From positions 62,001-126,000 of the forward strand of contig CAMATH010000001.1 in NCBI GenBank assembly GCA_945860955.1: 64,000 nt of DNA, in the 5' to 3' direction. The notes beneath the pieces were generated by a model, which was given only the letters and a program-made list of their open reading frames with translations, was not told where the DNA came from and did no database searches. The stretch is from Planctomicrobium piriforme (GTDB lineage: Bacteria > Planctomycetota > Planctomycetia > Planctomycetales > Planctomycetaceae). The translations under genes were made by a program, and so were the position numbers. Of the stretch, positions 1 through 64,000 are shown piece after piece (the stretch's first letter is position 1; every line of letters begins with the position of its first letter).

Positions 1-1568
1 CGCCACCGCGCGTTGAGGTCGGCGCTCCAGTCGGCACCACCGAAAATCGTCCATCCGAGCGGATAGACCGGGTTGCCTGTTTCAACCAGATTCTTGAGCA
101 GCCACGGTCCGACGGCCAGCGTGACCCCGGCGAGAAAGATCACGGCACCACGCCAGCGTCGCCAGACACCGGTCGGACCAGGATTTCCCCCCGGACCCGG
201 CTCCTCTCGCCGCGAGCCAAGAGTCCACATTGTTGCGACAAACAAAGGCGCGACTGAGGAAACCAAGCCGGGATATTTGCACGACATCGCCCCCCCGGCG
301 AACAAGCCGGTCAAGAGGGGGCCGCTCCAGTCCAGCCGTTCGTCGAGTTTCCCTGTGGCGACTGATTGTGTGTTGGAATCCAGGCTCGTAGGTTCGGCTG
401 GCGTGTCCCCCATTTCGCGACGCCCTTGATACCAGAGGACGTATCCCAACAGTGCCGCTGTCACATAAAAACACAATCCCCCTTCCGCGTACGCGATGGC
501 GCTGATGCGATAGGCCCAGGGGGCCGAGAGCCAGACAATCGCCGCCAGACCACCGGCGAGGGGATTGAATAAGCGTCGGCCGAGCGCGAACAGGGCGGCG
601 GCGGTCAACGGGATGAAGCACGCAAGGACGCACTTACCCACAACCGCGCCGCGGTACCAGTCCCCTCGGACGGTCATTGAGAACAGCGTCAGCATCTCCG
701 TCGCAAATGGAAAACTGGTGTAGACGTTGTGCGGCAGAAAGCCGATCCGTCCCGCTTGCAGATATTCCTTTGGTCCCTGAAAATGGTACTCATTGACGTC
801 GAAATCACTCGAGGGAAGCAACGCCCCCAACAGCATGATGAACAGGAATGGGGTGACCGTGGCCGCGAACAGCCAGCACCGTCGCAGACCCGAAGCGTCG
901 CGATGTAATGGGTGGCCCCAAAAATTCCCTCCAGTTTTCGATTGCCGCGGCAGAAATGCCCGGACGACCACGTTGAGCAGCATCCCCAAGGCGATCACTG
1001 CCCACCCGACGCGCTGGTCCACGATTCCCGCCAAACCGAGCGCGAGAGTTGACAGCGAGAGTCCGATCAGCCCCAGTCCGATCCCCAGCACCTCCGACTC
1101 AACCAGACCACAGGGACGGACACCACGGATTGACGCGAGAATCAACCGACCCCAGCCCGCGGCCGCGCCGAGGATGAGGAAGGCGTACCCGACGAAATCG
1201 ACCCGGTCGGCGAGATGGGACCACGCGACAGAGGCTCCGCTTCCTGCTTCGCCGCGGGGAGTCTCGGAAAATGGTCCCGCAATCAGTTCGGGGGAGACCA
1301 TCAACACTTCAATGCGGTCGATCGAGCGGTTGTTCGAGAGTTCCGCCCGGAAAAAAAAGACGAGGAACCCCACGATCCACAGGAGCGCGACGGCGGTGGC
1401 CCCTGGGGAACTCGGGGCGATTGCCGCCTGGTGACTACTTTGTTGCGATTGAATTCGCAGCGCTGGCTTTTGAGGATCTTGCGTCGATTGCGGCCCAGAC
1501 ACGCTGGTTACTCCATGAAGACTCGGTTGAATGATCGAATCGACGAGCTTGATTCCGACTTCAATCAT
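1..1568 (-). CDS. Polytopic membrane protein, GT-C (PMT/ArnT-like) type, 3' end outside window
   Basis: The minus strand is open without a stop from an ATG at 1568 to the left edge, giving at least 522 residues. Translation shows repeated hydrophobic segments (for example VALLWIVGFLVFFF and WRGAVIFLAGVTLAVGPWLL) and the stretches FDVNEYHFQGPKEY, GRIGFLPHNVYTSFPF and NPVYPLGW. This style (an acidic first loop with DVxEYH, then many membrane helices) resembles glycosyltransferase family 39/87-like proteins of planctomycetes, which use lipid-linked sugar donors at the membrane. An in-frame TGA lies upstream of the chosen ATG. The gene stands alone here, and its substrate cannot be told. Opposite-strand open frames over this interval are shadows. 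The membrane assignment is solid; the transferase role is an inference. Confidence 0.75.
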   Translation of the reverse strand, partial: MIEVGIKLVDSIIQPSLHGVTSVSGPQSTQDPQKPALRIQSQQSSHQAAIAPSSPGATAVALLWIVGFLVFFFRAELSNNRSIDRIEVLMVSPELIAGPFSETPRGEAGSGASVAWSHLADRVDFVGYAFLILGAAAGWGRLILASIRGVRPCGLVESEVLGIGLGLIGLSLSTLALGLAGIVDQRVGWAVIALGMLLNVVVRAFLPRQSKTGGNFWGHPLHRDASGLRRCWLFAATVTPFLFIMLLGALLPSSDFDVNEYHFQGPKEYLQAGRIGFLPHNVYTSFPFATEMLTLFSMTVRGDWYRGAVVGKCVLACFIPLTAAALFALGRRLFNPLAGGLAAIVWLSAPWAYRISAIAYAEGGLCFYVTAALLGYVLWYQGRREMGDTPAEPTSLDSNTQSVATGKLDERLDWSGPLLTGLFAGGAMSCKYPGLVSSVAPLFVATMWTLGSRREEPGPGGNPGPTGVWRRWRGAVIFLAGVTLAVGPWLLKNLVETGNPVYPLGWTIFGGADWSADLNARW

Positions 1569-2006
1569 GGCGTTTTTCAGGCGTTGGTCAACAGCCGTCA
1601 AACTTGTTCGACAGAGCGAAGATCTGATTCACCATCCGGACGTGGGGGCTGTCGATTGAGGCGATCCGGTCGCGTGTTTGCCACAACCGGAGCGACGCCG
1701 CGGAGCGTCGTCGCTACTAAGCCGACAGCCCCCGTGCCGGATGGGGTCTTCAGGCGCTAAGAACCTGTCCAAAATTATACTCCTCGCGGTCCGCTTTGAG
1801 ACACTTTGATGGAGCCGCGCCCGTGGGGAAGCGAGAGTTCGATACCGCTTCGTCACGGGCGCACCTCCCCGAAATTGTCTCATTTCCGGCCGTACGAGGT
1901 ATAAACGTGTTGCCGAAGCGGCAGCGCCCCAGGGTCGTTCGCATGGCCCAGGGTCGCGTTTTTTCGCATCGGGCGCACATCGGGGCAGGCACTCAGAGAG
2001 TGCCGC
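1569..2006. other. Intergenic gap with hairpin repeats
   Basis: About 440 bases separate the mfnB stop from the start of the membrane protein gene. I see no convincing coding sequence on either strand. It holds two hairpin elements, described separately (1693-1717 and 1988-2010). Confidence 0.6.
1693..1717 (-). repeat. GTAG-hairpin repeat, copy 1
   Basis: Read on the minus strand this is GTAGCGACGACGCTCC and onward: a GTAG box followed by a hairpin whose arms are CGACGC (1693-1698) and GCGTCG (1705-1710). It resembles, in plan and orientation, the two GTAG-hairpin copies at 1988-2010 and 24821-24843, although the stem sequence differs. Confidence 0.45.
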
Positions 2007-2010
2007 CTAC
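1988..2010 (-). repeat. GTAG-hairpin repeat, copy 2, at the 3' end of mfnB
   Basis: A perfect 7-bp stem, GGCACTC (1988-1994) and GAGTGCC (1998-2004), closes a 3-base loop. On the minus strand the hairpin directly follows the mfnB stop, and the TAG stop itself is part of the GTAG box. No T-run follows, so it is either a repeat element or a non-canonical 3'-end structure. The copy at 24821-24843 has the same stem core (GCACTC/GAGTGC) and also follows a minus-strand gene. Confidence 0.7.
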
Positions 2011-2801
2011 GTTGTTTCGGTCGCTGTCGGCTTCGGGGCACGGAGAGTGTCTCCGAACTCACGGACCCGGCTGGAGACGATTTCGCCCGTACGATCCCCC
2101 GCCATACAGCCGGCGGACCGGATTCCGACAATCTCCGGTGCGATCCGGCGGAGTAGCGCGATGTCGTCCAACCGCAATCGACCGGCGAGCGCGAATTGCA
2201 ATTGATGATGTCCGGCGAGGTCGGCCAGTGTTCGCAATTCGCACTCGTCGAGTTGGTTTGGCAGCGCGGGGCCGGACTTGTTCCAGGTATCGATCAATAC
2301 GCCCCAGAATCCCAGTTTGCTGGCGAGGTCAAATAGCGTGGCGAGCGTGGGAGAGCCCGCCTCCGTTGCGTCGGCGTAGGTCGCCAAAACCCACTGGATC
2401 GGTCGGGCGTGACTCGGGTTTGCCACGCGACAGGCGTCTTGCAAACCGGCCAGTCGACGGTTGAGAAGATTTCGAGAAATCCCCGCGACCCCCGCCTTCA
2501 CAATGTGGACGGGTTCGGGCAGTTCCGGAAAGTCGCAGCCCTCGGGCCAGTCGCGGGCCTCTCCCAGAGCGACGCTCAGGCTGACCGTGGGCGCCATGGA
2601 TCGGGCTACGTGGCCGATTTCGTGAATCACCTTTAAATCGGCCATTCCCAGCGGTCCGCGCGAGGGTTCTTTGACATCCAGAATGTCGCAACCGCCCTCC
2701 AGCGCGGCCCGCGCTTCGGTCGCCGACCGTACGCTGACCAGCAGTCGCGGAGGGGCATTGAAACGGGGAATGAACGTGACGGCCGGGGAAGCCAAAGGCA
2801 A
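2007..2801 (-). CDS. mfnB: (5-formylfuran-3-yl)methyl phosphate synthase
   Basis: MfnB makes 4-(hydroxymethyl)-2-furancarboxaldehyde phosphate from two glyceraldehyde-3-phosphate molecules, a step toward the furan of methanofuran. The sequence shows the TIM-barrel start LLVSVRSATEARAALEGG and the active-site block GCDILDVKEPSRGPLG, with the Asp and Lys of DVKEP corresponding to the catalytic pair of the archaeal enzyme. Planctomycetes carry this gene because they use H4MPT/methanofuran-type C1 chemistry. The start is uncertain: the frame stays open upstream to 3278, beyond the divergent typA start, but that extension is Pro/Arg-rich and unlike the family. A TTG at 2801 (or 2795) just before the conserved domain is my best guess. 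No other C1 gene of this pathway lies in the window. Confidence 0.82.
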   Translation of the reverse strand: MPLASPAVTFIPRFNAPPRLLVSVRSATEARAALEGGCDILDVKEPSRGPLGMADLKVIHEIGHVARSMAPTVSLSVALGEARDWPEGCDFPELPEPVHIVKAGVAGISRNLLNRRLAGLQDACRVANPSHARPIQWVLATYADATEAGSPTLATLFDLASKLGFWGVLIDTWNKSGPALPNQLDECELRTLADLAGHHQLQFALAGRLRLDDIALLRRIAPEIVGIRSAGCMAGDRTGEIVSSRVREFGDTLRAPKPTATETT

Positions 2802-3222
2802 GAGAACGTCTCGGCGGGATTGAGGATTCAGGAGATCTGGGATTGCCGACGGTGCTGGAATCTGTAATAATACTAGCGCGTTTGAGGCGCGCCCGCCAGC
2901 AAGCGTGTGCGCTCCGCTCAAAGACCGGGGCAAATCGTTCGGCAAGCTGGGTTTCCCCTGTTGGGGTACAACCTGCGACACCACCTTTTCAGAGACCAGA
3001 GTTTTCGGAGCCGTTCCCGCTTGGGAGAGTTCCGGGATCGACACGCCGCCATGAACCTCTATCGCTTCGATCGTCCCCCCGATTGGCTTTAGTCTAAGTC
3101 TGGTTCCGCGCGCCGACTCGATTCGGTCTTCTGGTGTCTTTCTTCTCCCCGCCCTTACTCCCCGCGTGAGCTTTCCAGCCCGGCTGGCTGGTTTTGTTCC
3201 CGCAGTTCCCCGGTTCCGCCCC
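2802..3222. promoter_or_regulatory. Divergent intergenic region between mfnB and typA
   Basis: About 420 bases between the probable start of mfnB (minus) and typA (plus) should hold both promoters. I could not point to convincing -35/-10 boxes. The open minus frame through this region may be a chance extension of mfnB. Confidence 0.4.
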
Positions 3223-5052
3223 ATGCGTCGCACAGATATCCGCAATATCGCCATCATCGCCCACGTTGACCACGGCAAAACGACTCTGGTCGACTGCCTG
3301 TTGCGGCAGAGCGGTCAGTTCCGCGATTCGCAGCTTGTGGGAGACTGCATTCTCGATTCGAACGATCTCGAACGGGAACGTGGGATCACAATTCTCGCGA
3401 AGAACATCGCGGTGAATTACAAAGGGGTGAAGATCAACATCATCGACACACCGGGACACGCCGACTTCGGTGGCGAGGTGGAGCGGGTGTTGAAGATGGC
3501 GGATGGCGTGCTGATGCTGGTCGACGCCGCCGAGGGGACCAAACCCCAGACGCGGTTCGTGCTCCGCAAAGCGCTCGAATGCAAACTGAAACCACTGGTG
3601 GTGGTGAACAAGATCGACCGCCAGGACGCCCGCCCGCAGGAAGCGTTGTCCGAGGCGTTCGACCTCTTCGTCGAGCTGGGTGCCGACGATGAAACGCTGG
3701 ACTTTCCTTACATTTTCGCCAGCGGTCGCTCGGGTTTCGCCACGCACGACCCCAAGGTGAAAACCGACAATATCTGCGCCCTGCTCGATATGGTGCTGGA
3801 ACATGTTCCCGCGCCGGAAGTCGACGCCGACGCTCCTTTGCAGATGATGGTCACGACTCTCGCCTGGTCGGACTACGTCGGGCGAATCGCGACGGGTCGC
3901 ATCGCCAGCGGTACGATCCGCAAGGGGCAGCGGGTGCTGTTGATGAAGGGGGATGGTCGGCAGATTTCGAGCGAAGTCGTCAATCTCGAAGCGTTCGACA
4001 AACTCGGGCGGGTTTCGGTCGCCGAGGCGTCGGCGGGAGATATTGTCGCGATCACCGGTCTCCCCGAACCGGAAATTGGCGATACCGTCGCCTGTCCCGC
4101 GAAGCCGGTCGCTCTGGAGCGAATCAGTGTTGACGAACCGACGCTGACGATGCTCTTCACAATCAATTCGTCACCGCTGGCGGGGCGCGACGGAAAGTTT
4201 GTGACCAGTCGGCATCTACGCAACCGGCTGATGCGGGAGTTGGAGTCCAACGTGGCGATGCGGGTCGAGTCGGCCCCGAACAGCGATCACTTTCAAGTCT
4301 CGGGTCGCGGCCTGCTGCACCTGGGGATTCTGATCGAGACGATGCGTCGCGAAGGATATGAGTTGTCGATCGGCAAGCCGGAAGTGATTCGCAAGCGAAT
4401 CGACGGTGTGTTGCACGAGCCGTTCGAAATTCTGACTGTCGACGTGCCAACGCCCGGAATGGGCGCGGTCATGGAATGCGTCGGTTACCGACGCGGGCAG
4501 GTTCTCGACGTCAAGGCGGGGACGACCGGAATGACTCACCTGAGCTTTCTGATTCCCGCTCGCGGACTGATCGGCCTGCGAACCCGTATGCTCAATGCCA
4601 CGCGGGGCGAGGCGATCATGCACCATCGGTTCGACTCGTACCGCCCGTGCGAAGCCGACCTTCCCACGCGGGCGAACGGTGTGCTGGTTTCCCAGGACAA
4701 CGGCCGGGCCGTTGCGTTTGCCCTGTGGAAGCTGCAAGAGCGGGCCGAGATGTTCGTCAGCCCAGGCGATGATGTGTACGAAGGGATGATCGTCGGGGAA
4801 AACGCCCGCGACACCGATATGGTGGTGAATCCGATTCGCGAGAAGAAGCTCACGAATATGCGGACCACATCGGCCGACGAAGCGGTGACGTTGCAGCCGC
4901 CCCGCCAAATGTCGCTCGAACAGGCACTGGAGTACATTGAAGACGACGAATTCGTCGAAGTGACTCCCAACGTGATCCGCTTGCGGAAAATCCTGTTGAC
5001 CGAGAACCAGCGGAAACGCGACAACCGGTCGGCGAAGCAACCCACGGGCTGA
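3223..5052 (+). CDS. typA: Ribosome-associated translational GTPase TypA/BipA
   Basis: A 609-residue GTPase of the EF-G-like family that binds the 70S ribosome and supports growth under stress and late ribosome assembly. G1 is [10 protein letters not shown] (residues 13-22), G2 lies in RERGITI, G3 is [10 protein letters not shown] and G4 is NKID. The C-terminal half carries the family blocks [27 protein letters not shown] and TRGEAIMHH. The start [14 protein letters not shown] matches the usual TypA N-terminus; an upstream in-frame ATG at 3166 adds a non-conserved stretch. Length is normal. It stands alone and is divergent from mfnB. Confidence 0.97.
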
Positions 5053-5108
5053 ATTTGATCCAACCCCCCGCGTCACAGGGGTGGTAGGACTCTTCCCGAA
5101 GTCGCTGG

Positions 5109-5136
5109 ACCTGATGATTCCAGAGGATCATCAGGT
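5109..5136. terminator. Strong hairpin downstream of typA
   Basis: ACCTGATGAT (5109-5118) pairs perfectly with ATCATCAGGT (5127-5136) around an 8-base loop, about 57 bases after the typA stop. There is no T-run, so its termination efficiency is uncertain. It may act in both directions between the convergent genes. Confidence 0.5.
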
Positions 5137-5289
5137 TCGGCTGCGGGGTTTGGACATAGCAAAGCTCGAGTGGTTTTGGGCCGGCCTCGCCAACAATGTG
5201 TGGAAGCGGGTGCGAGACATCCGGTGCCTTCGCGCCCAATAATTAGGTGTACTCCGAGTTTCTTTAGCAAGCCGTAGAAAGTCGCCAAA

Positions 5290-5312
5290 AGTCCGCCTCT
5301 TCGCGGCGGACT
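5290..5312. terminator. Second hairpin between typA and sir
   Basis: AGTCCGCC (5290-5297) and GGCGGACT (5305-5312) form a perfect 8-bp stem with a 7-base loop. It lies between the convergent typA and sir genes and lacks a clear T-run on either strand. Confidence 0.4.
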
Positions 5313-5557
5313 CAGTTGACCGCCACACCAAGCCGGATGCGGTCCGGACCCCGGCCTCCCCCCCTGTGCGGTAGCCGCGCAACGCGATCCTGAAGCTGCG
5401 AAAAACGCCGCAAGACCGGCTTTCTACCATCCCCGAGACTCGCCCCTCAGCTAGTGACCGACGGCAACCGCTTCGTGAAGGACCAGGCTCTGCACAGGCC
5501 CCCGACGCCATCGTCAGAGTGCGCGTAACGACGTCCGGGAAAGGCTTCTCCTGCCGA

Positions 5558-7273
5558 CTACCGGGCGCTGTCCACATCGCCGCCCAAGGCGACTTTCCCC
5601 AGTCGGGCGCAAAAATCACCAAACGATTCACCGGCATGGCGATCCGCCTTGAACCGGGCGAAGACCGGCGACAGCAACGCGACGATTTCCGGTTTCGGAA
5701 CGTAATCCTTGAAAAGGTATCCCAACCGAGTTCCCTGGGCGTTACCCCCCAGGTAAATCGTGTACTTCTCGCCGGCGGCGCGCCCGACAAAACCGATGTC
5801 GGGGGTATACGGGCGGGCGCAGCCGTTGGGGCAACCGGTCATGTGGACGGAAATCCGCTCCCCGCCCAAGCCGTGCTTCTTCAGCTCAACTTCCATCTCG
5901 TCGAGCAACCCGGGCAGCGCCCGTTCCGATTCCGTCACCGCGAGTCCGCAGGTGGGCCAGGCCGGGCAGGCGGCGGAGTAACGCCGCAACAGTGATAGTT
6001 CCTCGGCGGCCGCCATGCCATGCTCGCGCATGAGCCGTTCGATCTCTGGTTTGTCCTTCGGATCGATGTCACACAGGATCACCGCCTGCAACGCGGTCAG
6101 CCTGGATCGCATCTTGAACTTCGACAGAATCGCGCGCAAGCCGGTCTTGATCCGCAGCGTTCCCTCGTCCTTGATCCGGCCATTTTCAATGTTGATTCCC
6201 AGGAAGAGTTTCCCATCCCCCTGTTCATGCCAGCCAATGTGGTCGTCGACGCCGGTGATCTCGACAGGCAGCGGCGGAGTCAATTTGCCGCCGTAGTATT
6301 TCTCAACCTCGGCGGTGAATTTCTCCATCCCCCAATTGGCGATCAAATACTTCAAGCGGGCCAGTTTGCGGTCGCTGCGATTGCCGTTGTCTCGCTGCAC
6401 CTTCACCACCGCTTCGCCAACCGAGATCGCCTGATCGGGGGTGACGAACGCCAACGGCTTCGCCAGCGCGGGAAACGTCTTCTTGGCGCTCGGAGTCATC
6501 CCCATCCCGCCCCCTACCACCACGTTGTATCCCTTGATCTTTCCGTTCTCGACGATCGCCAGGAATCCCATGTCGTTCGCCAGGACGTCGACGCAATTGT
6601 CGTCCGGCAACGCCACTGCCATCTTGAATTTGCGGGGGAGGTAGGTCGCTCCGTAGATCGGCTCTTCGACCGGCTTGAACTCAGAAACATTCTGCTGTTC
6701 GCCGTTGTCGTCGGTCATCCAGATTTCCCAATACCCGGTGGTCTTGGGGCGGAAATGGTCGGCCAACCGGTCGGCGAACGCCTGCATCTCGTCGAACACC
6801 GAGTTGTTCTTGTACGGCGCTGGGCAGCACATGACGTTGCGATTCACGTCCCCGCACGCCGCCAGCGTCGACAACTTGATCTCGTTGATCTCGCGAATCG
6901 TCGTCTTCAGGTCTTTCATCAGCACCCCGTGCAGTTGAAAGGCCTGCCGGGTCGTCACCCGCAACGTCCCGTTCCCGTACTTGTCACACAGGTCGAGTTC
7001 CACCAGAAACTGCTCGGCGGTGACTCTGCCCCCCGGAATCCGCGAACGGATCATGAACGACGTCTGACGCTCGACCGCTGAACCGTCGGCGTTCTTCTGA
7101 TGCCGCAGATCGCGGTCTTCCTGCTGATAGAAGCCGTGGAACTTGATGAGCTGCTCCATATCGGGAGTGAACCCGTCGGCACCCGACCGCAATTCGTCGG
7201 TGAGCGTGCCGCGCAACTGGCGGCTGACCGACTTGATGCTCTCGTTTTTGTGCAGCTTGACCTCTTCCGACAT
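5558..7273 (-). CDS. sir: Siroheme/4Fe-4S sulfite (nitrite) reductase
   Basis: A 571-residue assimilatory reductase that takes sulfite to sulfide (or nitrite to ammonia) using coupled siroheme and a 4Fe-4S cluster. The four cluster cysteines appear as CPAWPTC (near residues 436-442) and GCPNGC (near 480-484). Upstream blocks include TLRVTTRQAFQLHG, GDVNRNVMCCPAP and GGGMGMTPSAK. The start at 7273 (MSEEVKLHKNESIKSV) fits the family; the frame is open further upstream but there overlaps the divergent pgpA gene. Sequence alone does not separate sulfite from nitrite as substrate or ferredoxin from NADPH as donor; no flavoprotein subunit gene is adjacent, which favours ferredoxin. Confidence 0.92.
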   Translation of the reverse strand: MSEEVKLHKNESIKSVSRQLRGTLTDELRSGADGFTPDMEQLIKFHGFYQQEDRDLRHQKNADGSAVERQTSFMIRSRIPGGRVTAEQFLVELDLCDKYGNGTLRVTTRQAFQLHGVLMKDLKTTIREINEIKLSTLAACGDVNRNVMCCPAPYKNNSVFDEMQAFADRLADHFRPKTTGYWEIWMTDDNGEQQNVSEFKPVEEPIYGATYLPRKFKMAVALPDDNCVDVLANDMGFLAIVENGKIKGYNVVVGGGMGMTPSAKKTFPALAKPLAFVTPDQAISVGEAVVKVQRDNGNRSDRKLARLKYLIANWGMEKFTAEVEKYYGGKLTPPLPVEITGVDDHIGWHEQGDGKLFLGINIENGRIKDEGTLRIKTGLRAILSKFKMRSRLTALQAVILCDIDPKDKPEIERLMREHGMAAAEELSLLRRYSAACPAWPTCGLAVTESERALPGLLDEMEVELKKHGLGGERISVHMTGCPNGCARPYTPDIGFVGRAAGEKYTIYLGGNAQGTRLGYLFKDYVPKPEIVALLSPVFARFKADRHAGESFGDFCARLGKVALGGDVDSAR

Positions 7274-7496
7274 GACGCGACTTCCTGGAGTGACGAACAC
7301 GGACTCTGGCGAGTATAGAGAAAGTCGAGCGATTCTGGCGAGACGGAACAGTTGCTTCCCGGGGCCGAGGGCGTCAGATTCCCGGAGATTGGAAGCGAAT
7401 TCGCCTTTGGCTAAACACCACACCCCGCCTGGGGTAAGATGGGGTCTGCGGTTCCCCCACGCTTCAAGGTGGGCCGCTCTCCTCCCGAGACGCACA

Positions 7497-7997
7497 GTGA
7501 ACCACGATTCCCGCAGTTTTGTCGATCGACTGGTCGTGTTTTTCGCCACCGGATTCGGTGCCGGCTGGCTGCCGGTCGCCCCCGGCACCTGGGGTTCGGC
7601 CGTGGGCGTCGCAGCGGCCTGTGGACTCAGTTTCGTTCCGTGGGAATTCCGGATTCTCGCCGCCATTCTCGGATTTCTTGTCGGAATACCCCTTTGTGGC
7701 CGCGCCGCGCGGCTGCTGGGGACCGCTGAAGACCCCGGTTCGGTAGTCTTCGATGAAATTGTGGGAGTGATCTGGACGCTGTTGTTTGTCCCGTTCGGCG
7801 TCGCGACCGCGATTTTGGGATTTCTGCTGTTCCGATTGTTCGACACCACGAAACCGTGGCCGATCCGGCGATTTGAGAAGTTGCACGGAGGGTTGGGAAT
7901 CATGGCCGACGACTTGGCCGCCGCACTCGCCGCCGGGGGGACGTTGTGGGTGGTGGCGCAGGTTTTCGGTACGATGAGTGAGTCGGGGGTCGGTTGA
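7497..7997 (+). CDS. pgpA: Phosphatidylglycerophosphatase A
   Basis: A 166-residue membrane enzyme that removes phosphate from phosphatidylglycerol phosphate to yield phosphatidylglycerol. Signature blocks are FATGFGAGWLPVAPGTWGS near the N-terminus, the catalytic VFDEIVG, and DTTKPWPIRRFEKLHGGLG followed by ADDLAA near the C-terminus. Several hydrophobic segments lie between them. The start is a GTG at 7497; longer in-frame starts would run into the divergent sir leader. The gene is followed after 63 bases by folD on the same strand, so the two may be co-transcribed. Confidence 0.93.
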   Translation: MNHDSRSFVDRLVVFFATGFGAGWLPVAPGTWGSAVGVAAACGLSFVPWEFRILAAILGFLVGIPLCGRAARLLGTAEDPGSVVFDEIVGVIWTLLFVPFGVATAILGFLLFRLFDTTKPWPIRRFEKLHGGLGIMADDLAAALAAGGTLWVVAQVFGTMSESGVG

Positions 7998-8060
7998 GTT
8001 TTGTCCGTTGTCATTTGTCCGTTGTCACTCGCAATTCCGAGTTCAGCTCAGCCAAGCCTC

Positions 8061-8930
8061 ATGCCTGCCCGATTGATTGATGGCAAGTCCATTGCAGAGA
8101 GTTTCCGATCCGACATCGCCCGCCGGGCTGAGGAGTTTAAGGCGCGGACCGGAGTCACGCCGTTATTGACCGCAGTGTTGACGGGAGACGACCCGGCGAG
8201 CGCGGTGTACGTCAAAAACAAGCACCTGGCGTGTGGGAAGGCGGGATTTGGGACCGATGTGATCCGACTTCCCGCGACGACCTCAGAAAGCGAACTGCTC
8301 GATGTGGTGGCCCGCTTGAATGCCGATCCGCACGTGCATGGAATCCTGGTGCAACTTCCGGTCCCCCGGCAGATCAACGCCCAAAAGGTATTGGATGCCG
8401 TCACCCCGCTCAAAGATGTCGATTGCTTTCATCCGGAGAACGTCGGACTGCTCGCCCAAGGGAGACCCCGGTTTCTCCCCTGCACCCCTGCGGGCGTGCA
8501 GCGGTTGCTGATTGAAAGCGGAACCGAAACCGCAGGGAGCCACGTGGTGGTGCTTGGCCGTAGCGACATCGTCGGCAAGCCCCTGGCGATGATGCTCATG
8601 CAAAAAGGCCCAGGGGCCAACGCGACGGTGACGGTCTGCCATAGCCAGACGCGGAATCTGGTGGATATCGTCAGGTCGGCGGACATTGTTGTGGCGGCGA
8701 TTGGTGTCCCCCGGTTCGTGACCCGAGAGATGGTGAAACCGGGCGCGGTGGTGATTGATGTGGGGATCAATCGCGTCGACGGCAAACTGGTCGGCGATGT
8801 CGACTTCGAACCGGTGTCCGAAGTCGCGTCAGCGATCACCCCGGTCCCGGGAGGGGTCGGACCGATGACGATCACACTCCTGCTGGAAAACACCCTCACC
8901 GCCGCGCGGCTGCAAGCGGAAGCGAGTTAG
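8061..8930 (+). CDS. folD: Bifunctional methylenetetrahydrofolate dehydrogenase/cyclohydrolase
   Basis: A 289-residue cytosolic enzyme interconverting 5,10-methylene-THF, 5,10-methenyl-THF and 10-formyl-THF. The active-site block YVKNKHLACGKAG contains the Tyr-x3-Lys pair. HGILVQLPVP, PCTPAGV, GRSDIVGKPLAMML and the closing PGGVGPMTITLLLENT are all family signatures, with the Rossmann segment in the middle. The ATG at 8061 precedes the conserved ARLIDGK. It sits behind pgpA, and the pseudogenised ATPase stub begins about 50 bases downstream. Confidence 0.97.
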   Translation: MPARLIDGKSIAESFRSDIARRAEEFKARTGVTPLLTAVLTGDDPASAVYVKNKHLACGKAGFGTDVIRLPATTSESELLDVVARLNADPHVHGILVQLPVPRQINAQKVLDAVTPLKDVDCFHPENVGLLAQGRPRFLPCTPAGVQRLLIESGTETAGSHVVVLGRSDIVGKPLAMMLMQKGPGANATVTVCHSQTRNLVDIVRSADIVVAAIGVPRFVTREMVKPGAVVIDVGINRVDGKLVGDVDFEPVSEVASAITPVPGGVGPMTITLLLENTLTAARLQAEAS

Positions 8931-8978
8931 CGGTTCAGGTGGAATGGACGTGGATCGCGTGCAGTCGCTTCTCCAAAA

Positions 8979-9209
8979 ATGCAGGGACACACATGTCTGA
9001 GCCGTTTCTCAAAAGGGTTCACGTTAATTGCGGTCGCCGCCGAAAAGGGGACGACTGAGATTGGCCCGGTGGATGCCGCATGCGCCAAAATGATGAGTGA
9101 CCACCTCTACACAGCCGGTGAACTGCTGAGAATGGGACAGCTAACCCCTGAGCCAGCGTCGCGTAGTGAAACGCAAGGTCAGTTCGCGGGATTAGTGGAG
9201 TCGAAATGA
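8979..9209 (+). pseudogene. C-terminal stub of an AAA ATPase (partner of DUF4276)
   Basis: A 76-codon open frame whose last two thirds read GTTEIGPVD, then HLYTAGELLRMGQLTPEP. In my recollection this matches the extreme C-terminus of AAA_21-type ATPases encoded directly upstream of DUF4276 genes, which end with an EIGPVD...LYTPGELLR segment. The frame's TGA overlaps the ATG of the DUF4276 gene in an ATGA arrangement, as expected for such a pair. Walker A, Walker B and the rest of the ATPase are absent, and the sequence upstream is the folD 3' flank, so this is a 5'-deleted relic. It could alternatively be a short leader peptide. Confidence 0.6.
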
Positions 9210-9826
9210 AGTGCTTATGGGTCGCACCGATTGTCGAGGGGCACGGCGAAGTCGATTCCGTTCCGGTACTCTTGCATCGAATTGGTTCGGAACTGTTCAC
9301 AAATGTCCACATTCAAAGTTGCCGCCCAATCTTTCAGCCACGTGGTCGGCTCATCAATCCCAACGACAACTCACTGTCCAAGGCGATTCAATTCGCCATT
9401 TCGCGGCTTGATGCCGTTCCATCAGATGCGTCTCGACTGGTCCTTCTGCTCATTGAAGCAGATGACGATTTCCCCTGCCGGCTTGGGCCCCAACTATTGA
9501 ATCGTTGCAGGGAATTCCGGCCGGACCAACCGATCGCATGCGTGCTGGCGAATCCCGAGTTTGAAACATGGTTTGTAGCGGCTGCAGCGTCATTGAGCGC
9601 ACTGTTGACAGAAATTGATGACGCGGACATCCCGATCGCGCCAGAGGTGACACGCAACAAGAAAAAATGGATCCTCGACCGGTCGCGCACTGGAAATTAC
9701 GCACCAGCGATTGATCAGCGAAAACTCGCTTCCAAGATGGATCTCAAGCTTTGTCGCTCGCGCTCGCCATCGTTCGATAAGTTGTGTCGAGAACTCGAAC
9801 GCGCGATTCGCGTCGAAGGCAGATGA
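9206..9826 (+). CDS. DUF4276 family protein (Toprim-like), orphaned
   Basis: A 206-residue protein starting MKCLWVAPIVEGHGEVDS. The VEGHGE motif (Glu11, Glu15), the acidic LIEADDDFP segment (about residues 75-84) and ANPEFETWFVAA are the hallmarks of DUF4276, a Toprim-related fold normally paired with an AAA/OLD-like ATPase in putative defence or DNA-processing modules. The biochemical role is unknown. The gene looks intact, but the ATPase upstream survives only as a C-terminal stub with which it overlaps by 4 bases. A GC-rich hairpin follows the stop. This suggests a partly lost two-gene module. Confidence 0.8.
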   Translation: MKCLWVAPIVEGHGEVDSVPVLLHRIGSELFTNVHIQSCRPIFQPRGRLINPNDNSLSKAIQFAISRLDAVPSDASRLVLLLIEADDDFPCRLGPQLLNRCREFRPDQPIACVLANPEFETWFVAAAASLSALLTEIDDADIPIAPEVTRNKKKWILDRSRTGNYAPAIDQRKLASKMDLKLCRSRSPSFDKLCRELERAIRVEGR

Positions 9827-9833
9827 TTGATTC

Positions 9834-9850
9834 GGGACGCTTGGCGTCCC
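9834..9850 (+). terminator. Hairpin after the DUF4276 gene
   Basis: GGGACGC (9834-9840) and GCGTCCC (9844-9850) form a perfect 7-bp stem with a TTG loop, starting 7 bases after the stop codon. No long T-run follows. Confidence 0.45.
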
Positions 9851-10000
9851 TTGAGTTCGGGGTAGGACCCGATTCCGAGGTGTCGATTGCTATCGAGCGC
9901 GTTATCCACGTGTCATTGCGATGGTCAGATTGGAAGTCCTCCGGTCGAGGCGTCATGCAATCCGATCTGCGGGGGTCGCGGCCGTTGAACGATTGCCCGC

Positions 10001-11728
10001 TCAATTCAGCTTCGGTGCCGAATCCCCCTGGGCATCGGCGCGGTATTCGCGCTCAACCGCATTCAACGGCCGCTGATCGTGGCTCAGTGTGATCGCGTGA
10101 ATTCGCGCACGAGTCATGAGGAACTTCAGCCGAATCTCCTGCCCCAGCAGTTGACTCAGGTCGTTGTTCTTCGACCACACGCAGGGATGATCGAGCGCGT
10201 CCCCCTGGATTTCTCTGGCGTCACGTTCGGTGAAACCGGGAATCGGCTGCCAGTCGCGGGTCAGAACCTCCACGCGAATGCCCCCTCTCATCCAGGTCGC
10301 CCCGTTGAGATACAGTCGGGGATGCCGCACGACGAAGGGCTTGGTGATCACCCGGTTGGCACCGGTATCGGGATCGCCCGTCTCGAGCGAAGCGAACCGG
10401 TCTCGCTTTAGTGTCGCGAGGGCCACTCCCCCCGTGAAATCTTTCGACTCGGCCATGTCGGCGTCGTGCGGAAAGTTGAGCGCCGCGTAATAGATGTAGA
10501 TCGTGTTGTCGACGACAATCGGCCGCGGTTGCGAACAGGCCATCGCCATGAAATCGTAGTAACCCAGTGGTCCCGAAGCGATGAACGGAGTCCCCCGGCA
10601 GACCCGAGTGAAGTGAATGCCATCCCGGCTTGTCGCCAGATGAATGTCGATCGGCTGCGGGTGACGCAAATAGTAGATGCTCATGTACCCCACGTAGTTC
10701 CGTCCGAACTGGTGGCAGCCAAACTGGTACAACTCAGTGTCGGCCGGGTCGTCGGGATCCATGGCGAGCGTGAATTGATGATTTTTCCACTCCTTCAGGT
10801 CAACGCTGTCGGCGTACGCGTAGGCACGGTTGTACCGGTCGACTCCCGCGCGGTTGCGGTCGCTGTCGTTGGCGATCATCCGTTCGCTGAACTCAGGCAC
10901 GATTCGACGGTAGAGCACCCACTTGTCCTTCGCTGTATCGAAGTAAAGGTGCATCAGGCAGTCGTCTCCCATCGACGACACGTCGTGGGGAGTCTGCCAG
11001 AAGGGGGTGGCGGCGCACGACCAGTGGATGCCGTCTGGTGAGGTGACAATGTGCGCGCCGCGACGGTGATCCTGCACGATCGCTGTCGCGACATATGTTT
11101 CAGACGCGTCGCGGGGGCGGGGATGTTTGTTGACGCTCCAGAAAAACGCCTTCTTCCCCTGAGGCACCATGGGGGCTGTGGGAACCACGAACTTTTCGGG
11201 GCCGTAAGCACGGGAAGTGGGCGATTTCGTCACCAGGTCGCTGACGAACACGATGTTGTGATCGCGCCTGCCATCAACTTCAAGTACACCCAGATTGGGC
11301 CGATCCCAGTGGATGCCGTCGGTCGACGTGAAGTACAGCATGTAGGCGGCATTGCCCCCCACAAAGCCGTTCTTCACATCACTACCGGCCCGAGCCCACA
11401 TCTTGAAGAGTTTTTCCTCTTCGTCGTACAGGGTGGTATAGGGTTCCATGTAGTTGCCGTCGCACCAGCGTTCGCATCGGACGACGGGGTTTAAAAGGTG
11501 CTTTTTCGCCGGGTGAAGCCTGCGCGTCACACCGGGGGTGCTGTCAAGCATCTCGTTGTCAAGAAACAACTCGGTGACGAATGGGGCGCGAGCATCGTGA
11601 TCGAACAGATTCGCAGTACGGACCTGGAGTTGAGGGGCCGGTTCCTGCCCGGAAGAAGTTCCCGCGGCGAACAGAGCGGCACCGGCGGCGCTCGCCGACT
11701 GGATGAACGAACGGCGGGTGGTTTCCAT
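10001..11728 (-). CDS. Secreted five-bladed-propeller, glycosidase-like protein (Tat signal)
   Basis: A 575-residue protein starting METTRRSFIQSASAAGAALF, a Tat-type signal with the TTRRSF twin-arginine motif, so it should be exported folded. The body contains repeated STDGIHWDRP, SPDGIHWS and SRDGIHF units typical of GH32/GH43-like propellers found in planctomycete exported proteins. I cannot name the catalytic residues or substrate with confidence. The start at 11728 is chosen for the signal peptide; the frame is open upstream but with no sensible sequence. It lies downstream of the cytochrome/WD40 gene on the same strand, separated by that gene's terminator, so it probably has its own promoter. 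Confidence 0.75.
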   Translation of the reverse strand: METTRRSFIQSASAAGAALFAAGTSSGQEPAPQLQVRTANLFDHDARAPFVTELFLDNEMLDSTPGVTRRLHPAKKHLLNPVVRCERWCDGNYMEPYTTLYDEEEKLFKMWARAGSDVKNGFVGGNAAYMLYFTSTDGIHWDRPNLGVLEVDGRRDHNIVFVSDLVTKSPTSRAYGPEKFVVPTAPMVPQGKKAFFWSVNKHPRPRDASETYVATAIVQDHRRGAHIVTSPDGIHWSCAATPFWQTPHDVSSMGDDCLMHLYFDTAKDKWVLYRRIVPEFSERMIANDSDRNRAGVDRYNRAYAYADSVDLKEWKNHQFTLAMDPDDPADTELYQFGCHQFGRNYVGYMSIYYLRHPQPIDIHLATSRDGIHFTRVCRGTPFIASGPLGYYDFMAMACSQPRPIVVDNTIYIYYAALNFPHDADMAESKDFTGGVALATLKRDRFASLETGDPDTGANRVITKPFVVRHPRLYLNGATWMRGGIRVEVLTRDWQPIPGFTERDAREIQGDALDHPCVWSKNNDLSQLLGQEIRLKFLMTRARIHAITLSHDQRPLNAVEREYRADAQGDSAPKLN

Positions 11729-11851
11729 TTCCGTATTCTCGCTGCGGGGTGTGATGTTTTCAGGAGTCGACGCCCGATTCCGCTCGCACGGCCGACTTCC
11801 GTTGGTCGCTGGCCGTGGCACCCGTCGTCCGGTGACGTGGGTGGTGTCATG

Positions 11852-11883
11852 AAAAAAAGGGCCGGACGAAAGTCGTCCGGCCC
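11852..11883 (-). terminator. Rho-independent terminator of the cytochrome/WD40 gene
   Basis: On the minus strand an 11-bp GC-rich stem (11873-11883 with 11859-11869) and a 3-base loop are followed immediately by seven T residues (complement of 11852-11858). It begins about 40 bases after the stop at 11924. This is a canonical intrinsic terminator. Confidence 0.92.
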
Positions 11884-11923
11884 CAGGTCCACTCATTCCA
11901 TTGTCAGCGATGATTTTCTCGGA

Positions 11924-14083
11924 CTATTTCGCCGCTGTTGCCATGGGGGCCGCGATCCCGGGGGCGGCGGTGAACGTCAACATTCCCTTGGCATCTTCGG
12001 CGTTCCAGACGCGAATTTCGCCGTCCCAGCTTCCCGTCACCACCCGCTTGGAGGCGGGGTGGAAGGAAACGCTGTAGATCCAGTCGTTATGGCCGGCGAA
12101 GGCCCGGACAGCGGCACCGTCGGCCAGCTTGTGTTCGCGAGCCTGCTTGTCGGAACTGCAACTGAAGATCCGCCCGTCCGAACTGACAACAACGCGGTAC
12201 ACTTCGCCGCCAAATCCACCAATCTCACGGATCTGCTGAGCGTTAGCTGGGTTCCAGACCCGAATCTTGTTGTCCCGTCCCGAAGTCAGAACCTGCGTTC
12301 CATCGGGAGAGAACGCGACGCCGTAAACGACTTCCGCGTGCGCGGGGAAGGTCACCAACGAGTCGCCCGTCTTGGCGTCAAACAGCTTCGAAGTCTTGTC
12401 CCGGCTGGCCGACGCGAGCTTTGAACCATCGGGGGACCAGGCGATATCCATGACCCAGTCGGCGTGGTCTTCGATCAGCAGTTCCTGAGCGCCGGTCTCG
12501 ACGTTAAAGACGCGGATCGATCGGTCGGCACTGCAGGTCGCCAGCCGTTTGCCATCAGGGCTGAAGGCGACGCCGAACACCGAGTCGCTGGTGGTCATCA
12601 CATCGCGAATGAGTGTTCCGTCAACCGGGTTGAAGAGTTTCACTTCACCCTGTTGACCGGGGGTGCCCGCGGCGACCGCCATCAACTTGCCGTCGGCGCT
12701 GAACTCGATGTCATAAGTGCGTTCCGCCACATTGGTGATCCGCCGGATCAGCTTTCCATCGGCGGGGTTCCACAGAACGACTTCATGATAGCCCGAACTG
12801 GCGATCAGGCTGGCGTCGGGACTCCACGCGACCGACGTCACAGGAATCGGAACCCGGTACGCTTCCGGAGGCATTGGCTGGGGCAGTTTGGGAATGATCG
12901 TCACGAGTTGTGCCGCCTCCTTGAGTCCGGCGTCCAGACGACCGCCATTCTTGATCCACTTGCGAATCGCAGCGATTTCGTCTTTCGTGAGCGGGTCGGC
13001 GTCTTTGGGCATGCTGCCGTCTTCGATCAGAGCCAGCAGATTGGATCCATCAGGATCCTTGCTGACCACCGCCATCCCCTGTTCGCCCCCCTTCACAATG
13101 CCGTGGAAGCTGTCCATGTTGTAGCGGCCCTTCGCCGACTGCGCATTGTGGCAGGCGAGGCAGCGTTTCACAAACACCGGAGCGATCTGCTTCGAGAACG
13201 AGACAAACTGACCGATACCCGCCAGAGCCTCTTCCGACGCTTTGAGCGCGACAGTCGCTTCGTTGGCGACGGTGGCCAGAGCGGCGAGCGCGGTTTCCAC
13301 CTCGGCCCGGGCGGCGGCGACTTGAGTGTCGGCCAGCTTCGAAGCCTCGGCCGCCTTCGCCAGATTTTCTTTCACAGCGGCGAGAGCGGTCTCAGCCGTC
13401 TTGGTCGCGGCCAACGCGTCGACGGCGACTTTTTGGGCCGCAGCGAGTTTTTCAGCCGCGATTTTCGCCGCGGCGTCGGTGTCAGCGGCGTTCTTCGTGG
13501 TGGTCCCGACCAGCGCCACGGCGTCCTTCGACGACTTGTCGGCATCGGCGGCTACGTTGTCGGCCAACACCCGCAGCAACGCGATTCCCTTGTCGGAGGG
13601 AGCTTTCTCGACAGCCACTTTGGCGGCGGCGGCGGTGTCGGCGGTCGCCTTGGCGATCCCCGCGGTGGTCGCAGCCTGAGCGTCGGCGGCCGCCTTGGCG
13701 TCGACAGCGGCTTTCGCCGCCACGACCGCGTCAGCCGCCGGTTTTTCCAGCGGCTTCGCATCTTCGGCCGCCTTATTGGAGGCGGCGGTCTTTTCCTGGA
13801 ACGCCTTGTCGGCGTTGGTCATCTCGCTGGTCAGGCGGATTTCGTCGGCTTTCGCTTTGGCGAGAGCTTGTGTGGCTTGCTTGACCTTGCCCTGAGCGTC
13901 GGCGACGACTTTGTCGGCCGCCGCCCGTTTGCCCAGCGCGACTTCCGCGACCTTTTGCGCCGCGTCGGCTGCCGCGGCCTTGGCGGGGTCAACCGCCTCT
14001 TGCCCGTACGATGTCAGACTCGACGCGACACCGAGCAGGACGGCGAGGGCCGCCATCCTCCAGCAGTGCATCAGGGATCTCAT
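11924..14083 (-). CDS. Exported Ala-rich coil / c-type cytochrome / WD40 propeller protein
   Basis: A 719-residue protein with a signal peptide (MRSLMHCWRMAALAVLLG). Residues of about 25-290 are extremely rich in Ala, Lys, Asp and Glu in a heptad-like pattern (runs such as AAAKVAVEKAPSDKG), suggesting a long helical stalk. A planctomycete-type haem site RCLACHNAQSAKG follows near residue 306, with the downstream MDSFHGIVKGGEQG. From about 410 to the end come WD40 repeats (VTSVAWSPDASLIASSG, VFGVAFSPDGKRLATCS, VMDIAWSPDGSKLASAS). The cytochrome-WD40 combination is common in planctomycetes, with unknown electron partner. The start at 14083 is chosen for the signal peptide. Confidence 0.88.
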   Translation of the reverse strand: MRSLMHCWRMAALAVLLGVASSLTSYGQEAVDPAKAAAADAAQKVAEVALGKRAAADKVVADAQGKVKQATQALAKAKADEIRLTSEMTNADKAFQEKTAASNKAAEDAKPLEKPAADAVVAAKAAVDAKAAADAQAATTAGIAKATADTAAAAKVAVEKAPSDKGIALLRVLADNVAADADKSSKDAVALVGTTTKNAADTDAAAKIAAEKLAAAQKVAVDALAATKTAETALAAVKENLAKAAEASKLADTQVAAARAEVETALAALATVANEATVALKASEEALAGIGQFVSFSKQIAPVFVKRCLACHNAQSAKGRYNMDSFHGIVKGGEQGMAVVSKDPDGSNLLALIEDGSMPKDADPLTKDEIAAIRKWIKNGGRLDAGLKEAAQLVTIIPKLPQPMPPEAYRVPIPVTSVAWSPDASLIASSGYHEVVLWNPADGKLIRRITNVAERTYDIEFSADGKLMAVAAGTPGQQGEVKLFNPVDGTLIRDVMTTSDSVFGVAFSPDGKRLATCSADRSIRVFNVETGAQELLIEDHADWVMDIAWSPDGSKLASASRDKTSKLFDAKTGDSLVTFPAHAEVVYGVAFSPDGTQVLTSGRDNKIRVWNPANAQQIREIGGFGGEVYRVVVSSDGRIFSCSSDKQAREHKLADGAAVRAFAGHNDWIYSVSFHPASKRVVTGSWDGEIRVWNAEDAKGMLTFTAAPGIAAPMATAAK

Positions 14084-14417
14084 GGCTCGACCTCTTTCCG
14101 AAGGTATGGCAGTAGGTGGGATCGGCTGCCTGTGCGGAAGATCCACCCGCATCAAATGCGCAAGCGGGATCTTCGGGTGGGATTCTGTCGGATTATCCTA
14201 ACGTGCGACCGGAACCACACGCCAGACTACCGATCAGAATTTCCCTACGCAACAGTCAACCAGCGCACTGCGCCACGGAACGAGGTGGAGCCTCCATGCC
14301 AAAACGAGCCCTGTGTCGGGGCGCACCGTCCCCGCAGTTGGAGTACTCGCTCTGTTCACCAGATCGTGAACGAGTTCGGCCGCAAACACAGCCAACCCTC
14401 GCCAGTCCGCCCGGACC
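14084..14417. other. Intergenic gap
   Basis: About 330 bases between the start of the cytochrome/WD40 gene and the end of the small basic protein gene, both on the minus strand. It presumably contains the promoter of the former. I see no gene or strong repeat. Confidence 0.5.
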
Positions 14418-14507
14418 TTATCCCTTACGGTGCCGGATCCGTGCGCGCATTCGGCGCTTCTTACGCCCCAGTTTTCGGCGGCCTTTCCCGGTCTTCTTAA
14501 CACCCAT
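14418..14507 (-). CDS. 29-residue highly basic protein, ribosome-associated type (COX24/bS22-like?)
   Basis: Minus-strand ATG at 14507 to TAA at 14418 encodes 29 residues beginning MGVKKTGKGRRK and ending RARIRHRKG; 18 of 29 are Lys, Arg or His. A good ribosome binding site (GGAG, 7 bases before the ATG) precedes it, with a second AAGGAG further up. Size and composition recall the tiny rRNA-embedded proteins bTHX and bS22 and the COX24/AURKAIP1 C-terminal domain, which have the same Lys/Arg-rich single helix. The exact family is my inference. It is monocistronic, between the cytochrome/WD40 gene and the divergent aldo/keto reductase, and is short enough to be missed by ordinary gene calling. 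Confidence 0.75.
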   Translation of the reverse strand: MGVKKTGKGRRKLGRKKRRMRARIRHRKG

Positions 14508-14685
14508 GCTCTGGCTCCCGCTCCTTCGTTGATCAAGGACGACAGTTTTGTGGAGGTTTGACGATTGTTCCGATATAACGGCTCCAGGATTCGTCTCACT
14601 TGGGGCCGCCCTCGGTTCATCGTGCGTTCGAAAACGCGCAAGCGGCCATGATACAGCATCTCTTCATCGAATAACAGCCACATCT

Positions 14686-15687
14686 ATGCAGTACCGCAGG
14701 CTCGGCCACTCCGGCGTTCAGGTTTCTCCGATTTGTCTGGGAACGATGATGTTTGGCGGCCCCACCCCGCCCGACGAGTCCGTTCGCATCATGCACGCCG
14801 CCCTTGACCGCGGTATCAATTTCTTCGATACCGCCGACATTTACGTCGCGGGAGGATCCGAAGTCGTTGTCGGCCAGGCGATCGCCGACCGCCGCGACCA
14901 GGTCGTTCTAGCCACCAAAGGGCGCGGCCCTATGGGAACCGGTCCCAACGACGCCGGTGCCAGTCGCGTCCACCTGCGCCAGGCGCTCGAAGCCAGCCTC
15001 CGCAGACTGAAGACCGACTACATTGACCTCTATTACGTGCACACCCCCGACTACGGAACCCCGATTGAGGAGACCCTTCGCACGCTCGATGACTTCGTCC
15101 GCGAGGGCAAGGTGAATTACATCGGTTGCTCCAACTTTCGGGCCTGGAGGTTGATGGAGGCCTTGGGGGCCAGTGAACGGTTGAATCTGCATAAATTTCA
15201 ATGTGTGCAACCGCTCTACAACATTTGCAACCGCGATATCGAAGTGGAACTCCTCCCGCTGTGCCGGGAACACGGGGTGGGTGTCGTGGGCTACAGCCCG
15301 CTCGCCCGGGGAATCCTTTCGGGAAAATACAAACAGGGAGAGAGCTTCCCCGAAGGCAGCCGCGCGGCACGCAACGACAAACGCATGCAGCAGGCCGAAC
15401 TTCGCGACGAGAGTTTCGAGCTGGCCGAGGCTCTCACGCGGTACTCCGAGCAGACCGGCCGAAAACTCAGCCAATTCGCCCTGGCGTGGTGCCTGGCGAA
15501 TCCAATTGTCACCTCGATCATCATCGGCCCCAGAACCTGGGAACAGTTCGAAGACAATCTCGGAGGGCTGGAGATCGCCATCAGCTCCGACGACGAAGCC
15601 GCCGTCGATCAATTGGTTCCCCCAGGGGAACACACCGGGAAGGGATTCCGAGACCCGGCGTACCCGGTGACTGGTCGGGGTCGATAG
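14686..15687 (+). CDS. Aldo/keto reductase
   Basis: A 333-residue NADPH-dependent oxidoreductase of the (beta/alpha)8 AKR superfamily. The catalytic tetrad is visible: Asp48 and Tyr53 (FFDTADIY), Lys78 (ATKGR) and His119 (YYVHTPD). The C-terminal GYSPLARGILSGKY and TSIIIGPRTWEQFEDNL are typical of the YajO/Kv-beta-like branch acting on small carbonyl compounds. The start at 14686 (MQYRRLGHSGVQVSPICLG) matches the family N-terminus. The substrate is unknown. A canonical terminator follows at 15839-15863. Confidence 0.93.
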   Translation: MQYRRLGHSGVQVSPICLGTMMFGGPTPPDESVRIMHAALDRGINFFDTADIYVAGGSEVVVGQAIADRRDQVVLATKGRGPMGTGPNDAGASRVHLRQALEASLRRLKTDYIDLYYVHTPDYGTPIEETLRTLDDFVREGKVNYIGCSNFRAWRLMEALGASERLNLHKFQCVQPLYNICNRDIEVELLPLCREHGVGVVGYSPLARGILSGKYKQGESFPEGSRAARNDKRMQQAELRDESFELAEALTRYSEQTGRKLSQFALAWCLANPIVTSIIIGPRTWEQFEDNLGGLEIAISSDDEAAVDQLVPPGEHTGKGFRDPAYPVTGRGR

Positions 15688-15796
15688 GGGACTGCCAGTT
15701 GGCTGTCCTGCCGATCGGCTGATGTACGTCATAAACCCCACTCGCCCAGCGGTTCACTTCCTCACTGGCAAGTCCGACGTCCCATTCATAACGCGG

Positions 15797-15834
15797 CGGC
15801 GGGCTCGCTTGTGGGGTTGCGCACCCCCGAGTGC
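15797..15834 (+). repeat. Dispersed intergenic repeat, copy A
   Basis: About 38 bases beginning CGGCGGGCTCGCTTG and ending CCCCCGAGTGC. A closely matching copy, with few differences, lies at 24752-24790, also between genes. It overlaps no gene. Confidence 0.65.
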
Positions 15835-15838
15835 CTCG

Positions 15839-15863
15839 TGACTCCTCATGGGGAGTCATTTTT
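15839..15863 (+). terminator. Rho-independent terminator after the aldo/keto reductase
   Basis: TGACTCC (15839-15845) and GGAGTCA (15852-15858) form a 7-bp stem with a 6-base loop, followed at once by five T residues on the plus strand. It lies about 150 bases after the aldo/keto reductase stop and ends just before the convergent DUF1501 gene. Confidence 0.85.
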
Positions 15864-15867
15864 CAGA

Positions 15868-17280
15868 TTACGCCAGAATGTCGCGGACCACCTTGCCATG
15901 GACGTCGGTCAGGCGGTAATCCCGACCGCCAAAACGGAAGGTGAGGCGTTCGTGGTCAAAACCCATCAGATGCAGAATCGTCGCGTGCAGGTCGTGGACG
16001 TGGACTTTGTTTTCCACCGCGTGCCAGCCAAACTCGTCGGTCGCGCCGTACGCCTGACCTCCACGAATCCCTCCCCCCGCCATCCACATGCTGAATCCGA
16101 AGGGATGATGTTCCCGGCCGTTGGTCCCCTCGGCGGTGGGGGTGCGGCCGAATTCGCCACCCCAAAGGACCAGGGTGTCGTCCAGCAGTCCGCGTGACTT
16201 CAGATCGGTGAGTAACGCGGCGATCGGCTGATCGACAGCCTTGCAGCGGGCCGGTAGGTTCTCGCGCAGTCCGCCGTGATGATCCCAGGCGTTGTTGGCG
16301 GGCGCGTCGAACAATTGCACGAATCGCACTCCCCTCTCAACCAGCCGGCGTCCCAAGAGGCACTGCCGACCGAACAGATCGGTCGCGGGATCCCCCACAC
16401 CGTACAGCTTTTGTGTCTGCTCGCTTTCCCGCGAGACGTCGAACGCCTCGGGTGCGTCGCGCTGCATGCGGAACGCCAGTTCAAACGACGCGATTCGGCC
16501 GTCCAACTGGCTCTCGATGACGTGATCCCGTTTGTGGAGTTCGTTCAACTGCCGAATCGCGTCGAGCTTCGCCCGCTGGCGATCGAGGTTCCCGGACGGA
16601 TCGGTCAGATTCGCGATCGGACTCTTCAGATCACGCACCAACGTTCCCTGGTAGGCGCTGGGGAGAAAGCTCGAAGCCCACAACTGCGCGCCTTGGAAAA
16701 CCGCCGCTGGACTGACCACCACAAACCCGGGGAGATTCTGGTTCTCGGTTCCCAATCCGTAGGTCAACCAGGAACCGAGACTGGGTCGCGAAAACGCCTG
16801 CTCCCCGGTACACATCTGAAGCGCCGCCCCCGTGTGATTGATGTTGTCCCCGTACATCGATCGGATCACGCAGAGGTCGTCGATGCACTTCGCCATCATC
16901 GGCAGCAACTCGCTGACCTCCACCCCCGACTCACCCTGTTTCGCGAACTTCCAGGGAGAGGCGAGCAGGTTGCCTGTCTTCGTCCGCTCGAGCTTGGGCT
17001 TCTCAAACGGGAGCGGCTTTCCATCGTCCTCAATCAAGCGGGGCTTCGGGTCGAACGTGTCAACGTGCGATGGTCCCCCCGGCATGTAGAGAAAAATGCA
17101 CCGCTTCGCCCGGGCGGGGTGGTGGGGCGACCGGACCGCGTAGGGACGCGCGGCTCGAGCCGTGTCGCTGGTCGCGCCCAGCGCTTCGCGAGCCAGTATC
17201 TCGGCCAACGCCACCATGCCAAATCCGCAACCGGTCCGGGCCAGCATCTGCCGGCGGGTCAACGCGAGTGGATTGTTCAT
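15868..17280 (-). CDS. DUF1501 family exported protein (operon type)
   Basis: A 470-residue protein with an N-terminal Tat-like leader (LTRRQMLARTGCGFGMVALAE). The sulfatase/alkaline-phosphatase-like DUF1501 fold is recognised by MPGGPSHVDTFDPKP, SWLTYGLGTENQNLPGFVV, VRFVQLFDAPANNAWDHHGG, the WGGEFGRTPTAEG block with NGREHHP, and the terminal GRDYRLTDVHGKVVRDIL. The function is unknown; planctomycetes encode dozens of these. It follows the DUF1549/1553 gene after only 3 bases, so the two are certainly one operon and probably work together outside the cytoplasm. The closing tail matches the protein at 52216-53676 but not the two solitary DUF1501 proteins in this window. Confidence 0.93.
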   Translation of the reverse strand: MNNPLALTRRQMLARTGCGFGMVALAEILAREALGATSDTARAARPYAVRSPHHPARAKRCIFLYMPGGPSHVDTFDPKPRLIEDDGKPLPFEKPKLERTKTGNLLASPWKFAKQGESGVEVSELLPMMAKCIDDLCVIRSMYGDNINHTGAALQMCTGEQAFSRPSLGSWLTYGLGTENQNLPGFVVVSPAAVFQGAQLWASSFLPSAYQGTLVRDLKSPIANLTDPSGNLDRQRAKLDAIRQLNELHKRDHVIESQLDGRIASFELAFRMQRDAPEAFDVSRESEQTQKLYGVGDPATDLFGRQCLLGRRLVERGVRFVQLFDAPANNAWDHHGGLRENLPARCKAVDQPIAALLTDLKSRGLLDDTLVLWGGEFGRTPTAEGTNGREHHPFGFSMWMAGGGIRGGQAYGATDEFGWHAVENKVHVHDLHATILHLMGFDHERLTFRFGGRDYRLTDVHGKVVRDILA

Positions 17281-17283
17281 GGG

Positions 17284-20214
17284 CTACTCCAGGTAGACGA
17301 ATTCGTTGCAGCAGAGCAGGACATGCGCCAGGTCGGTCCAGCCAGCGGCCGGATCCGCTTCACCACCTTGTGCGATCAACCGCCGGGCGATCTGCATTTC
17401 CGCCTCACTCGCGGGCCGACCGAACAACTGCTGGTACGCTGACTGAATTCGATGGGTTTCATTGGTGGAAGACTCGCGCAACCATCGCCCGGCAAGATGC
17501 TTTGCCTGGCCGAGAATGAACTCGTGATTCAGCAACAGCAGCGCCTGCGGAGCAACGGTGCTGACAACCCGTTTTTCCGTCGACGAATCGGGGTTGGCGG
17601 CGTCGAACAAGGTCGCGTAGCCACTGCGATCCCACCGGGCGGTTTGCACATACAACGATCGCTGGGGAATTGTCAGGTCGTCGCCAGCGGGGCCGCCGGC
17701 GCTGGGCTCCAAACGACCCGAGACAAACAGCAGCGAGTCGCGAATCGCCTCGGCCTCCAGTCGGCGGGGCGAAAACCGGGAGAGCCAGCGGTTTTCGGGA
17801 TCTCGTTCCACCCCCTCGGCCGTCCCCCGGCTCGATTGCTGATAGACCGCCGACGCCAGAATCCGCCGATGCAGCTTTTTCAGCGACCAGCCTTCCTCGA
17901 TGAATTTCGCCGCCAGCCAGTCGAGAAGTTCGGGATGACTGGGGGCCTCTCCCAACTTGCCAAAGTTGCTCGCAGTGCGAACGAGTCCTTCGCCGAAGTG
18001 CCACTGCCAGACCCGATTGACAATCACTCGTGCCGTCAGCGGGTTCCGTCGGGAGGCGACCCAGTCGGCCAATTCGCGCCGACCGCTCCCAACGGTGATC
18101 GCCGGCTGCGAATCGCCCGCCAAAATCCGGGGAAGCCGACGGGGAACGACCGGCCCCAAACGGGTGTAACTACCCCGGATATGAATCGGCACATCCTGGA
18201 TATTGGGGAAGAGCCCGCCGGGAGTTCCCCCCTCGGTCATGGCAATCGCCAACGGAATCGGCGTCGCGACCTCCCGCGACAATCGATCACGGGTCGCGAC
18301 CAGCTTCTTTCGGCCAGGATCCGAGTCGAGCGCATCCGCAGCATGTGCGGTCGCGGTCGACAATCGGAATCTGCCGATCGTGTGGGTGTCGGCGTGCCGC
18401 TGTTCGAGTTGAACTCGCAGCGGCGCACCGGCAGGAATCTTCACCTCCGCCGGGATGTCAAAGGTGATGAGATGGGGTTTGCCGACCTGGGGGGAAACGG
18501 CCCAGCCGGTTTCGGGTTTGTCGTCCAGCACCATCGCCGCTGGGAACCCCGCCTGTTCAAAATTCGCCTGCGGGTTGGTGAGTTTGACGGCATGCGGGGT
18601 CTCAACAGATCCGGGAACACCGTACGCCAGTGTAAAATTCGTCAGGACGAAATTCCCGTCACTCGCGCGACCGGGGCCACCCATGGGCAGATTCGTATCT
18701 GGCAGAACCTCCAGGCGGATCACACGCATCTCCCCTTCGGCCGGCGCGACCCCGCGGATTGCGTACGCGTCCTTGCCGTTTTTGCCCGAGACGGTCACCA
18801 CACCCTCCAGAGCGATTTCGCCCGATCCGCCGACTTCGCTTTCAAACGCCGTCGGGACCAGCGTGGTTCCCCCCTGGATTCGTAACTGGTATTTCAGACC
18901 GACGTCGATCGCTGCGATCTTCGCGTTCGTCTCTGCGAGCTGCCGTTCGATACCGCCGCGATGCTCCAATTCCGCCGGCGACAGCAGCGGGACGCGATTC
19001 ATCGTGTATTCGCCCCCCTTGACCCCCAGTTCTTTCAGAATGTGCGAACTGTAAAAAATGCCGGCGAGGGCGTAGTAATCCTCGGTGGAGATCGGGTCGA
19101 ATTTGTGATCGTGGCAACGGGCGCAGCCCAGAGTCAGCCCCAAGAACACCTTTCCGACGGTGTCGATGTTGTCGTCGGCCATATCGCTGACAATCTTCTC
19201 TTTGTCGGCGTCCCCCCGGTCCCAGACTCCGTTGGTCAGAAACGTCGTCGCCACCAGGCCGTCGGGATTGAATCGATCGCCCGTTGAAGTCGGCAGCACA
19301 TCTCCCGCGATCTGCAGCCGTGTGAATTCATCGAACGGCAAGTCGTCATTCAGCGATTTGACCACCCAGTCGCGATAGCGCCACGCTTCCGTGATTTCGC
19401 AACTGGCGGTGCGGGTCTTGGGATTGGAATCGTAGAAGTCCGCATAACGGACAACATCCAGCCAGTGCCGGGCCCAGCGTTCGCCGTACACGCGCGACGC
19501 CAGCAACCGATCAACCACTCGCGACCAGGCGTCGGGACGCTCGTCGGCGAGAAATTCGTCGACCTCTGCGGGGGTTGGCGGAAGCCCCGTCAGGTCGAAT
19601 GTCACCCGGCGCAGCAGCGGGCGTCGATCCGCCGGCGCGGTGGGTGCCAACTGCTGTTCCGACCACTTGGCGGCGAGGAACCGGTCAATCTCGGTCTGTG
19701 ACCAGCGCGGTTCGCCAGCAACAGGGGGTTCGATGACCTTGAGCGGCTGAAACGACCACCACGTGCGTGCCTCCTCCGCCGACATGCCGACGGTTCGTCC
19801 CGACTTGATGCGGGGATCGGGCGCGCCGCGTGACACCCATTCGACGAGCGTCGCGACTTCCGCATCAGTCAATCGTCCTCCGCCGTCCCGCGGGGGCATT
19901 TGCAGCGAGTCGTCCTCGTAACGGACCGCCGAAACCAGGAGACTTTCCTCCGGCTTCCCGGGGACAATGGGGGAACCGCTGTCACCCCCTTTCGACCAAC
20001 CGGACCGGGTATCGAGAGCCAGGCCGCCGCTGGTTTTGCCTTTGGCTGCGGAATGACATTTCTCACAACGGTCGGCGAGCAGAGGCCGGACCCGTTTTTC
20101 GAAGAATTCGGCATCGTCCTGGGCGAATGCGGTTGCCGTCACGCAACCCAGGAGACCGCACACGAAGAGGGTGGTGAGTCGTGCTGGCAGGAACCTGGGA
20201 ATTTGATGGGGCAT
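17284..20214 (-). CDS. PSCyt1-DUF1549-DUF1553 exported protein
   Basis: A 976-residue protein with a signal peptide (LTTLFVCGLLGCVTATAFA). A planctomycete cytochrome-type domain carries a CxxCH haem motif (Cys50, Cys53, His54 in DRCEKCHSAAKG). DUF1549 follows (DRFLAAKWSEQQLAP, LTGLPPTPAEVDEFL, RHWLDVVRYADFYD), with a CARCHDHKFDP site where a second CxxCH occurs. A central beta-rich region comes next, then C-terminal DUF1553 (NPLTARVIVNRVWQWHFGEG, ASNFGKLGEAPSHPELLDW). The role is unknown; a redox-linked periplasmic function has been suggested for the family. It is the first gene of a two-gene operon with the downstream DUF1501 protein. Confidence 0.94.
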   Translation of the reverse strand: MPHQIPRFLPARLTTLFVCGLLGCVTATAFAQDDAEFFEKRVRPLLADRCEKCHSAAKGKTSGGLALDTRSGWSKGGDSGSPIVPGKPEESLLVSAVRYEDDSLQMPPRDGGGRLTDAEVATLVEWVSRGAPDPRIKSGRTVGMSAEEARTWWSFQPLKVIEPPVAGEPRWSQTEIDRFLAAKWSEQQLAPTAPADRRPLLRRVTFDLTGLPPTPAEVDEFLADERPDAWSRVVDRLLASRVYGERWARHWLDVVRYADFYDSNPKTRTASCEITEAWRYRDWVVKSLNDDLPFDEFTRLQIAGDVLPTSTGDRFNPDGLVATTFLTNGVWDRGDADKEKIVSDMADDNIDTVGKVFLGLTLGCARCHDHKFDPISTEDYYALAGIFYSSHILKELGVKGGEYTMNRVPLLSPAELEHRGGIERQLAETNAKIAAIDVGLKYQLRIQGGTTLVPTAFESEVGGSGEIALEGVVTVSGKNGKDAYAIRGVAPAEGEMRVIRLEVLPDTNLPMGGPGRASDGNFVLTNFTLAYGVPGSVETPHAVKLTNPQANFEQAGFPAAMVLDDKPETGWAVSPQVGKPHLITFDIPAEVKIPAGAPLRVQLEQRHADTHTIGRFRLSTATAHAADALDSDPGRKKLVATRDRLSREVATPIPLAIAMTEGGTPGGLFPNIQDVPIHIRGSYTRLGPVVPRRLPRILAGDSQPAITVGSGRRELADWVASRRNPLTARVIVNRVWQWHFGEGLVRTASNFGKLGEAPSHPELLDWLAAKFIEEGWSLKKLHRRILASAVYQQSSRGTAEGVERDPENRWLSRFSPRRLEAEAIRDSLLFVSGRLEPSAGGPAGDDLTIPQRSLYVQTARWDRSGYATLFDAANPDSSTEKRVVSTVAPQALLLLNHEFILGQAKHLAGRWLRESSTNETHRIQSAYQQLFGRPASEAEMQIARRLIAQGGEADPAAGWTDLAHVLLCCNEFVYLE

Positions 20215-20412
20215 GATGGCGGTCGCCCTGAGGGGGCGGCGGGCAGGGGGCTGACGCCGCCCCGCTCGCCTCGGTTGTTCGAATCAGATTTTTCTCTGAC
20301 CAGAGTCTTCTCCGTATTTTTACAATGACGTGGATTGGCCGCCACGGTAGCCGAATTCATTGTCGGAACCAGTCTGCAGGACTGAGTTCCGCGCTCCCAA
20401 AATCTATCCACG

Positions 20413-20459
20413 CCAAAAGAAAAACAGTGGTGGACAGTTCAAAAAACCGTCCACCACTG
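20413..20459 (-). terminator. Rho-independent terminator of the DEAD-box helicase gene
   Basis: On the minus strand an 11-bp stem (20449-20459 with 20425-20435; CAGTGGTGGAC/GTCCACCACTG) is followed by a T-rich tract, TTTTTCTTTT. It begins about 50 bases after the helicase stop at 20511. Confidence 0.92.
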
Positions 20460-20510
20460 CTGAAGTTCCGTTTTCAACCGATCGCAATAGCGTGGCGACC
20501 GGCGCGGTGG

Positions 20511-22073
20511 TTAACTGCGACCACGACCACGAGCCCGGCGGTTTCCCCCACCCTTACGGGGAGGTGCTTTGCGGGGACCACTTCCTTCAGTTGTCGCGGC
20601 CGCGCCGGCCGTGCGGCCGTTCCAGTGTGACGTGCGCCCTGCGGGAGATCCTCCCGAATGCGAGGCCGACTGTCCAGCCGCCACAGGGCGACGTTCGCGA
20701 GGACCGGAAGAGTGCGAACCAACACGGGGGGCCCCCGAAGGCCCGCCGCCTGGACCACCCGCGGGACGTCGGCGACGGCGACGCTTGCCGGCACCTTCGC
20801 CCGACTCGTTCGCTCCGGTCAGATCGGAAGGAGCGCGGTCCCGAACCGGGCGATGCACTTCCACACCCGACCCAAAATCGACTTCGTCTTCCGCATGAAT
20901 CTCGGAGAAGACTTCCTCGGCTTCCGGTGACGCGACCGGGTGATTCGGCAGATTCTGGCAGACCGGAATCGGCTTCTTCATCAGGCGTTCGATCGCCTTC
21001 AGCATCGAGCGCTCAGCCGGGTCGCAGAATGCGATCGCCTGGCCGGTCGAACCAGCGCGGCCCGTACGGCCGATGCGATGGACGTAGGTTTCCGGTTCGT
21101 GCGGCAGGTCGAAGTTGAAGACGTGGGAGATGTCGTCGACGTCGATTCCCCGCGCCGCCAAGTCCGTTGCCACCAGCACCCGCAGCTTGCCTGTCCGGAA
21201 CCGTTCCAGCGTGCGCTGACGGGCGTTCTGGCTCTTGTTGCCGTGAATCGCGTCGGCACGGATGCCGTATTGCAACAACTGCCGGGTGATCCGGTCGGCA
21301 CCATGCTTGGTACGGGAGAAGACGATCGATCGGCTGACACCCGGGGTCTTCAGGAACCCTGCGAGCAGCGTAATCTTCTTGGGCTTCTGAACGAAGCAGA
21401 TCGACTGTTCGATCAGTTCGGTCGTCGCCTTGACAGGAGCGATTTCGACCCGGACCGGATTGTGGAGCAGATCGTCGGCGAGCTTCCGCACTTCGGGAGG
21501 CATGGTCGCCGAAAAGAACAGCGTCTGACGCGTCTTGGGGATCTTGGCGATGACGCGACGAATATCGGGCAGGAACCCGATGTCGAGCATGCGGTCGGCC
21601 TCGTCCAGAACGAATATCTGCAGGTGCCGCAGATCGATGTAGCCTTGCTCCATCAGGTCGTTCAGACGACCGGGAGTGGCGATGAGAATATCGACACCCC
21701 GCTTGAGCGCCTGAACCTGAGCGCCTTGACCAACGCCGCCAAACACTACAGTGCTGCGCAGAGTGGTATTGCGCCCGTATGAGGCGAAGCTTTCGCTGAT
21801 TTGCAGGGCGAGTTCCCGCGTGGGAGCGAGAACCAGCACGCGGATTTTGCGACCGGCCCCGGCGGGGGGATTTCCATCGGCAGTCAACCGGTGCAGAATC
21901 GGCAGCGCGAACGCCGCCGTCTTACCGGTACCGGTCTGGGCGCAACCGAGTAAATCGGTTCCCGCCACAACATGCGGTATGGACTGTGCCTGGATGGGAG
22001 TCGGAGTGGTGTAACCTTCGGAAGTGACAGCGCGCAGAATGGGCTCAGATAGCCCGAGAGCAGAGAATGACAT
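20511..22073 (-). CDS. DEAD-box ATP-dependent RNA helicase (RhlE-like)
   Basis: A 520-residue RNA-unwinding ATPase. Motifs in order: Q motif GYTTPTPIQAQSIP, Walker A AQTGTGKT (residues 45-52), PTRELA, TPGRL, DEAD, SAT, IVFSRTK, ATDLAARGIDV and HRIGRTGRAG. The last 130 or so residues form a low-complexity basic, Gly- and Pro-rich tail (KRRRRRRPAGGPGGG) that probably binds RNA, as in RhlE/CsdA-type helicases. The start at 22073 (MSFSALGLSEPILRAV) fits the family; the frame is open upstream but would overlap the divergent gene at 22452. A strong intrinsic terminator follows. Confidence 0.95.
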   Translation of the reverse strand: MSFSALGLSEPILRAVTSEGYTTPTPIQAQSIPHVVAGTDLLGCAQTGTGKTAAFALPILHRLTADGNPPAGAGRKIRVLVLAPTRELALQISESFASYGRNTTLRSTVVFGGVGQGAQVQALKRGVDILIATPGRLNDLMEQGYIDLRHLQIFVLDEADRMLDIGFLPDIRRVIAKIPKTRQTLFFSATMPPEVRKLADDLLHNPVRVEIAPVKATTELIEQSICFVQKPKKITLLAGFLKTPGVSRSIVFSRTKHGADRITRQLLQYGIRADAIHGNKSQNARQRTLERFRTGKLRVLVATDLAARGIDVDDISHVFNFDLPHEPETYVHRIGRTGRAGSTGQAIAFCDPAERSMLKAIERLMKKPIPVCQNLPNHPVASPEAEEVFSEIHAEDEVDFGSGVEVHRPVRDRAPSDLTGANESGEGAGKRRRRRRPAGGPGGGPSGAPRVGSHSSGPRERRPVAAGQSASHSGGSPAGRTSHWNGRTAGAAATTEGSGPRKAPPRKGGGNRRARGRGRS

Positions 22074-22451
22074 TCGTGTCTCGTGGGGATTCCAGGACCG
22101 AATGTCACAAACGCGAACTGCGTTCGAAGAAACGCCATTGGACCTGGCACTTATCCAACGGCCGTAGCGCAGAGGATTGAAGTACCAAAAGAATAACAAG
22201 CTGACGGGGAAAGTCCAGCCCGAATCGAAAGTCGCGGTGAACTGGCGGTCGTCCGGGGGGGGAATTTCGTCGCGAAAACGCGACTGTGCGATTAATAACG
22301 TGGATCCTGAACCCCGTCTGTGGTTTAATTCTTGCAGCACACCGTTCCTGTCCACTCCCCGGCGAGTCGGTCCATTGCTCGCCGAGCGGGCGTCTGCGGG
22401 AGGCTTGCCGAGTCCTACCCGACATTCGTTTCGAAACCGGAGACCGTCGTC
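22074..22451. promoter_or_regulatory. Divergent region between the helicase and beta-helix genes
   Basis: About 380 bases that must hold two divergent promoters and possibly a long helicase leader, as cold-responsive DEAD-box genes often have. I could not identify specific boxes or a defined structure. Confidence 0.35.
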
Positions 22452-23807
22452 ATGACTGAACCCGCCCATCACTCGACAACACGCCGGGGTTTTCTCCAAT
22501 GGTCGGCCGCGACGATCGCGCTCGCCGCCGGCCGCCTACCCGCCGACGACGAGCCAGGTCGCCCCACGGTCGAAAACCCCCGGGCGACTTCGGGAGACGA
22601 AGTGCATGAGCCGAACTGGGAAGAACGGCTCACCTTGACGGTTGGTCCCAAAGAGGCCGATCTGGTGGGGTCGACCGAGAAGGTGATTCAGGCGGCGGTC
22701 GATTCGGTTGCCCGCTGGGGGGGCGGAACGGTGCGCATTCTTCCCGGGAAATTCGTGTTTCGCAACGCGGTGTATCTGCCGTCGAAAGTGCGAATTCTCG
22801 GGACGGGTGCCGACACGCAAATCATCAAGGCCCCGTCGGTGAAGGCCAAGCTCGCCGCCGACTCGGACTGGTACGACCAGGAAATCACACTCGCCGACGC
22901 CAAGGGGTTTCAGGTGGGGGATGGAATCTGCCTGCGGTCGAAGAACCCGCACCATACGGGAAGCAACGTAGCGAAACGGACGCTGGTCGCCCGCTCGGGA
23001 AACCGCTTCAAGCTCGACAAACCGTTGCGGGAGAATTTCTGGGAGATGGGTGAGCCAACCGTCGCGACACTCTTTCCGCTCTTCTCAGGCGAATACAGCA
23101 ACCACATCGTCATCGAGAATTTGGTGATCGACGGTAACAAAGCGGAAAGCGAGAATCTCGACGGAAACTACGCCGGCTGCATCTTTCTCCAGGATTGTCA
23201 CACGGTGCAGATTCGGGGTGTCGAAGCCCGCAATTCCAATGGCGACGGCATCAGTTGGCAGATCTGCCACGATGTCGTCGTCGAAAACTGCCACAGTCAC
23301 GACAATGTCGGACTGGGACTGCACCCGGGTTCTGGTTCGCAACGCCCCGTAATGCGCGGCAACACACTCGAACGAAATGACATCGGCGTCTTCTTCTGTT
23401 GGGGCGTGAAGTTCGGTCTCGCGGAAAAGAACATCATCCGCGACAACAGCGGTTATGGTGTCTCGATCGGTCACCGCGACAACAACAATCTGGTGCGGGA
23501 CAACGAAATCCTAGGGAGTGGCAAATCGGGAGTGTTGTTCCGCCCCGAGCGTGGCAAGGCGTTCGCCGGCCATCGCAACCGGATTGAAAAGAACCGCATT
23601 GTCAACAGTGGACCCGACGACGGGGTGGCGATCGACGTGCAGGGGGAAACCGAATCGATCGTGCTGGAACGGAACGAAATTCGCGAGACCCGGCAACCAA
23701 TGCGCCGCGTCGGTATCCGCATTGGTCAACAGACACGCGATGTGCGACTGGTCGAAAACACCATCGTCGGCGTCGCCCAAGCGGTCGACGACCGGCACGG
23801 GACCTAG
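22452..23807 (+). CDS. Exported right-handed parallel beta-helix protein
   Basis: A 451-residue protein with a twin-arginine leader (TTRRGFLQWSAATIALAAG). From about residue 75 it shows the pectate-lyase-like beta-helix pattern: GGGTVRILPGKFVF, then coils rich in N-x-I-x-x-N units such as IVIENLVIDGNK, VVVENCHSHDNVGLG, NTLERNDIGVFF and NRIEKNRIVNSG. Such folds are usual in polysaccharide lyases and epimerases; no catalytic residues can be assigned, so the substrate is unknown. The start at 22452 is chosen for the Tat signal. It is divergent from the helicase. Confidence 0.85.
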   Translation: MTEPAHHSTTRRGFLQWSAATIALAAGRLPADDEPGRPTVENPRATSGDEVHEPNWEERLTLTVGPKEADLVGSTEKVIQAAVDSVARWGGGTVRILPGKFVFRNAVYLPSKVRILGTGADTQIIKAPSVKAKLAADSDWYDQEITLADAKGFQVGDGICLRSKNPHHTGSNVAKRTLVARSGNRFKLDKPLRENFWEMGEPTVATLFPLFSGEYSNHIVIENLVIDGNKAESENLDGNYAGCIFLQDCHTVQIRGVEARNSNGDGISWQICHDVVVENCHSHDNVGLGLHPGSGSQRPVMRGNTLERNDIGVFFCWGVKFGLAEKNIIRDNSGYGVSIGHRDNNNLVRDNEILGSGKSGVLFRPERGKAFAGHRNRIEKNRIVNSGPDDGVAIDVQGETESIVLERNEIRETRQPMRRVGIRIGQQTRDVRLVENTIVGVAQAVDDRHGT

Positions 23808-23905
23808 AACCTACGTCCCGCTCTGTTTCTCATCACGCGGGGTCGACCTGACGCTGGAGGGGCTGCCCCACCGGATCCGCAGCGAGGCAGGGCAGAGGAT
23901 CAGAA

Positions 23906-24156
23906 TCAATGCTTCGGCACTTTGATCTCAATGCCGTACCGCGGGGCGATCTCCAGCAGTTTGTCAATTTCGGCCTTCGACGGCGGGGGAGCGGTTGTCG
24001 CCCCTTGTGGAGCCGGGACGCCGAATTCAAAGAACATTTTCTCCAGACCCGCCGGCGCGACCGAGATCAGCATTCGGGCCGGTTTGTCGCTTTCGTTCTT
24101 AAACGCGTGCGGCGTCCCGACCGGCATGTTCATCACCAATCGGCTTTCTTCGTCTT
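23906..24156 (-). pseudogene. Cupin-domain protein, C-terminal remnant
   Basis: The minus-strand frame reads EESRLVMNMPVGTPHAFKN, then ARMLISVAPAGLEKMFFEFG and IDKLLEIAPRYGIEI, which is the second half of a small cupin (the GTPHAFKN motif 2 plus the helical tail). The first half, with the HxHxxxxE metal-binding motif 1, is missing: upstream the frame only continues with unrelated sequence to an in-frame TAA. No ATG precedes the homologous part. I read it as a 5'-truncated gene about half its normal length. Confidence 0.65.
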
Positions 24157-24267
24157 GAGGGACTTGCGTTGGGAAGTGGGTTGAATCGCGGTTACAATTC
24201 CGCGGGCCATCTTACCGTTTGTCGGACTACGGCTCATGCTTCATCGCGGACGAGATTGAGGACTTTG

Positions 24268-24580
24268 ATGTTGTCGCTGCAAAAACCGTCTGTGGAATCC
24301 GTTCGTCGTTTCTTGACGGAACAGTCGGCGCTGGATTTCAGCTATTCCGCGGTCGGAGCGACTGCAACAACGCCGCCCGCTGGGTATGTCGTTGATCGGC
24401 CCCGGGTCAAGCTGGGGGGGGAGGTGAATCGGGTTGAGGCCAATACCGGAAGAACGCCCCGGAATGCCTGGTGGCAGCGAAAGTGAAACTCGAGAGTCGG
24501 GTTTCTCGGCGGGCGCGCTCGACCGCAAGGCTGGCGATCAACCGGTGCAGGAAGCGCTCCGCGATCGGCCCAGCACCTCG
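24268..24580 (+). pseudogene. DUF1990 protein gene, internally deleted and frameshifted
   Basis: The plus strand from the ATG at 24268 reads SVESVRRFLTEQSALDFSYS, then AVGATATTPPAGYVVDR and RVKLG, the well-known start of DUF1990 proteins (about 50 residues). The match stops at a run of eight to nine G residues near 24413-24422. Short, frame-shifted echoes of later parts follow: PEERPGMPGGSESE recalls the TLPGHxxxGEE block, and SRRARSTARLAINRCRKR recalls the C-terminal SRPR...LARLGYP...RLQKR segment. The middle of the protein is missing. The N-terminal match is strong; the later echoes are tentative. Confidence 0.6.
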
Positions 24581-24696
24581 TACCGCTCGCGCAACATCGC
24601 GACCTGGTGTCGAGCCGATTCTGCCTGCAGCCACTTTTCGGTCAATTCATTCAGATACGCCCATGAGAGAACCGTCCGACCATTCAACAAGTTCAT
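24538..24696 (-). CDS. Possible 52-residue hypothetical protein
   Basis: From the ATG at 24696 the minus strand encodes 52 residues containing TVLSWAYLNELTEKWLQAES and RHQVAMLRERYEVLG, a plausible amphipathic helix pair with balanced composition, unlike the Arg/Pro-rich noise frames around it. There is no good ribosome binding site at the right distance, and the 3' end overlaps the DUF1990 remnant on the other strand. I do not recognise a family. It may be a small real gene or chance. Confidence 0.3.
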   Translation of the reverse strand: MNLLNGRTVLSWAYLNELTEKWLQAESARHQVAMLRERYEVLGRSRSASCTG

Positions 24697-24751
24697 TGTC
24701 GGCTTGTTCGTCCCCTCGCTGGCACCATGCGGCGTCGGATTCATCTGCCGA

Positions 24752-24790
24752 CGGCCGGCTCGCTTGGGGGTTTGCGCCCGCCCTGAGTGC
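24752..24790 (+). repeat. Dispersed intergenic repeat, copy B
   Basis: Begins CGGCCGGCTCGCTTG and ends CCCTGAGTGC; it matches copy A at 15797-15834 with few differences. It lies between the decay zone and the 3' end of the pseudouridine synthase gene. Confidence 0.65.
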
Positions 24791-24820
24791 GCCGATTGAC
24801 GGAGTTCGCACAACGGGCCG

Positions 24821-24843
24821 CGCACTCGGAGAGTGCGGGCTAC
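24821..24843 (-). repeat. GTAG-hairpin repeat, copy 3, at the 3' end of the rluA-type gene
   Basis: CGCACTC (24821-24827) and GAGTGCG (24831-24837) form a perfect 7-bp stem with a 3-base loop. On the minus strand it reads GTAGCCCGCACTCTCC and onward, starting 8 bases after the pseudouridine synthase stop. It shares the GTAG box, stem core and position with the copy after mfnB. Confidence 0.7.
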
Positions 24844-24851
24844 ATTCCGTC

Positions 24852-25505
24852 TCAGAACCAATTTGCCGGCAGCGGCGAATTCACTTCCATCCGTTCGTCC
24901 CGCGTCGGATGCTGGAACGCGAGCGAAGTCGCGTGCAACGCGATGCACCCCTCATGGAACGGCACCCGCGAGCCGTACTTGCCATCCCCCACGATCGGCA
25001 ATCCCCGTGCCGCGAGCTGCGCCCGGATCTGGTGACTTCGCCCCGTGATGGGTGTCACTTCCAGCAACACACGTGACCCGATCTGCCGCAGCCGTCGGCA
25101 ACGCAGCAGACTCTCCCGGGCGTTCGGCGTTCCCTCGGCGACACATTGAACCGTGTTCGTCTGCTCGTTCTTGAACAGCCAGTCGCGCCACTCGACCTGC
25201 TCTCCCTCGAGTTTTCCCGTCACGAGCGTCTGGTACTTCTTCTCCACCGTCCCCAGTCGGAACTGCTCGGAAAGACGTGCCGCCCCTTTGCTAGTGCGGG
25301 CGAATAGCACAACCCCTGACACCGGTCGATCGAGCCGATGGACCACACCGACGAACACATTACCCGGCTTGGAATACTTCTCCCGCAAATAGTCGCGGGC
25401 CAGATCGACCAGCGTGGTATCCCCCGTTTCATCCCCCATGGTCAACAACCGGGCTGGCTTCACGACTGCCAGGCAATGGTTGTCTTCATACAGCACGGTC
25501 AGCAT
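24852..25505 (-). CDS. RluA-family RNA pseudouridine synthase
   Basis: A 217-residue enzyme converting uridine to pseudouridine in rRNA or tRNA. The catalytic motif HRLDR (residues 56-60, Asp59) is present, with EDNHCLAVVKPARLL before it and the C-terminal TPITGRSHQIRAQL and LPIVGDGKYG blocks. There is no S4 domain, so it is a short RluA/TruC-like member; the target base cannot be assigned. Its ATG overlaps the 3' end of truD by 7 bases, making it the last gene of the minus-strand operon. A GTAG-hairpin repeat follows the stop. Confidence 0.93.
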   Translation of the reverse strand: MLTVLYEDNHCLAVVKPARLLTMGDETGDTTLVDLARDYLREKYSKPGNVFVGVVHRLDRPVSGVVLFARTSKGAARLSEQFRLGTVEKKYQTLVTGKLEGEQVEWRDWLFKNEQTNTVQCVAEGTPNARESLLRCRRLRQIGSRVLLEVTPITGRSHQIRAQLAARGLPIVGDGKYGSRVPFHEGCIALHATSLAFQHPTRDERMEVNSPLPANWF

Positions 25506-26668
25506 TCGGTGATCCGCTTCACCAGCATGGTCGCGTACGAACCGCGCGGCAATTCGAACGACAATGCGACCTTCTTTCGGCCGGGATACAAGTCGTCTCC
25601 CTCCGACGATTCACTCACCTCGGTCGGCAAAATGATCGCCGGTCGCGACCCCTTCGAAAAAAAGCTGTCTCGCGGATGTTTCACACGCAGTTCACGCAGT
25701 TCCAATCCATTCGCCCGGACGACCGCCTCGATCCGGTCGAGCTGCGGACCGGGGTCCAGATGCAGCCGGGCCGAAGGGAGCGGCAGATCGGTCCCCAGCA
25801 ACGTCTCCCGCTCATTGGCTTCGAGTGTGCGGAAAAACGGGACAGGTCCAGTTTTCAAGTCGACGGAGAATCTGCGGTCGACCGGGACCGTGTCGCACAG
25901 CGACTGACTGAGCAACTGGTTCCACAAATGACTTTGAAACGCCGACAGATACAGTCCCCGCATGTCGACCCGCAGCCGGGCGAACGCTCCGCGATAGTCG
26001 GGATTCTCGGGCGGTTTGTCGGCGAGATACGTCACAATGCTGCGACGGTTCGACCGTTCGAGCGCCGCCTTACAGTCACGCCACTTCCCCCACTGCTCGC
26101 GCAAAATCGCCTTCTGGTCCTTTTCTTCCTTCCGGTCATCTGGATTCGGATCCGCGAGCGCCAGCCACAGGGCGCGTTCGTAATCCCCCGAGCACCAGGC
26201 CCGCGCGACAAAATCATTCGACGCCCCCAGCGACCCAAACCGCTGGTCGTCGAAATAGTTGGGAAACCCCGATGTGGCCACTTCCGATAGCGCGGCACGG
26301 GCGCGGTCCAGTGCGACCGCCGACAGATCGCGAATCACGATCCGAAAGCGATTCCCCGCGATGTGCTGGGGGGTGAACGCGCGATCCATTTGCCCCAGAT
26401 AATCGAGTTCGATCTCTTTGTGGACCAAGCCGTGCGGGGCACCGAAACGAATCGTGATGTGCTGCGTCGTGTGGGCGTGCTTGTCTTTGAGACCGCCGTA
26501 GGAAATGCGATGCCGCTGCACCTTCATGCGGGTCAGCAGTCGATCGATCGCTTCGGGTGTCCCCAGAGATCGCTTGGTGAGCCGATAGAGGGCGTAGTCA
26601 CCTCCAGCCGGTACGACATCGGTCAGTTCCGCAACCTGGAAGTCTTCGGGGAGCCGCTTGAGTTTCAC
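25499..26668 (-). CDS. truD: tRNA pseudouridine(13) synthase TruD
   Basis: A 389-residue enzyme that makes pseudouridine 13 in tRNA. The catalytic Asp lies in YGGLKDKHAHTTQ (Asp62). GNRFRIVIRDL, FPNYFDDQRFGS and LYLSAFQSHLWNQ are family signatures, and the TRUD insertion domain is present. The best start is a GTG at 26668 (VKLKRLPEDFQVAE); it overlaps the tmk stop in a GTGA arrangement, indicating translational coupling. The frame continues upstream into tmk, but that part is not TruD-like. The downstream pseudouridine synthase overlaps its 3' end. Confidence 0.94.
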   Translation of the reverse strand: MKLKRLPEDFQVAELTDVVPAGGDYALYRLTKRSLGTPEAIDRLLTRMKVQRHRISYGGLKDKHAHTTQHITIRFGAPHGLVHKEIELDYLGQMDRAFTPQHIAGNRFRIVIRDLSAVALDRARAALSEVATSGFPNYFDDQRFGSLGASNDFVARAWCSGDYERALWLALADPNPDDRKEEKDQKAILREQWGKWRDCKAALERSNRRSIVTYLADKPPENPDYRGAFARLRVDMRGLYLSAFQSHLWNQLLSQSLCDTVPVDRRFSVDLKTGPVPFFRTLEANERETLLGTDLPLPSARLHLDPGPQLDRIEAVVRANGLELRELRVKHPRDSFFSKGSRPAIILPTEVSESSEGDDLYPGRKKVALSFELPRGSYATMLVKRITEC

Positions 26669-27378
26669 GAGGGGACCGATCGGGCGAGTGTGGGCAGCCT
26701 GGGGGCGACGGCGTTCCAGATCGCGGCATGAACCTCGTCGATCGACAAAAGGCGTTCGCTGGTCGCACAATCGATCCGCCGCCAGCCCGGCTCGTTGCGA
26801 GCCATCCCATGATACACCTCGCGTACTCCAGCGAGGTAGCGGGCGTCCGCTTCCTGAATGTCCGCCGCCCGGTCTGTGTAATCACGTTTCGCTTTGAGCG
26901 CGATCAGCTCTTGCGCCCGTTCCACCGGCAGATCGAGCAATAACACCAGATCGGCCCGCGGCATTCCGTACAGTTCATGTTCGATCTTAAGGATCCGCTC
27001 GACCAGCTCACCGCGTTCACCCGCCGGGCACTTCGACGCCTGATGCGCAATGTTCGACGGGACGTAGCGATCGAGTACCACCACCTGGTTATTCAGCAGC
27101 GCCTGTTCAAGCAGCCCCTTCGATTCGAATCGGTCACCAGCGAACAGGAGCGAGACCAGAAACGGGTGGACCTGGTCCAGCGCCCCGAATCGACCGTTCA
27201 GGAATTCCCCCACCGCTTTGCCGAACAACGTTTCGCCATACCGCGGAAAGCTGATCAACGCGCACGAGACCCGTTCGGCGGCCAGCCGTTCGCACAGTCT
27301 GCGGGCCTGTGTCCCTTTGCCCGACCCGTCAATCCCCTCGAAATCAATCAACACCGCCCGCGATCCTTGGCCTGACAT
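26665..27378 (-). CDS. tmk: Thymidylate kinase
   Basis: A 237-residue kinase that phosphorylates dTMP to dTDP. The P-loop FEGIDGSGKGTQ lies at residues 13-24, followed by the DRYVPSN motif and a LID region with AKRDYTDRAADIQE. The start at 27378 (MSGQGSRAVLIDFEG) is 9 residues before the P-loop region, as expected. It lies 35 bases after the STAS gene and overlaps truD by 4 bases. Confidence 0.93.
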   Translation of the reverse strand: MSGQGSRAVLIDFEGIDGSGKGTQARRLCERLAAERVSCALISFPRYGETLFGKAVGEFLNGRFGALDQVHPFLVSLLFAGDRFESKGLLEQALLNNQVVVLDRYVPSNIAHQASKCPAGERGELVERILKIEHELYGMPRADLVLLLDLPVERAQELIALKAKRDYTDRAADIQEADARYLAGVREVYHGMARNEPGWRRIDCATSERLLSIDEVHAAIWNAVAPRLPTLARSVPS

Positions 27379-27413
27379 CGCCCGATTCCTGCTGAAAGTC
27401 CGTCGCGATGAGG

Positions 27414-27785
27414 TCAACCGGCGACAGCAGTCACAGCCGACTCGATGTCGGGCTGGACACTGAGATAGGTGATCAGTCGACTGGTTCGGAGAATGTCTTC
27501 GACCGCGTGCTGCACATGGCAGAAGACGACCACCCCCTGCACCCGGTGCATCTTGCGATGCAGCGCGATCATCTTGCCCAGACCAGCACTGGTGATCATC
27601 TGCACGTCCTGCATGCTGACCACCAGCTTGCGGCAGCCCAACTGTTCCACCAAGGCGAACAATTCGTGCCCGAACTGTTCGAGGTTCATGTCCTCGGTCA
27701 GAGTCGTCACGCGGATCGTCGCGATCACGGTTTCGCCGCGCTTGTCTAGAATCAGATACCGGGGTGTGAACTCGCTGGAACTCAC
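27414..27785 (-). CDS. STAS-domain anti-sigma factor antagonist-like protein
   Basis: A 123-residue single STAS domain. The core TSAGLGKMI has Ser66 at the position phosphorylated by anti-sigma kinases in SpoIIAA/RsbV proteins; VVFCHVQHAVEDILR matches the C-terminal half. Its ATG overlaps the stop of mtaB by 4 bases. No anti-sigma kinase or sigma factor is adjacent, so the partner is unknown. Planctomycetes use many such orphan STAS proteins. Placement inside a tRNA-modification/dTMP kinase operon is noteworthy. Confidence 0.88.
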   Translation of the reverse strand: MSSSEFTPRYLILDKRGETVIATIRVTTLTEDMNLEQFGHELFALVEQLGCRKLVVSMQDVQMITSAGLGKMIALHRKMHRVQGVVVFCHVQHAVEDILRTSRLITYLSVQPDIESAVTAVAG

Positions 27786-29167
27786 GCGCGATTCTCCACT
27801 CGCGAAGCCGACAGAAACGAGTCAAGGACCTCTGTGACCTCGACTTCCAGCAGCCGACCCATGTCGGAGGGACTACCGGGAAACTCCACAGCGACGTACC
27901 GGCAGGCGGTGCCCTGTACGCAGCCCGCGTGCCGCGCCGGACGGGCTTCCACCAGCACCTTCAGTCGGCGACCACGCAGGACTTCATGATACTGTCGCCG
28001 CAACTTCACTTCCAGTTCTCCCAGTTGCCCCAGCCGATCCTTCTTGACTTCGCCCGAGATCTGGCCGGGAAAATCGTGCGCGGGAGTCCCCTTGCGGGCA
28101 CTGAATGGGAACGCGTGAATCTTCATGAACCGAGCCGACTCGCAGGTGGCGAGTGTGGCGGCGAAGTCGGCGTCGCTCTCCCCTGGAAACCCGACGATGA
28201 CATCGGTCGAAAACGCCGGCTGTTCGAAGACCTCGCGAATCCGTTCGATCTTCTCAAGAAATCGGCCGGTCCGATATCGCCGCTTCATGCGCAGCAAGAC
28301 GTCATTCGAACCGCTTTGCAGACAGAGGTGGAAGTGTGGACAAAGCCGCTCGCAGTCGGCGACCGCCGAGATGAAGTCGTCTCCCACCTCGGCCGCTTCG
28401 AGGCTCGACAGCCGGACGCGAAAGTCTCCTGGCAGAGCATCGATCGCGCGCAACAGATGCCACAATCGATAGGGAGCCCGACCCGACCGACCACGGGTTG
28501 CCTCGACACCGAAATGCCCCAGGTGGATTCCCGTGAGAACGATCTCGCGATAGCCGTTGTCGACGAGTCGACGAACCTCCGCCAGAATCTCGACCGGTTC
28601 CCGGCTGCGCAGTCCAGGGCGGACCTGTGGAATGATGCAATAGGTACAGTTGAGAATGCACCCATCCTGCACTTTCACGAACGCCCGCCGGTGCCCGTCA
28701 AACCGACTGATCCCACCCGGCCAGTCATAGACGCCGAATCGCTGAAGCACGTCGGGAAGCTCACGATTGTCGGTCACGACCGCCGCCACACCGGGAAGCT
28801 GCGCCAGTTCCTCCTCAGCCCGTGTCGCGTAACAGCCGAAAACGACGGTCGACGTCCCCGGGTTGTGTTTCGCGAGCTGCCGGATGGTTTGTCTCGCTTT
28901 GGAGTCGGCCTCGGCGGTGACAGTACAGGTGTTCACAAGACACAAGTCCGCCGGCTCGTCGCCCAGTGCCTCGCGATACCCGTTACGTTCCAGTCCCTCT
29001 TTCACCAGTTGTGTCTCGTACTGGTTGACCTTACATCCCAGCGTGACCAGCCGGCAGGTGCGCGCGGCCGACTCGGAGGAACGATCGACCGGCAGTTCAA
29101 GAGTCGCGGAATTTTCGGGCACGGAACAAACGTCGGAAGGGGGTGATAGGAACGGCAGGCGACTCAA
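27782..29167 (-). CDS. mtaB: tRNA t6A37 methylthiotransferase MtaB
   Basis: A 461-residue radical SAM enzyme that adds a methylthio group to t6A at position 37 of tRNA (ms2t6A). The N-terminal UPF0004 domain has the three cluster cysteines (Cys45 in LGCKVNQYE, Cys81 in VNTCTV, Cys112 in FGCYAT). The radical SAM motif is CILNCTYC (Cys170, 174, 177). A TRAM-like C-terminal segment follows. The GCKVNQYET signature points to MtaB rather than MiaB or RimO. The N-terminal 35 residues before the domain are not conserved, so the true start may be later. It is the first gene of the mtaB-STAS-tmk-truD-rluA operon and diverges from galE. Confidence 0.93.
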   Translation of the reverse strand: MSRLPFLSPPSDVCSVPENSATLELPVDRSSESAARTCRLVTLGCKVNQYETQLVKEGLERNGYREALGDEPADLCLVNTCTVTAEADSKARQTIRQLAKHNPGTSTVVFGCYATRAEEELAQLPGVAAVVTDNRELPDVLQRFGVYDWPGGISRFDGHRRAFVKVQDGCILNCTYCIIPQVRPGLRSREPVEILAEVRRLVDNGYREIVLTGIHLGHFGVEATRGRSGRAPYRLWHLLRAIDALPGDFRVRLSSLEAAEVGDDFISAVADCERLCPHFHLCLQSGSNDVLLRMKRRYRTGRFLEKIERIREVFEQPAFSTDVIVGFPGESDADFAATLATCESARFMKIHAFPFSARKGTPAHDFPGQISGEVKKDRLGQLGELEVKLRRQYHEVLRGRRLKVLVEARPARHAGCVQGTACRYVAVEFPGSPSDMGRLLEVEVTEVLDSFLSASRVENRA

Positions 29168-29440
29168 ATTGACCCGCGACCGCGCGACCGAGCGGCGATT
29201 CAGCCACCTGGATTATAGGGCGATTGTTCCATCAAAGCGAAGAACCCGGCAATCATTGCAACACAGCGAAAACGAAAAATCCGGTGTTGTGGAGATTTGG
29301 GGGATCTGATAGAAGCCGGCGGTCTGGAGCGTTTCCCTCCACGCGGTCGGCTGCGCAATCGACCGGGTGGACCCGGAGATCGTCCAACACTCTCTCTCCC
29401 CAACATCACTGACGACAGACACACGAGAAGGATCTCGTCC

Positions 29441-30523
29441 ATGCGGATTTTTGTCACCGGAGGAGCCGGTTACGTCGGCAGTCATGCCGTGCGCCGGTTT
29501 CGTCAGGCGGGACATGATCCCTGGGTGTTCGACAATCTCTCCGCGGGGCACGCGGCGGCGGTGGGAAATTCCCCCCTGTTTGTCGGGGATCTGGCCGATG
29601 CCGACGCGCTCGACGAAGCGCTGGGACAAGCGCGGTTCGACGCAGTCGTCCACTTCGCGGGAGTCGCGAATGTGGGAGATTCCGTCCGCGAACCCCTGCG
29701 GTACTATCGCCAGAATTTCACGCACAGTCTGGGATTGCTCGAGGCGATGACCCGTCACCGCATCGGTCGGCTGGTTGTGTCGAGTTCCTGCACCGTGTAC
29801 GGCAATCCCGCGACAGTCCCCGTCAACGAAGAGTCGGCCACCACCACCATCAATCCCTACGCCCGCAGCAAACTGGCGATGGAATGGGCAATCAACGATT
29901 GCGCCCGCGCGACCGGACTGGGGTGCGTCATCTTGCGGTATTTCAACGCCGCCGGCGCACACACCGCGGGTGATCTGGGCGAAGATCACACCCCCGAAAC
30001 GCACCTCATTCCCGCCGCTCTTGAAGTGGCGCTAGGAAAACGCCTCAACCTGCAAATTTGTGGCACCGACTACCCGACACCGGACGGAACGTGTGTCCGC
30101 GATTATGTGCATGTTGAAGATCTGGCCGAGGCGCATTTGTCGGCACTCGGGCGGATCGCCGCAGGTGAAACTCGCGTCTGCAACCTCGGGAGTGGCACAC
30201 CGTACAGTGTCCGGGAGGTCATCGCGATGTGTCGCGAGGTGACCGGAGCCCGCATCCCGGCGGTTGAGACCCCGCGGCGACCGGGGGATGCCGCCGCCCT
30301 GCATGCGGGATTCGAGCGAGCTCGAACCTTGCTCGACTGGTTTCCGCGACACTCCAGTTTGCGTGAGATCGTGGAAACCGCTTGGCACTGGCATCGGTTA
30401 CATCCTCAGGGATATGCCGACCGCGTTCTCACGGCGATTCCTGAGATTCTGGAGCGCACGGACGGAACCGGCGTGACTCCCGAGACGTTTGAATTCCCTC
30501 CGCGGCGCAGAGCCGCCGCTTGA
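29441..30523 (+). CDS. galE: UDP-glucose 4-epimerase
   Basis: A 360-residue NAD-dependent SDR enzyme interconverting UDP-glucose and UDP-galactose. The Rossmann motif GGAGYVGS is at residues 7-14, the catalytic Tyr-x3-Lys is in NPYARSKLAMEW, the Ser in VVSSSCTVYG, and RYFNAAGAH plus DGTCVRDYVHVEDLAEAH are GalE hallmarks. The start at 29441 has a good Shine-Dalgarno (GAGAAGGA). A short tail after the usual end (about 25 residues, ending FPPRRRAAA) is unusual but may be harmless. It is followed after 58 bases by the GT2-GT39 gene, consistent with a glycoconjugate operon. Confidence 0.95.
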   Translation: MRIFVTGGAGYVGSHAVRRFRQAGHDPWVFDNLSAGHAAAVGNSPLFVGDLADADALDEALGQARFDAVVHFAGVANVGDSVREPLRYYRQNFTHSLGLLEAMTRHRIGRLVVSSSCTVYGNPATVPVNEESATTTINPYARSKLAMEWAINDCARATGLGCVILRYFNAAGAHTAGDLGEDHTPETHLIPAALEVALGKRLNLQICGTDYPTPDGTCVRDYVHVEDLAEAHLSALGRIAAGETRVCNLGSGTPYSVREVIAMCREVTGARIPAVETPRRPGDAAALHAGFERARTLLDWFPRHSSLREIVETAWHWHRLHPQGYADRVLTAIPEILERTDGTGVTPETFEFPPRRRAAA

Positions 30524-30581
30524 ACGGAGGCGTTTCGATCGACTGGATCGAGATTCCGCCACCAGAACCCAGAACATCAGC

Positions 30582-33086
30582 ATGGATGCGATGCCAACCG
30601 CAGCGAGTGACTTCGAACCAGGCGATCACCCGCCCATTCACCCCGTCACCCAGGCCCTCAGCCTGGTTCTTCCCGCGCACAACGAAGAGCCTGTGATTCA
30701 GCAGGCGATCGTCGAGGCGGTCGAAGCGCTGACTTCGCTGGGAATCGAATTTGAAGTCGTTGTCATCGACGATGGCAGCACCGATCAGACTGCCCGTGTC
30801 GCCCGGGAGACGGCTCGGTCGCTGCCTCAAGTGCGAGTGGTGTCCCTTGAGAAAAACGTGGGCTACGCCGGGGCGCTACGCCGTGGATTTCTGGAAGCGC
30901 GGTTTCCGCTCGTGGCGTTCACCGACGCCGATTGTCAATTCGACCTGCGGGATCTCGGAAAACTGCTGAAACTGAGCGTCGACCACGACCTGGCCTGCGG
31001 GTACCGGGTCGATCGGCAGGATCCGTGGCGGCGCAAGTTGTATTCCCGCGGCTTCAATGTGATGGCTCGCGCACTGTTGGGAACCCGCGTTCGCGATTGC
31101 GACTGCGCGCTCAAGATCTTCCGTCGCGACTGGGTCAACTCGGCGGGACTGGAATGCCAGGGATTCTTCTTCAACGCCGAGCTGCTGGCGAAAGCCCGGC
31201 AGGCGGGGCTGACGATCGCGGAGACGGGGGTCACCCACCGACCGCGTCCCGGTGGCGAGAGCAAAGTCTCGATCTGGCACATTCCCCCGGTGTTTCAGAC
31301 ACTGGTTCGCTTCTGGTGGTCAAAGGTGGCGTTTTCCAAACCGGTCTCCGGGACGGAACAATCAACGCCGAAATTGGTCTGGGGCGACGTGGCGGCACTT
31401 GTCTCACTGATTGTGGTCGCGTCACTGATGCTGCTCACCCGGCTGTCGTATCCGTTGATGGATCCCGACGAGAGCCGCTATGCGCAGATCGGGCGAGAGA
31501 TGGTCGATTCGGGTGATTGGATCGTCCCCCGGCGGAATGGACTGCCTTATCTCGACAAGCCACCGCTGTTGTACTGGTGCGCGGCGGCGAGCTACCAGGC
31601 GTTTGGAGAGACCGAGGCGGCGGCGCATCTGGTCCCGGCACTGGCGACGCTGTTGACGGTGATCGCCACGTTTCTGTTGGGGCGGCAGATTGTGGGGACA
31701 CGATCGGCCTGGCTCGGGAGCGTGATGACGCTGTGCTGCGCCGGCTTCATGCTCTCGGGACGATTTCTGTTCATGGACACGCTGTTGACGACCTGGACGA
31801 CGATCGGCGTCTTGTCGGCGTATGTCGCGTGCCGGGGGGAAAAGATCCGGATTGGGTACTGGCTGCTCGCCGCGGTTTCGGTCGGCCTGGGAGTGCTGAC
31901 CAAAGGGCCGGTCGCGATGGTGCTGTGTCTGCCCCCGCTGATGTTGTCACTCTGGCTGACGGGAAAGCTGTCACAACTCCCCTGGACGTTGCGTTTTCTG
32001 TTCGTGGGAATTGTCGCGAGCATTGCGGTTCCGTGGTTCGTGGCGTTGCATCTGGTGGTTCCCGAGGCGCTGTCGGAGTTCATCTGGAAGCACCATGTCG
32101 AGCGGTTTGTATCGGGTCTGGAACATGCGGAGCCGTTCTATTTCTATGTGCCGATCCTGTTGGGGGCGATGCTCCCGGGCACCATTTTGCTGCCGGCGGT
32201 GGTCTCCTACTTTTGGGGAGAAGAGCCGGCAGTCCGTCAACGGCGAAACTGGGACATTGGCTTCCTGATCCTGGCGGCGGGTTGGACGTTCACGTTGTTC
32301 TCGGCGGCCCGTTGTAAGCTCCCGCCCTACATTCTGCCGATGATTCCCCCGATGTGTCTGGCGATGGGATCGGGGATCGCGGGGATTCTGGCGGGGGATT
32401 CGACCCGGCGGTTTGTCGCCTATGTGCGGGAGAAATCGCCGCGCGATTTGTGCCTTACGTTCTGCGCGGCGGCAGTCATCACGGCGGGGATTGATCTTCT
32501 GCTTCCCGAAGCCAGTGTTCTGGGAAAATTCGCGGTCTGGGCCGGACTGCTGGTGTGTGGACTGGTGATCTTCCTTCCGCTGTCGCGCGACAGGTATTCG
32601 ATTTCCACCCGGTGGGGGTCGGCGGGAGCGTTCGCACTTTTGGCGATGGGGGCCATGACAGTGGATTTCTATCCGCGGATCGCCCAAATGCGGTCCTACG
32701 CCGGCCCGATTCAGGAAATCTGTCACGACGAAGTCGGCCGGGATCCGTGGGTTGTCTGTCTGGGGCTGCCGCGTGAAAGCGATTCGATCGCCTTCTACTT
32801 CACAAAGTCCAACGTGACTTCGTATGAGGAGTTCGAGGTGGAACGTGCCATCGATCAGGTGGCGACACACGACCACACGCTGCTGATGGTCCTCGACATT
32901 TTGGTCGACGAGATGAACGAGACGCTGGGAGATCATCGCCAATTCCGCGAGATCGGCCGACACGACCACATCATCGTGGGAACGGTCGACAGGCTACCGG
33001 TCGCAAGACTGCCTGAAGAGTCGCGCGACGACGCTGGAAACGCAGTCCTGCAAACCGGACATTCGGTGGAGGCAACCCACCGCTGA
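30582..33086 (+). CDS. GT2-GT39 (dolichol-phosphate-mannosyltransferase-like plus ArnT-like) fusion protein
   Basis: An 834-residue protein. The first 230 residues form a family 2 glycosyltransferase: LVLPAHNEEPVI, VVVIDDGSTDQTA, KNVGYAGALRRGF, the metal-binding AFTDADCQFDL, and HRPRPGGESKV. After a short linker, a polytopic GT-C part follows with the ArnT-like DPDESRYAQIGREM, PYLDKPPLLYW and about ten membrane helices. The N-terminal part probably builds a polyprenyl-phosphate sugar that the C-terminal part transfers, so one chain carries donor synthesis and transfer. The first in-frame ATG (30489) overlaps galE; 30582 is more likely. The acceptor is unknown. It is in a run with galE. Confidence 0.9.
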   Translation: MDAMPTAASDFEPGDHPPIHPVTQALSLVLPAHNEEPVIQQAIVEAVEALTSLGIEFEVVVIDDGSTDQTARVARETARSLPQVRVVSLEKNVGYAGALRRGFLEARFPLVAFTDADCQFDLRDLGKLLKLSVDHDLACGYRVDRQDPWRRKLYSRGFNVMARALLGTRVRDCDCALKIFRRDWVNSAGLECQGFFFNAELLAKARQAGLTIAETGVTHRPRPGGESKVSIWHIPPVFQTLVRFWWSKVAFSKPVSGTEQSTPKLVWGDVAALVSLIVVASLMLLTRLSYPLMDPDESRYAQIGREMVDSGDWIVPRRNGLPYLDKPPLLYWCAAASYQAFGETEAAAHLVPALATLLTVIATFLLGRQIVGTRSAWLGSVMTLCCAGFMLSGRFLFMDTLLTTWTTIGVLSAYVACRGEKIRIGYWLLAAVSVGLGVLTKGPVAMVLCLPPLMLSLWLTGKLSQLPWTLRFLFVGIVASIAVPWFVALHLVVPEALSEFIWKHHVERFVSGLEHAEPFYFYVPILLGAMLPGTILLPAVVSYFWGEEPAVRQRRNWDIGFLILAAGWTFTLFSAARCKLPPYILPMIPPMCLAMGSGIAGILAGDSTRRFVAYVREKSPRDLCLTFCAAAVITAGIDLLLPEASVLGKFAVWAGLLVCGLVIFLPLSRDRYSISTRWGSAGAFALLAMGAMTVDFYPRIAQMRSYAGPIQEICHDEVGRDPWVVCLGLPRESDSIAFYFTKSNVTSYEEFEVERAIDQVATHDHTLLMVLDILVDEMNETLGDHRQFREIGRHDHIIVGTVDRLPVARLPEESRDDAGNAVLQTGHSVEATHR

Positions 33087-33163
33087 CCTGGAGTGTCGCA
33101 CTTTCTGTGATACCGGGTATAACCGAGTCCAGACCGATTCAGCCTCTTTGTGGGAATCGTTGG

Positions 33164-34597
33164 ATGCTCATTGTTCCTGCCGACCAGAATCTGACACGAC
33201 GCGTGACACCCCTCGCGTGTCGCGACTCGTCTGACACCCCGGGACTTGCCGACCGCCGTGGTTTTCTTGCGTGTCAGGCCGCCGCCTTGGCCCTGGGGGG
33301 GTTGGGAGCGATGGCTCAGCCTCTGATGGCGGTCGCCAAGGGGGTCTCGACCCGAGTTGTCTCCGACACCGCTCGACGGCGGCCAATCTCGGCCTGCATT
33401 CTGGTGTTTCACTACGGTGGCCCCAGCCAGTTCGAAACCTACGATCCCAAACCCTTGGCCCCAGTCGAGGTTCGGGGGGAATGGCGATCGATCCCGACCG
33501 TCGTGCCGGGGATTTCAATTGGCGAGTATCTCCCGCGCGTCGCGCAGTGCATTGACCGGATGGCGCTGGTGCGGAGTGTTCATCATCCCATGCGCAACCA
33601 CAACTCGGCCGCCGCCGAAGCATTGACGGGCCGGACTCCGGCCGGCGGGGATCTGGAACTTCTGGCAGACGATTCCCGGAGCTTCCCGACACTCGGTTCG
33701 ACCGTTGGCTACGCACTGGGGGAACGAGCCGGCGCGCTGCCCTATGTCGCGCTCCCGTACACGATCTACAACGTGGTGCCGTTGCCCGGTCAAACCCCGG
33801 GAATTCTGGGGGGCGCGTACGACCGGTTTCAGGTGTTCGGTGATCCGAACAAAGACAATTTTCGCGTTCAGGCACTGGAGCTTCCTGGCGGTCGCGGCGC
33901 GGCACAGATCCATGCCCGCGATGCGTTGCTCAAGTCGCTCGATACGCGGGCGCAACTCGGTCTCCGTATGGAGTTGTGTCAGGAACGGGCCCTGTCGTTG
34001 ATCTCGTCGGCGGAAATCCGCAAGAGTTTCGAGATGTCGGCGGAGCCCGCGCCGATTCGTGAACGGTATGGCCGAACTCTGGTGGGACAAAGCCTGCTGC
34101 TCGCCCGGCGACTGGTCGAAAGCGGTGTAAAATTCGTGACCGCGTTCGATGGAATGCACAATGGTCAGGATGCGAACTGGGACAGCCACCAGACCATCTT
34201 TCCCCGGCACAAACAGCTTGTCCCTCCCGCTGACCAGGGCTTGTCGGCGTTGATTGAAGACCTCGACGATCGCGGGCTGCTCGATACCACGCTGATCGTG
34301 CAAATGGGAGAGTTCGGTCGTACGCCGAAAATCAACGCGGGAGCGGGCCGAGACCACTGGCCCGACTGTTACACGGTCGCTCTGGCGGGTGGTGGTGTGA
34401 ACGGCGGATCGGTCCATGGGGCCAGTGACAAGATCGGTGCTTACCCAGACCGGGATCCCGTTTCTCCCGCCGACATTGCAGCCACGATTCTGTGGCGGTT
34501 CGGAATCGATCCCGCACGCGAGTTTCACGACGCGACAGGGCGGCCGTGGCGACTTTCGGATGGTAAGCCGCTGGAGAATTTGTTTGCGGTTTCGTAG
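33164..34597 (+). CDS. DUF1501 family exported protein (solitary type)
   Basis: A 477-residue DUF1501 protein with a Tat-like leader (ADRRGFLACQAAALALGGLG). Family blocks: HYGGPSQFETYDPKP, PTLGSTVGYALGERAG, ARRLVESGVKFVTAFDG, the metal-site-like MGEFGRTPKINAGAGRDHWP, and LAGGGVNGGSVHGASD. The tail (GRPWRLSDGKPLENLF) differs from the operon-type DUF1501 proteins of this window. It has no DUF1549/1553 neighbour, and follows the GT2-GT39 gene after about 77 bases. The start at 33164 is tentative; 33107 is also possible. Confidence 0.9.
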   Translation: MLIVPADQNLTRRVTPLACRDSSDTPGLADRRGFLACQAAALALGGLGAMAQPLMAVAKGVSTRVVSDTARRRPISACILVFHYGGPSQFETYDPKPLAPVEVRGEWRSIPTVVPGISIGEYLPRVAQCIDRMALVRSVHHPMRNHNSAAAEALTGRTPAGGDLELLADDSRSFPTLGSTVGYALGERAGALPYVALPYTIYNVVPLPGQTPGILGGAYDRFQVFGDPNKDNFRVQALELPGGRGAAQIHARDALLKSLDTRAQLGLRMELCQERALSLISSAEIRKSFEMSAEPAPIRERYGRTLVGQSLLLARRLVESGVKFVTAFDGMHNGQDANWDSHQTIFPRHKQLVPPADQGLSALIEDLDDRGLLDTTLIVQMGEFGRTPKINAGAGRDHWPDCYTVALAGGGVNGGSVHGASDKIGAYPDRDPVSPADIAATILWRFGIDPAREFHDATGRPWRLSDGKPLENLFAVS

Positions 34598-34622
34598 GGC
34601 GCGAACAAATTCCCGCGTTTTT

Positions 34623-34656
34623 CACAGGCCATCCGTCAGCGGACAGATGACCTGTG
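34623..34656. terminator. Hairpin between convergent DUF1501 and giant surface protein genes
   Basis: CACAGGCCATC (34623-34633) pairs with GATGACCTGTG (34646-34656) with one mismatch around a 12-base loop. It lies 26 bases after one stop and 55 bases after the other, suiting a bidirectional 3' structure, though no T-run follows. Confidence 0.5.
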
Positions 34657-34711
34657 ACACGTATTACACCTTTCAACTCGCGGGAGGCCACGAATTGGTT
34701 TCCATTCACAA

Positions 34712-37700
34712 CTACGGCAGATTGATCACAGTGATCTGCTTTTCGACATCCAGGCTGATGTCTGAGTCGCCATCGGTCAGTGAGAAGCGGATCGTGCGTG
34801 TTGAATTCGCGGAGATCGCGCCGTTGACGCGGAACGTGACATTCCGCACCAGAGCCTGAACGGCGGCGGGTGTGGCCTTCGAATTGAACGAGACCACCAG
34901 ATTCGCGCCGCCGACTCCACCACTGACCGCGCCAATCTCGATTCCGCCGTACGTCACCACGCCACCGACCACGCCAATCTGACCCGCCAGGATTCCCACG
35001 TTGCGAATCTCCAGCACGTCGGCTGGCGTGGAGCCAACGGGCAGACTCACCGTGAGTGATCCGCCAGCGAAGTCAGTCGAATCGGGATCGACCACAGTCG
35101 CCGTCGACGACACCAGCACGGCGGCCTTCCCTTCCGTGTATGAGACAGCGGCGCCGATCGCTCCCAGAACGGGGGCATCGTTCACCGGTGTCACCACAAT
35201 CTGGCGTGTCGCCGGCTTACTGGTGCCACCATCACCGTCGAGCGCAACGAACTGGACGACACGGGTCGCCGTTGTGGGATTGTCGCCACTGTTGAAGTAC
35301 GCGATTTGCCGGGCCAGAGCCTGCACGACCGCGGGCGTCGCCAGATCATTCAGCGTCATCGTGAGCGCGGCTGACGTGGTGAAGCCGCCGACGCAGGTTC
35401 CGATTGTGACGCCCCCGAATTGAACCTGATTCGTGGACAGTCCAATCTGGCCCGGTGCCGACCCCTGGTTGACGATGACCAGACGATCGGTCTTGACCGC
35501 TCCAGATGCGAACGAGACCTTGAGCGAACCGTGACTGAAATCGACCGAGTCGACATCCGAAATCATGATCGCTCCATCGATGATGACCGGAGTCTGGTTC
35601 TCGGTGTAGGCGACGCTCCCCGATGACGCCGTCAGAATGGGGATGTCGTTGACCGGAGTCACCGCGATGTCGCGCAAAGTCGCCGAATTCAATTCACCCG
35701 TTCCGTCAGCCAATTCGACCCGCAGTGTCCGCGTCGCCGCCGTCGGGTTTTCGCCGACGTTGCGGAACGTGACGTTCTTCGACAGAGCGGCGATCACCGG
35801 GGGTTTCGCGTTCGCGTTGAGCGCCAACACCAGTGCGGAGTTGTCGACAAACCCGCCCGAGATCGTGGCAAACACGACCCCGCCATAGGTCACGTTGGCT
35901 CCTGCCAGACCGATCTGGCCGGCGGCCACTCCCTGATGGCGAATCGCCAGTCGGTCATCCGCTTGGGAACCCGACTGGAAGCTGATCGTTAAGATGCCGT
36001 TGTCGTAGTTGGCGGTATCGGGATCGATCACGGTCGCCGTCGCGTTGACGACCACAGCCGCTCCGTTCTCTGTGTACTTCGCGGCCACCGCAGGCAGCGT
36101 GATCACGGGTGGCAGCCCACCCCGATCCAGAACCGTCACCGCGAACACCTTGTCGAAACTCAATCCCCCCGCGTCAGTGACGCGAACTGTCACGCTGTAG
36201 CTGGCCTTGGTTTCGAAATCCAACGCGACGGCGGTTCGCAACTTGTCTCCGTCGATCGCAAACGCGGCGGCGTCCCCCGCCACGATCGAGTAGACAGGGC
36301 TGTCTCCCGCATCGGGATCCGCCGTCGTCAAGGTTCCCACGTGCGTGCCGGCCGGCAGATTCTCGGCGACGGTTGTCGCTGACAGGGCGATGTCGGTCGG
36401 AGCTTCGTTGACGTCGCCGATCGAAATCGTGAACGCTTTGTCGAGGCTCAAGCCGCCCGCGTCCGTCGTACGGATCGTCACGCTGTAACTCGACTTGGCT
36501 TCGATGTCAAAGGCCGCAGTGGCTTTTAACGCATTGCCGTCGATCGAGAAGGCCGAGACGTCTCCCCCGACGATCTGGTAGGTGAATGTGTCACCCGCAT
36601 CGGGGTCACTGGTCGTCAAGGATCCCACGACGGTGCTGACAGGTTGATTCTCGGCGATCACCGCGGGAGACAGCGCCAGATCGGTGGGGTTCAGATTTCC
36701 CCCCGTGGTCGCGACATGTGTGCCGAAATCGACGTTGTGGTGAATCTCTCCTTCCGGGAGATCTTCGAATTCATAACCGGTTCCGGGGACCGGAGTGCCG
36801 ATCACCACCGGGATCGATCCCAGCACCACATTGGTGCCAGCGCGAACGAACTGCAGGTCGAACCGATGCGGGACGCCATCGCCGACGAACTCGATATCGA
36901 ATGTCGCGGTCTGTCCCGCGCCGATGGCACTGTTCGTTCCGGTGTGGTTGATGATCTTCACCCGCGGATCGGATGCCTGAACTGTCAAATCGACGGCGAC
37001 ATTCGTAACCGCGTTTTGAATCGCGTTGACCACACCGTTCGAGACGCTTGTCGAGAATCCCGAGGCGATTTGAAAGTACAGCGGATCACCCGGGGCGATC
37101 GGGTCAGCCGTTCCGTTGTCGATCGTCGTGGCGGAATGATTGACCGCTCCCGTGAGGAGCGACAGTGCCTCCAATCCCTGGCGGGGGTCAAAGTTCGCCT
37201 GCGGATTCGTCCCCAGGCCAATGACCATCGCGCCCAACGCGTTCAAAGCGGTGATGGTCTGTTGCAGGCCGGCTCCGGAGTTGAACGGTGTCGACGGGCG
37301 GGATGTCTGGGTCAACGAACTGACCGGGACCGAAGTGCCCCCCACACCGGTGATTGTCGATTCCCCATGGGGCTGATAGGCGAAGCCGATGTCGGTCGCG
37401 GTCAGAATGATGGGTAACGCCCCCGCGCGGAATCCACCGCCCCCCACATTTCCAGCCGCCGGCAAGACAGAGTTCAAAGTGTCGGCCTGGAACGAGGCGA
37501 ACGAGGGAACGTCGCCACTGGCACCGGGGTTGAGCTGCGTCGACGCGAGTCCCGCGTTGCCACTGTCAAGGACCGAGCCGTTGTTGTTCCCGTCAAACCC
37601 GACACCCGTCACGAGCTGGTACAGCGCCTCAATGTCGGTCTCGGGTCCGTCGCCGCCGTACCCGGGAGTGGTGCGGTTGAGGGCGGCCTGAATCGCGGTC

Positions 37701-40528
37701 ATGTATTCGGGTGTGCTCGCCGCCACAATCGGCTGATTCAAAATGAACGGGCGGCCGGTGGAGTACTCCCAGGCGAAGTTCGCGTATTCCTCAAATCGCC
37801 CGACGCCAAATCCCAAATCGATCCCCGGCAGCGAGGCCTGCAACTGCGTGATGATCGAGGGGAACGCGGCTCGCACGATCGGGCTGTTGTTCACGAAACT
37901 CCCCGTGTCATCAAACAACAGGAAGACATCCACCATGTTGGTGAGCGCGCCGCTGTTGGGGAGTGTGATGCTGACCGTTTCGCGATGGGTCGCGCCGGCG
38001 GCCAGGGTCGTGGTGATGCTGGTTGGCAAAACGTCTCCGACCGCGAGATTGCTGGTTCCCGCGGGCCACACTGTCCCGCCGGACGTCTGCGGATAACTGC
38101 TCGTTTCGTCGCTGTCGGTGACAGCTCGAACGACATAGGCCCCTGGCGTCAGACCGCCAAACGAGTACGAACCATCGCCCGCGGTCACGGTTGTCGGTTC
38201 GTCAGCATCCCGCACGTCGTTGCGGTTGAGATCGATGTAAACGGTCGTGCCTCCCTTTCCCGATTCACCCGCGTCACGCTGATGGTTGCCATTCACGTCG
38301 TCGAATTTGACGCCGTGAATCTCATTGGGGCGAAACACAGCGGCGGTGTCGAGGCCGGTGCGCGCCTCGGCCGCCGCCAGTGTGATGTCGTGAGTGAGCT
38401 GGGCCGGGGGAGTCGCGTTGAAAACGGTCGGTACCACCATGCGGACTGTGTAACCACCCATTGCGAGGTGGGTAAAGCTGTAGGTTCCCGCTTCATTCAC
38501 CGCGGGAGTGAAGAACTGATCTTCCGCCGTTGTGGTTTGCGGCTCGCCCGCATCCAGCGACCCGTTCCCATTGGTGTCGAGATAGACCGTGATTCCCGCG
38601 AGTCCCCGTTCGCCGGCATTGCGAATTCCGTCTTTGTTGGCGTCAGCATAGACTGTGCCACTGAGGGAGGCGTCATGTGGGGCGTAGTTACCAAAGTCGA
38701 AGCCGCTCGCGTTTTCGCCATTTTTCAGGGCCAGAGTGTGCGAGCCACTGAGGGGATTCGTCGCCCGCCATCCCGACGGAACCACTTCGAGAACTCGCAC
38801 CGATCCAGGCGTGACGCCGGAGATCAGATACGAGCCGTCGACTCCGGTCGTCGCGTGTGGCTCGGTCGAATCGAACACGTTGTTCGAGTTGACGTCAATA
38901 TAGACCGTCTGCCCCGCGAGTCCGTGGTCGGTGAAAAAGCCGGTGGCGGCGTTGAGATCGCGCACGCCGTTGCCGTTGAGGTCACTCCACATGGCCCCTC
39001 CAACGCTTCCCAGCGTGGCGGTGGTCACATTGAAATTCGCGAAGTCCCCCGCGACCGATTCCGCCCCCGAATAGACGGTCACCGTCAGACTGTCGCCGTA
39101 GCCAATTGTGGTTTCCCAGCCACTGGGGAGAATCTCCTGGACTTCGTAGTCCCCCACCTGAAGATCGGGGAACGAATGCCCGCCGGCCGCGTCGGTCAGA
39201 AGGGTCGGCTCGCCAGCATCGGCGAGTTTGTTGTGATTGAGGTCCAGAAACACCGTCCAGTTGGCGAGTCCCGGATCGCGATACGCGCCGGTCAGGTCGA
39301 CATTCCGAACCCCGTCGCGATTGAGATCATTCCACACCGTTCCCCGAATCGATCCATTGAGGACAGTGAAGTTCGCGAAATCCTCGGCAATGGCGGCCTC
39401 CCCGGGATGCACATCGACACTTTGTCGCGTGTCAAAAAACGGTGCGGTGTACCAGCCGTCGGGCAGCACTTCGGTGACTTCATAGGTTCCCTCGGCGACG
39501 CTGATGAAACTGTACGCGCCATTCGCATCAGTCAGTGTCGTGAGTTCGCCCGCGTCGGGTGTGCCGTTGGAATTGTAGTCGAGAAACACCGTCCAGTTTT
39601 CAAGACCCGGCTCGGTGAATTCTCCGGTGGTCGGGTCGGTCGCGCGGTCACCGTCGGCATTCAGGTCATTCCAGATTGTTCCCTGAATCGATCCGTTGAC
39701 CAGACTGAAGTTCGCGTAGTCCTGGGTCGTCTCCGCGCGGGCGACAACCGTCACCGTCTGCTTGTTATCGAAGGGGTCCGGGGAGACGTCCCAATTCGCG
39801 GGAAGCAGTTCCCAGACTTTGTAGTCTCCCGGCGGCAGATCGCCGAAGCGATAATGTCCGTTGGCGTCGGTCAGAGTCACGGGATCGCCCGGTGTGATCG
39901 ACCGGGAGTTGTCCCGGTCGATGAACATGGTCCAGCCGGCAAGTCCGGGTTCTGTGAATTCGCCGGTCACAGGATCCACCGCCCGTTCGGCATCCGCGTT
40001 GAGATCGTTCCAGACCGTCCCAACAATGTCCCCACCGCTGAAGTTGAAGAAGTCGCCCGACTTGTTGTCTTTGTCTTTCTTGACGACCACATCCTGCGAA
40101 ATGGGATTGGTCGCGACCCAGCCGTCCTGAACCACCTCGGCCAGCCGGTACGTGCCGGGCTTGAGTTGGTTGATCGTGAAATCTCCATCCACATTCGTGG
40201 TGGCGAGTGGTTCGAGTGTCCCCACCGCATCGGTATTACGAGTGCCGCTGTTGTCGAGATCGAGGTAGACCTGCCAATTCGGGATCCCGTCCTCGCCTTG
40301 ATCACGAAAGCCGTTCGAATTCGCGTCCTCGTACACCGTCCCGACAATCGTGGTGCTGGCGGTGCCACTGAGGGCCTCGGAGACCAGCATTCCCGACAAC
40401 AGCATTCGCACTTCCAGGGTTTCTGTCGCGACGCGGGCCGGCTGATGTCGCCGACGCGGTCCTTTGGGTTTGCGAACCACGCTTGTTCCCAGGAATTGCG
40501 AGAGGATGCGGCGAAAGTTGAAGTACAT
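34712..40528 (-). CDS. Giant exported surface protein: seven SdrD-B-like modules, VWA, cadherin repeats
   Basis: A 1938-residue protein. The N-terminus has a basic leader and the planctomycete motif ETLEVRMLLSG (near residues 36-46). Seven Cna-B/SdrD-B-like modules follow (about 60-800), starting GTVYEDANSNGFRDQGE, GTVWNDLNADAERAV, GTIWNDLNADGDRAT, GTVWNDLNRDGVRNV, GAMWSDLNGNGVRDL, GTVYADANKDGIRNA and GVKFDDVNGNHQRDA, each with a Ca-binding-like Asp/Asn loop. A VWA-like domain begins near 865 with the MIDAS-like FDDTGS. Two cadherin-like repeats (about 1280-1470) begin NPTDLALSPAVIAENQP and APTDIALSATTVAENLP. Three C-terminal repeats start with YTENGAAVV, YTENQTPVI or YTEGKAAVL. It is probably cell-surface adhesion or matrix; the ligand is unknown. 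Confidence 0.92.
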   Translation of the reverse strand: MYFNFRRILSQFLGTSVVRKPKGPRRRHQPARVATETLEVRMLLSGMLVSEALSGTASTTIVGTVYEDANSNGFRDQGEDGIPNWQVYLDLDNSGTRNTDAVGTLEPLATTNVDGDFTINQLKPGTYRLAEVVQDGWVATNPISQDVVVKKDKDNKSGDFFNFSGGDIVGTVWNDLNADAERAVDPVTGEFTEPGLAGWTMFIDRDNSRSITPGDPVTLTDANGHYRFGDLPPGDYKVWELLPANWDVSPDPFDNKQTVTVVARAETTQDYANFSLVNGSIQGTIWNDLNADGDRATDPTTGEFTEPGLENWTVFLDYNSNGTPDAGELTTLTDANGAYSFISVAEGTYEVTEVLPDGWYTAPFFDTRQSVDVHPGEAAIAEDFANFTVLNGSIRGTVWNDLNRDGVRNVDLTGAYRDPGLANWTVFLDLNHNKLADAGEPTLLTDAAGGHSFPDLQVGDYEVQEILPSGWETTIGYGDSLTVTVYSGAESVAGDFANFNVTTATLGSVGGAMWSDLNGNGVRDLNAATGFFTDHGLAGQTVYIDVNSNNVFDSTEPHATTGVDGSYLISGVTPGSVRVLEVVPSGWRATNPLSGSHTLALKNGENASGFDFGNYAPHDASLSGTVYADANKDGIRNAGERGLAGITVYLDTNGNGSLDAGEPQTTTAEDQFFTPAVNEAGTYSFTHLAMGGYTVRMVVPTVFNATPPAQLTHDITLAAAEARTGLDTAAVFRPNEIHGVKFDDVNGNHQRDAGESGKGGTTVYIDLNRNDVRDADEPTTVTAGDGSYSFGGLTPGAYVVRAVTDSDETSSYPQTSGGTVWPAGTSNLAVGDVLPTSITTTLAAGATHRETVSITLPNSGALTNMVDVFLLFDDTGSFVNNSPIVRAAFPSIITQLQASLPGIDLGFGVGRFEEYANFAWEYSTGRPFILNQPIVAASTPEYMTAIQAALNRTTPGYGGDGPETDIEALYQLVTGVGFDGNNNGSVLDSGNAGLASTQLNPGASGDVPSFASFQADTLNSVLPAAGNVGGGGFRAGALPIILTATDIGFAYQPHGESTITGVGGTSVPVSSLTQTSRPSTPFNSGAGLQQTITALNALGAMVIGLGTNPQANFDPRQGLEALSLLTGAVNHSATTIDNGTADPIAPGDPLYFQIASGFSTSVSNGVVNAIQNAVTNVAVDLTVQASDPRVKIINHTGTNSAIGAGQTATFDIEFVGDGVPHRFDLQFVRAGTNVVLGSIPVVIGTPVPGTGYEFEDLPEGEIHHNVDFGTHVATTGGNLNPTDLALSPAVIAENQPVSTVVGSLTTSDPDAGDTFTYQIVGGDVSAFSIDGNALKATAAFDIEAKSSYSVTIRTTDAGGLSLDKAFTISIGDVNEAPTDIALSATTVAENLPAGTHVGTLTTADPDAGDSPVYSIVAGDAAAFAIDGDKLRTAVALDFETKASYSVTVRVTDAGGLSFDKVFAVTVLDRGGLPPVITLPAVAAKYTENGAAVVVNATATVIDPDTANYDNGILTISFQSGSQADDRLAIRHQGVAAGQIGLAGANVTYGGVVFATISGGFVDNSALVLALNANAKPPVIAALSKNVTFRNVGENPTAATRTLRVELADGTGELNSATLRDIAVTPVNDIPILTASSGSVAYTENQTPVIIDGAIMISDVDSVDFSHGSLKVSFASGAVKTDRLVIVNQGSAPGQIGLSTNQVQFGGVTIGTCVGGFTTSAALTMTLNDLATPAVVQALARQIAYFNSGDNPTTATRVVQFVALDGDGGTSKPATRQIVVTPVNDAPVLGAIGAAVSYTEGKAAVLVSSTATVVDPDSTDFAGGSLTVSLPVGSTPADVLEIRNVGILAGQIGVVGGVVTYGGIEIGAVSGGVGGANLVVSFNSKATPAAVQALVRNVTFRVNGAISANSTRTIRFSLTDGDSDISLDVEKQITVINLP

Positions 40529-40880
40529 TTCGAACTCCGATGTCAGACGAAGAATGAACGAGGCGACCGGTGTCGCGATCGCATGGGGTGGTGATCAGTG
40601 GAGAAATCCCCGGCCAGCCACACACCGGGGAGTATCGATCGAGTTCCGCATGCGCCAGACATTTGCCCCCGGTCGGACGAATTCCAAAGATTCGGAAATC
40701 GCCAAAGTCGTCGTCGGCGATTCTCAACACCAGGTCGACCCAACTGGCCAGCATGGCGGACGTGCGCTTTGTATGTCGACGCCGTAGACGCGGACCGTCA
40801 ATGCTTCATTCTTCCACAAAGAGTCAGCACAGAGGTTGGGATAGCATTTCAGCGACAGGCTTCTGATGCCAACCCGCTTT
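40529..40880. promoter_or_regulatory. Upstream region of the giant surface protein gene
   Basis: About 350 bases between the 3' end of the hydrate epimerase gene and the surface protein start. No gene was seen. A hairpin TCCCCGG (40607-40613)/CCGGGGA (40625-40631) with an 11-base loop lies about 80 bases before the start codon on the minus strand and could sit in the leader or terminate transcription from the epimerase gene. Confidence 0.4.
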
Positions 40881-41564
40881 CTAATCTACTCCCAGAACCC
40901 GATCTCTCAGCCGACGTGGAATTCCAATGTCGATCACGTGGATCGACCCGGTGAACTGCTCCGCTTTCGGAGCGGAAAATCCGAGCTTGGGGGCGACAAA
41001 AGTGGCGGTCGCCGTCGCCCGGATGCACACCCCTTCAGCCCTCCCGGTATCGCAATCGAGGCCGGAAGGAAGGTCAACCGCAAACACCCGACGCTGTGAC
41101 GCGTTGATCGCCTGAATCATCGAGGCGATCGGCTCGCGGGGAGCGCCCCGCGCTCCTGTCCCCAGCAGCGCGTCGACAATCCAATCGCACTCCGACAGGG
41201 ATTCTGGAAAATCCGACAGCGACACGTCCCGATTCCAGACACGAATCGGAATTCCGGCGGCTTGTGCGACTCGACAATTGACGGCGGCATCACCCGTCAA
41301 TTCCGCCGGCTCACAGCTCAATACGACCTCAACCACCACACCCCACAGGTCGAGGTGCCGCGCGATGACAAACCCATCTCCACCGTTATTCCCTTTGCCG
41401 GCGCATATCAGCACTTTGCCCTCAATTCCCAGTTCGAACACCATGGAGGCCGCCCCCCGGCCGGCGTTCTCCATCAGCACGATCCCCGGGAGACCGAATT
41501 CCTCCAGGGCGGCCTGATCGACGGCGCGGACCTCGTCTCGGGTCAGTGATCGCATGCTCGGCAT
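40881..41564 (-). CDS. nnrE: NAD(P)H-hydrate epimerase (YjeF N-terminal domain only)
   Basis: A 227-residue single-domain enzyme that epimerises R-NAD(P)HX so the dehydratase can repair it. LTRDEVRAVDQAALEEFG opens the domain; the substrate loop CAGKGNNGGDGFVIARHL is at about residues 55-71, and DALLGTGARGAPREP, VDLPSGLDCDTG and TFVAPKLGFSAP follow. The C-terminal dehydratase domain found in bifunctional Nnr is absent, so a separate nnrD must exist elsewhere. The start at 41564 (MPSMRSLTRDEV) or 41555 is most likely. It diverges from the short-chain dehydrogenase. Confidence 0.93.
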   Translation of the reverse strand: MPSMRSLTRDEVRAVDQAALEEFGLPGIVLMENAGRGAASMVFELGIEGKVLICAGKGNNGGDGFVIARHLDLWGVVVEVVLSCEPAELTGDAAVNCRVAQAAGIPIRVWNRDVSLSDFPESLSECDWIVDALLGTGARGAPREPIASMIQAINASQRRVFAVDLPSGLDCDTGRAEGVCIRATATATFVAPKLGFSAPKAEQFTGSIHVIDIGIPRRLRDRVLGVD

Positions 41565-41675
41565 TCCTGGTTCTAGGAAGGGGAATTCACATCTGCTACC
41601 ATTCGGCCCCAGATCCGGGCCAGATCCGATTGTCGTTTGTGGCTGGCTGATTCTCCATTGAGGAACCTCACCACC

Positions 41676-42470
41676 GTGTTGAAAGCGTACGCCGACCACT
41701 GGGGGCTGATCACCGGGGCGTCGTCGGGCATCGGTGCCGAGTTCGCCCGACAACTCGCCGCCCGGGGGATGCACCTGGTTCTGGTCGCCCGGCGGGAACA
41801 GCGATTGCGGGAACTTGCCAATGAACTGCAGGTGGCGCACGGGACGAAGTGCGAAATCATCGTCTCTGACCTGGCGAAACCGGGCGAGCCGGCAAAGGTT
41901 CTCGCGGACGTGCGGGCCCGGGGAATCGATGTCGAACTCCTGGTGAACAACGCGGGCTTCGGCATGGTCTCCGGAATCGATGAAACCGAAGTCGATCGGG
42001 CTCTCGAACTGATTCGCCTGAATGTTTCAACACTCACCGAAATGACACTGCTGGTGGTCAAGGACCAGGTGGTTCGTGGTCATGGCGGGGTGATCAATAT
42101 CGGTTCGGTCGTCGCGTTTCAGCCGGTGGGTTACATGGGAGTCTACGCGGCGTCCAAAGCGTTTGTGCTGCATTTCAGCGAAGCGCTGTGGGCCGAAATG
42201 CGTCCCCGTGGGGTGACCGTCACCACCCTCTGCCCGGGGACCACACGCACGGAATTCTTCGATGTTTCCGGAGTTCCCGGCTGGGCTGAGAAAAACCGCT
42301 CGCAGGATGTGAAGACCGTCGTCCGCACGGGCCTGGCGGCGTTCGATAAACGGAAACAGTACGTCGTCTCGGGCTGGATCAACTACATCCTCTCGCTCGC
42401 CGTCCGGCTGGCGACACGGGCGACCGTCGTCAAAGGATCGATGTCTGTCTTTCGGCCACGAAAGAAGTAA
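41676..42470 (+). CDS. Short-chain dehydrogenase/reductase
   Basis: A 264-residue classical SDR. The NADP-binding motif TGASSGIGAEFARQLA, the NNAGFG motif and the catalytic Tyr-x3-Lys (YAASKAF) with GSVVAFQPVGYMG are present. VARREQRL after the second strand suggests NADP preference. The C-terminal part (SGWINYILSLAVRLA) may contact membrane, as in DltE/YqjQ-like SDRs. The start is probably the GTG at 41676, preceded by GAGGAA; no ATG is available. The substrate is unknown. It ends 16 bases before the convergent DUF1501 gene. Confidence 0.9.
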   Translation: MLKAYADHWGLITGASSGIGAEFARQLAARGMHLVLVARREQRLRELANELQVAHGTKCEIIVSDLAKPGEPAKVLADVRARGIDVELLVNNAGFGMVSGIDETEVDRALELIRLNVSTLTEMTLLVVKDQVVRGHGGVINIGSVVAFQPVGYMGVYAASKAFVLHFSEALWAEMRPRGVTVTTLCPGTTRTEFFDVSGVPGWAEKNRSQDVKTVVRTGLAAFDKRKQYVVSGWINYILSLAVRLATRATVVKGSMSVFRPRKK

Positions 42471-42486
42471 TCGCACATTCATTCAC

Positions 42487-43941
42487 TTAGTGGCCCAGAA
42501 TTCCCGAAATAGGAGTACCGTCGCCATAAAGGCTTAAAGGACGGTTGAGATGGTCCAAGATTGTGGTCTCGGCTCCGACTCCGCACAGATGGTACGCCGT
42601 CGCCAGCAGGTCGATCGGCTTCACGGGATTTTCGGCGACGTAGGAACCGGTCGCGTCGGACCGGCCGTAGACGGTGCCGGGCTGAATTCCCGCGCCGGCG
42701 AACAGCGAGGGATACGTCCCCACCCAGTGGTCGCGCCCCGCGCGGGAGTTGATGCGAGGTGTGCGTCCCATTTCGCTCAAGACGACGACTAGAGTTTCCT
42801 CGAACAGCCCCCGATCTTTGAGATCGTCCAGCAGAGCCGCCAGTGCCCGGTCGAAACCGGGAAGCAGCCAGCCTTCGCACGCTTTGAAGTGGTCCCAGTG
42901 GGTGTCCCAACTGAGCAGCGAGATGTCTTGGCTTTCCTTGGTACAGTCCCAGATCGCCGTCGTCAGGGGGACTCCCGCTTCGACCAGTCGTCGCGCCGTC
43001 AGCACGCTCTGTCCAAACAGATTCCAGCCATACCGGTCGCGGGTGGCAGGATCTTCGCGCGAAAGGTCGAGGGCGGCGCGAAATCGTTCGGAGGTGAGCA
43101 GGTCGAGCGATTGCTGTTGCGAACGAGTGTATTTGTCGATCGCCTTCGAGCGGAGCAGATCACCCCGGGCGGCATCAAGCTGTTCCAGCAGGCTGGTGCG
43201 GCGAGAGAGTTGATCGAGCGACATCTGCGGCCCCAAAGCCGCCCCCGCCGGTGTAAACGAGAGCGAGTCGGCCCGCACTCCGCCGGGTTGAAACAGAGGC
43301 TCGCCATTCTTGCCGAACTGTGTGCAGATCGGATCAAACCGCGGCCCCAGAAAGCCAGCGTAGGGACCAGTCCGCCAATATCCCTCTAGCAACCCCAGGC
43401 GATTGGGGAGGCACAGATTGTTGGGGAGCGTTTCACCACCCGGGCGGCCCGCGGGACTGCCTGTCGACTGCAGCGCGGACATGAAAAAGGGCCAGTCGAA
43501 TGGAATCCCGGGATTGAACCCCTTGGTCGCGGTTCCGCCGTTGGTGGCGTGCCTGCCGGTGAGTACGAGACTGGTGTTGTGATTGGCGTCCTCGCTGGTG
43601 ACGCTGCGAACGAGCGCCACGCGGTCCATCCGCTGAGCCATCTGTGGCAGATGCTCACAGACCGGGAACCCGGGCAGGCTCGAGGGAATCGCCTGGTACG
43701 GACCGCGAATCTCGGCGGGGGCGTCGGGTTTGGGATCAAACGTCTCGTACTGACTCCAACCGCCAAACAAAAACAGACAGATGACCGACTTCGCGCGGAC
43801 CGGAGTTTCGACCCGGGAATCACCAGCCAGGGTGGGTGTCCCCGCCAGCGCCTGACCGAGTCCGACGCCGCTGGCGACCAGCAGCTCGCGACGTGTCAGT
43901 CCCGAGCAGACGGGCTTGGGGTTTCCGAGCAGACGAAACAT
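42487..43941 (-). CDS. DUF1501 family exported protein (solitary type)
   Basis: A 484-residue DUF1501 protein with a leader SGLTRRELLVASGVGLGQAL. Recognisable blocks: FGGWSQYETFDPKPDAPAE, MDRVALVRSVTSEDANHNTS, ARRLVEAGVPLTTAIWD, LSEMGRTPRINSRAGRDHWV and FAGAGIQPGTVYGRSDATG. The usual GEFGRTP is SEMGRTP here. It is solitary, without a DUF1549/1553 partner, and ends with GDGTPISGILGH, unlike the operon-type members. The start at 43941 (MFRLLGNPKPVCSG) is chosen by the leader. Confidence 0.9.
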   Translation of the reverse strand: MFRLLGNPKPVCSGLTRRELLVASGVGLGQALAGTPTLAGDSRVETPVRAKSVICLFLFGGWSQYETFDPKPDAPAEIRGPYQAIPSSLPGFPVCEHLPQMAQRMDRVALVRSVTSEDANHNTSLVLTGRHATNGGTATKGFNPGIPFDWPFFMSALQSTGSPAGRPGGETLPNNLCLPNRLGLLEGYWRTGPYAGFLGPRFDPICTQFGKNGEPLFQPGGVRADSLSFTPAGAALGPQMSLDQLSRRTSLLEQLDAARGDLLRSKAIDKYTRSQQQSLDLLTSERFRAALDLSREDPATRDRYGWNLFGQSVLTARRLVEAGVPLTTAIWDCTKESQDISLLSWDTHWDHFKACEGWLLPGFDRALAALLDDLKDRGLFEETLVVVLSEMGRTPRINSRAGRDHWVGTYPSLFAGAGIQPGTVYGRSDATGSYVAENPVKPIDLLATAYHLCGVGAETTILDHLNRPLSLYGDGTPISGILGH

Positions 43942-44151
43942 GACGGAGACCTCTTGCGGGAGTGGTTCAAATTGCCGTTCCTCAACGCGTCTCGCGACGT
44001 GGCACGATGCCCCTTGCAGCTCCAAACGCCTGATGAATATACTCAAGCTCCGTCGCGCTTTGAAGCCCCATCCGCGACAATCCGGGATTCAAGGCGACGT
44101 TCTCGTTCGCGCGATCGAGTGCCCACCACGAGAAAGTCACACGCTCCCTCT

Positions 44152-46134
44152 ATGTCCTCGAAGAATTACCGACCTGACGTTGACGGATTGCGCGCGGTTT
44201 CGGTGATCGCGGTCATATTGTACCACGGACGAATGGCGTGTCCGGGTGGCTTTCTTGGGGTGGATGTGTTTTTTGTGATTTCGGGATTTCTGATCACGTC
44301 TTTGATCGTCCGGGATTTGGACACCGGGTCGTTCAGTTTTATGGATTTTTGGGCGAGACGGGTCCGGCGGATCCTTCCCGCCCTCACCGTCGTGATCCTG
44401 GCGACGCTCGCGCTGACAAGCCTATTCATGTTGCCACTTGACCTCCAGAGCGTCGCCAATTCAGGGTTTGCCCAGTCACTCTTCTCAGCCAACATCTACT
44501 TCTGGAGAAATATGGACTATTTCGCCGGGCAAGGCGAACGAATGCCGTTGCTCCACACGTGGTCATTGGCGGTTGAAGAGCAATTCTACTTTGTGTTTCC
44601 CTTTGTTGTCGCCTGGTCCTGGACAAAAGACCACAAACGCATGTTGGCCATTTTGGGCTTGGGATTCTTGGGATCCTTGGCGCTGTGTGTCGCGGGGAGT
44701 CGCTATTCCCCGCCCGCCACATTTTATCTGTTGCCCACACGTGCGTGGCAGATGATCCTTGGTGGATTAACGGCTTGCCTCGCTGGCAAGTACCGTCCGG
44801 GGCAATTTTTCGCCGAGGGGCTATCATTCGCGGGGCTGGCGGCAATCCTGTGGTCAATTTGCTTTCTCGACGAATTCACCAGGTTGCCAAGTGAGATCTC
44901 ACTGATTCCCTCCCTTGGCGCGGTCGCGCTGATTTGGCCGAATGGTGATTCGCCGACACTCGTTCAGCGCGTATTGGCGCTCAAGCCTGTGGTGTTCGTC
45001 GGGGTGATTTCGTATTCGTTATACCTTTGGCACTGGCCGCTCTTGGCGCTGATGAACTACTGTCTCCTCGACAGCGCGACGCTGCCAGTTCGAGTGGGGG
45101 TCGTGGCGTTGGGGGCCGTGGCCGGCGTCCTCTCCTGGCGGTATATCGAGACTCCGTTTCGACGTCCCGTTGCCGGTTGGTCTCCAAAGCGGGTCGTCGT
45201 GTCGGGACTTGCCGCGTCCGCAGTGCCGCTGGTGTTGTGGGGTATCGTGGCGGTCACTGGCGGCCTGGCGGGGCGATTTCCGGTTGAATTGCGTCAGTAT
45301 TTGGCAACCTCCAACGCGGACGGTGCTTTGAAGTACCGCGCTAACGGATTTGGCAAGACGGAGGACGTTGAATTACCCCAGATTGGCGTGGCGGATCAGA
45401 AGCCCTGTTTCTGTGTGTGGGGAGACAGCCATGCGCTCCACCTTGGTCGGATTCTGGACGAAATAGCCAAGGAGAAACAGGTGAGTGGCGGCATGGCGGT
45501 GAGAATGGGCGCGATTCCACTTCTGGACTGCGCTCGTGATAACGGCGGCCCCGCCAGCAAGACTGCGGGTGACACGGTCTTAAATATCGTAAGACACAAT
45601 CAGATTAAACATGTTCTTCTGGTGGGTCGCTGGGCGATGTATGTCGATGGCAGACTCAACGGAGCAACAGATACGCTGGTGTTTGACCCGCAATCCAAGT
45701 CGCGCACGTACGAGGAATCGAAGTTGGCGTTCAGGCGTGGTGTGGAATCGACATTGAAGGCGTTTCGGGAGGCGGGAGTGGAAGTCTGGGTGGTCCGAAT
45801 GATCCCGGAACAGGAGATCAATATCACCTGGTCCGTTGTCGCCAGTCGATCACTCGGGGTTGAGTCGCCTCATGGAGTGGCAAGAACCAAGTACTCCAAG
45901 CGTCTGGCTCGAATCGACGAGGGATTTCGAGAGTGTGGCCTTATGCAACAGCGTTACATTGATTTTGAGTCGGACTTTTACGGAGATGGCGAATTCTGCC
46001 GCGTCTTCGATGATGGGGGGATCTTTTATTTTGACGACGATCACATTAGCCACTATGGAGCGGAAAAGGTGCTGCGTTCCCGATTGACCGACTTTATTGC
46101 AACGGTCGCCGCGGACTGCGTCGCCAACGAGTGA
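44152..46134 (+). CDS. Acyltransferase-3/SGNH fusion membrane protein (OafA-like)
   Basis: A 660-residue protein that probably transfers acyl (often acetyl) groups to exported sugars. The N-terminal acyltransferase-3 domain (about 1-345) begins RPDVDGLRAVSVIAVILYHG and has FFVISGFLI and LLHTWSLAVEEQFYFVFP, with about ten membrane helices. The C-terminal periplasmic SGNH domain (about 415-655) shows GDSHALHLG (near residue 423) and the DDDHISHYG catalytic Asp-His block (near 628). This two-domain form acts in O-antigen and peptidoglycan O-acetylation; the target here is unknown. Its base composition looks more AT-rich than the flanks, which may hint at transfer, but I did not measure it. Confidence 0.92.
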   Translation: MSSKNYRPDVDGLRAVSVIAVILYHGRMACPGGFLGVDVFFVISGFLITSLIVRDLDTGSFSFMDFWARRVRRILPALTVVILATLALTSLFMLPLDLQSVANSGFAQSLFSANIYFWRNMDYFAGQGERMPLLHTWSLAVEEQFYFVFPFVVAWSWTKDHKRMLAILGLGFLGSLALCVAGSRYSPPATFYLLPTRAWQMILGGLTACLAGKYRPGQFFAEGLSFAGLAAILWSICFLDEFTRLPSEISLIPSLGAVALIWPNGDSPTLVQRVLALKPVVFVGVISYSLYLWHWPLLALMNYCLLDSATLPVRVGVVALGAVAGVLSWRYIETPFRRPVAGWSPKRVVVSGLAASAVPLVLWGIVAVTGGLAGRFPVELRQYLATSNADGALKYRANGFGKTEDVELPQIGVADQKPCFCVWGDSHALHLGRILDEIAKEKQVSGGMAVRMGAIPLLDCARDNGGPASKTAGDTVLNIVRHNQIKHVLLVGRWAMYVDGRLNGATDTLVFDPQSKSRTYEESKLAFRRGVESTLKAFREAGVEVWVVRMIPEQEINITWSVVASRSLGVESPHGVARTKYSKRLARIDEGFRECGLMQQRYIDFESDFYGDGEFCRVFDDGGIFYFDDDHISHYGAEKVLRSRLTDFIATVAADCVANE

Positions 46135-46287
46135 CGAATTCGTGTGCGGCGTGTGACCCCGAAGGAGAGTGGAGTGGCGACGCGACGAACACGTCGGGCG
46201 TCGGTTTTGACGGTTGCTGCGTACGTCTGTTATCCTCTCGCTCGTAGAATATTTGCGAGAATCGTGCCACATCACCTGGAGTCCCCC

Positions 46288-47391
46288 ATGCGTTTTCACC
46301 GGCTGCTAGTTCTCGGTCTGTTGTTCCTCACCGGCTGTTTCGGTATCGAGCTGGATGTCGATTCCAAAGGGCGGCTGCTGGTGACTCGGGAAGAGGGCTT
46401 CTTCACCGTCGATCCCGTGAAGAAGGAAGTCAAACTGGTCAAGAAGGCGGACGCCGGGACCGAGCCGGTCTATTCCCGATTTTCCCCCAATGGCAAAGAG
46501 ATCCTCACCGTCACCAAGTCCGACTTTCAGACCTTCGCTTTCGCGACGGTCGATGTCGCCTCGGGGAAAAGTACTCAGGTGTTGAAAGTCGACGGGGCGG
46601 CGTTCACCCGTTATTCGCCCGATGGAAAACACCTGTTTGTCGTCGCGGCCTCGAAGAACGACGATCCCGGGTTCATGTCCAAGGTCCCCGAGCTGCACCT
46701 GGTCTCGCTCCCCGGTGGAAAACCGAAAGTCATCGCCAAGAAGATTGGAACCATTCCCCGCTGGCTCCCCGATTCCAAACAGATTCTCGTCATTGAGGCG
46801 AACACGAAAATCGATGACGACAGCTTCGCCGGCAATCTCTCGCTGCTCGATGTCGCCACCGGAAAGCTGACTCCCAAGGCGGCGATTCTCGGAAAACGAG
46901 AGTACGCGATGGACGTTTCTCCAGATGGCAAAAAGGCTGTCGTCACGTTGCTGGAAGCGGGGAAGGTCGGAACGAAACTCGAAAAGAACGATTCGACCGC
47001 CGAGGCGCTCTACGAGGTCAATCTCTCGACCGGCGAGACGAAGAAGTTGGAACTCGCCCCGCCCAAATACGCGTTCTACTCCCCGAACGGCAAGTCGCTG
47101 CTGATGGCCCTGCCGTCGGAGGGGTTTAGCTTCGACACCGTCAGCCTCGAAGTCGCCGACGCCAGCGATGTTTCAAAACGCCAGAAGATCGCGGAGGCAG
47201 CCTACCCACTCGCGCTCGGGGGTGAAGGGATCGTCCACGCGGGCTGGGTCAATGACAGCCAAGTCTACTACTTCGCTCAGAAGAAGGTGTACGGAATCGC
47301 TGGCAAGAATATGCAGTTGATGCTGGGTGCCGTTGATGGCAAGAAGCGGCAACTCCTGCAGGCGATGATCGACCAGGCGGCGTTTGAGTAG
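46288..47391 (+). CDS. Lipoprotein with TolB/WD40-like propeller
   Basis: A 367-residue protein with a lipobox (LFLTGCFG; lipidated Cys17), so it should be membrane-anchored after signal peptidase II processing. The rest is a run of propeller blades: YSRFSPNGKEILTVT, FTRYSPDGKHLFVVA, YAMDVSPDGKKAVVT and YAFYSPNGKSLLMAL. No catalytic motif is seen; the function is unknown, and such proteins often bind partners in the cell envelope. A good GGAG ribosome binding site precedes the ATG. The esterase gene follows after 126 bases. Confidence 0.85.
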   Translation: MRFHRLLVLGLLFLTGCFGIELDVDSKGRLLVTREEGFFTVDPVKKEVKLVKKADAGTEPVYSRFSPNGKEILTVTKSDFQTFAFATVDVASGKSTQVLKVDGAAFTRYSPDGKHLFVVAASKNDDPGFMSKVPELHLVSLPGGKPKVIAKKIGTIPRWLPDSKQILVIEANTKIDDDSFAGNLSLLDVATGKLTPKAAILGKREYAMDVSPDGKKAVVTLLEAGKVGTKLEKNDSTAEALYEVNLSTGETKKLELAPPKYAFYSPNGKSLLMALPSEGFSFDTVSLEVADASDVSKRQKIAEAAYPLALGGEGIVHAGWVNDSQVYYFAQKKVYGIAGKNMQLMLGAVDGKKRQLLQAMIDQAAFE

Positions 47392-47517
47392 TCGGTGTGT
47401 TGATTGACGGCTGCCGTTCGGGTCGGCGAAACGCTGGTGGGTTCCGCCGACTGCGATCAGGTTTTTCGAATGCGATAGCGTTTTTGATCGTTCTGAGTCC
47501 TCCATCCGATTTCTCCC

Positions 47518-50500
47518 ATGTCGCACATCGTCCGATTCACTTGCGCGGTTCGTTTTCGATTCTGGTGTGGTCTGGCGATCCTGCTCGCCACGAATCCCCT
47601 GTGTTCCGCGGAGGACGGTGCGCGGAAGGCCGATCGCTATTCGCAATGGAAGCAGTCGGGCACGCTTTACATCCTGACAACGCCCGACGGGGCTCATCTG
47701 CCCGAGGGGGCGGTTGTCGAGGCATTCCCACTGCTCGTTCGGCTGCACCGGGACTCGTTTGACTTCTCCCAATGTGCCGCCGAGGGAGCCGACCTGCGGT
47801 TTTCCACCGAGGCGGGCGAACCGCTGCCGTATCAGATCGACCATTGGGATCCCGATTTGGGTGTCGCCGGCGTCTGGGTGCGGATTCCCCGCATTGAGGG
47901 GAATTCACGACAGAGCTTTCGCATTCACTGGGGGAATGGCGACGCGAAGAGTGAGTCCGACGGAGCCGCTGTCTTCAACGAAAAGAATGGATACGCCAGC
48001 GTCTGGCATTTGAACGCGGAAGCCAGAGACGAAGTGGGCACCCTGACCAGTGTGGATACGGGAACGACGCCGGCACGGGGAGTGGTCGGGCCGGCCCGGC
48101 GATTTCCCGGTCAAAAGGGGATTTTTGGCGGCGAGATGATTCCCGATTACCCCTCGGGAGGCAGCGCGCACAGTTCCGAAGCGTGGTTCCGTTGCGAGCG
48201 ACCCAATTCGACTATTCTGGGCTGGGGGAATGAAGGAGGCGGGCGGGGAAGCAAGGTCCGCATGCAGTTTCGCAGTCCCCCCCACGTCCACATCGACAGC
48301 GATTTTTCCGACGTCAAAGCGAACAGCCGACTGCCGCTGGGGGAATGGATTCATGTCGCACATACCTACGCGAACGGTGTGGGGAAGATCTACATCAACG
48401 GCCAGCTCGATGGCGAAGCGACCCCCACACTGGCGATCAAAAGCCCCGCCCGGTGCTGGCTGGGGGGCTGGTACCACAACTACGATTTCGTAGGCGATCT
48501 CGACGAGGTGCGCATTTCCCGCGTGGCACGCTCAGCCGACTGGATCAAGCTGGAATTCGAGAATCAGAAGCCACTGCAAACGCTGGTTGGTCCCGTCGTG
48601 CGCGGGGAGTTCGCGTTCACTGTCGCGGAAACTCACCTCGATCTTCAGGAAGGGACGTCCGCGACCGTCTCCGCTCGTGCCGACGGCGCACAGAAGGTGT
48701 ATTGGATTCTGAAAAAGGGAAAGAACGAAGCGGCTGTTGCCGTCGATCGATTCTCTTACACGATCGAGGCGGGGCGCGTGACGGGGGATGAACACTGGAT
48801 ACTGCGGATGAAAGCGATCCACGGAGGCGGTGTGACGGTGCAGGATGTCAACATCCGTGTCCGTGAATCGATTTCCGACCCTGAATACAAACTCGTGGCC
48901 CCCGCCACGTGGGATGGCCGCACTCCGATCGAAGTCGTCCCGGAAATTCTAAACCGGAAGCAGCTCGAGGCCGCAGGTGCCGCCGAACTGCGATACACCT
49001 GGAACGTCGAGAATCTCGCGGTCATCCAGCAGGTGGCGGCGGATCGCCTCCGTCTGAGTCGCGCGCAACAGAGCGGCCCCTGTAAAGTCACTGTCGCGAT
49101 CGACAACGGGGGGGCCAAGGTCGTGCGTTCGATAACAATCGAAGTCACAGAGCCAAAGACAGATCCCTGGGTTCCGCGAGTCGTGACGACCGACGAACGT
49201 CCGGAGGAGAACCAGTTCTTCCCGCGCGATGCTTCCAACACGGGAGTCCTGATCTACAAGGGAACTCTCGACGAACCGGCCGACTCGGTCTTTGTGCGGG
49301 TGTATGCCAACGACAAGATCTACAAGTCGCAACGCGACGCCGTGCAGGCGGACAAGGCGTACGAACTCGCCGTGCGACTGCAACCCGGGCTGGTGAAGTA
49401 TCGAACTGAGTTTGGCACAAAGTCCGGCGACCGAGAGACGATACTCCACACGGCAGCCAATCTGGTCTGTGGCGACGCGTATCTGATTGATGGGCAGTCG
49501 AACGCCGACGCGACCGATGTGGGACCGGAAGACCCCACGATCACCAGCGACTGGATTCGCAGCTTCGGATCCATGGCGGGGGACGCCCAAGGGGCCAGAC
49601 TCCGCCGTTGGGGGAACGCCGTGGTGCGCGACCGAAATGGGGGCAAACTGCAGATTGGATACTGGGGCATGGAATTGGCCCAGCGCCTCGTGAAAAGCCA
49701 GGAAATGCCAATCTGCATTCTCAACGGCGCGGTGGGAGGCTCACGCATCGACCAGCACCAGCGAAATCCCGACGATCCGACCGATGTCACCACAATCTAC
49801 GGCCGGCTGCTGTGGCGCGTTCGCGAAGCGAAATTGACGCATGGCATCCGGGGAGTTCTGTGGCATCAGGGAGAGAACGATCAGGGGGCCGATGGTCCGA
49901 CTGGCGGGTTCGGCTGGGAAACCTATCGGCAGTACTTCATTGACATGGCGGCAGGCTGGAAAACCGATTACCCCAACATTCAGCACTACTACGTCTTTCA
50001 GATCTGGCCGAAAGCGTGTTCGATGGGAGTCAACGGTTCGGACAATCACTTGCGCGAAGTGCAGCGCAATCTGCCCCTCAGCTTCTCCCGCCTCAGTGTG
50101 ATGTCAACACTGGGAATCAAGCCGCCGGGAGGTTGCCACTTTCCCGTGGAAGGGTACGCCGAGTTCGCCCGGCTGATTGCACCGCTCGTCGAGCGCGATA
50201 TTCATGGTGTCGTCAGCAAGCAGCCGGTGACCGCGCCGAATCTGCTGCGCGCCAGATATACGAACGACACGCGCGATGCACTGGTCCTTGAGTTTGATCA
50301 ACCGGTCGGTTGGTCCCCGCAATTGACCAGCGAGTTTTTACTCGATGGAGAACGCAATCAGGTCAGTGGCGGAACGACCGACGGTTCCAGGCTGCTGCTA
50401 AAACTGAAGCAGCCTTCCCGGGCGAGCCGCGTGACGTATCTCGACAGCGCCGCCTGGAACCCGGGCAATCTGCTGTATGGACAGAACGGAATCGCGGCTC

Positions 50501-50547
50501 TCACGTTTTGTGATGTGCCGATAGAACCGACACCGTCAGCCCGTTGA
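47518..50547 (+). CDS. Exported DUF2341/LamG/SGNH carbohydrate esterase
   Basis: A 1009-residue protein with a signal peptide (FWCGLAILLATNPLCSA). A DUF2341 domain (about 60-165, LRFSTEAGEPLPYQIDHWD) leads into a LamG/concanavalin-like domain (about 165-350, SSEAWFRCERPNSTILGWG, GKIYINGQLDGEATPTL). A Cna-like beta region comes next, then a sialate O-acetylesterase-type SGNH domain: the nucleophile block IDGQSNADATD (near residue 657), the oxyanion block GVLWHQGENDQG (near 781), and GCHFPVEGYAEFARLI with the catalytic His (near 872). It probably deacetylates complex glycans outside the cell. It precedes the M81 peptidase by 51 bases. Confidence 0.9.
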   Translation: MSHIVRFTCAVRFRFWCGLAILLATNPLCSAEDGARKADRYSQWKQSGTLYILTTPDGAHLPEGAVVEAFPLLVRLHRDSFDFSQCAAEGADLRFSTEAGEPLPYQIDHWDPDLGVAGVWVRIPRIEGNSRQSFRIHWGNGDAKSESDGAAVFNEKNGYASVWHLNAEARDEVGTLTSVDTGTTPARGVVGPARRFPGQKGIFGGEMIPDYPSGGSAHSSEAWFRCERPNSTILGWGNEGGGRGSKVRMQFRSPPHVHIDSDFSDVKANSRLPLGEWIHVAHTYANGVGKIYINGQLDGEATPTLAIKSPARCWLGGWYHNYDFVGDLDEVRISRVARSADWIKLEFENQKPLQTLVGPVVRGEFAFTVAETHLDLQEGTSATVSARADGAQKVYWILKKGKNEAAVAVDRFSYTIEAGRVTGDEHWILRMKAIHGGGVTVQDVNIRVRESISDPEYKLVAPATWDGRTPIEVVPEILNRKQLEAAGAAELRYTWNVENLAVIQQVAADRLRLSRAQQSGPCKVTVAIDNGGAKVVRSITIEVTEPKTDPWVPRVVTTDERPEENQFFPRDASNTGVLIYKGTLDEPADSVFVRVYANDKIYKSQRDAVQADKAYELAVRLQPGLVKYRTEFGTKSGDRETILHTAANLVCGDAYLIDGQSNADATDVGPEDPTITSDWIRSFGSMAGDAQGARLRRWGNAVVRDRNGGKLQIGYWGMELAQRLVKSQEMPICILNGAVGGSRIDQHQRNPDDPTDVTTIYGRLLWRVREAKLTHGIRGVLWHQGENDQGADGPTGGFGWETYRQYFIDMAAGWKTDYPNIQHYYVFQIWPKACSMGVNGSDNHLREVQRNLPLSFSRLSVMSTLGIKPPGGCHFPVEGYAEFARLIAPLVERDIHGVVSKQPVTAPNLLRARYTNDTRDALVLEFDQPVGWSPQLTSEFLLDGERNQVSGGTTDGSRLLLKLKQPSRASRVTYLDSAAWNPGNLLYGQNGIAALTFCDVPIEPTPSAR

Positions 50548-50598
50548 CTTCCGATTTTTGGCTCGCTCGAATTCCCTCGCCTCGTCAGACAATTCACC

Positions 50599-52074
50599 AT
50601 GCGCATCGCGATCGCCGAAGTCGGGCAGGAAACCGATTCCTTCAGTCCACTGACGACCGATCTCCGTGACTTCGAGGGATTCGGGTTGTTCTTTGGCGAA
50701 GAGATTCTCCAGCGAATGCGGGGGGTGGGTCCGTTGGGGGGCATGCTGGAGGTTGCCTCGGAACAGCCGACCGCTCCCACGTTGTTGCCGATCCTTCGCG
50801 CGTGGGCCGGCGCGGGGGGAGCGCTGACCGCCGCGACATTGGAGTTCTTTCGTGATCGACTTGTTTCCGATCTGAAACGTTTGTTGCCACTCGATGCCGT
50901 CTTTCTCGCCCTGCACGGAGCGGCTGCCGCCGAGTTGGAAGACGACGTCGAAGGGGAACTGCTAAGCGCGGTGCGCGGTGTGGTCGGCCCCGATCTGCCG
51001 GTGATTGTGACGCTCGATCACCACGCCAACATCACCCGGCGAATGGTCCAGCACGCCACAACGCTGATCGGGCACGAGACGCAGCCGCACGATCCGGTGG
51101 ATACCGGCCGCAAGACCGCGCGGGTGATGTTCAATCTCCTGGCGGGCAGGTGCCGGCCGACCATGGCGTGGAGGAAGATCCCGCTGATCACACCGCAGGA
51201 CCAGTTTCTGACGTCGCAGGGACCGATGAAGGAGTGGTTCGACCTGGCGCGGGAGATGGAGCGCCGGCCGGGCGTGATCGACGTCTCTCCCTACCCGATG
51301 CAGCCCTGGCTCGATGTGCAGGAAGGGGGCTGGGCCGTGGTGGTGCATACAGATGGAGATCGAAAACTGGCGGAAGAGCTGGCCAAAGAAAGTGCCGCGA
51401 AAGCGTGGAGTCTGCGCGAGAAATTCTGGGAATCGGCCCGCACGCCGGTCGCCGACGCGGTCCGCCAGGCGGTCGCCGCCGAAAGTGGGTTGATCATCCT
51501 GTCGGACACCGGGGACTCGGTCTATGGCGGTTCACCCGGCGACAGTACCTGCATTCTGCGCGAGTTGCTGCGACAGAACGTCCCATGCCGGACATTGGTC
51601 CCAATGGTCGATGTGGCGGCGGTCGAGGCGGCGCATTCGGCGGGCGTCGGCGCGCGAATTCAGGTGAGCCTGGGAGGCAGAGTCGACCACGTCTTCAGTC
51701 AGCCGGTCCCGGTTGACGCGCGGGTGGCGGGGATCTCGAACGGAGTCACTTTGGAACTACCTGACCGCGGGCCATGCGATCTGGGGCGGGCGGCATTGTT
51801 GGAGATCGGGGCGATTCGGCTGGTCGCGCTCGACTCTCGCACGTTCGCGATCAATCATCCGTCGCTCTACATGCACCTGGGACTGGACATCAACGACGCG
51901 AAAATCGTCGTGCTCAAAACCGCCAGCAACTTTCAGTTCTTCAGTCGCTGGCGAAAGGGTTTGATTCGCGTCGATTCCCCCGGTACAACGCAATCCGACT
52001 TGACGGCGTTTGACTGGAAACGAGTGCCACGTCCGATCTATCCGCTCGATCCGGTGTCGCAGTACCACCCGTAG
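50599..52074 (+). CDS. M81 family metallopeptidase (MlrC/DUF1485-like)
   Basis: A 491-residue protein similar to MlrC, the zinc enzyme of microcystin degradation, although most M81 members have other unknown roles. Signature blocks are RIAIAEVGQETDSFSPL at the start, LALHGAAAAELEDDVEGEL, the metal-site VTLDHHANITRRM and GHETQPHDPVDTGRKTA, and the C-terminal SDTGDSVYGGSPGDST. MlrC C-terminal domain features follow (KTASNFQFF). It has no signal peptide, so it is cytosolic. The DNA upstream has no clear Shine-Dalgarno. It lies behind the esterase gene and may share its transcript. Confidence 0.88.
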   Translation: MRIAIAEVGQETDSFSPLTTDLRDFEGFGLFFGEEILQRMRGVGPLGGMLEVASEQPTAPTLLPILRAWAGAGGALTAATLEFFRDRLVSDLKRLLPLDAVFLALHGAAAAELEDDVEGELLSAVRGVVGPDLPVIVTLDHHANITRRMVQHATTLIGHETQPHDPVDTGRKTARVMFNLLAGRCRPTMAWRKIPLITPQDQFLTSQGPMKEWFDLAREMERRPGVIDVSPYPMQPWLDVQEGGWAVVVHTDGDRKLAEELAKESAAKAWSLREKFWESARTPVADAVRQAVAAESGLIILSDTGDSVYGGSPGDSTCILRELLRQNVPCRTLVPMVDVAAVEAAHSAGVGARIQVSLGGRVDHVFSQPVPVDARVAGISNGVTLELPDRGPCDLGRAALLEIGAIRLVALDSRTFAINHPSLYMHLGLDINDAKIVVLKTASNFQFFSRWRKGLIRVDSPGTTQSDLTAFDWKRVPRPIYPLDPVSQYHP

Positions 52075-52215
52075 ATCGGTCGATCGCAAAGTGGCTCTCG
52101 TGGCTCTGCGAATGTGCTACCGTGGTACGTTGCTACTGACAGATTCGGCTGTGCCAATCGTCGCACGCCGCCAAACAATGACGGTCTTTGTTCTCGACGG
52201 GTTCTATAGCAGGGG

Positions 52216-53676
52216 CTAAGCCAAAATGCCCCGCACAACGTCGCCATGAATATCGGTCAGGCGGAAGTCCCGTCCCTGGAACCGGTAGGTCAGGCGCGTG
52301 TGATCGATTCCGAGCAGGTGCATGATCGTCGCGTTGAGGTCATGCACGTGAACTCCATCCCGGACAATGTTGTAACAGTAATCGTCGGTCTCTCCCCAGA
52401 CGGTTCCCCCTTTGATTCCCGCCCCCGCGAGCAGGATGGTGAAACAGCGCGGGTGGTGGTCGCGGCCGTAATCGGTTTCCGACAGGTTGCCCTGCGAATA
52501 GACCGTTCGGCCGAACTCACCACCCCAGACAATCAACGTGTCTTTGAAAAGATCCCGCTGCTTCAAATCATTGATCAGCGCCGCCGTCGCCTGATCGGTG
52601 TCTTTGCACTGACCCCGAATCGCGTTGGGCAGCCCGCCATGATGGTCCCACCCCATGTGGAACAACTGCACGAACCGCACGTCACGCTCCGCCAGGCGAC
52701 GCGCGAGCAGGCAATTCGCCGCGTAACTTCCCGGCCGAGTGACGTCGGGACCATAGCTCTCCAATACGTGCTTCGGCTCATTCGCCAGATTCAACAGATC
52801 GGGAACGCTCGACTGCATGCGGAACGCCATCTCGTATTGCGCGATGCGCGTCTGGATCTCGGGATCGTGCAGTTGCTGATGCCGCAGCCCATTGAGTGCC
52901 TTCAAACGATCCAGCGTCCCCCGGCGGGCGTCGCGATCGACTCCCGGCGGATCCGACAGATACAGCACCGCGTCTCCCTTGTTGCGGAACTTCACCCCCT
53001 GGTGGCGTGAGGGGAGAAAGCCCGCGCTCCACAGACGGTCATAGAGCGGTTGATCGTCCGGCCGGCCGCTGCCGAACGACGTCAACACCACATACGCCGG
53101 CAGATCCTGGTTTTCGCTTCCCAGTCCGTACCCCATCCACGATCCGATGCTCGGTCGCCCCGCCAGTTGCGAGCCGGTCTGCGCGAAGGTGATCGCCGGG
53201 TCGTGGTTGATCGCTTCGGTGTTCAGCGTACGGATCTGGCACCAGTCATCAGCAAGCTGCGACATGTGCGGCATAATCTCGCTGAACCACATCCCCGAGT
53301 TGCCATGCTGCTGAAATTTGAACATCGACGGCGCGACCGGGAACTTCGCCTGCCCCGAGGTCATCGTCGTCAGCCGTTGCCCCTGGCGAATCGAATCGGG
53401 CAGATCCTCCCCCCGGCGATCCGCCAGCTTTGGCTTCGGATCAAACAGATCCATCTGGGACGGCGCCCCCGATTGAAACAGGTAGATCACCCGCTTCGCT
53501 TTCGGTGTGAAGTGGGGCAAACCCGGCTGGCCGATGGGAATCGACTTGGTGGGGGACTCACCGCGAACGGGACTCCCCATCAGACTCGCCAAAGCGGCCA
53601 GCCCCAACCCCCCCGCCGAGCGGTTCAAAAAAATCCGACGGTTGAGCTGATCTTGAAGAGTGAGCAGGGGGTTCAT
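52216..53676 (-). CDS. DUF1501 family exported protein (operon type)
   Basis: A 486-residue DUF1501 protein with leader LNRRIFLNRSAGGLGLAALA. It has FQSGAPSQMDLFDPKPKLAD, SWMGYGLGSENQDLPAYVV, VRFVQLFHMGWDHHGGLP, WGGEFGRTVYSQGNLSE with DYGRDHHP, and LAGAGIKGGTVWGETDD. The tail RGRDFRLTDIHGDVVRGIL is nearly the same in layout as the operon-type protein at 15868-17280. It follows the DUF1549/1553 gene (53875-57018) after a 198-base gap that holds a tandem repeat and a hairpin, so the two may be one unit with a processing or attenuation point between them. Confidence 0.92.
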   Translation of the reverse strand: MNPLLTLQDQLNRRIFLNRSAGGLGLAALASLMGSPVRGESPTKSIPIGQPGLPHFTPKAKRVIYLFQSGAPSQMDLFDPKPKLADRRGEDLPDSIRQGQRLTTMTSGQAKFPVAPSMFKFQQHGNSGMWFSEIMPHMSQLADDWCQIRTLNTEAINHDPAITFAQTGSQLAGRPSIGSWMGYGLGSENQDLPAYVVLTSFGSGRPDDQPLYDRLWSAGFLPSRHQGVKFRNKGDAVLYLSDPPGVDRDARRGTLDRLKALNGLRHQQLHDPEIQTRIAQYEMAFRMQSSVPDLLNLANEPKHVLESYGPDVTRPGSYAANCLLARRLAERDVRFVQLFHMGWDHHGGLPNAIRGQCKDTDQATAALINDLKQRDLFKDTLIVWGGEFGRTVYSQGNLSETDYGRDHHPRCFTILLAGAGIKGGTVWGETDDYCYNIVRDGVHVHDLNATIMHLLGIDHTRLTYRFQGRDFRLTDIHGDVVRGILA

Positions 53677-53804
53677 GTTGGTCAGATTCCAAAAAGCAGT
53701 CTATCAGAGTGTTCGACAACGCCGTCATCCAAATCGTCGATCGCTGTTGCGATTCCGCGTTCGGCGTTCCAAAACGCCAGCGACCATCGGGAGCGGTCAA
53801 CCCC

Positions 53805-53850
53805 AACCTCGAGCGGCAGCTCGGATGGAAACCTCGAGCGGCAGCTCGGA
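53805..53850. repeat. Tandem 21-bp repeat with internal hairpin
   Basis: Two identical 21-base units (53805-53825 and 53830-53850), beginning AACCTCGAGCGGCAGC, separated by four bases (25-base period). Each unit contains CGAGC-GGCA-GCTCG, a 5-bp hairpin. They lie between the DUF1549/1553 gene and its downstream DUF1501 partner. Confidence 0.75.
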
Positions 53851-53856
53851 CCGGGT

Positions 53857-53873
53857 CAAGGGCCGCGCCCTTG
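53857..53873 (-). terminator. Hairpin immediately after the DUF1549/1553 stop
   Basis: CAAGGGC (53857-53863) and GCCCTTG (53867-53873) form a perfect 7-bp stem with a 3-base loop, just after the TAA at 53875-53877 on the minus strand. No T-run follows. It could attenuate transcription into the downstream DUF1501 gene or stabilise the 3' end. Confidence 0.5.
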
Positions 53874-53874
53874 G

Positions 53875-56800
53875 TTATTCGCGGGTGGTGACTTCGTCGA
53901 GGTTGAGGAGGGTGTTGGCGGTGAGGGTCCAGGCCGCGAGGTCGACGACATCGATACCGGCAGGCGGTTTCGATTCGCCGAACGACACCAGTTTTTGCGC
54001 TTGATCGGGGTTCTTCGCGTAGCGATCGTGGTCGGCTTCCAGGCCAGAGGAGAGGATCTCCAGTTCTTCGGGAGAGGGGGGGCGACCGGTGGTGAGGCGG
54101 AACCCGTATTTCAGTCGGTCCGCAGTGGTCGCGCCTCCTTCACGCAACATTCGCTCGGCCAGTTTGCGGGCCGCTTCGACGTAGGTGATTTCATTGAGCA
54201 GCGACAGCGCCTGGAGCGGGGTGTTCGTACGAGATCGACGGACGGTGCAGACCTCCCGGCTCGGCGCGTCGAACAGCAGCATGCTCGGAGGGGCGGCCGT
54301 CCGCTTCCAGATCGTGTACAGCGTCCGCCGGTAGAGTCCGGTTTGCGGATCGGGCCGGTAGTTGAGCAGATCGCCATAGCGACTTGTCTCATCCCAGACT
54401 CCGTCGGGCATATAAGGCCGCACACTGGGGCCACCCACCTTTTCCTGAAGCAGCCCGCTCACCGCCAGCGCCTGATCGCGCAGCGTCTCGGCGGGCAGGC
54501 GGAACCGCGGACCGCGGGCCAGCAGACGATTCTCGGGATCACGCTCGAACAGCGACGCGTCGGCGGTCGATTCCTGTCGATAGGTCGCGCTGGTCACAAT
54601 CAGTTTGTGAAACGCCTTCATGTCCCACGGTCGGGCACGGTCGAGATTCACGAAGCGTACGACGGTTGGCTGCATGAATTCACTGGCCAGCCAGTCGAGC
54701 AGCTCGGGATGACTGGGGAAATCGGCCTGCGAGCCGAAGTTCTCTGACGATTTCACAAGTCCCGTGCCAAAAAACCGTTCCCAGGCCCGATTCACCCAGA
54801 CGCGAGCCGTCAAGGGGTGCGACTTGCTCACCATCCATTGGGCGAGTCCCAGACGATTGAGCGGGGCTCCTTCGGGCAGCGTGGGGAGAACTGCCGGCAG
54901 TCCCGCCGTCACCACTTCTCCCGGCTTGTCGTACTGGCCGCGAATCAACACCTTCGTCTCACGGGGCGGGCCCTCCTTCATCACCATCACGTTGGGGAAC
55001 GACTTGGGAAGTTCCTGCAATTCCTGCTTGAGACTTGCGACCTGCGAGTCGGCACGTCGGACCGGACTGTCGACGGTGGCGCGGAAGTACTTTTCGAGTT
55101 CCGCTTTCTGTTCGGCATTCCGTTTCGTCGGCTCCAGTTCGACGATCGCGCGAATCGCCTCGGGATACTTCGCCCCTTCGAGCGTGACGCTCGCCGGTGG
55201 CAGACTGGTCGTCGACAGCCGGAATCGGCCGATGTTGTGCTGGTCGATCGCCTCGTGATACAGCCGAACGGTCAGGGTCGCGTCGGCTGGAATCTCGACG
55301 GCTGCTTCCAATAGAAACATCGCCTTGCGTGGTTCTTTTTTCGTCGGGCCATCCGGTGCCCAGCCCCGAGCCCGATCGGTGCCGAGAACGTTGCCAATAT
55401 CCCAGCCGTTTTGCGAATAGTCGGCGACCGCTTTCGTGAACTTTGGCTTCAGCGGGGCGGCGAGTTTTGGCGAGGCGATTTCGATTTCCACGCGCGACAG
55501 CACGTAGTTCCCATTCGGATACCGCCCCACGCTTTGAGCCGGCAGGCTGGCGTCTGGAAGCGCATCCAGCAACAATCCGGAAAGCAATCCCGGCTTGAGC
55601 GGGCCGGTGACTTCATAGGTATCGCGAGCCGGGTTCGTCCCCGATGCGAGCCAGGTCGCGTCGGGCTGGCGCGTCAATGTCGCTCCTCCGAGCGATTTCA
55701 CCCCGGTCGGCTCGAGCAGCCGCCACGCTTCGGGCGATTCAGTCAGTTGCTTACGGAAGTCGGGTTCCCAGGCGGTCACCAGCGCCGGCAGCTCTTTCGC
55801 CGCCTCTTCCGCCCGTTTCTCGGCGGCCTGAATCTCGCCAGCGAGCGCGTCGAGCCGGGTTTGCTGTTCGGCGGTCGGCACCGACAGCACCGGATCGGTG
55901 TTGCGAGATTCCCCTTGCAGCGTGCCGCTTTCGGGAACGTTGTTGAAGAACGCGAACAGCCGATAGAACTCCTTCTGGGTGACCGGGTCGTACTTGTGAT
56001 CGTGACAACGGCAGCAGTTGAATGTCAGCCCCAGCCAGGTCAAACCGGTGGTCTCGACCCGGTCGATCACGGTCTCCACCCGCCATTCCTCGGCGATCAA
56101 TCCCCCTTCGCCATTCAGTCGGTGATTGCGATTGAAACCGGTCGCAACGATCTGGTCCGGTTTCGCGTTCGGGATGAGATCCCCCGCGAGCTGGTCGATT
56201 GTGAATTGATCGAATGGCAAGTTACGGTTATAGGCGTTGATGACCCACTCGCGCCAGGGCCACATCTGCCGGCTGCTGTCGATTTGGAACCCGTTACTGT
56301 CGGCGTATCGCGCGATATCGAGCCACGCCTGCGCCATGTGTTCGCCATAACGGGGAGAATCGAGCAGCCGATCGACGAATTTTTCGTACGCGTTGGGCGA
56401 GGCGTTGAACAGGACGGCGTCCATTTCCTCGGGAGTCGGGGGAAGCCCGGTCAGATCGAGCGAAACGCGACGCACCAGGGTGGCGAGGTCGGCCCGTCGC
56501 GCAGGTTTGAGGCCCTCGCGCAGCAACCGATCGACAACGAACTGGTCGATTGGGTTGTGGATGGCAACACTCGCGGAATGGTTGGGAACTGCGGGTCGCA
56601 CCAACGGCGTGAATGCCCAATGGCCAGTCGTTCCGGCCCCCTCCGCGATCCAGCGGCGAATCAACTCGATTTGCGGCTTGGTGAGCGACTTGCCGGAATT
56701 GGGCGGGGGCATCTGTTCGGACGGGTCACTGCTGATCAGTCGCAACAGCAACTCGCTCTCTTCGGGTTTCTGCGGCACAACGGCGAGAGCGCCGGAGTCC

Positions 56801-57018
56801 CCCTTGACCTGCGACCATTCGGTGCGATCGAGACGCAGCCCCCCTTTGCGCTGCTGCTCATCGGGTCCATGGCACTGGAAGCAGGTGTCCGAGAGGAGCG
56901 GGCGAATGTCGCGATTGAAATTGACCGGCGGCGCGGCCCACGCGGTTTGGCAGTAGAAGAAGCCAGTGAGCGCCAGAAACGAAACGAACAGTGTGCGGCA
57001 GATCGCGCGGCGAAACAT
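53875..57018 (-). CDS. PSCyt1-DUF1549-DUF1553 exported protein
   Basis: A 1047-residue protein with a signal peptide (RRAICRTLFVSFLALTGFFY). The PSCyt1 haem site is CFQCH (Cys46, Cys49, His50 in LLSDTCFQCHGPDEQQRKGG). DUF1549 follows (DQFVVDRLLREGLKP, LTGLPPTPEEMDAVLF, AQAWLDIARYADSNGF), and a second CxxCH appears in NCCRCHDHKYDPV. A middle region of 300 residues contains a Glu/Lys/Ala-rich coil-like stretch. DUF1553 (HPLTARVWVNRAWERFFGTG, SENFGSQADFPSHPELLDW, NTPLQALSLLNEITYVEAA) ends the protein. It is paralogous to the protein at 17284-20214, again upstream of a DUF1501 gene. Confidence 0.94.
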   Translation of the reverse strand: MFRRAICRTLFVSFLALTGFFYCQTAWAAPPVNFNRDIRPLLSDTCFQCHGPDEQQRKGGLRLDRTEWSQVKGDSGALAVVPQKPEESELLLRLISSDPSEQMPPPNSGKSLTKPQIELIRRWIAEGAGTTGHWAFTPLVRPAVPNHSASVAIHNPIDQFVVDRLLREGLKPARRADLATLVRRVSLDLTGLPPTPEEMDAVLFNASPNAYEKFVDRLLDSPRYGEHMAQAWLDIARYADSNGFQIDSSRQMWPWREWVINAYNRNLPFDQFTIDQLAGDLIPNAKPDQIVATGFNRNHRLNGEGGLIAEEWRVETVIDRVETTGLTWLGLTFNCCRCHDHKYDPVTQKEFYRLFAFFNNVPESGTLQGESRNTDPVLSVPTAEQQTRLDALAGEIQAAEKRAEEAAKELPALVTAWEPDFRKQLTESPEAWRLLEPTGVKSLGGATLTRQPDATWLASGTNPARDTYEVTGPLKPGLLSGLLLDALPDASLPAQSVGRYPNGNYVLSRVEIEIASPKLAAPLKPKFTKAVADYSQNGWDIGNVLGTDRARGWAPDGPTKKEPRKAMFLLEAAVEIPADATLTVRLYHEAIDQHNIGRFRLSTTSLPPASVTLEGAKYPEAIRAIVELEPTKRNAEQKAELEKYFRATVDSPVRRADSQVASLKQELQELPKSFPNVMVMKEGPPRETKVLIRGQYDKPGEVVTAGLPAVLPTLPEGAPLNRLGLAQWMVSKSHPLTARVWVNRAWERFFGTGLVKSSENFGSQADFPSHPELLDWLASEFMQPTVVRFVNLDRARPWDMKAFHKLIVTSATYRQESTADASLFERDPENRLLARGPRFRLPAETLRDQALAVSGLLQEKVGGPSVRPYMPDGVWDETSRYGDLLNYRPDPQTGLYRRTLYTIWKRTAAPPSMLLFDAPSREVCTVRRSRTNTPLQALSLLNEITYVEAARKLAERMLREGGATTADRLKYGFRLTTGRPPSPEELEILSSGLEADHDRYAKNPDQAQKLVSFGESKPPAGIDVVDLAAWTLTANTLLNLDEVTTRE

Positions 57019-57218
57019 GCGGCGGAACTCGGCGAGGCGGGAAGAACAAGGAGGGCTGTCGGGCTTCACGCGATGAAGTCGACCAAGGGGTAGTGTAATC
57101 GCTGACCGGCGAAGAGGGGAATTGAGCAAGGAGCGGGATCCAGTGACGACGCCTTTCGACGCGTGCGAATCGGTTCTACAATCTGCCGGTCCACCGCACT
57201 CCCTTTTGGAAGCCGAGC

Positions 57219-58547
57219 ATGTCGACCCCCGCCAGCGCCAAGTTCCTGCTGTTCTGTCTGGTCTTTGGCCTGAGTTGCTTGGGGAGCGGTGCGACCGCCG
57301 AGGATTGGCCGGGCTGGCGGGGACCGCGCGGGGATGGAACCAGCCTGGAAACGACGATTCCGGAGTCGTGGGATGGCGCGACCGGGCGGAACATCGTGTG
57401 GAAAGTCAAACTGCCGGGCGAAGGGCATGGCTCGCCGGTCGTGGCGGGGGACGCGATTTACCTGGCGATCTGCCTTCCCGAAACACAGGAACGGGTTCTG
57501 GTCTGCCTCGATCGGCAGTCGGGAAAGATCCGCTGGCACGAAACGGTGGTGAAGTCCCCCTTGGAAGTGAAGCACAATCTGAACAGTCACGCCTCGGGAA
57601 CGCCGGCGGTCGACAACGACTCGGTTTACGTGGCGTTTCTTGAAATCGACGGCTCGACCGCACCGGCGAAAAACGTGGGAACCCCGCGTCCACTCACACC
57701 CGGAAAGATCGTCGTCGCCGCCTATGACCTCAATGGGCACAAAAAGTGGCTGGCACGGCCGGGGGACTTTTCGAGTGTCCATGGATTCTGCAGCAACCCG
57801 GTGCTGTTTGAAAACCTGGTGATCATCAACGGAGATCACGACGGCGAATCGTACATCGCGGCCCTGGATCGGGAGACCGGGAAGACCGTTTGGAAGGAAC
57901 CCCGGGCGCATCAGACCCGCAGTTACGTCACGCCGTTGATTCGCGATGTGGCGGGGCGAACGCAACTGGTGTTTTCCGGCAGCAAGAGCATTGTCAGTCT
58001 CGACCCGCGTACGGGCAAACCGCACTGGACGATTGATGGACCGACCGAGCAGTTCGTCGCGTCGATGGTCTTCGACGGCGAACATTTCTTCATGGCCGCC
58101 GGCTTTCCGACCTATCACGTGCTGGCGATTCGCCCGGATGGAACCGGGAATGTGTCGGAAAGCCATGTCGACTGGCATGTCAAGAACGTCGCCTGCTATG
58201 TCCCGTCGCCGGTCGTGATCGGCAATTATCTGTATGTCGCCGACGACCGCGGGACCGCCAACTGTTTCGACACCAAGACCGGTAAACGGCACTGGCAGGC
58301 TCGTTTGGGAACGCACTACAGCGCGTCACTGGCATCGGTCCAGGGGAAGGCGTGGTTTATTGATGACGATGGGGTGACGAAACTGATTGAACCGGGTGAG
58401 GAACTGAAAGTGGTCGCCGAGAATGCTCTGGGGGAAACGGTGTACTCTTCCCCCGCGTTCGCACAGGGATCGTTGTTCCTGCGGGGATCGAGTCATCTGT
58501 ATCGGATTGGTGAGAGCAAGTCGTCGGCGACCGAATCGGGTAAGTAA
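57219..58547 (+). CDS. Exported PQQ-type beta-propeller protein
   Basis: A 442-residue protein with a signal peptide (KFLLFCLVFGLSCLGSGATA). After DWPGWRGPRGDGTSLET, the common opening of planctomycete PQQ-like repeat proteins, blades with W-docking motifs follow: QSGKIRWHETVV, LNGHKKWLARPG, ETGKTVWKEPRA, RTGKPHWTIDGP and KTGKRHWQARLG. It is probably a structural or binding propeller rather than a dehydrogenase, since no quinoprotein active-site Asp/Ca motif is obvious. A GGAAG ribosome binding site precedes the ATG. It is divergent from the DUF1549/1553 gene. Confidence 0.9.
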   Translation: MSTPASAKFLLFCLVFGLSCLGSGATAEDWPGWRGPRGDGTSLETTIPESWDGATGRNIVWKVKLPGEGHGSPVVAGDAIYLAICLPETQERVLVCLDRQSGKIRWHETVVKSPLEVKHNLNSHASGTPAVDNDSVYVAFLEIDGSTAPAKNVGTPRPLTPGKIVVAAYDLNGHKKWLARPGDFSSVHGFCSNPVLFENLVIINGDHDGESYIAALDRETGKTVWKEPRAHQTRSYVTPLIRDVAGRTQLVFSGSKSIVSLDPRTGKPHWTIDGPTEQFVASMVFDGEHFFMAAGFPTYHVLAIRPDGTGNVSESHVDWHVKNVACYVPSPVVIGNYLYVADDRGTANCFDTKTGKRHWQARLGTHYSASLASVQGKAWFIDDDGVTKLIEPGEELKVVAENALGETVYSSPAFAQGSLFLRGSSHLYRIGESKSSATESGK

Positions 58548-58596
58548 AACACCGACGACAACCCGATTTCAGGAATGTTGTCGAGGAACCGCGACT

Positions 58597-58625
58597 CGGG
58601 AGGGCGAAGCTCCTGCTGAGCCGCC
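58597..58625 (+). repeat. 29-base hairpin element, plus-oriented copy
   Basis: Begins CGGGAGGGCGAA and ends TGAGCCGCC; the centre AGC-TCCT-GCT is a small hairpin. The copy at 58820-58848, on the opposite strand, matches at 25 of 29 positions. The differences fall in the hairpin arms and keep pairing. Confidence 0.75.
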
Positions 58626-58819
58626 AGTGTGCTTTCGGGTGCAATACGACGTTCTCCGGGCAGCCATCGGCCCACGTTCCCTCGGAAGCCGCCGCTGAAT
58701 TCGCGGTGGTCCAAACGCGTGTTCGGAGTGTTCACGAAATCGATTTCAATTCGACAACACGGTTCGGTTGAATGTCGAGCGCTCCCCAGACGACGGTTCC
58801 TGGTGGTTGGTCGCACAGC

Positions 58820-58848
58820 GGCGGCTCACGAGGACGTTCGCCCTCCCG
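58820..58848 (-). repeat. 29-base hairpin element, minus-oriented copy
   Basis: Read on the minus strand it begins CGGGAGGGCGAA and ends TGAGCCGCC, with centre ACG-TCCT-CGT. It is in inverted orientation to 58597-58625, so the pair could also fold on itself over about 250 bases. Confidence 0.75.
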
Positions 58849-58899
58849 TCGCGCCGGATTTTGTCCCTCCACCAACTTCAAATTTGAGGACACCCCCAC

Positions 58900-60090
58900 A
58901 TGACGACGAAATCCACGGCAGCTCTCAATGATGCACCGCCACCAGGTGTGGCGATTGTCGGCACCGGGTTCATGGGATGGGTGCATTGGGAGGCACTCTC
59001 TCGAATTGGTGTTCCCGTTGTAGGAGTTTTGGGGTCGTCAACGGAAAAGGGAAGACGGTTCGCGGAGCGGTTCGGTGGACTGAGCCAGCCCAGGGCCTAC
59101 CGAGATTTCACGGAGCTGCTCGCCGACCCTCTGGTGACCTCTGTCCATGTGGCTGTCCCCAATCGATTGCATTTCGCAATGACCACAGAGGCGCTGTTGG
59201 CAGGAAAGCACGTGTTGTGCGAAAAACCTCTGGCGATGAATTCTCAGGAGTCGGCGGAACTGGTCGAGCTGGCGCGACAATGTCCGAGCCTGGCCGCCGG
59301 TGTGAACTACAACATCAGGTACTATCCGTTGTGTCTGGAGATTCGCGAACGAATTCGCGCGGGCGAACTGGGGGAGTTGTTTCACATCGCGGGGAGTTAC
59401 GTTCAAGACTGGCTGCTCAAGCCGACCGATTACAATTGGCGCGTTCTTACCGACGAAGGGGGTGAATTGCGGGCGATCGCCGACATCGGTACGCACTGGC
59501 TCGATCTGGTGTCGACGGTCAGTGGTCTGGAAGTCGAAGCGGTTTGTGCCGACTTGTTCACCGCGCACCCAACCCGTCAGCGTCCGGCGGGCGAGATCGA
59601 GACCTTTCAAGGAAAGATCGGTGCCCCCAGCCAAACGACCTCGGTGCCCATCTCGACCGAGGACTATGGCTGTGTCATGTTGCGGTTTCGCGGGGGCGCC
59701 CGTGGTGTGCTGTGGGTTTCCCAGGTGACCGCAGGGCGGAAAAACTGCCTGAGGCTGGAAATCGCGGGGGCCAGACAGGCATTGGAATGGAACAGCGAGC
59801 GTCCCAATGAATTGTGGATTGGCCATCGCGACCGGGCGAATGAGCTGTTGTTGCGCGACCCGGCGCTGTTGTCACCGGGAGCGCGGTCCGCGGCCGACTA
59901 TCCAGGGGGACACAACGAAGGCTACGCCGACTCGTTCAAGCAGTGCTTTCGGTCGTTCTATCAATACATCGCGGCGGGTGATTTCTCTGAACCCGCGCCA
60001 TTCCCCACATTCGCTGACGGACATCGTGAAATCGAGCTGTGCGAGGCGATCTTGCGCAGTCAGAAAGAGAATCGCTGGGTGACGGTATGA
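58900..60090 (+). CDS. Gfo/Idh/MocA-family oxidoreductase
   Basis: A 396-residue NAD(P)-dependent sugar or inositol dehydrogenase-like enzyme. The Rossmann motif [15 protein letters not shown] is at residues 19-33; the family's catalytic-lysine motif is CEKPLAMNS, and the later [17 protein letters not shown] contains the conserved Asp/His pair. [21 protein letters not shown] is typical of the C-terminal domain. The first ATG at 58900 has a GAGGA ribosome binding site. The substrate is unknown. deoC follows after about 190 bases on the same strand. Confidence 0.93.
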
Positions 60091-60279
60091 ACCACGCAAT
60101 CCACGGAGGGTTTCGGATGTCCGATTTCCGCCATGGACGGGTGGCCGTGCGGCAACTGTCACACGACCCGGCTCCGCAGGTTTCCTATAATTCCGGGACC
60201 GGCTGCCGCCGCCCGGCGCGCTCTCAACCGTCGGTTGGTGAGATCCGCCAATGCCGACAGAACACCAGTTGGATCAACG

Positions 60280-61074
60280 ATGAAGTACAGCTACGAAGAA
60301 CTCGCGAAGATGATCGACCACTCGCTGCTGCATCCGACGATGACAGATCAGGAGCTGGACGATGGATGTCGGATCGCCGCCCGGTACGGCGTCGCGTCGG
60401 TCTGCATCAAGCCGTACTACGTCAGCCGGGCGGTTGAACTGTTGCGCGGAACGGGGGTGCTGGTGGGAGCGGTGATTGGTTTCCCGCACGGCAACAGCTC
60501 CACCGAATCGAAGCGGTATGAGACGGAACTGGCCTGTCGGGACGGGGCGGTTGAGATTGACATGGTGGTCAACGTCGGGAAAGCGCTGAGTGGCGACTGG
60601 GCCTATGTGGAGCGCGACGTCCGCGTCGTCTGCGACGAGGCGCATCGCCACGGAGCGAAAGTCAAGGTGATCTTCGAGAACGACTATCTCGCCAAGGGGG
60701 GGGCGGGACTTTCGAGCGATGATTTCAAGCGAAAACTCTGCCAGATTTGCGAAGTGGCGGGAGCCGGCTGGGTGAAGACCTCGTCGGGATACGGGTTCGT
60801 CAAACAGCCGGATGGGAGTTACAACTACCAGGGGGCGACAGAACACGATCTCGTTCTGATGAAAGCGTCGGTCTCAGAAAAAGTGCAGGTGAAAGCCGCT
60901 GGGGGAGTGCGCGATCTCGACGGACTGATCCGCGTGCGTGAATTGGGGGCGACCCGTTGCGGAGCGTCGGCGACCGTCGCGATGCTCGACGAGTATCGTC
61001 GCCGGGAGGGATCGGAATCGTCGGGACGGCCGTCCGGAGAATCGTCGGGACGACTTGGGGCCGGAGGGTACTGA
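60280..61074 (+). CDS. deoC: Deoxyribose-phosphate aldolase
   Basis: A 264-residue class I aldolase that cleaves 2-deoxyribose-5-phosphate to acetaldehyde and glyceraldehyde-3-phosphate in deoxynucleoside breakdown. The start MKYSYEELAKMIDHSLL, GFPHGNSSTESK, EIDMVVNVGKALSGDW (proton-relay Asp94), VKVIFEND, the Schiff-base Lys166 in WVKTSSGYG, and VKAAGGVRDLDG are all canonical. The core ends near residue 245; an unusual Ser/Gly/Arg tail follows, built from a 24-base tandem repeat (SSGRPSGE, SSGRLGAGG). It is probably a harmless disordered extension. Confidence 0.95.
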   Translation: MKYSYEELAKMIDHSLLHPTMTDQELDDGCRIAARYGVASVCIKPYYVSRAVELLRGTGVLVGAVIGFPHGNSSTESKRYETELACRDGAVEIDMVVNVGKALSGDWAYVERDVRVVCDEAHRHGAKVKVIFENDYLAKGGAGLSSDDFKRKLCQICEVAGAGWVKTSSGYGFVKQPDGSYNYQGATEHDLVLMKASVSEKVQVKAAGGVRDLDGLIRVRELGATRCGASATVAMLDEYRRREGSESSGRPSGESSGRLGAGGY

Positions 61075-61078
61075 GTTC

Positions 61079-61098
61079 CTTCACTTGCTTTGGTGAAG
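61079..61098 (+). terminator. Weak hairpin after deoC
   Basis: CTTCAC (61079-61084) and GTGAAG (61093-61098) form a 6-bp stem with an 8-base loop, beginning 5 bases after the deoC stop. There is no T-run; it is listed as a possible 3' structure between convergent genes. Confidence 0.3.
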
Positions 61099-61182
61099 AG
61101 ACACAATGAGCACTGGGGAAGAATGCACGAACACCGGGTCCAATCTGGCAGTTTTCGCACGTCAACAAACAAGGCGCACCCT

Positions 61183-62529
61183 CTACACAATGGGCCCACA
61201 GAGTGGCTCGGCCTCTTCGCCGCGAATTCCCAAGATTTTTCGCTGCAGCAATTCCTGCTCAATTGGTGACGCGGTTTTGTTTTTCGCCGACTCGTAGTGC
61301 TGGCGGGCGGACTCATGACGCCCCAGCCTGAGACACAGGTCGCCACGTGCGGCGTCGAGCAGGTGGTAGTCTTTCAGAACCGCTTCTTCAGCCAGTCGGT
61401 CAAGTAATTTCAGCCCCTCCGCGAAACCATGGACATACGCCACCACGATCGCGCGATTCAGTCGGTAGATCGGAGAGGGCTGAATGCGAAGCAACAGGTC
61501 ATACAACTTCAAAATCGCGGGCCAGTTGGTGTCGGCGAAGCGAGGTGCCTCGCAGTGCAAAAGCGCAATCCCCGCTTCCAGATGATAGGTCGAGATCTGT
61601 TCCCCCCGCGCTGATCGGTCGAGGCAATTCCGTCCTTCCTGGATCAGGGACGGATCCCACAGAGTGCGATCTTGCTCTTCAAGCAACAGAATGCGGCCGC
61701 TCCCGTCGGTTCGGGATGAGAATCGCGCGGTGTGAAACAACATCAATGCCAGTAGCGCAAAAGTGGCCGGGGAACTGGTCACCTCGCACCGCGTCAATAA
61801 CCGGATCAGCCGTTGCGCTTCGTCGCACAGGTCACTCCGGATCGCCACATCACCAGTGGAGGCGCTGTAACCCTCGTTGAACAGCAGGTACAACGACTGA
61901 TGAACCGCCCCCAGTCGTGTTGCCATCTCGGAAGCGGCCGGGAGTTCGAGTTCGATTCGCAGTTCCGCGAGTTGTCCCCGGGCGCGCTGCACCCGCTTCT
62001 TGATCGAATCTTCCGCCGACAGCAGCGCGCGGCTGATTTCCTTGAAGCTGAACCCACACAACGTCTTCAGAGTCAGCGCGATCTGACTTTCCCGCGCGAG
62101 CACGGGATGGCAGCAGACGAAGATCATTCGCAATTGACTGTCTGCGAGCGAGCCTTCCTCAAACAGTGTCTCAACCCAGGATCCGTCAGGCGCGTCGGTC
62201 TCGGGACGACGCTGACGCAACCATTCGGGGGCCAGTCGTCGAGAGATGTTCTCGTGTTTCAGCGCGTCCAGAATCTTGTTTCGGGCGACCTGGTGAATCC
62301 ATGCGGACGGATTCTCTGGGATCCCGCGGCGTCCCCACGCCTGAAACGCCTCGACAAGAGCCGACTGGACCATGTCCTCGACCAGATCCTGGTTGCGCAG
62401 CCCGAACACACGGCTGAGAGCCGCCACGAGCCGGCCGGACTCGTGGCGGAAGAAGTGCTCAACCAGCGTTCCGATCGCGTGTGACGAGGTCGGGGCAGAG
62501 GATGCGGACAAATGGATCGCCACTGGCAA
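61183..62529 (-). CDS. ECF sigma factor with long C-terminal domain (ECF42-like)
   Basis: A 448-residue sigma-70-family regulator. Region 2 lies at about 20-90 (DLVEDMVQSALVEAFQAW, PSAWIHQVARNKILDALK) and region 4 at about 125-185 (LTLKTLCGFSFKEISRALL, KKRVQRARGQL). The remaining 260 residues are the DUF6596/TPR-like extension (LYLLFNEGYSASTGD, PIYRLNRAIVVAYVHG) that defines ECF42-type factors, which have no classical anti-sigma factor and are paired with DGPF/YCII proteins, as here. No ATG is available: the start is TTG at 62529 or GTG at 62523, after an in-frame TGA. It lies 73 bases downstream of the YCII gene and is probably co-transcribed with it. Confidence 0.92.
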   Translation of the reverse strand: MPVAIHLSASSAPTSSHAIGTLVEHFFRHESGRLVAALSRVFGLRNQDLVEDMVQSALVEAFQAWGRRGIPENPSAWIHQVARNKILDALKHENISRRLAPEWLRQRRPETDAPDGSWVETLFEEGSLADSQLRMIFVCCHPVLARESQIALTLKTLCGFSFKEISRALLSAEDSIKKRVQRARGQLAELRIELELPAASEMATRLGAVHQSLYLLFNEGYSASTGDVAIRSDLCDEAQRLIRLLTRCEVTSSPATFALLALMLFHTARFSSRTDGSGRILLLEEQDRTLWDPSLIQEGRNCLDRSARGEQISTYHLEAGIALLHCEAPRFADTNWPAILKLYDLLLRIQPSPIYRLNRAIVVAYVHGFAEGLKLLDRLAEEAVLKDYHLLDAARGDLCLRLGRHESARQHYESAKNKTASPIEQELLQRKILGIRGEEAEPLCGPIV

Positions 62530-62602
62530 CGATCGATGGAGTCAGGGAGCAGACGACAGGCAAAATGGTACGTCCGCGAATCGATCGTGACCAGTCGGCC
62601 GG

Positions 62603-62947
62603 TCAACCGAGGCCGGCGAGCTGTCGCACCTCGACGCGCCCCCCTTCGGCCAGAATCGGGCAACCCATGGCGTGTTGGACAGCCTGTTCGTAGGTCTCGG
62701 CCTGAACGATCGAGTATCCCCCCACAATCTCTTTGGATTCCGCCAGCGGCCCATCGGTGACCACGCGATTCGCGTCGATGACCCGGCCATCGGGCAGCAG
62801 TCCGTCGCCGCCATCCACCATCCAGCCTTTCTGCATTCCTTCACCGATCCAGGAATTCCAGAGTTTCATCGCCTCCTGCATCTGCTCCGGCGCGACAGAA
62901 CTCATGTCATAGGGTTCATTGTGGTAGACCAGCAGGTATTTCGGCAT
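62603..62947 (-). CDS. YCII/DGPF-domain protein, partner of ECF sigma factor
   Basis: A 114-residue ferredoxin-like-fold protein of the YCII-related family. It starts MPKYLLVYHNEPYDMS and contains NRVVTDGPLAESKEIVGGY, where the name-giving DGPF is DGPL, and EVRQLAGLG at the end. In ECF42 systems such proteins are the main regulon members; their chemistry is unknown. It is preceded by AAGG 9 bases before the ATG, and is the first gene of the pair with the sigma factor. Confidence 0.92.
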   Translation of the reverse strand: MPKYLLVYHNEPYDMSSVAPEQMQEAMKLWNSWIGEGMQKGWMVDGGDGLLPDGRVIDANRVVTDGPLAESKEIVGGYSIVQAETYEQAVQHAMGCPILAEGGRVEVRQLAGLG

Positions 62948-63384
62948 GACGAGACCTTTCAGAGAGAGTTGAGAGAAACTGACTAGGACGGGACGGGACT
63001 GTCGACCCAGCGATCGATCTCCCGGAGGAATCTAGCCAAGGGGTTCGGTGCCGGTCCTGACAGGCTGGCGTTGGATCCCTTTTCTGAAATTCGGAAGGCC
63101 GATTCGCAGTATTGACCTAATGACGATCGAGGTGGGGTTGAAGGGACATGAATAATTCCAGGAACAGGATTTTGTCCCGTCTCTGGTGTCGTGGGCAACC
63201 CTTTGCACAGATGGCGATGAACAGATGTCTGGTCCGTTCATCGGGCGACAGAAAACCAGAATGGAACACCCCGTCGCGAGTTCCGCCATTTTAAGTTGGC
63301 ACGGCCGATTGCCGTGGGCCCGTGCAGCGGCACTCGAACCTCCGCTGATTTGGGCTGGCGTCGCTCGTCCACCGGGATGGCCCC
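62948..63384. other. Intergenic gap upstream of the YCII-sigma pair
   Basis: About 440 bases between the YCII gene start and the 3' end of the DUF4129-like gene. It should contain the promoter of the YCII-sigma unit and the 3' region of the DUF4129 gene. I saw no credible gene, strong hairpin or repeat. Confidence 0.45.
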
Positions 63385-64000
63385 TTACTGTCGTTCTTCC
63401 AGTGTGCCGACCACGATCTCGGGGGCGGCCTCGACCGTGGCGGGCTCAGGTGCCGGTGGATTCGTAACCAAAGCGGGCTTGGCCGACACCGGAACCAGCG
63501 ACTTCGCGAACGCCGCTTCATACGCCGCGAGAGCGGTTTCAAATTGCGTGGAAGCCGCGGGCCGACGTCCAAAACCGATCGGCAGATAAATATGGACCAT
63601 TTTGCGAAAGGACTCGCGCGGTTCGGGTTGTTGCCGCAGCGCGCGGACATAGTCGCGATAGGTCAACCCCCGGCGAAAGCGGATCAGGCCGCTCCGTTCC
63701 GTCGCGCTCATCGCCCCCAAAAGTAACTGCGCGATCGCCTCGCCATACAAGCCCTGGGCCGACAGCTCCCGCGCGCGGCGCAGGTATTCGTCGGCGGGGA
63801 TGTCGCCCGGGGGGAGTTCGGCGGATCCTTCCTCAAACGACATCGACACGCCCAGTTTTTCGCGTCGCGAGGCGCGCCAGGCGTTCACTCCTTTCACAAT
63901 CAGCCAAATGATGCCGCACACCAGAACGCCAATCACCGTGTAGCCAAAAATCCGAAACGCGTCGCCAATCCAGGAGAAACCACCGCCGGTCGGAGTGGGA
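63385..64000 (-). CDS. DUF4129-like membrane protein, 5' part outside window
   Basis: The minus strand is open from the right edge to a stop at 63385, giving at least 204 residues. A single membrane helix (VIGVLVCGIIWLIVKGV) is followed by a cytosolic domain with DEYLRRARELSAQGLYGEA, IAQLLLGAMSATERSGLI and RRGLTYRDYVRALR. This is the pattern of the DUF4129 C-terminal domain, often encoded near MoxR ATPase and DUF58 genes. A Pro/Ala-rich tail ends the protein. A GTG at 63936 could act as a start, but the in-frame sequence upstream (FSWIGDAFRIFGYT) looks coding, so I treat the gene as truncated by the window. Confidence 0.75.
   Translation of the reverse strand, partial: PTPTGGGFSWIGDAFRIFGYTVIGVLVCGIIWLIVKGVNAWRASRREKLGVSMSFEEGSAELPPGDIPADEYLRRARELSAQGLYGEAIAQLLLGAMSATERSGLIRFRRGLTYRDYVRALRQQPEPRESFRKMVHIYLPIGFGRRPAASTQFETALAAYEAAFAKSLVPVSAKPALVTNPPAPEPATVEAAPEIVVGTLEERQ

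Follow-up and report, generated by a model that had tools for sequence, protein, structure and literature searches.

A highly basic reading frame of 29 amino acids (aa) in Planctomicrobium piriforme is well supported, on comparative sequence evidence, as a real, translated, and conserved gene. With moderate confidence, we interpret its product as an unannotated small planctomycete ribosomal protein, probably a divergent bS22. The gene lies on the minus strand of the window (the whole 64-kb stretch of DNA that was analysed), where the original prediction had placed a 29-residue ORF: its coordinates, strand, translation, and length are all confirmed, as is a GGAG 7 bases before the ATG. The features are as follows.

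14418..14507, minus strand: CDS of the 29-aa basic protein, MGVKKTGKGRRKLGRKKRRMRARIRHRKG, with stop codon TAA
14515..14518, minus strand: Shine-Dalgarno-like GGAG, 7 nt before the ATG (GGGAG occupies 14515-14519)
14521..14526, minus strand: second Shine-Dalgarno-like sequence, AAGGAG, 13 nt before the ATG
14508..14685, minus strand: intergenic region from the CDS to a divergent aldo/keto reductase gene

The aldo/keto reductase ORF (named by eye) is on the plus strand, with an MQYRRLGHSGV start near 14686. A search for a sigma-70 consensus promoter of the 29-aa gene found none; if the gene has a promoter of its own, this must be within 14508..14685. Lysine and arginine make up 16/29 residues of MGVKKTGKGRRKLGRKKRRMRARIRHRKG (55%), or 17/29 when histidine is included (59%), less than the two thirds of positively charged residues first claimed. 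Calculation gives a charge of about +15.6 at pH 7 and a pI of about 12. Among ATG-started ORFs of 22–45 aa in the window, the 29-aa frame alone reaches 50% K+R, and 40 first-order Markov simulations of the window produced 0 such ORFs.

The 29-aa gene is present in nearly every sampled genome of the class. Among 59 genomes that share its genus, family, or class, its own genome counted, 57 carry it in one copy each, at 67–100% identity over the aligned part (E from 1e-10 to 3e-4), while secondary matches in this search (E above 0.04) are no better than chance. The homologues in related genomes that the original prediction had proposed to look for were found. In a phylum-wide draw, the gene occurs in 60/61 same-class genomes among the matches listed. 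No copy could be recognised in two draft assemblies, G015 and G030, and a search with a degenerate pattern also failed to find the gene there; the lone pattern match, in G030, was rejected as not being the 29-aa gene. The family has the near-invariant core GRRK[LIV]G[RS]KKRRMR[AS][RK]IRHRK, and start, ribosome-binding site, and stop are preserved among relatives. Most relatives have a GGAG-type motif upstream, and the position matching GGAG is enriched in G across the family.

Outside the class the distribution is patchier. Profile searches recovered shorter relatives of the form MAKPRRRRK[IV]GSKKRRARWK[VI]R[HN]K in planctomycete families f80, f75, f104, and f53, MAFKPRRRRKIGSKKRRxR... in family f52, and MGKPRRRRKVGSKKRKARRDRRKR in family f105, most of them preceded by a Shine-Dalgarno-like sequence. 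Of the remaining planctomycete genomes beyond the class, most yielded no recognisable match. The conservation that the original prediction had set as a condition holds across nearly the whole class, with shorter versions in other families. In the GTDB collection, the matches listed are all in planctomycete records, and the plasmids, phages, and viral contigs searched contain 0 copies. Several metagenome-assembled genomes in the GTDB collection that are titled Candidatus Kuenenia stuttgartiensis (loci L134, L137-L139, L144, L149, L164, L168) carry a near-identical 29-aa gene; these titles are probably wrong. At loci L193-L201 (f80, f75, f104), the short homologue adjoins a divergent gene for a cysteine-containing protein of ~100 aa (MIQCKDCE...CDPF.NIKEPECL.KWQ). 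Several of these loci also have an ECF-sigma-like gene, and the downstream gene often resembles ferredoxin-linked ASKHA ATPases (both named by eye).

Codon-level constraint indicates that the amino acid sequence is what is conserved. Across 128 copies with distinct DNA, codon positions 1 and 2 are mostly 0.9–1.0 conserved over the core and position 3 about 0.3–0.6, close to background, with background-level conservation upstream of the ribosome-binding site and past the stop. Mean pS is 0.77 and mean pN 0.13 for this reading frame (pN/pS 0.16), whereas both other frames show the reverse relation of pS to pN. Together, the codon-position pattern and the excess of pS over pN argue for translation and for strong purifying selection on the product; they are the frame-preserving substitutions that the original prediction had named as support for a gene. 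That the ORF arose by chance, as its shortness and want of a database match might suggest, is refuted by this ratio together with the copies in 57 genomes and their E values, and we give the idea practically no credence. A leader peptide or structured RNA element regulating a neighbouring gene could likewise show up as a short frame behind a strong ribosome-binding site, but here third codon positions vary freely while the amino acids are fixed. Neighbours also differ between lineages, with none at most loci: a divergent aldo/keto reductase gene is upstream in 17/102 loci, as in the window, a gene for a cytochrome-domain protein is downstream in 13/102, about 19 loci in another lineage have a PanB-like gene downstream on the opposite strand, and further loci have different genes again (all named by eye, from single-linkage clustering of stop-to-stop ORFs in which the larger groups include antisense shadows). 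Because neighbours vary in this way, the ORF does not serve as the leader of a single operon, and regulation of a neighbour is largely refuted and highly improbable. No translation-gene neighbourhood or functional hint was seen among the loci of the 29-aa gene.

Existing family models do not cover this protein. Neither the single sequence nor a profile matched anything in Pfam, NCBIfam, or PDB sequences. The COX24_C profile, to which the original prediction had pointed, does not match the 29-aa protein either, and PF08213 (COX24_C) gave no match above cut-off over the 59 relatives. However, a Bacteroidota-type bS22 sequence itself scores just 12.1 bits against PF08213, whose cut-off is 23, and matches nothing in NCBIfam. 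PF08213 is therefore a weak test of the 29-aa protein; the PF08213/NF047430 models fall short of spanning the bS22 family. bTHX shares small size, basic character, and a G-K-G near the start with the 29-aa protein, but the two have no above-chance sequence similarity. PF17070 (bTHX) is over cut-off in 9 genomes of the class, at loci distinct from the co-occurring 29-aa gene. Because nine genomes hold a true bTHX and the 29-aa gene at another locus, bTHX is excluded; the 29-aa protein has no PF17070 match, similarity in a permutation test is at chance, and the bTHX relationship first proposed falls away. In these data, bTHX over the Pfam cut-off (L077-L085) is confined to two of seven sampled class families (f2, f4), and none was found in the window's own family.

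bS22 is a small-subunit protein analogous to mitochondrial mS38/AURKAIP1. The Borrelia protein, which is 61% K/R and had been unannotated, sits in a pocket of 16S h2/h27/h44/h45 and contacts 23S H68 (PMC10618245). Actinobacterial bS22 and eL41 have been placed in the same pocket as Bacteroidota/Borrelia bS22 (PMC10618245). If a length of about 28–33 aa and at least 55% Lys/Arg are taken as marks of a bS22-type protein, the present protein, with 29 aa and 55% K+R, falls within these bounds. As solved references we used Flavobacterium MPSGKKRKRHKVATHKRKKRARANRHKKKK (7jil chain 5), the Bacteroidota-type 9i5v chain 10, and Borrelia MPCGRKRKLKKISTHKRKKKRRKNRHKK (8fmw chain V). Bacteroidota/Borrelia bS22 resembles the 29-aa protein in being 28–30 aa, very basic, helical, and easily overlooked by gene callers, and in its [RK]-x-K-[VIML]-x-x-[HK]-K core and [NI]-R-H-[KR]-K end. 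The alignment has R-x-K-[VIL]..K...RH-K in common with one one-residue internal gap in the core. Differences are this one-residue deletion before R-H, KK for HK, a Gly-containing N-terminal part, and a similarity that is below any profile threshold.

The 29-aa family is likely, though not certainly, homologous to bS22. Similarity was tested with composition removed and columns permuted. Against Bacteroidota/Borrelia bS22 this gave z 3.5–3.9 and p 0.0013–0.0027 with A5, and against the three PDB bS22 sequences alone p 0.0057; about seven families were compared, which puts the best p near 0.01–0.02 after correction, and the similarity requires a one-residue deletion in low-complexity basic sequence. 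hhalign of the 29-aa family to bS22 was weak (E 0.054, probability 1%). In the same permutation test, bTHX, eL41, bL34, bL36, mS38, and actinobacterial bS22 were not above chance against the 29-aa family; as a yardstick, actinobacterial bS22 itself reaches only z 0.8 against the Bacteroidota/Borrelia group. Actinobacterial bS22 and mS38 (PF08213 COX24_C, NF047430) are alike in size range and composition, but differ in having no above-cut-off profile match in the 59 relatives and a nonsignificant permutation result. eL41 is also very basic, about 25 aa, and one helix, but its similarity to the 29-aa protein is composition and nothing beyond. Of the rRNA-embedded peptide related to bTHX, bS22, or COX24 that had been predicted, some resemblance to bS22 thus survives, whereas bTHX and the COX24_C model do not.

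Canonical Bacteroidota/Borrelia-type bS22 (MPCGRKRRR..HKR.KR..NRHKK) is present in 4/391 planctomycete genomes, from families f55, f81, and f17 (L182-L185, L202-L205); all four are drafts with 3–6% contamination, which may be its origin. One of these proteins, MPCGRKRRRRKIAKHKRDKRRRADRHKKK from genome G200, shares RRRRKI...KR and RHK with MAKPRRRRKIGSKKRRARWKVRHK, a short form of the 29-aa family, and looks intermediate to it by sequence. None of the four genomes (0/4) has a match to the 29-aa family among the matches listed, but because canonical bS22 is found in only four, we do not count this mutual exclusion as evidence.

The predicted structure and proposed role follow this comparison. 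AlphaFold2, run on a 30-aa homologue without RNA, predicts one helix (8–28; mean pLDDT 79, pTM 0.37), and the bend described for bS22 is not evident in its secondary structure. Size, charge, and helix fit proteins of the bS22/eL41/mS38 type, and we infer the ribosomal location from composition, size, constraint, and distant similarity. The peptide may be a basic helix fitted into a groove of 16S rRNA. Reasoning from Borrelia bS22, we would place it most likely in the h44/h27/h45 pocket, next to the decoding centre and to the side of the subunit interface where H68 lies. There it could brace h44/h27/h45 during 30S assembly and subunit joining.

Other roles for a conserved basic peptide have to be weighed against a divergent bS22. 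Lineage-specific ribosomal additions such as bL37 and bL38 exist elsewhere, and the 29-aa protein might belong to a ribosomal protein family of its own, lineage-specific, unrelated to bS22, and at a separate site in the 30S or 50S. The absence of a significant family match and the weak hhalign score would fit this, as would the invariant N-terminal G7, G9, and G14 without a clear bS22 counterpart, but the composition-corrected similarity to Bacteroidota/Borrelia bS22 and the near-intermediate planctomycete protein of G200 argue against it, and we regard it as the main alternative, though a less likely one. Basic peptides can also bind any nucleic acid, and the lack of translation-related neighbours would suit a non-ribosomal small RNA- or DNA-binding protein, whether an assembly factor, an RNA chaperone, or a nucleoid peptide. 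However, extreme sequence constraint with one copy per genome is what rRNA-embedded peptides typically show and is seldom the case for general nucleic-acid binders, and the 29-aa protein has both; its non-basic Gly and I/V positions are also fixed. A non-ribosomal binder therefore seems unlikely.

For most bacterial groups the list of ribosomal proteins is considered complete, yet this 29-aa protein is kept across a whole planctomycete class and covered by no family model. Among the papers searched, none names bS22 together with planctomycetes. If the protein is a divergent bS22, it would extend bS22-like proteins to another phylum; it could also be of consequence for translation and for the response to antibiotics, because whatever occupies the bS22 pocket contacts the decoding region as well as the subunit interface. 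If instead it is a new family, non-homologous to bS22, it would occupy a site of its own in planctomycete ribosomes and would be needed for their assembly or decoding. The gene is in addition a marker for the class.
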